DNA of 39,131 nt from Syntrophales bacterium (GTDB taxonomy: Bacteria > Desulfobacterota > Syntrophia > Syntrophales > UBA4778): NCBI GenBank assembly GCA_028712885.1, contig JAQTPK010000028.1:1-39131 (forward strand), read 5' to 3'. The notes below the pieces were generated by a model that saw only the letters and a program-made list of their open reading frames with translations, searched no databases and had not been told where the DNA came from. This document shows positions 1 through 39,131 of this stretch, one piece after another. The position numbers and the translations under genes are program-made. How positions within the stretch are numbered: the stretch's first letter is position 1; every line of letters starts with the position of its first letter.

Positions 1-9
1 GAGTAAATA

Positions 10-159
10 ATGAGAACGATCATCACCCTGGCCTGTACTGAGTGTAAGCAGCGCAACTATACGACGACTAAAAACAAGAGAACCATGCAGGACAGGCTCG
101 AACTGAAAAAGTATTGCAAGTTCTGCCGTGCGCAGAGGCTGCACCGGGAAACGAAATAA
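10..159 (+). CDS. rpmG: 50S ribosomal protein L33, zinc (C+) form
   Basis: A 49-residue protein of the large ribosomal subunit, the usual L33 length. Two CxxC pairs are visible (C9/C12 in ACTEC, C36/C39 in YCKFC), the zinc-ribbon form of L33. The typical Thr/Asn-Lys-Arg centre (YTTTKNKRT) is present. ATG is the start; no Shine-Dalgarno can be judged because the window begins 9 bases upstream. The bases at 1-6 (GAG TAA) would fit the end of an upstream tuf copy, because tuf-rpmG-tRNA-Trp-secE-nusG is a common order; this is inference from six bases. Confidence 0.93.
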
Positions 160-163
160 AAAG

Positions 164-229
164 GAGTCCAGAGTTCCGGGTCCAGAGTTCAGAGTTCGAA
201 GAGAACTCCGGACTCTGGACTCTGAATTC
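164..229. repeat. heptamer inverted array A (word GAGTYCA)
   Basis: Five tandem 7-mers at 164-198 follow the pattern GAGTCCA / GAGTTCA. After a short loop, four 7-mers of the complementary word (such as TGGACTC) run from 202 to 229. The two arms can pair as an imperfect stem of about 28 bp with a loop of about 4 nt. It lies between the rpmG stop and tRNA-Trp. There is no T-run directly after the stem, so it is not a standard terminator. Confidence 0.8.
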
Positions 230-248
230 GCAACTGATTTTTGATTAC

Positions 249-325
249 AGGCCAGTAGCTCTAACGGATAGAGCGCCGGACTCCAAATCCGGATGCTGGG
301 GGTTCGAATCCCTCCTGGCCTGCCA
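249..325 (+). tRNA. tRNA-Trp (anticodon CCA)
   Basis: A complete cloverleaf can be folded. The 7-bp acceptor AGGCCAG/CTGGCCT is at 249-255 and 315-321, and the D arm is GCTC/GAGC with GG in the loop. The anticodon stem CCGGA/TCCGG carries loop CTCCAAA, with anticodon CCA at 283-285. The T arm has the TTCGAAT loop. Discriminator G322 and an encoded 3' CCA (323-325) follow. The anticodon reads UGG, so this is tRNA-Trp. Its place between rpmG and secE is the common one. Confidence 0.97.
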
Positions 326-333
326 TTTTAATT

Positions 334-387
334 AGTTCGCAGTTCTCGGTTAAGCTCAGTTCAGCCGGGAATAGGGAACTGCGAACT
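334..387. repeat. heptamer inverted repeat B (word AGTTCGC)
   Basis: AGTTCGCAGTTC at 334-345 is the exact reverse complement of GAACTGCGAACT at 376-387, a 12-bp perfect stem. Both arms read as 7-bp units (AGTTCGC, AGTTCTC; GGGAACT, GCGAACT). It follows the tRNA-Trp 3' end by 8 nt and precedes secE. With array A it brackets the tRNA, but with a different word. Confidence 0.75.
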
Positions 388-438
388 GAAAAACATGAAC
401 TGTTTTATTTATTTCAGCGGAAGGTCTCCTCTATATCC

Positions 439-642
439 ATGGATAAGATCAAAGCAGCTTTTGTGACAGTCAAGAGTTTCCTGATAGAGGTCAGGGCCGA
501 ACTCAGGAAAGTAACTTGGCCCAACTGGAAGGGTACGGTCGCCTCCACTTCGGTCGTACTTGTTGTCGTCCTCATCGTCTCTCTCTTTCTCGGCATAGTT
601 GATTTTGGTCTGACGAAACTCATCCGACTGATCCTGGACTAA
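439..642 (+). CDS. secE: Protein translocase subunit SecE
   Basis: A 67-residue protein, the short single-span SecE form found in most bacteria outside the enterics. The amphipathic segment with the conserved LRKVTWP motif (near residues 21-27) precedes one C-terminal transmembrane helix rich in V, L and I. SecE clamps SecY in the inner-membrane SecYEG channel. The start is ATG, with a weak purine stretch (GGAAGG) about 12 nt upstream. nusG starts 3 nt after the stop, the classic secE-nusG pair. Confidence 0.95.
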   Translation: MDKIKAAFVTVKSFLIEVRAELRKVTWPNWKGTVASTSVVLVVVLIVSLFLGIVDFGLTKLIRLILD

Positions 643-645
643 ATT

Positions 646-1176
646 ATGGCTTTAAAGTGGTACATCATTCATACGTATTCCGGTTTCGAGAATAAGGTCA
701 AAAGGTCCCTCGAGGAGAGAATAGAGTCCTCGCCGATGAAAGAAAAATTCGCCGAGATCCTCATTCCCGAAGAGGACATTGTCGAGCTGATCAAGGGGGA
801 GAAAAAGACCTCAAAAAGGAAGTTCTTCCCCGGATACGTGCTGATCCGGATGGAGATGAATGACGATACCTGGCACATAGTCAAAAACACCCCGAAAGTA
901 ACGGGGTTCATCGGCAGCAAGGACAAGCCGTCGCCGATTCCGGACAATGAGGTGGAAGCCCTCAGGACGAGAATAGACGAGGGGACCCTGAAACCGAAGC
1001 CCAAGTTCAAGTACGAGACGGGGGACCATGTAAGGATCATTGACGGGCCGTTTACGAACTTCGACGGCGTTGTGGACGAGGTGAAACCGGAAAAAGGAAA
1101 GCTGCGGGTCATCGTAAGCATCTTCGGCAGATCGACTCCGGTTGAGCTGGATTTCATTCAGGTTATTCACAGTTAG
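646..1176 (+). CDS. nusG: Transcription termination/antitermination factor NusG
   Basis: A 176-residue protein of normal NusG length. The N-terminal NGN domain starts with [14 protein letters not shown] and includes [10 protein letters not shown]. The C-terminal KOW domain begins near residue 127 with [11 protein letters not shown] and continues through the FGRSTPVEL segment. NusG binds the RNA polymerase clamp and links transcription to Rho or to ribosomal protein S10. It sits directly after secE and ahead of rplK. The ATG start gives the canonical [11 protein letters not shown]-terminus. Confidence 0.97.
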
Positions 1177-1219
1177 CCGGGCGCTTGGCGAAACAAGATA
1201 TTTCGGAAGGTGGATCATT

Positions 1220-1645
1220 ATGGCAAAAAAGGTAATCGCGAACATCAAGCTGCAGATTCAGGCGGGCAAAGCGACTCCATCCCCCCCGATCGGTCCGGCG
1301 CTGGGCCAGCACGGGGTGAATATAATGGAGTTCTGCAAGGCATACAATGCAATGACGCAGAGCCAGGAAGGGACGATCATTCCGGTGCTCATTACGGTGT
1401 ATGCCGACCGGTCGTTTTCGTTTGTGACGAAAACGCCTCCGGCTTCGGTGCTGTTAAAGCAGGCGGCGAAAATCGCCAAGGGCTCAGGTAATCCAAAGCG
1501 CGAGAAAGTCGGCGCCGTCACGGCGAAACAGGTGCGGGAAATCGCCGAATTGAAACTGAAGGACCTTAACACCGTGGACCTGGACGGTGCGATCCGGATC
1601 ATCTCGGGAACGGCAAGGTCCATGGGAATAGAAATCCAGGGTTAA
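1220..1645 (+). CDS. rplK: 50S ribosomal protein L11
   Basis: A 141-residue protein with the N-terminal proline-rich element [20 protein letters not shown] that forms the thiopeptide-binding surface with 23S rRNA, and the C-terminal RNA-binding domain ending in [10 protein letters not shown]. The reading frame is open upstream to about 1142, inside nusG. ATG 1220 is chosen because it gives the canonical MAKKV start and has GGAAGGTGG 7-15 nt upstream. L11 is part of the GTPase-associated centre. rplA follows after 19 nt. Confidence 0.97.
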
Positions 1646-1664
1646 ACAGGCAGAGGTTCTAAAG

Positions 1665-2369
1665 ATGCCCAAAAGAGGAAAGACATATCTGGCGGTAAAA
1701 GAGAAAGTTCAGCCCGGGAGGCGCTATAACCTCAAGGAGGCTGTCGATATTCTGGTCGGGACGGGCCGCGCGAAATTCGACGAGACTGTCGATGCGGCCA
1801 TCAGGCTCGGCGTCAACCCCAAGCACGCGGACCAGATGGTCCGGGGCAGCGTCGTTCTGCCGAACGGCCTCGGCAAGTCCGTGAAGGTTCTCGTTTTCGC
1901 GAAGGGCGAGAAAGAGAAGGAAGCCCTCGAAGCGGGCGCCGATCTCACCGGCTCCGACGATCTCATCGAGAAAATCAAGGGAGGATGGCTCGATTTCGAC
2001 AAGGTGATTGCGACTCCGGACATGATGGGAAGCGTCGGGAAGCTTGGCAAGATTCTCGGGCCGAGGGGCCTCATGCCCAACCCGAAGGTCGGGACCGTCA
2101 CGTTCGATGTCGGCCGCGCGGTGAAGGAGCTGAAGGCGGGCCGGGTGGAATTCCGGGTGGAAAAGGCGGGAATCGTCCACTCGCCGGTCGGCAAGGTTTC
2201 TTTCGGCTCGGACAAGCTTTACGAGAACCTGGTCGCGCTTTTCGAGACGATTATCAAATTGAAGCCGGCGTCGAGCAAGGGAACATATATGCGGTCGGTC
2301 TGCATTTCGACGACGATGGGTCCGGGCGTGAAGATCGATCCGGTAGATATACGGAACGCGCTTCGTTAG
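1665..2369 (+). CDS. rplA: 50S ribosomal protein L1
   Basis: A 234-residue protein of standard L1 length. Typical blocks are the [12 protein letters not shown] motif and the GKVSF / C-terminal [13 protein letters not shown] segment. L1 forms the mobile stalk near the E site and in many bacteria represses its own operon by binding the rplK leader; that regulation is family knowledge and I could not confirm a site here. The stop codon TAG (2367-2369) lies inside the first heptamer (TTAGACG) of the repeat array in the rplA-rplJ gap. Confidence 0.97.
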
Positions 2370-2509
2370 ACGTCAGACGTTAGACGTTAGACGTTGGACA
2401 TTAGACGTAAGGCACAGCTTATTCCAGGTGCAATGGTTCTTTAGGCATTGAAAGGTGGAGGAACGAAGACGTTTTTCCTGACGTCTGACGTCTTGTGTCC
2501 AACGCCTGT
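2366..2509. repeat. heptamer inverted array C (word TTAGACG)
   Basis: Seven 7-mers run from 2366 to 2414: five TTAGACG-like units and TTGGACA, ending in a degenerate TAAGGCA. The complementary arm, CGTCTGA, CGTCTTG, TGTCCAA and CGCCTGT, runs from 2482 to 2509. TTGGACA (2394-2400) and TGTCCAA (2496-2502) match exactly. The arms enclose about 68 nt that are not repetitive. Seven Ts follow at 2509-2515. The first unit contains the rplA stop codon. The right arm ends directly upstream of the L10 leader. Confidence 0.8.
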
Positions 2510-2515
2510 TTTTTT

Positions 2516-2640
2516 CGTCCGAGACAGCGGGTACGGAACGGTTTAATCGACTTTGCGTCGGCCTGCCGAGACTGCAAATCGCAAGAATTTGTGTGTTCTC
2601 TTCCTGTATGCGCTGATTTCGGATGAGATCAGTTGAAAGG
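2516..2640 (+). promoter_or_regulatory. L10 (rplJ) mRNA leader
   Basis: The stretch around 2518-2572 has the elements of the L10 leader RNA that binds the L10(L12) complex: GAGACAGCGGGT, a GTTTAAT core, a small hairpin CGAC/GTCG (2548-2551 and 2557-2560), and the closing GCCTGCCGAGAC. The GCGGGT/GCCTGC stem uses wobble pairs. A TCTTCCTGTATGCG segment follows. The family represses rplJL translation when L10 is in excess. I assigned it by recalled motif and position, not by a covariance search. Confidence 0.7.
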
Positions 2641-2650
2641 AGGGTATGGT

Positions 2651-3175
2651 TTGAATCAAAGCGAAAAAAAGGAACTGGTTGCCGAGCTTCATGACAAGCT
2701 GAAGGAAGCCAAGATTGCGATCCTCTCGAATTACAGCGGCATGAGCGTTGCCAAGATCACCGCCCTGAGGGGTGAGCTCCGGAAGTCCAAATCGGAGTTC
2801 AGGGTGGTCAAAAACACGCTTCTGGAGATCGCTTCCCGCGACACCTCTTTCGGGGTCATGGAAGGGCAGCTCAAGGGACCCCTGGCGATCGCTCTCACTG
2901 GCGGAGATATAGTGGAGCCGGCCAAGGTTCTGGTCGATTTCGCCAAGAAGAACGCCGAGCTCGAAATAAAGTTCGGGGTCCTCAACGGCAAGATACTGAC
3001 GAAGGCGCAGATCGACGCCCTTTCGGATCTGCCGGGCAAGGAAGTGCTTGTTGCAAAGCTGCTTTCCGTGCTTATCGCAACCCAGGCAGGACTCGTCAAC
3101 GTGCTCGCCGCCGTGCCGAGAGGTCTCGTTCAGGTGCTGCACGCGTACAGCCAGAAGAAAGAAAACCCAGCATAA
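2651..3175 (+). CDS. rplJ: 50S ribosomal protein L10
   Basis: A 174-residue protein that anchors the L7/L12 dimers to the stalk base. The N-terminal RNA-binding domain holds NYSGMSVAKITALRGELR and VKNTLLEIA; the C-terminal helix that carries L12 ends in HAYSQKKENPA. The frame is open to 2633, but AAAGGAGG at 2636-2643 places the start at TTG 2651 (MNQSEKKELVAEL). The gene follows an L10 leader, which implies autoregulation, and is paired with rplL 22 nt downstream. Confidence 0.95.
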   Translation: MNQSEKKELVAELHDKLKEAKIAILSNYSGMSVAKITALRGELRKSKSEFRVVKNTLLEIASRDTSFGVMEGQLKGPLAIALTGGDIVEPAKVLVDFAKKNAELEIKFGVLNGKILTKAQIDALSDLPGKEVLVAKLLSVLIATQAGLVNVLAAVPRGLVQVLHAYSQKKENPA

Positions 3176-3197
3176 ACATACAGGAAGGGATTGAAAA

Positions 3198-3596
3198 ATG
3201 GCAGATGCAAAGAAAATCACGAAGGAAGACGTAGTCAGTTTCATTGAGTCCATGACCGTTCTCGAGCTTTCCGAGCTCGTAAAGGAACTGGAGAACAAGT
3301 TCGGCGTGTCCGCGGCCGCCCCGGTAGCCGTGGCCGCTGCGGGGCCTGCAGCAGGGCCGGCGCAGGCAGCGCAGGAAGAAGAGAAAACGGAGTTTGACGT
3401 CATTCTGACAAGCTTCGGGGCCGAGAAGATCCAGGTAATCAAGGTTGTTCGCGCCATTACCGGTCTCGGGCTGAAAGAGGCAAAGGACCTCGTCGAGGGC
3501 GTTCCCAAGCCGGTGAAGGAAGGGGTCGCGAAGAACGAGGCCGCGGAAATGAAGAAGAAGCTGGAAGAAGTCGGTGCGACCGTAGAGATAAAGTAA
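3198..3596 (+). CDS. rplL: 50S ribosomal protein L7/L12
   Basis: A 132-residue stalk protein that recruits translational GTPases. The N-terminal dimerization helices ([16 protein letters not shown]) are followed by an Ala/Pro/Gly hinge (residues about 38-58) and the C-terminal domain [20 protein letters not shown], with the conserved [13 protein letters not shown] factor-binding helix. SD AGGAAGGG precedes ATG. The 46-nt gap to rpoB holds a weak hairpin (CGTTC 3600-3604, GAACG 3611-3615), the place where many bacteria have an rplL-rpoB attenuator. Confidence 0.97.
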
Positions 3597-3642
3597 TCCC
3601 GTTCCAGCTTGAACGGCGGGAAGTCGGCTCACAGGAGCTCAC

Positions 3643-7728
<4,086 letters not shown>

Positions 7729-7790
7729 GGGGATACGGCGCCTCAAGCCTGAAGCTGCAGGCGCTGTTCAGAAAAAGGAGAAATAAAGCC

Positions 7791-11928
<4,138 letters not shown>

Positions 11929-11936
<8 letters not shown>

Positions 11937-11977
11937 TAGCTAATTCTGCTTTCATACCCTGGCAAAAGGGGCAGAAT
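11929..11977. repeat. short heptamer tract D with inverted ATTCTGC/GCAGAAT
   Basis: TTAGCTG (11929-11935), ATAGCTA (11936-11942) and ATTCTGC (11943-11949) follow in 7-bp steps. GCAGAAT (11971-11977) is the exact complement of the third unit, and CCCT/AGGG can extend the stem inside. The rpoC stop overlaps the first two units. A perfect TTGACA (11914-11919) with a poor -10 (TAGCTA, 17-nt spacer) overlaps, so a weak str-operon promoter here is possible but unproven. Confidence 0.5.
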
Positions 11978-11991
11978 GTTCTGGAGGTTTC

Positions 11992-12363
11992 ATGCCGACA
12001 ATTAACCAGTTAATAAGAATCGGGAGAGCGGATATCGTAAAAAAATCAGCAACTCCGGCCCTGGGAGGCTCTCCCCAGCGGCGCGGCGTCTGCGTCCGGG
12101 TCTATACCACGACCCCGAAGAAGCCGAACTCGGCCCTGAGGAAAGTCGCCAGGGTGAGACTTACGAGCGGATTTGAGGTAACGGCTTACATACCCGGCGT
12201 CGGGCACAATCTTCAGGAGCATTCGGTCGTCCTCGTCAGGGGGGGGCGCGTTAAAGACCTGCCGGGCGTCCGGTATCATATCGTCCGGGGCACGCTGGAC
12301 ACCCTGGGAGTCCAGGACAGAAAACAGGGCAGATCCAAATACGGCTCAAAAAGGCCAAGTTAG
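11992..12363 (+). CDS. rpsL: 30S ribosomal protein S12
   Basis: A 123-residue decoding-centre protein. Canonical N-terminus [12 protein letters not shown], the [17 protein letters not shown] loop and the [12 protein letters not shown] loop are present. The lysines at the classic streptomycin-resistance positions are wild type. SD CTGGAGG lies 7 nt before ATG. It opens the str operon (rpsL-rpsG-fusA-tuf), 55 nt after rpoC and with no L7Ae-family gene in between, unlike Bacillus-type arrangements. Confidence 0.98.
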
Positions 12364-12378
12364 GCGGGAGATTCATAT

Positions 12379-12849
12379 ATGCCGAGAAGAAGAGACATCC
12401 AGAAGCGGGAGATCCTTCCGGACCCCGTTCACAACAGCCGGCTCGTGGCGAAGTTCATCAACAATCTTATCCTGAAAGGGAAAAAGAGCACGGCGGAATC
12501 GATCCTTTACGGCGCTTTTGAAGTGATCGCCAGGAAAACGAAAGAATCCCCGACGCAGGTGTTTGAAAAGGCGGTTGACAACGTAAAACCGGTTATAGAG
12601 GTGAAGTCCCGCAGGGTCGGCGGCTCCACCTACCAGGTTCCCACGGAAATCCTTCCCGACCGCAGGCTCGCGCTCGGGATCAAGTGGATCATCGGTAATT
12701 CGAGAAAACGCGCTGAAAAGACCATGAGGGAGAAGCTTGCGGGCGAGCTGATCGATGCCGCGAACAACAGGGGTGCGTCCGTGAAGAAGAGAGAGGACGT
12801 CCACAAGATGGCTGAAGCGAACAGAGCGTTCGCACACTACAGGTTCTGA
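12379..12849 (+). CDS. rpsG: 30S ribosomal protein S7
   Basis: A 156-residue assembly-initiating protein of the small-subunit head. It has the [16 protein letters not shown] start, the [13 protein letters not shown] beta-hairpin block and the C-terminal [11 protein letters not shown]. It lies 15 nt after rpsL. SD is GGCGGGAG. In enterics S7 represses the str operon; I see no clear S7 target here. Confidence 0.98.
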
Positions 12850-12883
12850 GAGTCCCGTCTCCCGGTTTTTTTGGTGAAGAAAA

Positions 12884-14962
<2,079 letters not shown>

Positions 14963-14985
14963 AGTTATGCAAGGAGGTATCAGCG

Positions 14986-16179
14986 ATGGCTAAGAAAAAA
15001 TTCGAAAGGACCAAGCCGCATGTCAACGTGGGAACCATCGGTCACGTAGACCACGGCAAGACCACCCTGACGTCCGCGATAACTAAGCATCTCGCAAAGA
15101 AGGGGCTGGCCCAGTTCGTGGCCTTCGACGCAATCGACAACGCTCCGGAAGAAAAGGAAAGGGGTGTTACGATCAACATCGCGCACGTGGAATATGAGAC
15201 CGAAAAGAGGCATTACGCCCATGTCGACTGTCCCGGCCACTCCGACTATATCAAGAACATGATATCCGGCGCGGCTCACATGGACGGCGCCATACTCGTC
15301 GTTGCGGCATCGGACGGTCCCATGCCCCAGACAAGAGAGCATATCCTCCTTGCACGCCAGGTTCAGGTCCCCTATATCGTCGTGTTTCTCAACAAGGTAG
15401 ACCTCGTAGATGACCCCGAGCTTCTGGATCTCGTTGAGCTCGAGCTGAGAGAACTCCTCACCACCTACAATTTCCCGGGCGACGACCTTCCGATCATCCG
15501 CGGCTCCGCGCTCAAGGCGCTCGAGGCCGACGATTCAAGCTCCCCTGACGCCAAGTGCATCTTCGAGCTCATGGAGGCGGTTGATGCGTACGTTCCCGAG
15601 CCCGTGCGCGATCTCGACAAGCCGTTCCTGATGCCGATCGGAGACGTGTTCAGCATCTCCGGGCGGGGCACGGTCGTGACCGGCAGGGTCGACCGCGGCA
15701 TAATCAGAACAGGCGAAGAAGTTGAGATCGTCGGCATCAGGCCTACTTTCAAGACTGTATGCACCGGCGTGGAAATGTTCCGCAAGACCCTGGACGAAGG
15801 CCGGGCCGGCGACGATATCGGCGTCCTTCTGCGCGGCACGAAAAGAGAGGAAGTCGAGAGGGGGCAGGTCGTGGCGAAGCCCGGATCGATTACGCCCCAT
15901 ACCAAATTCAAGGCCCAGGTTTACGTGTTGACCAAGGAGGAAGGCGGGCGCCATACCCCGTTCTTCTCGGGATACAGGCCGCAGTTTTATTTCCGAACCA
16001 CCGATGTGACGGGTGTTACAACGCTGCCGGAAGGCGTCGAGATGATCATGCCCGGAGACAATGTGGAGATGGAAGTAAACCTGATTACCCCCATTGCAAT
16101 GGAAGAGCAGCTTCGATTCGCCATCCGTGAAGGCGGCAAGACGGTCGGGGCGGGCGTGGTGAGCAAGATTATCGAGTGA
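14986..16179 (+). CDS. tuf: Elongation factor Tu
   Basis: A 397-residue GTPase that brings aminoacyl-tRNA to the A site. P-loop GHVDHGKT is at residues 19-26, followed by [12 protein letters not shown] and NKVDLVDD. Domain II has [13 protein letters not shown] and the C-terminal barrel ends GVVSKIIE. A strong SD AAGGAGGT lies upstream. It closes the str operon, and the S10 operon begins 91 nt later. Another copy probably ends at the left edge of the window, judged only from the GAG TAA found before rpmG. Confidence 0.98.
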
Positions 16180-16270
16180 CGGAGGATTTAATGCTCCCGA
16201 GCGGGCAATCGGAAGGCGGTGTCCGCGCAGGGGGAGTTTGTCTATAAATAAGATTTGATTCAAGAGGACC

Positions 16271-16579
16271 ATGGAAAATCAGAAGATTCGCATCAGACTG
16301 AAGGCTTACGACTACAAGCTGCTCGACCGCTCCACGGAGGACATCGTTGAAACGGCGAAGAGGACCGGCGCGCGTGTCGCCGGGCCCATTCCGCTGCCGA
16401 CGGAGATCAACCGTTACACCGTGAACCGTTCGCCGCACGTCGACAAGAAATCGCGGGAGCAATTCGAGATACGCACGCACAAGCGGCTGATCGACATCAT
16501 CGAGCCGACCCAGTCCACGGTGGACGCGCTCATGAAGCTGGATCTGTCGGCCGGCGTCGACGTAGAAATCAAGTTATAA
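16271..16579 (+). CDS. rpsJ: 30S ribosomal protein S10
   Basis: A 102-residue protein with [14 protein letters not shown], the extended loop [20 protein letters not shown] and [14 protein letters not shown]. It serves both the 30S head and NusG/NusB antitermination. SD AAGAGG precedes ATG. It opens the S10 operon. The 91-nt upstream gap has TATAAA at 16243-16248, which could be a -10, but no matching -35. Confidence 0.98.
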
Positions 16580-16589
16580 GTCCCGGTAC

Positions 16590-16624
16590 GGAGATGGATC
16601 ATGCGGTCCACCTCCTGTTTTTTT
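16590..16624 (+). terminator. rpsJ-rplC attenuator-like hairpin
   Basis: GGAGATGGA (16590-16598) pairs with TCCACCTCC (16607-16615) with a single A/C mismatch and an 8-nt loop. After TG comes a run of seven Ts (16618-16624). This has the form of an intrinsic terminator inside the S10 operon, so it may act as an attenuator. The right arm contains CACCTCCT, like the anti-Shine-Dalgarno end of 16S rRNA. Confidence 0.5.
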
Positions 16625-16649
16625 GAAAATAAAACGGAAGACAGTGGCG

Positions 16650-17294
16650 ATGAAGGGATTGATTGGAAAGAAATTGGGGATGACGCAGGTCTTTTCCATA
16701 GATGGGGCCGTGCCCGTCACGGCGATAGAAGCGGGTCCATGCTACGTGATCCAGAAGAAGACCGCGGCGAAGGACGGGTACAGCGCGCTGCAGCTCGGCT
16801 TCGGGCACAAGAAGCAGAAGAACGTGAGCAAACCCCTGCAGGGGCATTTCAACGCGGCAAACCGCGGCTTCTTCCGCGTGCTGCGGGAATTGCGCTTTGA
16901 TTCCACGGACGATTACGAGCAGGGCAAAGAGCTCACGGTGGATATGTTCCAGCCCGGCGAGTACGTTGACATTGTGGGGACGAGCAAAGGTCGGGGCTTC
17001 ACGGGCGGCGTCAAGCGGTATGGTTTCCGCGGCGGGAAAGCAAGCCACGGCTCCATGTTCCACCGCGCGCCGGGATCGATCGGGGCGAGCGCGTATCCCT
17101 CCAGGGTGTTCAAAGGAAAGCGCCTGCCGGGCCACATGGGGAACCAGCGGGTTACGGCCCAGGGGCTGCTCGTTTTCGGCGTCCGGCCCGACCAGAATCT
17201 GATTCTGGTCAAGGGGGCCGTCCCCGGCCACAGAAACAGCATTGTGCTGATAAAGAATTCCGTGAAGAACAAGAAGAGCAAGAGTCTGGAGTAA
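16650..17294 (+). CDS. rplC: 50S ribosomal protein L3
   Basis: A 214-residue protein that reaches the peptidyl-transferase centre. It starts with [15 protein letters not shown] and holds the loop [20 protein letters not shown]. The frame is open to TTG 16623, but ATG 16650 gives the canonical N-terminus and a normal length. The preceding sequence GGAAGACAGTGG is a weak ribosome site. rplD starts 5 nt later. Confidence 0.96.
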
Positions 17295-17299
17295 ATCCG

Positions 17300-17923
17300 A
17301 TGCCGATGCTGGACGTATACGATATCAAGAAAAACAAGGTCTCCGAGATAGAAGTGAACGGCGCGGTTTTCGAAGCCGACGTCAACGAGGCCGCTGTTCA
17401 CGACGTCGTCAGGCTGCAGCTTGCCTCGAAAAGGGCGGGTACGGCCGCGGTGAAAGAGAGGAGCTTCGTGAGAGGCGGCGGGAGGAAACCCTTCCGCCAG
17501 AAAGGGACGGGACGCGCCAGGGCCGGTTCCACCAGGTCGCCCATCTGGAGGGGAGGCGGAATCGTGTTCGGACCGCATCCGAGGGACTATTCCTTTTCAA
17601 TTCCGAAGAAGGTCCGGAAAGCGGCGCTGAAATCCGTGCTCACCATGAAATTCAGGGAAAACAAGCTGCTGGTCCTGAACGATTTCCCCATGGACGGGAT
17701 CAGGACGAAAACGTTCAAGGGAGTGCTTGATCTTTTCGGATTGAAGAGCGCCCTTTTCGTGCTCGGCGAGCCGAACGAAATCGTCGAGAAATCGTCGCGG
17801 AACCTGAAGGAAGTGAAAATGATGAGATCGGAGGGGATCAACGTGTACGACGTGCTCCGGTACGAGCACCTGGTGCTGATGGAACCCTCCGTGAAGATGA
17901 TCGAAGGGGCAGTGTTGGGCTAA
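17300..17923 (+). CDS. rplD: 50S ribosomal protein L4
   Basis: A 207-residue protein lining the exit tunnel. The long loop [20 protein letters not shown] and the [15 protein letters not shown] segment identify the family. In enterics L4 represses the S10 operon; whether this holds here cannot be judged from the sequence. It starts 5 nt after rplC, and its stop overlaps the rplW start by one base (TAATG), which implies translational coupling. Confidence 0.97.
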
Positions 17924-18210
17924 TGGAACTCTATTCTATCATCAAAAAGCCGCTGGTAACAGAGAAGAGCACCATCGCGCGCGACGAGGCGAATAAATAC
18001 GCCTTCGAGGTCGATTCGAGAGCAAACAAAATCGAGATCAAGAAAGCGATCGAGACGATCTTCAAAGTCAAGGTCGTCGAGGTCCGCACCATGAACATGG
18101 CGGGAAAAAGAAAACGGATCGGCAGGATAATCGGGAGAAAATCCGACTGGAAAAAGGCGATAGTAACCCTCGCGCCGGGAGCAAGCATCGGCATTTTTGA
18201 AAACGTGTAA
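17923..18210 (+). CDS. rplW: 50S ribosomal protein L23
   Basis: A 95-residue tunnel-exit protein that forms the docking site for trigger factor and SRP. Family features are [10 protein letters not shown] at the N-terminus, [20 protein letters not shown] and the loop [22 protein letters not shown]. It overlaps rplD by 1 nt. rplB follows after 18 nt. Confidence 0.96.
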
Positions 18211-18228
18211 AGGCAAGGCGGAAATAAC

Positions 18229-19050
18229 ATGGCGATCAGATCTTACAAACCAACTTCCCCCGGGAGGAGATTCCAGACGGTTTCCTCGTTCGAGGATATC
18301 ACGACCGCGGAGCCGGAAAGAAGCCTCCTGCTGCCCCTGCGCAAGGGGGGCGGTAGAAACAGCTACGGCCGGATAACGAGCAGGCACATCGGGGGCGGCC
18401 ACAAGAGGACGTACAGGGTAATCGATTTCAAGCGGGACAAGACCGATATCCCGGCGAAGGTCGCCACGATCGAGTACGACCCGAACCGCTCCTCGCGCAT
18501 CGCCCTGCTGCATTATGCCGACGGGGAGAAGCGCTATATCATCGCGCCCGTGGGGCTCAAGCCCGGCGATACCGTGATCAGCAGCGCAAGCGCGGACATA
18601 AAGCCCGGAAACGCGCTGCCGCTGCGCAGCATCCCGACCGGCTCGTTCGTTCACAATATCGAGCTGAAGCTCGGGAAGGGCGGGCAGATCGTGCGGAGCG
18701 CCGGAGGTTACGGCCAGCTCATGGCCAAGGAGGGGCGCTACGCCCAGATCCGGCTGCCTTCCGGCGAGGTGCGCAAGGTGTTTGTGGACTGCATGGCGAC
18801 TATCGGCCAGGTCGGCAATATCGACCATGAAAATGTCAGCATAGGCAAGGCAGGCCGGACGCGCTGGCTGGGACGCAGGCCCAAGGTGCGCGGTGTGGCG
18901 ATGAACCCGGTTGATCATCCCCTGGGCGGAGGCGAAGGCAAGAGCTCCGGGGGAAGGCATCCCTGTACTCCATGGGGGTTCCCCACCAAGGGATATAAAA
19001 CGAGGCGCAGCAAGAGCACGGATAAATACATTATCAAGAAGAGGGATTAA
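18229..19050 (+). CDS. rplB: 50S ribosomal protein L2
   Basis: A 273-residue core protein needed for subunit joining and peptidyl transfer. Typical blocks are [29 protein letters not shown] and the C-terminal loop [20 protein letters not shown], which carries the conserved histidine. SD AAGGCGG precedes ATG. The gene is full length, and rpsS starts 2 nt after its stop. Confidence 0.98.
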
Positions 19051-19052
19051 AA

Positions 19053-19334
19053 GTGGCGCGTTCCATAAAAAAGGGACCTTATATCGAAGAGAGTCTCTTG
19101 GAGAAGGTAAGAAGGGCCCAGGCCGGCGGTGATAAGGGAGTGATCAAAACGTGGTCCAGGCGCTCGACGGTAACGCCCGAGCTCATCGGATTGACGTTCG
19201 CCGTCCACAACGGGAAAAAATTCATCCCTGTTTTCGTGACCGAAAACATGGTCGGGCACAAACTGGGGGAGTTCGCGCCGACGAGAATTTTCTTCGGCCA
19301 TTCCGGCGACCGCAAGTCAAAAGTGCGGAAATAA
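19053..19334 (+). CDS. rpsS: 30S ribosomal protein S19
   Basis: A 93-residue head protein that contacts S13 and the A-site finger. [19 protein letters not shown], the [20 protein letters not shown] block and the C-terminal [13 protein letters not shown] are diagnostic. The start is GTG and only 2 nt follow the rplB stop, so translation is probably coupled. Confidence 0.97.
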
Positions 19335-19358
19335 GGTCGCCATCGGAGTCTGATTCAT

Positions 19359-19694
19359 ATGGAAGCAAGAGCAATCGCAAAATTCGTGAGGATCTCGCCG
19401 CAGAAGGCCAGGCTGGTCGTTGACCTGGTGCGCGGGAAAAAGGTGGAGGAAGCGGAAAAAATATTGTCCTTCACGAGAAAGAAGGCGGCCGGCATTGTCG
19501 GCAAGGTGCTCAAGTCGGCAAGGGCGAACGCGGCGCAGAACCCCAACATAGATGAAAAGATCCTTTTCGTGAAGGCCGTTTACGTGGACCAGGGTCCTTC
19601 CCTGAAGCGCTGGAGGGCGAGAGCCCAGGGGCGCATGGCCCCGATCAAGAAAAGAATGAGCCATATCACAGTCGTACTGGACGAGAAATTTTAA
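19359..19694 (+). CDS. rplV: 50S ribosomal protein L22
   Basis: A 111-residue tunnel protein. It has the VRISPQKARLVVDLVRGKKV helix, the long hairpin VDQGPSLKRWRARAQGRMAP that lines the exit tunnel at the macrolide site, and the C-terminal KRMSHITVVLDE. No change in the hairpin that would suggest macrolide resistance was noticed. ATG start; 24 nt after rpsS. Confidence 0.97.
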   Translation: MEARAIAKFVRISPQKARLVVDLVRGKKVEEAEKILSFTRKKAAGIVGKVLKSARANAAQNPNIDEKILFVKAVYVDQGPSLKRWRARAQGRMAPIKKRMSHITVVLDEKF

Positions 19695-19706
19695 CGGAGG
19701 TATCGC

Positions 19707-20381
19707 TTGGGTCAGAAAGTAAATCCGATCGGATTCAGATTATCCGGAGTAAAGACGTGGTCGTCTCAGTGGTTCGCCGAGAAGAATTACAGCGAGCTGC
19801 TTCACGAGGATATACGAATCAGGAATTTCCTCAAGGAGAAGTTCCATCACGCGAGCATCTCCAAAATCGAGATCGAGCGGGCCGCCGACAAGGCGAAGAT
19901 AAATATCCACGCCGCGCGTCCGGGCGTAATCATCGGAAAGAAGGGCATGGAGATCGAAAAGCTGAAAAAGGATCTCGAAGCGATGATGACCGGGGAAGCC
20001 ATTATCAATATCCTGGAGGTCCGCAAGCCGGAGATCGACGCGCAGCTGGTGGCCGAAAACGTGGCCCTGCAGCTCGAACGGAGAATATCGTTCCGCCGCG
20101 CCATGAAGAAAAGCGTGACTTCTTCGCTGAAATTCGGGGCCAAAGGGATCCGGATCACCTGTTCCGGCAGGCTCGGCGGCGCGGAGATGTCAAGAACGGA
20201 ATGGTACCGGGAGGGGCGCGTGCCGCTTCATACGCTCAGGGCTGATATCGACTACGGATTTTCGGAGGCGAGCACAACGTACGGGCTCATCGGAGTCAAG
20301 GTCCTTGTATTTCACGGCGAGGTCCTTCCGGGGAAAAAGGAAGTGCCCGCAAAGTCGGGCGCCGCGCAGCGCGGCGCGTGA
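19707..20381 (+). CDS. rpsC: 30S ribosomal protein S3
   Basis: A 224-residue protein at the mRNA entry site. The N-terminal [14 protein letters not shown], the KH domain with [18 protein letters not shown] and the C-terminal [20 protein letters not shown] are present. The start is TTG with a strong ACGGAGG site. The end of the gene carries a perfect GC palindrome, GCGCCGCGC/GCGCGGCGC (20359-20377), so the tail residues GAAQRGA are encoded by a strong hairpin. Confidence 0.97.
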
Positions 20382-20432
20382 CCGGCTGCTGCGGCTGGAA
20401 ATAACGCTTGAGAGCGACAGGGGTTTAGCGTC

Positions 20433-20846
20433 ATGTTGATGCCTAAAAGGGTAAAATACAGAAAACTTCAGAAAGGAAGGATGAACGGGGTTGCCACGCG
20501 GGGAGGCTCGATCAGCTTCGGGGAATTCGGGCTTCAGGCTACCGAATGCGGCTGGATAAATTCCCGCCAGATCGAGGCCGCCCGTATCGCGATGACGCGC
20601 CATATAAAGCGCGGGGGCAAGATCTGGATCCGGGTGTTCCCCCACAAGTCTTATACGAAGAAACCGGCGGAAACCCGCATGGGTAAAGGAAAGGGCGCTC
20701 CCGAAGGATGGGTGGCCGTGATCAAGCCGGGCATGATTCTTTACGAAATGGACGGCGTGGCGGTGGATACGGCGAAAGAGGCGTTCAGGCTCGCTTCCCA
20801 CAAACTCCCGATCGCGACCAAGTTTCTGACGAGGGAGATTGTTTGA
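20433..20846 (+). CDS. rplP: 50S ribosomal protein L16
   Basis: A 137-residue protein beside the A-site t[20 protein letters not shown], the arginine-rich loop region [20 protein letters not shown] and the C-terminal [10 protein letters not shown] are typical. A second in-frame ATG lies two codons on. The stop TGA overlaps the rpmC ATG by one base. The 51-nt gap before it has no repeat or clear signal. Confidence 0.97.
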
Positions 20847-21040
20847 TGAAAATCAGTGAAATCAGAGACCTCAGCCTCGAAGAACTGAAGAAGAAAGAGA
20901 ACGATCTCGCCGACGAGCTTTTCAGGCTCCGCTTCCGGCAGGCTACGGGTCAGCTCGAGTCGGTGGCCGCAAAGCGGAAAATCCGCCGGGACATTGCCCG
21001 GGTGAAGACGGTCAGGAAGGAGAGGGAGGCTCTTGGGTAA
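20846..21040 (+). CDS. rpmC: 50S ribosomal protein L29
   Basis: A 64-residue two-helix protein at the tunnel exit. [20 protein letters not shown] and the [19 protein letters not shown] segment match L29. The ATG at 20846 overlaps the rplP stop, and the SD GAGGGAG lies within rplP. This is the usual L16-L29-S17 order. Confidence 0.96.
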
Positions 21041-21041
21041 G

Positions 21042-21299
21042 ATGGCGGAACGGGGAAACAGGAAAGCCCTGCAGGGCGTGGTCGTCAGCGACAAGATGGA
21101 CAAAACCGTCGTGGTAAGGGTCGAAAGACTGGTCAAGAGCCGGACATTTCAGAAATATGTAAAGCGGCACACGAAATTCAAGGCGCACGACGAAGGCAAC
21201 CGCTGCACGGCGGGAGACAAAGTGCTGATCGTGGAATCCCGCCCCCTGAGCCGCGACAAGCGGTGGAGGGTGCGCGAGATCATCGAGAAAGTAAAATGA
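21042..21299 (+). CDS. rpsQ: 30S ribosomal protein S17
   Basis: An 85-residue OB-fold protein. [19 protein letters not shown] and the [14 protein letters not shown] segment identify S17. ATG 21042 gives the usual MAERGNRK start. An in-frame TTG at 21033 lies closer to GGGAGG and would overlap rpmC, so the exact start is not certain. rplN follows after a 40-nt gap with no visible signal. Confidence 0.95.
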
Positions 21300-21339
21300 G
21301 GACGCTCAAGCGAGTGCGGACTCTGCGGGGTATGATCCT

Positions 21340-21708
21340 ATGATTCAGATGCAAACCGTATTAAACGTTGCGGATAATTCGGGGGCGAAGAAGGTCTTCT
21401 GCGTAAAGGTCCTCGGCGGCTCCCGAAAGACGACCGCAACCGTAGGCGACATCATCGTCGTGTCGGTTAAAGAAGCCCTCCCGAATGCAAAAGTGAAAAA
21501 GGGAGACGTCATGAAGGCCGTAGTCGTCCGCACCGTCAAGGAAGTGCGCAGGACGGACGGCTCCTACCTCAAGTTCGACGACAACTCGGCGGTGCTGATC
21601 AACAACCAGCTCGAGCCCGTGGGAACGAGAATTTTCGGACCGGTTGCGCGTGAGCTCCGGGCCAAGCAGTTCATGAGGATCGTCTCTCTCGCGCCGGAGG
21701 TAATTTGA
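21340..21708 (+). CDS. rplN: 50S ribosomal protein L14
   Basis: A 122-residue protein at the subunit interface. [20 protein letters not shown] and the C-terminal [21 protein letters not shown] are diagnostic, and the central [13 protein letters not shown] block is intact. The next gene starts on the base after its TGA stop (21706-21708), a zero-gap junction. Confidence 0.98.
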
Positions 21709-22026
21709 ATGCAGTCCAGGAAGATAAAAAAAGGCGACATGGTGAAAGTGGTCGCCGGCAAGGAAAAAGGCAAAACCGGCAAGGTTATGCGGGTCCTGAG
21801 CGAGAGGGATCGCGTGATTGTGGAAAGGCTGAACTTCATCAAGAAGCACGCGCGTCCGGATGCAAAGTCGAAGGGCGGAATCATCGAAAAAGAGGGCTCG
21901 ATCCACATTTCCAACGTCAGGCTCTTTTGCCAGAAATGCAACGACGGAGTCCGGGTCGGTAACCGGATCCTGGAGGACGGGAAGAAAGTCCGGACCTGCA
22001 GGAAGTGCAACGAGATATTTGAGTAG
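21709..22026 (+). CDS. rplX: 50S ribosomal protein L24, with CxxC pairs
   Basis: A 105-residue assembly initiator. The KOW motif region KKGDMVKVVAGKEKGKTGKV is N-terminal. The C-terminal part has two CxxC pairs (FCQKCNDG and TCRKCNEI), which form a zinc-ribbon-like site present in some L24 lineages. It starts immediately after rplN, with the SD inside rplN. Confidence 0.97.
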   Translation: MQSRKIKKGDMVKVVAGKEKGKTGKVMRVLSERDRVIVERLNFIKKHARPDAKSKGGIIEKEGSIHISNVRLFCQKCNDGVRVGNRILEDGKKVRTCRKCNEIFE

Positions 22027-22040
22027 CCGAGGGTTGACGG

Positions 22041-22583
22041 ATGGCACGGTTGAAGGAATATTACGAGAAAAAAGTCGTTTCCGAATTGACCAGGGAGTTC
22101 GGATATAAAAACCGCATGGAGGTCCCCAAGATCGAGAAGATTGTGGTCAACATGGGGCTGGGCGACGCGATTCAGAACATCAAGATACTCGACAGCGCCG
22201 TCAGCGAACTATCGCGGATCGTGGGCCAGAAGCCCGTGGTGACGAAAGCGCGGAAATCGATCGCGACGTTCAAGCTGCGCAAGGGAATGTCCATCGGCGC
22301 CATGGTGACGCTCCGCCGGGAGAGAATGTACGAATTTTTCGACCGGCTGGTGAACGCGGCCCTCCCCAGGATACGTGATTTCCGCGGCATCTCCCCGAAG
22401 TCTTTCGACGGCAGAGGCAACTTTTCACTCGGGATTAAGGAACAGTTTATTTTTCCTGAGATCGATTACGACAAGATCGAGAAGGTCACGGGCATGAATA
22501 TAACCATCGTTACCACCGCGCGCACGGACGACGAAGCCAGGGTGCTGCTTAAGATGATGGGAATGCCTTTCCGGGCGAGTTAA
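22041..22583 (+). CDS. rplE: 50S ribosomal protein L5
   Basis: A 180-residue protein that carries 5S rRNA in the central protuberance. [33 protein letters not shown] and the [20 protein letters not shown] block are family signatures. The ATG start lies 14 nt after rplX with SD GAGGG. It is of normal length. Confidence 0.98.
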
Positions 22584-22600
22584 ATGAAACGGAGGAAATT

Positions 22601-22786
22601 TTGGCAAAGAAATCCTTGATTGCTAAGGCAAAGCAGAAAAACAAGTTCTCCGTACGGGAGTACAACCGCTGCCCTCTGTGCGGCAGGCCGAGGGCGTATT
22701 ACAGAAAATTTGATATGTGCAGGATATGCCTGAGGAAACTGGCCTTGCGGGGTGAGATCCCCGGTCTCATCAAGGCGAGCTGGTAA
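22601..22786 (+). CDS. rpsN: 30S ribosomal protein S14, type Z
   Basis: A 61-residue zinc-binding S14. Two CxxC pairs (CPLCGRPR and MCRIC) coordinate zinc, and the short length fits the type Z form, not the about 100-residue zinc-free form. The start is TTG with a strong SD GGAGG 8 nt upstream. It sits in its usual place between rplE and rpsH. Confidence 0.97.
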
Positions 22787-22810
22787 GGGATTCAAAGGAG
22801 AGACGTTGCT

Positions 22811-23212
22811 ATGGGGATGAGTGATCCAATTGCGGACATGCTGACGCGGATTCGCAACGCGTACCGGGCAAACCTGAAGAGCGTGGACGTAGGAATGTCG
22901 CAGATGAATTTCAATATCGCCAAGGTCCTGAAGAAGGCGGGATTCATCAGCGGGTTCAACGTGAAGAGGGAAAACGACAACAAGGGAGTGCTCAGAATAT
23001 ATCTCAAATTCACCGAGAGCAAACAGTCGGCCATCAGCGGACTCGAGAGGGTCAGCAAGCCCGGCAGGAGAATCTACGCCAAGAGCGGCGAGATACCCAA
23101 GGTCCTTAACGGCTTTGGCATCGCAATCCTGTCGACCTCCAAGGGAATCCTGACGGACCGGGAGGCCCGCGAGATGAATATCGGTGGCGAGATCCTTTGC
23201 AGGGTCTGGTAA
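22811..23212 (+). CDS. rpsH: 30S ribosomal protein S8
   Basis: A 133-residue central-domain protein. MGMSDPIADMLTRIRNAYRA at the start and the C-terminal STSKGILTDREAREMNIGGE and ILCRVW are diagnostic. In enterics S8 represses the spc operon at the rplE start; I did not find a clear copy of that site. ATG start with AAGGAG about 10 nt upstream. Confidence 0.98.
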   Translation: MGMSDPIADMLTRIRNAYRANLKSVDVGMSQMNFNIAKVLKKAGFISGFNVKRENDNKGVLRIYLKFTESKQSAISGLERVSKPGRRIYAKSGEIPKVLNGFGIAILSTSKGILTDREAREMNIGGEILCRVW

Positions 23213-23242
23213 TTTCTACGGAGAGGAATCGGAGTTTGGTCC

Positions 23243-23782
23243 ATGTCGCGAATCGGTAAAAAACCAATAGTGATCCCGAAAGGGGTCAAGGTTCAGCAGA
23301 ACGGAAATGAAGTCAAGGCTGAGGGTCCGAAGGGTTCCCTTTCGCTGAAGCTGCCGGTGGATATAAGCATGGCCGTTTCAGAGGGACAGGTTGTGCTTTC
23401 CAGGCGGGATGACGAAAGAAGGGCGAAATCCCTGCATGGGCTGACCAGGACGCTGGTCAACAACATGATCACCGGGGTGAGCGCCGGGTTTCAGAAGACG
23501 CTCGAGATCTCGGGCGTAGGTTACCGGGCCGAGCTGGCCGGCGACCTCCTGAAGTTCTTCGTCGGCTACTCGCGGCCTGTGGAGTACAGGGTTCCGAAAG
23601 GAATCAGCATCAAGGTGGAAAAGCAGGTGACGCTGGTCGTGTCCGGGATAGACAAGCAGTTCGTCGGCAGCGTGGCTGCGGAATTACGGGCCATCCGGAA
23701 GCCGGAACCTTACAAGGGAAAAGGGATTCGATACCAGGGAGAACGGATCCGGAGAAAGGTCGGCAAATCAGCGGGCGCATAA
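23243..23782 (+). CDS. rplF: 50S ribosomal protein L6
   Basis: A 179-residue protein near the sarcin-ricin loop. MSRIGKKPIVIPKGV, the second domain VGYRAELAGDLLKFFVGYSR and the C-terminal EPYKGKGIRYQGERIRRKVG are typical. The start is ATG, with a GGAGAGG site about 15 nt upstream. The downstream 152-nt gap to rplR is much longer than in most spc operons and holds heptamer array E. Confidence 0.98.
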   Translation: MSRIGKKPIVIPKGVKVQQNGNEVKAEGPKGSLSLKLPVDISMAVSEGQVVLSRRDDERRAKSLHGLTRTLVNNMITGVSAGFQKTLEISGVGYRAELAGDLLKFFVGYSRPVEYRVPKGISIKVEKQVTLVVSGIDKQFVGSVAAELRAIRKPEPYKGKGIRYQGERIRRKVGKSAGA

Positions 23783-23787
23783 CAGCC

Positions 23788-23815
23788 GGCATCAGGCGTC
23801 AGGCGCCGGGCATCA
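23788..23815. repeat. heptamer array E (word GGCATCA), single arm
   Basis: Four 7-mers run without a break: GGCATCA, GGCGTCA, GGCGCCG and GGCATCA, followed by a degenerate GGTGAAA. The array begins 5 nt after the rplF stop. No TGATGCC-type complementary arm was found in the rest of the gap, so this one is not an obvious hairpin. The remaining 120 nt to rplR are GC-rich and I see nothing else clear in them. Confidence 0.7.
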
Positions 23816-23934
23816 GGTGAAAACCGGGAAGCCCGCGGCCTGGGATTGAAAAACAGGAATCGACGATCCAGTCCGGACTTCGGCCGCCGCGCCGGAAGCG
23901 GGCCGGTAGCCGACGCGCAGACGAGGTGGAAAAA

Positions 23935-24306
23935 TTGTTAGCCGTACGCAAAAAAATCGACAAGATCAGGTTGAAACGGAAGAAAAGGGTCCGGTCGAAG
24001 ATCTTCGGCACGGAGCAGAGGCCCCGTCTTTCGGTATTCAGAAGCGCAAGCCATATTTACATCCAGGCCATTGCGGACGATCTCGGAAAGACTATCGCCG
24101 AGGCCTCCACGCTGGATCCGGATCTGAAGGAAAAAGCGTCGAAAGCGAAAAAGACGGAAGCCGCCAAGCTTGTCGGCAAAACGATTGCGGCGCGGCTGCT
24201 GGAAAAGGGAGTAATGCAGGTTGTTTTTGACAGGGGGAGATTCCTGTACCACGGAAGAGTCAAGGCCCTGGCCGATTCGGCCAGAGAAGCGGGCCTGAAA
24301 TTCTGA
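23935..24306 (+). CDS. rplR: 50S ribosomal protein L18
   Basis: A 123-residue protein that binds 5S r[40 protein letters not shown] and the C-terminal [20 protein letters not shown] are diagnostic. TTG 23935 is chosen because GAGGTGGA ends about 5 nt before it. An in-frame GTG at 23926 would add three residues and is about as likely. The unusually long upstream gap is noted under rplF. Confidence 0.94.
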
Positions 24307-24322
24307 TCTTAGCGGGTGAATA

Positions 24323-24814
24323 ATGATTGGATCCATGGAGGAAACAGAACTTCTCGATCGCGTAATCGCGATCAAGAGGACGGCCAAGGTCGTAAAGGGA
24401 GGCCGCCGATTCCGTTTCAGCGCCGTCGTGGTCGTAGGCAACGGCAAGGGTGCGGTGGGGGCCGGATTGGGAAAGGCGAACGAAGTTCCGGAAGCGATCC
24501 GCAAGGGGACCGAGAAAGCCAAGAAGAATATCAAGAACGTGTTCATCACGGAAGGCACCATCCCCCACGAGATCATAGGGAGATTCGGCGCGGGCCGCGT
24601 GCTGCTGAAACCTGCTTCGGCGGGTACGGGTCTGATCGCGGGCGGCGCGGTGCGGGCGATCCTTGAGGTCGCGGGCATCCGGAATATCCTGACGAAATGC
24701 CTCGGATCCCATAATCCGCACAATCTGGTGAAGGCGACCCTGGACGGGCTCGTGAAGCTGAAAACCCCCGGGGACCTGATTGCGGTCCGCGGCAAAGAGG
24801 CTTCTGAAGCGTAA
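24323..24814 (+). CDS. rpsE: 30S ribosomal protein S5
   Basis: A 163-residue fidelity protein. The N-terminal dsRNA-binding-like domain holds [20 protein letters not shown] and [20 protein letters not shown]. The C-terminal region has [19 protein letters not shown] and GVRNILTK-like [18 protein letters not shown] 24323 is taken as the start; a second ATG lies four codons on (24335) and cannot be excluded. No spectinomycin-resistance-type change was noticed. Confidence 0.96.
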
Positions 24815-24829
24815 CGGTAAATGAAGCTC

Positions 24830-24881
24830 AAGGGCTGGAGAAGCGGAGCCGGTATGGAGCCGCAGGCTCTTTGCCCTTTTT
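24830..24881 (+). terminator. nested hairpin with T-run in rpsE-rpmD gap
   Basis: AAGGGC (24830-24835) pairs with GCCCTT (24873-24878), and GAGCC (24846-24850) pairs with GGCTC (24865-24869) inside. Five Ts (24877-24881) overlap the end of the stem. The gap is 86 nt where neighbours have 1-25. It may be a weak attenuator within the spc operon or a processing site. Confidence 0.35.
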
Positions 24882-24900
24882 CGGTAAAGGGAGAAGATCG

Positions 24901-25083
24901 GTGGCCAAACTCAAAATAAAGCTGGTGAAAAGTTCGGTAAGCAGGCCCGAGAAGCACCGGACGGTGCTCCTCGGCATGGGTCTGCGCAAAATGAACAGGA
25001 CGGTTATACTTGAGGACACACCCGCAATACGGGGAATGATCCGAAAGGTCAATCATCTGGTCGCCGTGGAAGAGGTGAAGTAA
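24901..25083 (+). CDS. rpmD: 50S ribosomal protein L30
   Basis: A 60-residue protein, the usual bacterial L30 length. [20 protein letters not shown] and [10 protein letters not shown]-like [17 protein letters not shown] segments identify it. GTG 24901 is chosen with AAAGGGAG about 8 nt upstream; the frame stays open further up to 24871 but that would give a non-homologous extension. rplO starts one base after its stop. Confidence 0.95.
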
Positions 25084-25084
25084 G

Positions 25085-25525
25085 ATGGATTTAAGCGGGC
25101 TGAAACCTGCCGCAGGTTCCAGGAAAAAAAGAAAAAGATTCGGGCGCGGAGAGGCGTCCGGCCACGGGGGCACGTCGGGCCGGGGACACAAAGGCCTGAA
25201 AGCGCGCGCGGGCGCGTTCACCAGGCCCGGTTACGAGGGCGGACAGATGCCGCTGGCGCGGAGGCTTCCGAAGAGGGGTTTCCGGAATTACTTCCGCAAG
25301 GATATAATTATCGTCAATCTGGAGAAGCTCCGGGAATTCCCGAAGGGGGCGGTTGTCGACGCTCAGGCGCTGCTTGACAGCGGAATCATCAATAGAACGG
25401 GAGACGGCGTCAAGATCCTCGGCAAGGGAGAGATAAGCCATCCTTTGGCGGTAAAGATAAATCTGGTAAGCCGGTCCGCGCGGGACAAGATCATCGCGGC
25501 GGGCGGATCCATAGAGGTCGTTTAA
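25085..25525 (+). CDS. rplO: 50S ribosomal protein L15
   Basis: A 146-residue protein. The glycine/arginine-rich N-terminal extension ([20 protein letters not shown]) threads into 23S rRNA, followed by [20 protein letters not shown] and a C-terminal globular part with the [16 protein letters not shown] block. It starts 1 nt after rpmD, and secY starts 1 nt after its stop. Confidence 0.97.
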
Positions 25526-25526
25526 T

Positions 25527-26834
25527 TTGCTGGGCGGCTTAAAAAACATAGGAAAAATACCCGAGCTGCAGAGGAGAATCCTGGTCACTTTTCTCCTCCT
25601 GTCGGTATACCGAATCGGCACGCATGTGCCTACGCCGGGGATAGACGCTAAAGCGCTTGCAGCGTTTTTCGCCCAGGCGAAAGGATCCCTGCTGGGCCTT
25701 TTCGATTTGTTCGCGGGCGGCGCGTTCAGCAACCTGTCGGTGTTCGCGCTGGGCATCATGCCCTACATCAGTTCGTCGATCATCCTGCAGCTGCTGACGG
25801 TCGTTATCCCTCATCTGGAAAAACTGTCCAAAGAAGGGGAGGCGGGAAGAAAGAAGATAACTCAGTATACCCGCTACGGGACCGTAATTCTCAGCATCAT
25901 CCAGGGATTCGGCATTTCCGTCGGCCTCGAGAACATGGTAGGCCCCTCCGGCGTATCCATCGTGATGGATCCGGGATGGAGCTTCCGGCTCATGACGGTC
26001 ATCACCCTCACAGCGGGTACGGCTTTCATCATGTGGCTGGGCGAGCAGATTACGGAGCGGGGAATCGGAAACGGCATCTCCCTGATTATTTTCGCCGGGA
26101 TCGTCTGCAGGGGGCCGTCGGCGGTCTTCGGTACGTTCCAGCTGCTGGCCACCGGTGAGATGGGATTGTTCGTCATTCTGTTCATCTCGGCGCTGATGAT
26201 CTCCGTCGTGGGCGTCATCGTCTTCATGGAAAGCGGCCAGAGGAGGATACCCGTCCAGTACGCGAAACGGGTGGTCGGGAGAAAGGTTTACGGCGGCCAG
26301 GCCACTCACCTTCCGCTGAAGGTGAACACGGCCGGCGTTATCCCGCCGATCTTCGCTTCGTCCATCATCATGTTCCCGGCGACCATCGCCAACTTCATTC
26401 CGCATCCGTGGATGAAAGCGGTCGCCGAGTACCTGATGCCGGGAAGATTGGCCTATGAGACGCTGTACGTCGCCTTTATCGTGTTTTTCTGCTACTTCTA
26501 CACGGCCGTGACGTTCAATCCGACGGACGTTGCGGACAACATGAAGAAGTACGGCGGATACGTTCCGGGAATCAGGCCCGGGAAAAAGACGGCCGAATAC
26601 ATAGACTCCGTGCTGACCCGCCTGACGTTCGGCGGCGCCGTATACGTTTCGGCCGTGTGCGTTCTGCCGAGCATCCTGATCGGCTATTTCAACGTTCCCT
26701 TCTATTTCGGGGGAACCGCGCTGCTGATCGTTGTGGGCGTCGCCCTGGATACGGCCGGTCAGATAGAGGCTCACCTGTTGACCAGGCAGTACGAAGGTTT
26801 CCTGAAAAAAGGACGGCTGGCGAGGCGGCGTTAG
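25527..26834 (+). CDS. secY: Protein translocase subunit SecY
   Basis: A 435-residue inner-membrane channel protein with the ten-helix SecY pattern. Helix 1 ends in [13 protein letters not shown]. The plug and helix 2 region holds [20 protein letters not shown], and cytoplasmic loops carry [20 protein letters not shown] and [19 protein letters not shown]. The start is TTG and lies 1 nt after the rplO stop. It pairs with SecE (439-642). The next gene is map; adk, often found between them, is absent. Confidence 0.98.
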
Positions 26835-26849
26835 CCCCGGAGGGAACGA

Positions 26850-27602
26850 ATGGTCATCTTGAAATCTCCGGAAGAGATTGAAAAGATGAAGGTGAGCAAC
26901 GGGATAGTCGCAGAGATACTTGCGGAGATCGCGGAAATGGTCAGGCCCGGTATCCGGACTATCGAGTTGGATGAACGCTCGGAACTGCTGGCCCGAAAAA
27001 AGGGGGCGCGGCCCGCGTTCAAGGGATATCGCGGCTACCCTTTTTCGCTGTGCACATCCGTAAATTGCGAGGTCGTGCACGGCATGCCGTCGAACCGGCT
27101 TATCCGGGAGGGGGATATACTCAGCCTGGATTTCGGCGTCTATCATGACGGGTATTATGGGGATGCCGCGATCACGGTTCCGGTCGGCAAAGTATCCGAT
27201 AACGCGGAGCGGCTGATGAAGGCCACCCGGACCGCGCTCGAGGAAGCGGTTCAGGAGGCCAGGGTAGGCAACCGGGTGGGGGATATTTCTGCGAGGGTCC
27301 AGGAAAGCGTTGAAGGCGCCGGATTCTCCGTGGTCAGGGATTTCGTGGGACATGGGATTGGCAAGCATCTCCATGAGGATCCCCAGATCCCTAATTTCGG
27401 CGTACGGGGCAGGGGACTCGAGCTCAAACCGGGCATGGTGCTTGCGATCGAGCCCATGGTGAACGAAGGGTCATTCGAAGTCAGGGTGCTGCCCGACGGC
27501 TGGACGGTGGTTACGACGGATGGCAAGCTGTCCGCCCATTTCGAGCATTCCATCGCCGTGACGGAGAACGGCCCTGTCATCCTGAGCCTGGCGCAGGCCT
27601 GA
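26850..27602 (+). CDS. map: Methionine aminopeptidase, type I
   Basis: A 250-residue enzyme that removes the N-terminal methionine from nascent proteins. The two-metal site can be read: D in LSLDFGVYHDG, D in YYGDAAITVP, H in VGHGIGKHLHEDP, E in VLAIEPMVNEG and E in AHFEHSIAVTE. The catalytic His is in CEVVHGMPSN. No N-terminal SH3-binding zinc extension is present, so it is the short type Ia form. SD GGAGGGA lies about 6 nt before ATG. Confidence 0.97.
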   Translation: MVILKSPEEIEKMKVSNGIVAEILAEIAEMVRPGIRTIELDERSELLARKKGARPAFKGYRGYPFSLCTSVNCEVVHGMPSNRLIREGDILSLDFGVYHDGYYGDAAITVPVGKVSDNAERLMKATRTALEEAVQEARVGNRVGDISARVQESVEGAGFSVVRDFVGHGIGKHLHEDPQIPNFGVRGRGLELKPGMVLAIEPMVNEGSFEVRVLPDGWTVVTTDGKLSAHFEHSIAVTENGPVILSLAQA

Positions 27603-27623
27603 AGGCCGAAGGGAACGGGGGCA

Positions 27624-27842
27624 ATGGCAAAAGAAGAACCGATCGAGGTGGAAGGGACGGTTGTTGAAACGCTTCCCAACGCCATGTTCCGTGTAGAGCT
27701 GGAAAACGGGCACAGGATTCTGGCGCATATCTCGGGAAAAATGAGGATGCATTTCATCAAGATCCTGCCCGGCGACAAGGTGACGGTGGAGCTGTCGCCG
27801 TATGATCTGACGCGCGGGCGGATCATATATAGAACGAAATAG
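27624..27842 (+). CDS. infA: Translation initiation factor IF-1
   Basis: A 72-residue OB-fold protein that binds the 30S A site during initiation. It has the family blocks [33 protein letters not shown] and [18 protein letters not shown] with a GGGAACGGGGG stretch upstream. Its position between map and rpmJ is the usual one. Confidence 0.98.
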
Positions 27843-27855
27843 ACGGAGTGGAATC

Positions 27856-27969
27856 GTGAAAGTCCGGTCTTCTGTGAAAAAGATGTGCGATAAATGCAAG
27901 ATTATCAAAAGGCGGGGAATTCTGAGGGTTATCTGCGAGAACCCGAAGCATAAGCAGCGCCAGGGATAA
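27856..27969 (+). CDS. rpmJ: 50S ribosomal protein L36, zinc (C+) form
   Basis: A 37-residue protein. It reads [20 protein letters not shown], then [13 protein letters not shown]. Cys in MCDKC, one Cys in VIC and one His in KHK make the C3H zinc site of the standard L36. The start is GTG, with GACGGAG about 7 nt upstream. It lies between infA (13 nt before) and rpsM (18 nt after), its common place. Confidence 0.95.
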
Positions 27970-27987
27970 AGAAAGAGGAGGTCCTCA

Positions 27988-28359
27988 GTGGCAAGGATTG
28001 CAGGCGTAGATTTGCCGAAGAACAAAAGGATGTCGATCGCCCTCACGTACATATACGGAATCGGGAGGTCCAAAGCGGTGGAAATCCTGGAAAGGGCGGG
28101 AGTCGATCCGATGAGGAAGACGGACGAACTCGTTGATTCCGAGGTGACCGCGATCCGCAACGTGATCGACAAGGAGCATAAGGTGGAGGGGGATCTCCGG
28201 CGCGAGATTTCCATGTCGATCAAGAGGCTCATGGATATCGGGACCTACCGTGGCTTGCGGCACAGGAAAGGCCTTCCCGTCCGGGGACAGAGGACGCATA
28301 CGAATTCAAGGACGCGGAAAGGCCCCCGCAGGACAATCGCCGGAAAGAAGAAATCGTAA
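27988..28359 (+). CDS. rpsM: 30S ribosomal protein S13
   Basis: A 123-residue head protein. It begins [20 protein letters not shown], includes [20 protein letters not shown], and ends with the basic tail [20 protein letters not shown] that reaches the P site. The start is GTG with the strong AGAGGAGGT site about 6 nt upstream. It opens the alpha-operon set rpsM-rpsK-rpsD-rpoA-rplQ. Confidence 0.98.
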
Positions 28360-28377
28360 TCGAACGGAGGACAGCCG

Positions 28378-28770
28378 ATGGCGGCGCCAAGAGCGAAAAA
28401 AGGGAAGAAGAAAGAGAAGAAAAATATATCGGAGGGAGTTGCCCACATCCAGTCGACTTTCAATAACACCATCGTGACGATCACCGATCTGAGCGGGAAC
28501 GTCATTTCGTGGGCCTCTTCCGGATCCCAGGGCTTCAAGGGCTCGAGGAAGGGAACGCCGTTTGCGGCGCAGATGGCCGCGGAAGGCGCGGTGAAGAGGG
28601 CGATGGAGCACGGCATGCGTTCGGTGCAGGTGTATGTGAAGGGACCGGGCTCCGGCCGTGAGTCCGCATTGAGGTCGATCCAGTCTGCGGGGCTGAACGT
28701 CAGCGTTATCCGCGACGTCACGCCCATCCCCCACAACGGGTGCAGACCGCCGAAGAGAAGAAGAGTATAA
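28378..28770 (+). CDS. rpsK: 30S ribosomal protein S11
   Basis: A 130-residue platform protein. The lysine-rich N-terminus is followed by [39 protein letters not shown] and the C-terminal [18 protein letters not shown]. It is complete. The rpsK-rpsD gap after it (129 nt) is AT-rich and filled by heptamer array F, in sharp contrast with the GC-rich genes on each side. Confidence 0.98.
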
Positions 28771-28772
28771 GG

Positions 28773-28890
28773 GGAAATCCAAAGCACCAGATACCAAATC
28801 CCAATGCAAGGAATTCTTCATTTTTGGATTTGAGTATTTTGAATTTCGAATTTATTTGGAACTTGGGATTTGGAATTTTAGATTATTGGA
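28773..28890. repeat. AT-rich heptamer inverted array F (word AAATCCC)
   Basis: The whole rpsK-rpsD gap reads in 7-bp steps. Left units such as AAATCCA, AGATACC and AAATCCC are mirrored by right units such as GAACTTG, GGATTTG and GAATTTT. CCAAATCCCAA (28794-28804) and TTGGGATTTGG (28863-28873) are exact complements. The central stretch of T-rich units can pair in part. The array begins 3 nt after the rpsK stop and ends near the rpsD ribosome site (TTGGAGG). Confidence 0.8.
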
Positions 28891-28899
28891 GGATACAAC

Positions 28900-29526
28900 T
28901 TGGCACGATACAGAGAATCGCTGTGCAGGCAGTGCCGGAGCGAGGGAGTAAAACTCTTTCTGAAGGGCGACCGCTGCTATACGGATAAATGCGCGTCGGA
29001 AAGAAGGGGATACGCGCCGGGCGAGCACGGCCAGATGCGAAAAAAGCTCTCCGATTACGGCGTACAGCTGCGGGAAAAACAGAAACTGAAGAAAATGTAC
29101 GGCCTGCTGGAAAGCCAGTTCCGCAATTACTTCAAGAAATCGGACAGGCAGAAGGGCGTAACCGGATCGAATCTCCTGATCATGCTGGAGAGAAGGCTCG
29201 ACAATATCGTCTTCAGGCTCGGTTTTGCCAATTCCAGAGCGGAAGCCAGACAGCTCGTCATGCATAGTCATTTCAGGATCAACGGAAAAAAGGTAAATAT
29301 CCCATCTTATCTCGTCAGCGCCGGCAGCGTTATTGAGGTGTCGGAGAAGAGCAGAAATATGGCGAGGATCAAGGAGTCTCTTGAGACCGTCGCAAGGCGA
29401 GGCTTACCACAATGGCTCGAGTTGGATAAAGCGAACTTCCGGGGCGTGTTGAAGGCCTTGCCGACGCGGGAAGACCTGGTTATGCCCATCCAGGAACAAC
29501 TGATCGTAGAGCTTTATTCGAAATAG
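28900..29526 (+). CDS. rpsD: 30S ribosomal protein S4, zinc form
   Basis: A 208-residue assembly protein. The N-terminal zinc site has four Cys in CRQCRSEG and RCYTDKCAS, the C+ form. The S4 domain holds [20 protein letters not shown] and [23 protein letters not shown] is the start, with SD TGGAGGA about 9 nt upstream; the body [12 protein letters not shown] is canonical. In enterics S4 represses the alpha operon through a pseudoknot near rpsM; not evident here. Confidence 0.97.
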
Positions 29527-29556
29527 CACGATAAAGTTTTGAGATGGGGAAAAGAA

Positions 29557-30579
29557 ATGCAAAAAAATTGGCGAAACCTGATTAGACCGAAAAAAATAGA
29601 GGTCGACGAGAAATCTCATACGCGCTTCTATGGTGAATTCACGATCCAGCCGCTGGAAAAGGGATTCGGCATCACCCTGGGGAATTCTCTGAGAAGGGTC
29701 TTGCTGTCATCCATTCGCGGCGCGGCAATAACGTCGGTGAAGTTCGACGGCGTCCTCCACGAATTCTCGACGATCCCCGGGGTCAAGGAAGACGTCACCG
29801 ACATCATCCTCAATATCAAGGGCGTGCGGATCAAGCTGAACCAGGACGGCCCGAGAACTCTCCGCCTTGACGTATCAAAGGAAGGCGCGATCAAAGCGGG
29901 AGATTTTTCCACGGACGGCACCGTCGAGATCATGAACCCCGATCATTACATCGCCACCCTCGCGCCGGACTCCGGCTTGAAGCTGGAAATGGTTGCCCGG
30001 TCCGGGAAAGGATACGTTCCGGCGAAGATGGAGAGGGAGCCGGATCAGCCCGAAGGCACAATCAATATCGACGCGATTTTTTCGCCCATCAAGAAGGTGA
30101 CCTACACGGTAACGCATGCGCGCGTCGGACAGATTACCGATTATGACAGACTGACCATCGAAGTCTGGACGGACGGAAGCGTGCTGCCCGAGGACGCCGT
30201 GGCGTATGCCGCAAAGATTCTCAAAGAGCAGCTGGACGTCTTCATCAATTTCGAGGAACTCGAAGAGGAAGTGAGGCACGCCGAGTCCGAGGAGAAGGAA
30301 AAGATAAACGAAAACCTGATGAGGAGCGTCGACGAACTGGAGCTGTCGGTGCGTTCGGCGAATTGCCTCAAGAACGCGGGAATCAATCTCATCGGGGAAC
30401 TCGTTCAGAAGAGCGAGGCCGAGATGCTCAAAACAAAAAATTTCGGCCGGAAATCGCTGAACGAGATCAAGGAAATACTTTCGGAAATGGGGCTCAGCCT
30501 CGGCATGAAGATCGATTTTCCTCCCTGGTCCAGGAGCGGCGAGAGGGACAGATCAAGAAGGGATGAGGCCGGATATTGA
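29557..30579 (+). CDS. rpoA: DNA-directed RNA polymerase subunit alpha
   Basis: A 340-residue subunit. The N-terminal assembly domain includes EPLEKGFG-like [20 protein letters not shown]. The linker is Glu/Lys-rich near residues 230-255. The C-terminal domain that binds UP elements and activators holds [20 protein letters not shown] and [23 protein letters not shown] 29557 is chosen, with GGGGA upstream and the typical [11 protein letters not shown] start; an in-frame TTG at 29539 would add six residues. The gap to rplQ holds array G. Confidence 0.97.
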
Positions 30580-30583
30580 ATTC

Positions 30584-30657
30584 ATGGCTAATGGCTAAAG
30601 GCAAAAGGCGCAAGGCTCTCCCTTTAGCCCTTGACCTTTAGCCCTTTGCCTCTGATT
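30584..30657. repeat. heptamer inverted array G (word GGCTAAA)
   Basis: Left units GGCTAAT, GGCTAAA, GGCAAAA and GGCGCAA run from 30586 to 30613. Right units TTTAGCC, CTTGACC, TTTAGCC and CTTTGCC run from 30623 to 30650. GGCTAAA (30593-30599) and TTTAGCC (30637-30643) are exact complements in register. The stem is about 28 bp, imperfect, with a loop of about 9 nt. It starts 4-6 nt after the rpoA stop and ends just before the rplQ ribosome site. Confidence 0.82.
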
Positions 30658-30668
30658 GGAGATGTAAA

Positions 30669-31262
30669 ATGCGTCATAGAAAAGCAGGAAGAAAATTAGG
30701 CCGTACCACAAGCCATAAAAATGCGATGCTCAGGAACATGGTGACTTCCTTCCTGAAGGACGAAAAAATCGTCACTACGGACGCGAAGGCGAAGGAACTG
30801 AGGTCAGTCGCGGAAAAAATGATTACCCTGGGAAAAAGGGGAAACCTCCATGCCAGGAGGCAGGCGCTGAGTTTCATCCGCGACAAGAAAATCGCCAAAA
30901 AGGTTTTCGAGGAAATATCCCCGCGCTTTTCGGAGCGGGCCGGCGGATATACGCGGATAGTGAAAATCGGCAACCGCGAGGGGGACAATGCGCCCGTTTC
31001 CCTGATTGAGCTTGTCGCCCGGGCGGAGGAGAAACCGAAGAAGGGCAAAGGCAAGGAAAAAGCCAAACCGGAATCCAAGACCAAGGCGGCGGCGAAGACC
31101 AAAAAGGCAGCAAAGCCGAAAGCTGAAGCCAAAGAAAAAAAAGCGGAAGCGAAGCCGAAGTCCAAGGCGAAGGCCAAAACGGAAGAAAAAGAAAAGACAC
31201 AACCGGCAACCAAACCGAAGGCCGAGGCAAAACCGAAAACGGAAGAAAAAAAAGAAGCCTGA
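30669..31262 (+). CDS. rplQ: 50S ribosomal protein L17 with long Lys/Ala-rich tail
   Basis: A 197-residue L17. The core (1-118) is standard: [38 protein letters not shown] and [20 protein letters not shown]. The rest (about 119-197) is a low-complexity tail of Lys, Ala, Glu and Pro with a recurring KPKAEAK-like unit, where most L17 proteins end near 118-130. The tail is in frame and ends just before the operon terminator. It should be disordered and strongly basic. SD is TGGAG. Confidence 0.95.
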
Positions 31263-31297
31263 TTCAATCCCGGCTTCGGCGCCATAGAAAAGACAGG

Positions 31298-31333
31298 GGG
31301 TTAGAGGAACGGAAATTCTTCTAACCCTTTTTT
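31298..31333 (+). terminator. intrinsic terminator of the superoperon
   Basis: GGGTTAGA (31298-31305) and TCTAACCC (31320-31327) form an 8-bp perfect stem that GAA/TTC extends inside. It is followed by six Ts (31328-31333). It lies 36 nt after the rplQ stop and is the first strong terminator after rpmG. Confidence 0.85.
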
Positions 31334-31392
31334 CGTGTTCACTTCCGAACCGATTTCTAACGGATTGGAAAGAATTATTTCTATGCTGTAGT

Positions 31393-31410
31393 CGCAGGCT
31401 TCAGCCTGCG
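31393..31410. repeat. palindrome CGCAGGCT-TC-AGCCTGCG
   Basis: Two perfect 8-bp arms separated by TC. It looks like the interspersed REP-type palindrome built around a GCAGGCT/AGCCTGC core that occurs in many bacterial genomes. I recall this type from genome reading and did not count copies. It lies in the gene-free stretch 31334-31748. Confidence 0.55.
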
Positions 31411-31455
31411 CAATGATCCTGTAGATGAGCGGTCGGGGCGGATTCCTCCCTGCGC

Positions 31456-31489
31456 CCTTCGACAAGCTCAGGACAAGCTCTGTCGAAGG
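31456..31489. repeat. REP-like palindrome CCTTCGACA...TGTCGAAGG
   Basis: CCTTCGACA (31456-31464) and TGTCGAAGG (31481-31489) are exact complements, and two AGCTC copies lie between them. The word CTTCGACAAGCTCAGGAC is a widely spread intergenic palindrome in bacteria. In other frames it gives the familiar false peptides FDKLRT and ELVLSLSKG. Confidence 0.7.
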
Positions 31490-31494
31490 ATGCT

Positions 31495-31515
31495 GTCCGG
31501 AATCCGGCCCCACCC
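31495..31515. repeat. short third copy of the flanking repeat
   Basis: These 21 bases match 33101-33120 except for one inserted A. They form the core (GTCCGG, then CCGGCCCCACCC) of the longer direct repeat found at 31646-31729 and 33096-33179. The similarity stops after the CACCC end. Confidence 0.6.
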
Positions 31516-31603
31516 GCGCACCGAAAATATCCGGAAAACCGCTGGACTGTTTGGGCAACAGGCCCTTGAGTTATCCCCCCGCAGAGCAGTCCTCGACTAT
31601 GCA

Positions 31604-31631
31604 AACCAGAAACTATAAACCGGAAACCAGA
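31604..31631. repeat. heptamer array H (word AACCAGA), single arm
   Basis: Four 7-mers, AACCAGA, AACTATA, AACCGGA and AACCAGA, run without a break. A similar but more degenerate AGAAAC-type tract lies at about 33060-33090, in the same place relative to the other copy of the direct repeat. No complementary arm is seen next to it. Confidence 0.65.
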
Positions 31632-31645
31632 TAATTTAACTTGGA

Positions 31646-31729
31646 GCGCCGTCGGGAACATGGCCCCGCCCGCAACCTCTTAAGAATTCTGACGACCCCT
31701 TCATGTCTCATGTCAAGGGCGGACTCCTC
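31646..31729. repeat. direct repeat, copy 1 (downstream of ATPase gene)
   Basis: About 84 bp that align with 33096-33179 with roughly 60 of 83 bases identical by eye and two single-base gaps. Shared blocks are GCGCCGTC, GGCCCC(A/G)CCC, TAAGA and CCCCTTC(A/G)TGTCTCA. The CTTCATG / TCTCATG part again has a 7-bp step. The two copies bracket the minus-strand ATPase gene in the same orientation. Confidence 0.65.
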
Positions 31730-31748
31730 GGACCTTTCTCCGCTCCCC

Positions 31749-32972
31749 CTACATTTGCGAGTAGGGCAAGGCTATCATATTTGAACCGAGAGGGAGCCGG
31801 ACTTCGCCGGGATGAACAACAAATCCCGGCAGCACCTTTTTTCCGAAATCTTCCTGAAAGGTCTTGATCGATGCGGCCATCTCCGGCCGAGGGGTGGCCG
31901 AGAGTTTCACCTCGACGGGAATAAGCTTGCCCTCCGTCGCGATCAGGATATCCACTTCAGTGCCGAAGGAAGTGCGCCAGAAGTACATCTGCGGATCAAT
32001 TCCCCGGTGTGTAAGCGTCTTATAGATTTCCGTAACAACCGCTGTCTCCATGATCGGACCGCCCATCGGACCTGAAGCGGCATGATCGGGATCTTTCAGG
32101 CCTGTAAGATAGCAGAGCATGCCCACATCCATGAAATAAACCTTGGGCGTCTTGACGAGTCGTTTATTGAGATTGGCGAAATACGGTCTCAGGATAAGTA
32201 TCTGATATGTGGCTTCCAGCACGGAAATCCAGGCTTTCACGGTATTGACGGCGACTCCCAGGTCTCTGGCCAGGTCGGTGATATTCAGTAACTGAGCGCT
32301 TCGCGCAGACAGCGCCCGCAGGAAACTCTGAAATTGGGACAGATCTCCGATCTGCCTGAGGTTGCGTACATCGCGTTCAAGGTATGTCTGAACGTAACTA
32401 GAATACCATAGATTGATGTCGCGTCCGGGATTCGCAATGAGTTCCGGAAAGGTGCCGCGGAGAAACCCGGCCCAGAGTTTCCTGTAGGAGATTTTCTTTT
32501 CAGGATTCCAGTGTCCCTTCGATTCCCATGGAAGAGGGGCAGAGGGCTCGCGATCAATCTCCCGGCGGGAAAAAGGCAAAAGCTTCAGCACGGCTGTCCG
32601 GCCGGCCAAAGTTTCCGATACTCTTGCCGTAAGCAGAATGTTCTGAGATCCCGTAAGCAGAAATTGGCCTGTGCGTTTCCGATCGGCGTCAATGTATTCT
32701 TTTACATAGGGAAGAAGTTCCGGCGCGTATTGCACCTCGTCGAAGATGACGGGAGGAGCATTCATGTCAAGAAAGCCCCTGGGGTCTCGGGCAGCCGCTG
32801 CTCTGATGTCGGGCGGTTCCAGAGAAACATATTTGTATTTTGCACCGAAGAGATGTTTGAGCAGCGTTGTTTTTCCCGACTGACGCGGTCCGGTCAGGAC
32901 AACCGCCGGGAATTCCCCCGCCGCCCTTCGCAGCACCGGCTCCAGCGATCTTTCGATGTAATCCGTCCGCAT
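31749..32972 (-). CDS. AAA ATPase with DUF4143 domain
   Basis: A 407-residue protein and the only minus-strand gene in the window. Walker A GPRQSGKT is at residues 28-35, Walker B VIFDEVQ at 75-81, and a sensor-like LLTGSQN at 105-111. A winged-helix-like stretch (NITDLARDLGVAVNTVKAW) lies near 225-245. The C-terminal DUF4143 part ends in a PD-(D/E)xK-like motif: EVDILI, then PVEVKLS. The family is very common, patchy and of unknown cellular role. ATG 32972 is chosen with AGAGG about 7 nt upstream; the frame is open to a TTG at 32990. It is probably an acquired gene. Confidence 0.93.
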   Translation of the reverse strand: MRTDYIERSLEPVLRRAAGEFPAVVLTGPRQSGKTTLLKHLFGAKYKYVSLEPPDIRAAAARDPRGFLDMNAPPVIFDEVQYAPELLPYVKEYIDADRKRTGQFLLTGSQNILLTARVSETLAGRTAVLKLLPFSRREIDREPSAPLPWESKGHWNPEKKISYRKLWAGFLRGTFPELIANPGRDINLWYSSYVQTYLERDVRNLRQIGDLSQFQSFLRALSARSAQLLNITDLARDLGVAVNTVKAWISVLEATYQILILRPYFANLNKRLVKTPKVYFMDVGMLCYLTGLKDPDHAASGPMGGPIMETAVVTEIYKTLTHRGIDPQMYFWRTSFGTEVDILIATEGKLIPVEVKLSATPRPEMAASIKTFQEDFGKKVLPGFVVHPGEVRLPLGSNMIALPYSQM

Positions 32973-32982
32973 AAACGCCTCT

Positions 32983-33019
32983 ACTTGCAATTATGCATTC
33001 AAAATGCACTATTGCAAGT
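32983..33019 (-). promoter_or_regulatory. operator-like dyad over the ATPase promoter
   Basis: ACTTGCAAT (32983-32991) and ATTGCAAGT (33011-33019) are a perfect 9-bp inverted repeat. A second one, TGCATT (32994-32999) and AATGCA (33003-33008), is nested inside. Read on the minus strand, TTGCAA and CATAAT with a 16-nt spacer form a plausible promoter that falls inside the dyad. This arrangement suggests binding by a dimeric regulator, perhaps autoregulation; no regulator gene is identified. Confidence 0.5.
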
Positions 33020-33095
33020 ATTTTTTGCCCCGCATTGCCGCCGTCGGAAACCATATGTGAACCAGAAGGACAAGAAACGAGAAACTTAAACTCAG

Positions 33096-33179
33096 GCGCC
33101 GTCCGGATCCGGCCCCACCCATGGTCTCGTAAGATTTCCGAATCCCCCCTTCGTGTCTCACGTCACGGTAAGACCCCTC
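33096..33179. repeat. direct repeat, copy 2 (upstream of ATPase gene)
   Basis: Partner of the copy at 31646-31729, same orientation, about 1450 bp apart. A degenerate AGAAAC tract (33060-33090) precedes it, as array H precedes copy 1. The gene-free stretch 32991-33565 holds the dyad, this copy, a GGGGAGTGTCCC motif and the inverted heptamer array at 33256-33345. Confidence 0.65.
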
Positions 33180-33255
33180 ACCGTTCATATCCCTCACCTT
33201 CTCCGAGGTTTCCGTCTGTTCGTTTCTATTTGGAAATATGGGGAGTGTCCCTAAT

Positions 33256-33345
33256 TTTAGTTCCCGGTTTCCGTTCCCGGTTCCGTAAGAAGCCCGAGAC
33301 TTCAGCGGATAACTGTAAATTGAGAACTGTGAACCGGGAACTGAA
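33256..33345. repeat. heptamer inverted array J (word AACTGTG / CCCGGTT)
   Basis: Left units TTTAGTT, CCCGGTT, TCCGTTC and CCGGTTC run from 33256 to 33283. Right units AACTGTA, AATTGAG, AACTGTG, AACCGGG and AACTGAA run from 33311 to 33345. CCCGGTT (33263-33269) and AACCGGG (33332-33338) are exact complements in register, and the outermost pair has one wobble. About 27 nt separate the arms. It lies upstream of the small EF-like gene. Confidence 0.78.
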
Positions 33346-33565
33346 TAAGCGCCGTGACTTTTCTTTTTATCTCAACATCTTAGCTCCTCGGCCGCTAAGC
33401 TTCTATTTTCTCTCAGTTTTTTTTCTTGATTTTTCCCGGAGGAAAAGGGATAAAAAAACGATCCGGGGTTCCGGGCAGGAAATCAGCCGGAGGTCTTTAT
33501 TATAAATCGAAAACGCTCCAGCCTCGCTGGGGAAGAGTGAACGAACTCTGAAGGAGGTTTGGATC

Positions 33566-33820
33566 ATGCCGGAAGACAAAGTCGGTGAAGTGGTAAAGTT
33601 CTTTGCAAAACCGAGCGTAGCGGCGGTAAAGATCACTGCCGGTGAATTAAACGTCGGCGACAAAGTGAAATTCACCGGTCATACCACGGATTTCGAAACC
33701 ACGATCGATTCCATGGAAATTAATAATCAGAAAGTGGAAAAGGCGGTGCCGGGCGACTACATAGGAATAAAGATTTCGGATCGGGTTCGTCCCGGCGATG
33801 AAATGCTGAAGATCACATGA
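33566..33820 (+). CDS. Small EF-Tu domain-II-like protein
   Basis: An 84-residue protein with the beta-barrel fold pattern of EF-Tu/EF-1A domain II: VGEVVKFFAKPSVAAVKITA, LNVGDKVKFTGHTTDF, then EKAVPGDYIGIKISDRVRPG. It has no G domain. Stand-alone proteins of this type are annotated as translation elongation factor-like; their function is not known to me, and related barrels occur at the end of U32 peptidases. SD GAAGGAGGT is strong, and a perfect terminator follows, so it is a single-gene unit. A weak promoter (TTGATT, 17 nt, GATAAA) may start near 33427. Confidence 0.85.
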   Translation: MPEDKVGEVVKFFAKPSVAAVKITAGELNVGDKVKFTGHTTDFETTIDSMEINNQKVEKAVPGDYIGIKISDRVRPGDEMLKIT

Positions 33821-33835
33821 CGGGCGCCGACCCGG

Positions 33836-33886
33836 CCTGCCAAGAAAAAAGCCATGGCATACAGCCATGGCTTTTTTCTTGGCAGG
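33836..33886. terminator. perfect 23-bp bidirectional terminator
   Basis: 33836-33858 and 33864-33886 are exact reverse complements of 23 bases around a 5-nt loop (ATACA). The stem core is GCCATGGC, with an A6 run on the left arm and a T6 run on the right, so it can terminate transcription from both sides. It lies 16 nt after the small EF-like gene. Confidence 0.92.
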
Positions 33887-34017
33887 GTCTCAAGCTCTGG
33901 ACTTTCGGCATGGCATATGGTAGTAAAATACTAATTTTATCAAGATATTAACCTCTATTCCCGTCGGGATTCTCCTGATTCGTCGCCGGCGCGGAGGGGA
34001 ATACTATTCTCCCTGAA

Positions 34018-35346
34018 ATGAAACCTTCAATTTCTGAAGTGAAGAGGGATCCGCTCGGATTTCTGGATTCCCTGGACAGCGGGCGGATACGTCTGGATCT
34101 CGATCCCCTCCTGGCCGTGCTTCGCCGGCTCGGAGATCCCCACCGGCGGATACGGTCCGTCCTTGTGGCCGGATCGAACGGGAAGGGATCGGTTTCGGCG
34201 ATGATCTCCTCCCTGCTCATCGAAAACGGGTTCAGGACAGGCTTGTACACGTCGCCGCACCTGACGGATTTCCGGGAGCGGATACGCATAGACGGCCGTC
34301 TCATCCCGCGCAGGGAGCTTCACGAGCGGATTGAGGAGGTGCGGGCCTGTATCGGAAGCGAGGACATCACCTATTTTGAATTCGCCACAGCGGTCGCTTT
34401 CTGTCATTTCCGCCGCTGCGGAACGGATATCGCCGTGCTGGAGGTCGGTCTCGGGGGAAGACTGGACGCAACAAATGTCGTGACGCCGGAACTCTCGATC
34501 ATCACAAACGTGTGCATGGAGCACACGGAATACCTGGGCAAAACCCTGCGGGAAATCGCCGCGGAGAAGGCGGGCGTAATAAAAGAGAGGGGCGTTTGCG
34601 TAACCGGCGCCGGAGCGGGCAAAGTAATCGAGGTGCTCTCCGAAACCTGTCGCAGGAGGGGCTCCAAGCTGTACCGCCTCGGGAAGGATTTCCGGATCCG
34701 CTCCGGGGGCGGCGGTTCCTTCCGTTATCGCGGGATCGGCCTGGACCTGCCGCGGGTAAGGACGCCCCTGACGGGGAGGCACCAGGAGGAGAATGCCGCC
34801 CTGGCCATTGCCGCCGCGGAGATCCTCACGCAGAAGGGATGGCTCCTGGATACGGAGCGGACCCTGGCCGGTCTCGGCAGGACCCGTTGGGACGGCAGAA
34901 TGGAGGTGGTCGGGGAAAAACCTCTCCTGATTCTCGACGGCGCCCATAACCCGGCGGGAGCGGAAGCGCTCAACAAAAGCCTGGCAAGAGATTTTCCGGG
35001 CCGGCGGATTATCTTCATCTTCGGCGTGCTGCGGGACAAGAATTTTCGCCGCATGCTGAAAACGCTTGCTCCCGCGGCATGGCGCATTGTCGCCTCGGGA
35101 ATCAGGAACGACCGGGCCCTTTCCGCCGGGGAAGTCGCCGCGGAAGCGCGCCGGCGTCACAACCGGGTGTTTGAGGCGGAATGCGTCGCCGAAGCCCTGG
35201 AATCGGCCCTCGCCATGGCGGGTCCGGACGATCTGGTGTGCGTTACCGGGTCGCTGTACCTTGTAGGCGAAGCGAAGATGCTTCTGGAAAAGGTAAAAGC
35301 CGGAAAAAAGGAGACCGGGGGGCTGAGAATCTTAAAATACGGCTGA
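34018..35346 (+). CDS. folC: Folylpolyglutamate synthase / dihydrofolate synthase
   Basis: A 442-residue Mur-ligase-family enzyme that adds glutamate to dihydropteroate or folates. The ATP loop GSNGKGS is at residues 52-58, followed by the folate loop region TSPHLTDFRERI, EVGLGGRLDATNVV, the MEHTEYLGKTLREIAAEKAG block and DGAHNPAG in the C-terminal domain. The ATG has no SD at the usual distance; GGAGGGG (33993-33999) is about 18 nt away with a small hairpin between them. lptD follows after 42 nt. Confidence 0.96.
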   Translation: MKPSISEVKRDPLGFLDSLDSGRIRLDLDPLLAVLRRLGDPHRRIRSVLVAGSNGKGSVSAMISSLLIENGFRTGLYTSPHLTDFRERIRIDGRLIPRRELHERIEEVRACIGSEDITYFEFATAVAFCHFRRCGTDIAVLEVGLGGRLDATNVVTPELSIITNVCMEHTEYLGKTLREIAAEKAGVIKERGVCVTGAGAGKVIEVLSETCRRRGSKLYRLGKDFRIRSGGGGSFRYRGIGLDLPRVRTPLTGRHQEENAALAIAAAEILTQKGWLLDTERTLAGLGRTRWDGRMEVVGEKPLLILDGAHNPAGAEALNKSLARDFPGRRIIFIFGVLRDKNFRRMLKTLAPAAWRIVASGIRNDRALSAGEVAAEARRRHNRVFEAECVAEALESALAMAGPDDLVCVTGSLYLVGEAKMLLEKVKAGKKETGGLRILKYG

Positions 35347-35388
35347 TAAAATAAGTTATACAAACCCCGCGCTTTTTACAGCGACATA

Positions 35389-37770
35389 TTGTATGTTGGC
35401 CTGAAACGCGAACCTGATGCCGGATTCTGGACTGTGGTTGATCTGTCGGGCAATGAAGTGATCCCTTCGGCTGCATCCGCATGCGGACATTGCTTTTCGA
35501 TCCGCATGCTCACGGCGGCCGTTCTCCTGCCGCTCCTTATGCTGTTTTTGCCCGAGTCCGCCTGCCCGCAGGCGCCCAGGGAAATTAAGGGCCCGGTCGA
35601 TATCGAGGCCGACCAGCTTTCATACGATCACGAGAAAGATACTTATCACGCCAGCGGCAACGTCATCGTCACGTTCAAGGACGGGTTCCTGGTTGCGGAT
35701 ACGCTGTCCCTGGACAGGACCACGGAAGACGTATTCGCGGACGGGGAAGTGTTCCTCCTCAGCGACGGCGACACCCTCGAAGGAGACAAGGTCAGGTTCA
35801 ACCTGGGGTCAAAAACGGGCGTCGTATACAACGGCAAGATTTTCATGAGGGAGAATAATTTCTATCTGACGGGAGACGAAATACGCAAAACCGGGGAGGC
35901 GACGTATAAAATCCGGAACGCGACGGCGACGACGTGCGATACCGAAGTGCCGGACTGGAGGTTTACCGGCCGGGAAATGGAAGTGACTATCGACGGCTAC
36001 GGCAAAGTCAGGCACGGCACGTTTCAGGTAGCGAACAGGCCCGTCCTGTATATACCATATCTTTTCTTCCCCGCGAAGACGACGCGCCAATCGGGATTTC
36101 TTCCTCCCCAGGCGGGCTATTCGAAGGACGTGAACGGGCTGGATATCGAAATCCCCTTTTTCTGGGCAATTTCAGAGAGCACCGACGCCACCTTTTACCA
36201 GCGGTATATTGAAAGAAGGGGATACAAGCAGGGGATTGAGTACCGCTACTTCCTCAGCAAGGATTCATTCGGCACGATTTACGCCGATTACATGAACGAC
36301 ACGAAGGAAGTCTCCGGCGAAACGGAGGGAGTGCCGCGGACCTGGACGGGGGAGCAGAAGAGGTGGTCGTATTACATAAGCCACGAGACCACTTTCTCCC
36401 CCGGCACATATCTGCGGACGGACATCCTGAAGTTGTCGGACATCTGGTACTTCAAGGATTTTTCGGCTTTCAATTACTATTTGGACAACTATGCCGGAAC
36501 GGCGGAACGCAGGTTCCAGCGCATCCCCTTCATCGCCAACCAGTCCCTCGCTTCCTACGACTCCACGGCCCGGTTCGTCAAGACGTGGTCTCTTTACAAT
36601 CTGACCGTCCTCGGGCGGTACACGGAAAACCTGACCACGGCGTCAAACGACGCTACGCTGCAGAGCTATCCTCTGGTTACCTTCACCGGATACAAGCAGC
36701 CGGTTTTCAACTCGCCGGTCAATTTCGAGCTGTCGTCGTATTACCAGTACGCGCACCGCAATATCGGCGAAAAGGGCCATGCCGCCGAGGCGAGCCCGAC
36801 CCTTTCTCTTCCCCTCAGCTTCGGAGACTATCTTCAGTTTACGCCTTTTGCGAACGTGAGGGAGACTGCCTGGGAAGCACGCGGGGGAATTGAGGACAAG
36901 AAGGGAAGCCGGGAACTGTACAATATCGGGGCGAACCTCTCCACCGAGGTCTTCCGGATCTTTCCCGTCGGAATCAGATCGGTGGACAGGATAAGGCATT
37001 CCATCCGCCCGGAAGCGACTTACAACTACATCCCTAACGTCACCCAGGGGGATCTGCCGGATTTTGTGCCTGCCGTTCCCGAGACCAATTCGATCACTTA
37101 TTCCATCACGAACATCTTCACGGCGAAGCTGCGGGAGAAGAAAGCCGCCATCGCGGCTGCTGAGAAGGCCGGGTCGGGAAACGGAACATCCCCGGGTGGG
37201 GGCGCGCAGGCCCCCTCGGCCGAGAGCTTCAGCTACCTGGAATTCATGAGACTGAAACTGCTCCAGACATACAACATCCTGGAAGCCCGGAGCTCCAGGC
37301 CGGAGCCGGAAAAAAGGCCTTTCAGCGCCGTGGATATCGAATTTGACCTGCTCCCGTCATCATACTTTAATTACCGCTCCCTGGCCACCTACGATCCGAG
37401 TGACGGGGAATGGAAGCGGCTCAACTATGACGTGACGCTGAACGACACACGGGGCGATTCATTGATCTTCGGCTACCGCTACACGCAGGACTCAATAGAG
37501 GAGATGAATGTCAGCCTCATCGCCAAGCTTACCCGGGAACTGGATGTCAATTACCTGCTGCGGAGGAACATCCTGGACGGGACGACGCTGGAGACTGCTT
37601 ATGGGCTGACGTACAAGCGGCAATGCTGGATTTTAGATCTGGTCTACTCGGAGCTCCTCGACGACAAGAGGATAATGATGTACTTGACTCTTAACGGCCT
37701 GGGCAGGGTGGGACAGGTGCAGGCGCGCCCCGACGCTCTGATGGGAAGGTCCGGCGGGACCCAGAGATAA
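35389..37770 (+). CDS. lptD: LPS-assembly outer-membrane protein LptD
   Basis: An outer-membrane barrel that inserts LPS into the outer leaflet. The N-terminal OstA domain starts near residue 70 (DIEADQLSYDHEKDTYHASG), and the start of the barrel domain has PVLYIPYLFFPAKTTRQSGF. C183 begins CDTEVPDW. The C-terminal half is an Asp/Tyr-rich beta-strand region ending in LTLNGLGRVG. The signal sequence has hydrophobic core LTAAVLLPLLMLFLPESA. The frame opens at ATG 35389; GTG 35458 or ATG 35506 may be the true start, and none has a good SD. It needs LptE, which is not in the window. Confidence 0.92.
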   Translation: MYVGLKREPDAGFWTVVDLSGNEVIPSAASACGHCFSIRMLTAAVLLPLLMLFLPESACPQAPREIKGPVDIEADQLSYDHEKDTYHASGNVIVTFKDGFLVADTLSLDRTTEDVFADGEVFLLSDGDTLEGDKVRFNLGSKTGVVYNGKIFMRENNFYLTGDEIRKTGEATYKIRNATATTCDTEVPDWRFTGREMEVTIDGYGKVRHGTFQVANRPVLYIPYLFFPAKTTRQSGFLPPQAGYSKDVNGLDIEIPFFWAISESTDATFYQRYIERRGYKQGIEYRYFLSKDSFGTIYADYMNDTKEVSGETEGVPRTWTGEQKRWSYYISHETTFSPGTYLRTDILKLSDIWYFKDFSAFNYYLDNYAGTAERRFQRIPFIANQSLASYDSTARFVKTWSLYNLTVLGRYTENLTTASNDATLQSYPLVTFTGYKQPVFNSPVNFELSSYYQYAHRNIGEKGHAAEASPTLSLPLSFGDYLQFTPFANVRETAWEARGGIEDKKGSRELYNIGANLSTEVFRIFPVGIRSVDRIRHSIRPEATYNYIPNVTQGDLPDFVPAVPETNSITYSITNIFTAKLREKKAAIAAAEKAGSGNGTSPGGGAQAPSAESFSYLEFMRLKLLQTYNILEARSSRPEPEKRPFSAVDIEFDLLPSSYFNYRSLATYDPSDGEWKRLNYDVTLNDTRGDSLIFGYRYTQDSIEEMNVSLIAKLTRELDVNYLLRRNILDGTTLETAYGLTYKRQCWILDLVYSELLDDKRIMMYLTLNGLGRVGQVQARPDALMGRSGGTQR

Positions 37771-37783
37771 CGCAAATTTCTCC

Positions 37784-37812
37784 TTGACAATCTGATTCTT
37801 ATTCGGTTAAAT
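37784..37812 (+). promoter_or_regulatory. sigma70-type promoter for rplM-rpsI
   Basis: A perfect -35 TTGACA (37784-37789) and TTAAAT (37807-37812) are separated by exactly 17 nt. The region is AT-rich, follows the lptD stop by 13 nt and precedes the rplM ATG by 33 nt. This is the clearest promoter in the window. Confidence 0.7.
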
Positions 37813-37845
37813 TTCACTTTTAAATTTCGCACAGGTGTTGACCAG

Positions 37846-38274
37846 ATGAAGACGTTCCAAGCGAAAAAGGAAGAGATTTCCAGGGATTGGCTCGTTATCG
37901 ACGCCGACGGGAAAATCCTCGGAAGGCTCGCCAGCGAGATCGCCCGCCGGCTCAGGGGCAAACATAAGCCTATCTATACCCCCCACGTCGATACGGGAGA
38001 TTTCATCATTGTCGTAAACGCGGACAGGATCATCCTGACCGGCAAGAAAGAATCGGATAAGGTCTATTACCATCATTCCGGGTATCCCGGCGGGCTCAAG
38101 TCGATGAACGCCGAGACATTGAAGAGAAAGCATCCCGGCGCCGTCCTGCGGGAAGCAGTGAAAGGCATGCTGCCGAAAAACACCCTCGGGCGGGCGATGC
38201 TGAGCAAGTTGAAGATATACACGGGGCCGGACCATCCGCACAGCGCGCAGTGCCCGGTTAAGCTGGAATTGTAA
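37846..38274 (+). CDS. rplM: 50S ribosomal protein L13
   Basis: A 142-residue early-assembly protein. The family blocks are [51 protein letters not shown] and [19 protein letters not shown]. No SD stronger than GGTG is seen, and ATG follows the promoter by 33 nt. It forms the usual operon with rpsI 43 nt downstream. Confidence 0.98.
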
Positions 38275-38317
38275 GCCGCCGGCGCCTGCCGGATAAATCG
38301 GATTTTTTGGAGCAGAA

Positions 38318-38713
38318 ATGACCGCCAAGAATTTTCATTACGCCACCGGAAAAAGAAAATCTTCCATAGCCAGGATCTGGCTCAAGGAAGGAAACGGGGC
38401 CGTCAGGGTAAACGACAGAAACTTCGAAGAGTATTTCCCGAGGGAAAGCCTGAGGAGGCTTATTTTTCAGCCGCTGGAGATCACGGGGAAGAGGGGTAAA
38501 TTCGACCTGTACGTCAACGTGCAGGGAGGAGGCATTTCCGGACAGGCCGGCGCGGTAAAGCACGGGATCGCCAGGGCTCTGGTGGAATTCGATCTCGACC
38601 TGAGGCCGGTGTTGAAAAAGGCGGGGTTCCTGACGCGGGATTCGCGCATCAAAGAGAGGAAAAAATACGGCCAGCCGGGAGCCAGAAAGAGATTCCAGTT
38701 CTCGAAACGCTGA
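38318..38713 (+). CDS. rpsI: 30S ribosomal protein S9
   Basis: A 131-residue protein whose C-terminal tail touches the P-site tRNA. It reads [15 protein letters not shown] near the start, [20 protein letters not shown] in the middle and ends [18 protein letters not shown], with the conserved terminal Lys-Arg. SD TTGGAG. A strong terminator follows its stop. Confidence 0.98.
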
Positions 38714-38726
38714 ACGATTATTACGG

Positions 38727-38753
38727 AAGGGGAGCTTCGGCTCCCTTTTTTTT
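38727..38753 (+). terminator. intrinsic terminator after rpsI
   Basis: GGGAGC (38730-38735) and GCTCCC (38740-38745) close a stable TTCG tetraloop, and eight Ts follow (38746-38753). It lies 13 nt after the rpsI stop. argC therefore probably depends on readthrough or on its own promoter. Confidence 0.9.
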
Positions 38754-38768
38754 GGTTTGGGGGGAGGT

Positions 38769-39131
38769 ATGCTCAGGGTAGGAATCTACGGTGCAAGCGG
38801 ATACACGGGACAGGAGCTTCTGAGAATTCTGGCGCGCCATCCCGGCGTGGGCATCTCCGCCGTCACTTCCCGGCGCTATAAGGGGATTGCCGTTGCCGAT
38901 GTTTATCCGGCCTTCCAGGGGCGCCTCGATCTCAAATTCATGGACGCCAGCCCCGAGGAAGTTGCCGGCAAGGCCGATTTCATCTTCTCGGCGCTTCCCC
39001 ACGGGACCGCGATGGAAGCGGTGCCTTTGTTCATCAAGGCCGGGAAAAAGGTGGTCGATCTGAGCGCGGATTACCGGCTGCGCGACGTCTCGGTCTTTGA
39101 AAAACATTATTGCCGGCATGCCTCGCCCGAG
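38769..39131 (+). CDS. argC: N-acetyl-gamma-glutamyl-phosphate reductase (partial)
   Basis: The first 121 residues of ArgC, cut by the right edge. The enzyme makes N-acetylglutamate semialdehyde in arginine synthesis. The NADP-binding start LRVGIYGASGYTGQELLRIL and the SALPHGTAMEAVP block are clear; the catalytic Cys lies beyond the edge. SD GGGGGGAGG lies close to ATG. The rpsI-argC order occurs in Geobacter-type and other diderm genomes. Confidence 0.93.
   Translation, partial: MLRVGIYGASGYTGQELLRILARHPGVGISAVTSRRYKGIAVADVYPAFQGRLDLKFMDASPEEVAGKADFIFSALPHGTAMEAVPLFIKAGKKVVDLSADYRLRDVSVFEKHYCRHASPE

What the first reader, a model, noticed from the sequence alone, without database searches (positions are those of the whole stretch)
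31604..33180. ATPase gene set between diverged composite direct repeats
Copies at 31646-31729 and 33096-33179 are about 73 percent identical by eye, same orientation and each preceded by an AAAC-rich 7-bp tract. The only minus-strand gene lies exactly between them, and a 21-base third copy sits at 31495. This looks like a cassette that entered or duplicated through the repeats, with flanks now decayed.
Basis: partly seen in the sequence, partly recalled or inferred. Interest (0 to 1): 0.55.

Follow-up and report, generated by a model that had tools for sequence, protein, structure and literature searches.

The report
Jumping single ATPase gene between repeats
A lone gene for a DNA-handling ATPase, related to suspected anti-virus proteins and apparently carrying its own switch sequence, has been dropped between two old housekeeping genes and sits between two worn copies of the same stretch of DNA, which may be the scar of its arrival.

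Summary
The repeats are real: 31623-31738 and 33074-33186 align at 71% identity over 118 columns; score 58 against at most 32 in 1000 shuffles. No other full copy was found in the genome, but a 22-nt block of it occurs exactly at 7 other places. The "third copy" at 31495 belongs to another, MITE-like repeat. Between the repeats lies only an AAA_14-DUF4143 ATPase (candidate defence family PDC-S01), absent from this place in 29 of 29 relatives examined; homologues occur in many phyla. Homologues in different surroundings share DNA only from a promoter palindrome, or the gene start, to about the stop codon. A few homologues sit between direct repeats of tRNA, tmRNA or gene 3' ends, one with the empty site in a congener. 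So the cassette reading is partly supported: an acquired one-gene unit, the repeats probably its scar. But flanking repeats are not general (8 of 85 against 6 of 146 controls, p=0.09), and no empty site was found for this copy. Defence function and mobilising enzyme are unproven.

The parts
30669..31262 (+). rplQ (ribosomal protein L17) with a Lys/Ala-rich tail; left border of the insertion region
   Evidence: name from knowledge; next to rpoA in the 29 relative loci examined
31296..31333 (+). terminator-like hairpin GGGTTAGAGG...CTAACCCTTTTTT after rplQ
   Evidence: read from the sequence by eye
31385..31413 (+). interspersed palindrome TGTAGTCGCAGGCTTCAGCCTGCG
   Evidence: six short matches elsewhere in the genome
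   Evidence: right arm in at least 11 other places over 63-81 nt; complete copies have ends GGGCCTGTTGCCCAAA / TTTGGGCAACAGGCCC
31623..31738 (+). direct repeat copy 1 (A-rich tract + GCGCCGTC block + tail)
31749..32972 (-). AAA_14-DUF4143 ATPase, PADLOC family PDC-S01, 407 aa from the ATG that fits the homologues (413 aa from an upstream TTG at 32990)
   Evidence: Pfam 2.2e-45 and 1e-27; PADLOC 2.6e-119; model with mean pLDDT 88
32982..33020 (-). operator-like palindrome TACTTGCAATAGTGCATTTTGAATGCATAATTGCAAGTA over the probable promoter (TTGCAA-N16-CATAAT)
   Evidence: similar palindromes upstream of homologues
33074..33186 (+). direct repeat copy 2
33226..33259 (+). end fragment GGAAATATGGGGAGTGTCCCT of a second interspersed MITE-like family
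   Evidence: many short matches in the genome; two-ended copies in L004 and L012
33256..33345 (+). inverted repeat AGTTCCCGGTT...AACCGGGAACT with partial copies elsewhere
33566..33820 (+). 84-aa protein resembling EF-Tu domain 2; right border of the insertion region
   Evidence: Pfam 3.5e-09; found near rplQ in 28 of 29 relative loci

Best explanation
A one-gene mobile unit, consisting of a promoter with a built-in palindromic operator plus an ATPase gene of the PDC-S01 family, was acquired horizontally and inserted between rplQ and the EF-Tu-domain-2-like gene. The direct repeats at 31623-31738 and 33074-33186 are the scar: one composite stretch of intergenic DNA, already holding an interspersed-repeat module, became two when the unit entered. 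The likeliest route is a single crossover with a circle or fragment that carried a related copy of the stretch, or a duplication of the target. Shown here: the repeats; the absence of the ATPase at this place in the relatives examined; the spread of homologues; the limits of the DNA they share; the palindrome in most close homologues; direct repeats around some homologues, with an empty site for one. Inferred: that the window's repeats arose in the same event; that the ATPase's winged helix binds the palindrome and controls its own gene; that the AAA+ and PD-(D/E)XK domains make a DNA-cutting, perhaps antiviral, enzyme. The mobilising enzyme is not identified.
For: Repeat: score 58 vs at most 32 in 1000 shuffles; the tails alone score 58, reached by 0 of 1000 shuffles; full composite found only here in the genome. 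So the doubled stretch spans tract, block and tail, which suits duplication of one composite site. Insertion: the gap between rplQ and the EF-Tu-like gene is 215 bp in the same-family genome G001 and 2303 bp here; ATPase in 0 of 29 relative loci. HGT: 101 confirmed relatives, 80 kept, 39-77% identity, many phyla; in the order 56 of 155 genomes match at E<=1e-60, 8 of them (own included) at 56% identity or more. Unit limits: of 264 pairs at 74% DNA identity or more (not the same locus), 20 share over 150 bp of flank; of the others 216 have enough flank, and in these shared DNA never reaches beyond 91 nt before the start or 59 nt past the stop; the 3' edge lies within 15 nt of the gene end in 191 of 216. 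Palindrome: 56 of 74 usable loci vs 1 of 1437 background windows. Direct repeats: L124, 23 of 23 nt of a tRNA-Gly 3' end, empty site in congener G025; L156, tmRNA 3' end, score 38 vs null maximum 23; L185, 63-bp repeat at 98% whose right half was found only at the two places beside the ATPase; L221, 267-bp livF 3' end. tRNA/tmRNA: 10 in 73 kb of flank within 500 bp; all 14 within 1.3 kb face the ATPase with their 3' end.
Against: Gene-aligned control: score >=35 in 8 of 85 ATPase entries vs 6 of 146 other ORFs, p=0.09; >=30: 11 vs 7, p=0.026; >=40: 7 vs 4, p=0.06; >=46: 6 vs 4, p=0.11; >=58: 4 vs 4, p=0.33. Flanking repeats are thus at best a minority feature. Of 15 loci with a nearby tRNA or tmRNA only 2 had a clear repeat of its 3' end beyond the ATPase, one (L163) was borderline, and two had 120 bp or less to search. 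The repeat of L135 has further partial copies in its genome. Part of the window's repeat is an interspersed module. No single-copy empty site for the window: no convincing match in 20 relatives. Identity of 71% leaves room for two separate insertions of a rare element. In 116 of 216 pairs the shared DNA begins less than 25 nt before the start or inside the gene, so at 74-90% identity the limits may only reflect selection; the closer pairs in different surroundings are few. The palindrome is not seen in 18 of 74 loci by the strict expression (several of these have variants), not in L207 (61% identical), and not in this form in homologues at about 45% identity or less.
Confidence: 0.5

Rival explanations
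1. Two separate insertions of a rare interspersed element (a relative of the MITE-like family that shares its GCGCCGTCCGGAACCCGGCCCC block) on either side of an independently acquired ATPase, in a spacer that collects repeats.
For: The spacer holds pieces of at least four other interspersed repeats. The block occurs exactly at 7 places outside the window, 6 of them in MITE-like arms and one at C42:64343; C42 has an A-rich tract before the block.
Against: No other full composite was found in the genome, and the tails do not match the MITE tail (965 and 81 of 1000 shuffles reach the observed scores).
Confidence: 0.33
2. Composite transposon or IS-flanked cassette moved by a transposase acting on the repeats.
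For: Two same-direction repeats flank one cargo gene.
Against: The copies are about 115 bp and hold no transposase gene; no further full copy was found in the genome.
Confidence: 0.04
3. The ATPase arrived by ordinary homologous or illegitimate recombination, and the repeats are unrelated to it: a local duplication in a repeat-rich spacer.
For: Flanking repeats are not significantly enriched in the family at the >=35 threshold.
Against: The two copies bracket the ATPase closely (10 nt from the stop codon on one side) and no other full copy was found.
Confidence: 0.13

Closest known systems
PDC-S01, candidate phage-defence family of PADLOC (AAA_14 + DUF4143 ATPase)
   Same: Best PADLOC profile matches residues 4-412 at 2.6e-119; an ATPase fused to a PD-(D/E)-X-K member, as PMC12988326 describes for PDC-S01 (passages read).
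   Different: I found nothing that sets the protein itself apart. The palindrome, the unit limits and the flanking direct repeats are not mentioned in the passages I saw; nor do those passages report antiviral activity of PDC-S01.
Genomic islands and integrative elements at tRNA/tmRNA 3' ends (general knowledge)
   Same: Homologues L124 and L156 lie between a tRNA or tmRNA and a repeat of its 3' end.
   Different: In L124 the insert holds one recognisable gene and I saw no recombinase in it; the window copy is not at a tRNA.
MITE/REP-like interspersed elements of the same genome
   Same: Share the GCGCCGTCCGGAACCCGGCCCC block with the flanking repeats.
   Different: The tails differ, and the ends of the MITE-like element are not seen in the two copies.

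Membership tests
PDC-S01 (PADLOC) | match to the family profile over the whole protein | tested here: met
   2.6e-119, residues 4-412 of 413
PDC-S01 (PADLOC) | AAA ATPase motifs and D-E-K nuclease motif | tested here: met
   G34, K40, T41, D84, E85, D347 and E360 are invariant in 48 sequences, K362 nearly so; AAA_14 and DUF4143 domains. The roles of these motifs are recalled.
PDC-S01 (PADLOC) | antiviral activity | not testable with these tools
   needs infection assays; [quoted passage not shown]
tRNA-targeted integrative element | insertion at a tRNA/tmRNA 3' end with att repeat | tested here: not met
   for the window: its only tRNA found is at 249-325; the feature is seen in homologues L124 and L156
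tRNA-targeted integrative element | site-specific recombinase gene | tested here: not met
   inner segment 31739-33073 holds one recognisable gene, the ATPase
composite transposon | flanking copies are insertion sequences with a transposase | tested here: not met
   copies are about 115 bp with no transposase gene
target-site duplication | single copy at the empty site | tested here: inconclusive
   no convincing copy in 20 relatives, best E 0.0143

The most novel reading that the evidence does not exclude
PDC-S01 genes are one-gene mobile elements: the AAA+/winged-helix/PD-(D/E)XK protein itself recognises the palindrome at the left end of its unit and drives excision and insertion, preferring 3' ends of tRNAs and genes and often leaving direct repeats; the supposed defence gene is a selfish element, or both.
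Probability: 0.1. Interest if true: 0.85.

Novelty: new variant of a known kind. Interest (0 to 1): 0.5.

Why it matters
[quoted passage not shown] A cis-acting palindrome that goes with the gene in most close homologues gives a direct handle on its regulation, and an empty site plus defined unit ends give a handle on how a gene without a recombinase of its own moves. Both can be tested with simple DNA-binding and excision assays.

Tried and rejected
Third copy at 31495: rejected, it is the arm of another repeat. MITE origin of the whole composite: not supported for the tails. Flanking repeats as a general rule of the family: not supported; an earlier control with sliding windows gave, at >=40, 5 of 61 loci vs 16 of 858 windows, but the windows overlap and are not aligned to genes, so I rely. 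A still earlier null of 600 mismatched pairs had a 99% point of 28 and a maximum of 82. Phage or virus carriage: no viral contig matched with the single protein, one 28% match over 115 residues with the alignment, 4 phage records at 24-39% identity. Plasmids: 36 records at E<=1e-60, all under 60% identity, best listed 41.5% (15 of 36 listed). Solved structures by sequence: none at E<=0.01; by fold: AAA+ proteins of ORC/RFC/RuvB type, best 2qen (TM-score 0.42 by query), and Can2 nucleases (about 0.2). RNA families: 4 matches, all below gathering score. Papers: DUF4143 with ATPase 1 paper, DUF4143 1, PDC-S01 3, COG1373 7, guilt-by-embedding 4, two combined searches 0. I read passages of PMC12988326, PMC13356809 and PMC10782964, and saw only search listings of the others. 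In those I saw no description of the palindrome or of unit ends; this says nothing of literature not held. Rows dropped: 3 of the 80 loci (L179, L190, L192) were left out of my table as partial matches; 3 of the remaining 77 had no usable upstream; of 106 loci 102 were non-redundant, and 85 entries, window included, had usable flanks. The output was cut; I repeated the count, where 16 of 280 pairs were the same locus fetched twice, and some loci still enter twice (for example L134, L206 and L254). The expression for the palindrome was written after looking at the sequences, so its 56 of 74 is not a blind test.

Full report
Setting. The window is a whole contig, G000:C36, of a 2.93-Mb, 97-contig assembly. 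The best match of the ATPase in a named record is a Syntrophaceae MAG at 77%. The region holds rpoA, rplQ (30669-31262), the ATPase on the minus strand (31749-32972), an 84-aa EF-Tu-domain-2-like gene (33566-33820) and a folC-like gene (34018-35346) (the names rpoA, rplQ and folC are from knowledge).

Observation. Copies 31623-31738 and 33074-33186 align over 118 columns with 84 matches and 7 gap columns. The score of 58 exceeds the maximum of 32 in 1000 shuffles. A sequence model of both copies was run on the own genome and 20 relatives. In the own genome there are 11 matches at E<=1: the two window copies at full length, six MITE-like arms and C42 matching the 5' part (one arm, C56, over positions 22-117 of 122 with 33 bits), and two weak ones (C65, C53). 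In relatives 7 of 20 genomes have a match at E<=1, best 0.0143, none convincing. The 22-nt block GCGCCGTCCGGAACCCGGCCCC with up to 3 mismatches has 8 matches in the genome: 7 exact, all outside the window, and copy 1 with 3 mismatches; the backward control has 0. Of the 7, six lie in MITE-like arms and one (C42) follows an A-rich tract. So the block without this ATPase is common, the full composite is not.

The third copy. 31492-31572 matches at least 11 other places over 63-81 nt at 91-98% identity (40 of 73 candidates scored). Reading those places shows an element with ends GGGCCTGTTGCCCAAA / TTTGGGCAACAGGCCC in a long and a short form. The window copy lacks the left end and has a different palindrome in its centre. 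The spacer is thus a patchwork of interspersed repeats, and the two copies are a separate thing within it.

Copies against the MITE arm. Outside the block the tails of copies 1 and 2 match each other (score 58, 0 of 1000 shuffles) but not the MITE tail (965 and 81 of 1000 shuffles reach the observed scores). The doubled stretch thus spans A-rich tract, block and tail. Duplication of one composite site explains this with fewer steps than two insertions of a family of which no other full member was found.

The gene. Pfam: DUF4143 2.2e-45 and AAA_14 1e-27. PADLOC: PDC-S01 2.6e-119. NCBIfam: none. AlphaFold2 with 48 sequences: mean pLDDT 88, pTM 0.88. Helices 237-244 and 248-260 with a following strand look like a winged helix-turn-helix, and the strands at 335-361 hold D347 and E360, with K362 next to them (my reading). 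Foldseek finds AAA+ proteins and Can2 nucleases, all with low TM-scores. Two other DUF4143 genes lie in the genome.

Absence in relatives. rplQ was found in 39 of 41 genomes (own included); loci were made for 30, own included. In the 29 relative loci, 28 have the EF-Tu-like gene near rplQ (not found in L043) and 0 of 29 have the ATPase. In the same-family genome G001 the gap is 215 bp; here it is 2303 bp. The other 9 relatives with rplQ were not examined.

Horizontal spread. A scan of species genomes gave 101 confirmed relatives, of which 80 were kept, 39-77% identical, in records titled as Deltaproteobacteria or Desulfobacteraceae, Zixiibacteriota, Pirellulales, Nitrospirae, Actinomycetota, Chloroflexi, Latescibacterota, Acidobacteria, Gemmatimonadota and Gammaproteobacteria, among others (nearly all are MAG titles, so some binning error is possible). 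In the order, 56 of 155 genomes match at E<=1e-60; 8 hold a copy at 56% or more, own included.

The operator. Upstream of most close homologues lies a palindrome TGCATTnnnAATGCA between a -35-like TTGACA/TTGCAA and a -10-like CATAAT. A strict expression, written after seeing the sequences, fits 56 of 74 usable loci against 1 of 1437 background windows from the same loci. Among the 18 misses several have variant palindromes; L171 has a similar motif farther upstream; in L175 and L176 I see none. In the order, L207 (61%) shows none and L209 (55%) a partial one; homologues at about 45% or less lack this form, some having other palindromes (for example L215, L216, L219: ATTGAAA...TTTCAAT). Of the two members with the most different helix-turn-helix in the 48-sequence set, L200 has a clearly different palindrome and L197 a weaker one. 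That the protein binds it is inferred.

Limits of the unit. Of 280 pairs at 74% DNA identity or more, 16 are one locus fetched twice and 20 share more than 150 bp of flank on a side (for example L150/L154, L175/L176, L152/L153). Of the remaining 244, 216 have enough flank. In these 216 no shared stretch goes beyond 91 nt before the start codon position or 59 nt past the gene end; the 5' edge lies 25-95 nt before the start in 100 and closer or inside the gene in 116; the 3' edge lies within 15 nt of the gene end in 191. For L162/L170 (85%) shared DNA begins at the palindrome. The closest pairs in different surroundings are L217/L218 (97%, -85 to +28), L156/L159 (94%, -69 to +59) and L221/L222 (94%, -91 to +53); L225/L230 (93%) has only 59 nt of upstream to compare. 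No common terminal sequence was seen. For the window and L205/L124 the shared DNA starts 53-54 nt before the ATG.

Direct repeats around homologues. Test with 400-bp flanks: score >=35 in 8 of 85 ATPase entries (window included) and 6 of 146 control ORFs, p=0.09; >=30, 11 vs 7, p=0.026; >=58, 4 vs 4. So not a rule. Single cases are instructive. L124: tRNA-Gly at 3746-3820, ATPase, then a perfect 23-nt copy of the tRNA 3' end at 5477; congener G025 has the same two neighbour genes, one tRNA-Gly and no ATPase between, and its tRNA is followed by DNA like that beyond L124's second repeat. In the other congener, G007, and in G009 no tRNA was found at the matching place, so only one empty site supports this. 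L156: a repeat of the tmRNA 3' end, score 38 against a null maximum of 23. L185: 63 bp at 98%; of 82 matches in its genome all but the two beside the ATPase cover only query positions 1-50, so the right half was found doubled only here (40 of 147 candidates scored), the same anatomy as the window. L135: its repeat has further partial copies. L169 and L186: the repeats look like REP elements by eye. L221 (43% identical to the window protein): intact livF-like gene (name from knowledge), ATPase, 267-bp fragment of its 3' end, 91% identical, 21 synonymous and 1 nonsynonymous codon differences against 16.1 nonsynonymous (minimum 9 in 2000 trials) for random changes; the two copies thus diverged while both were functional, so one came with the insert or from another genome, or is the relic of an old tandem paralogue, which I cannot exclude.

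tRNA bias. In 77 loci, 10 tRNA/tmRNA genes lie within 500 bp of the ATPase (13.6 per 100 kb), 4 at 500-1300 bp (3.7) and 5 farther out (1.6); all 14 within 1.3 kb have the 3' end towards the ATPase, farther out 1 of 5. Some loci share surroundings (L152/L153/L157, L156/L163, L168/L196), so about 10 are independent. Beyond the ATPase a repeat of the RNA 3' end was clear in 2 of 15, borderline in L163.

Conclusion. It is well supported that the ATPase is an acquired one-gene unit with its own promoter and a likely operator. That the repeats are its insertion scar is my leading reading at about even odds. The mobilising enzyme is open: one acting in trans, general recombination, or, boldest, the ATPase itself.

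Noticed in passing
31425-31579 and loci L048-L058: MITE-like family with ends GGGCCTGTTGCCCAAA, in a long form with a large central hairpin and a short form; several copies lie inside another repeat (GGGGTCAGGTCTT / GACCTGACCCC).
   Followed up: partly
33226-33259; L004, L012: Second MITE-like family whose ends read GGGACACTCCC and GGAAATATGGG(G/A)AGTGTCCCT; many end fragments in the genome.
   Followed up: no
33566-33820: 84-aa EF-Tu-domain-2-like protein close to rplQ in 28 of 29 relative loci; role unknown.
   Followed up: partly
L078, L079 (other DUF4143 genes of the genome): Each seems to have its own, different AT-rich palindrome just upstream of the start codon, by eye.
   Followed up: no
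L123, L125, L129, L158 and others: PDC-S01 homologues lie next to tRNA-Asn, tRNA-Met or tmRNA more often than expected from farther flanks; the 14 RNA genes within 1.3 kb all face them with the 3' end.
   Followed up: partly
31038-31262: rplQ has a long Lys/Ala/Glu-rich C-terminal extension with internal repeats; homology to relatives' rplQ mostly ends before its end.
   Followed up: no
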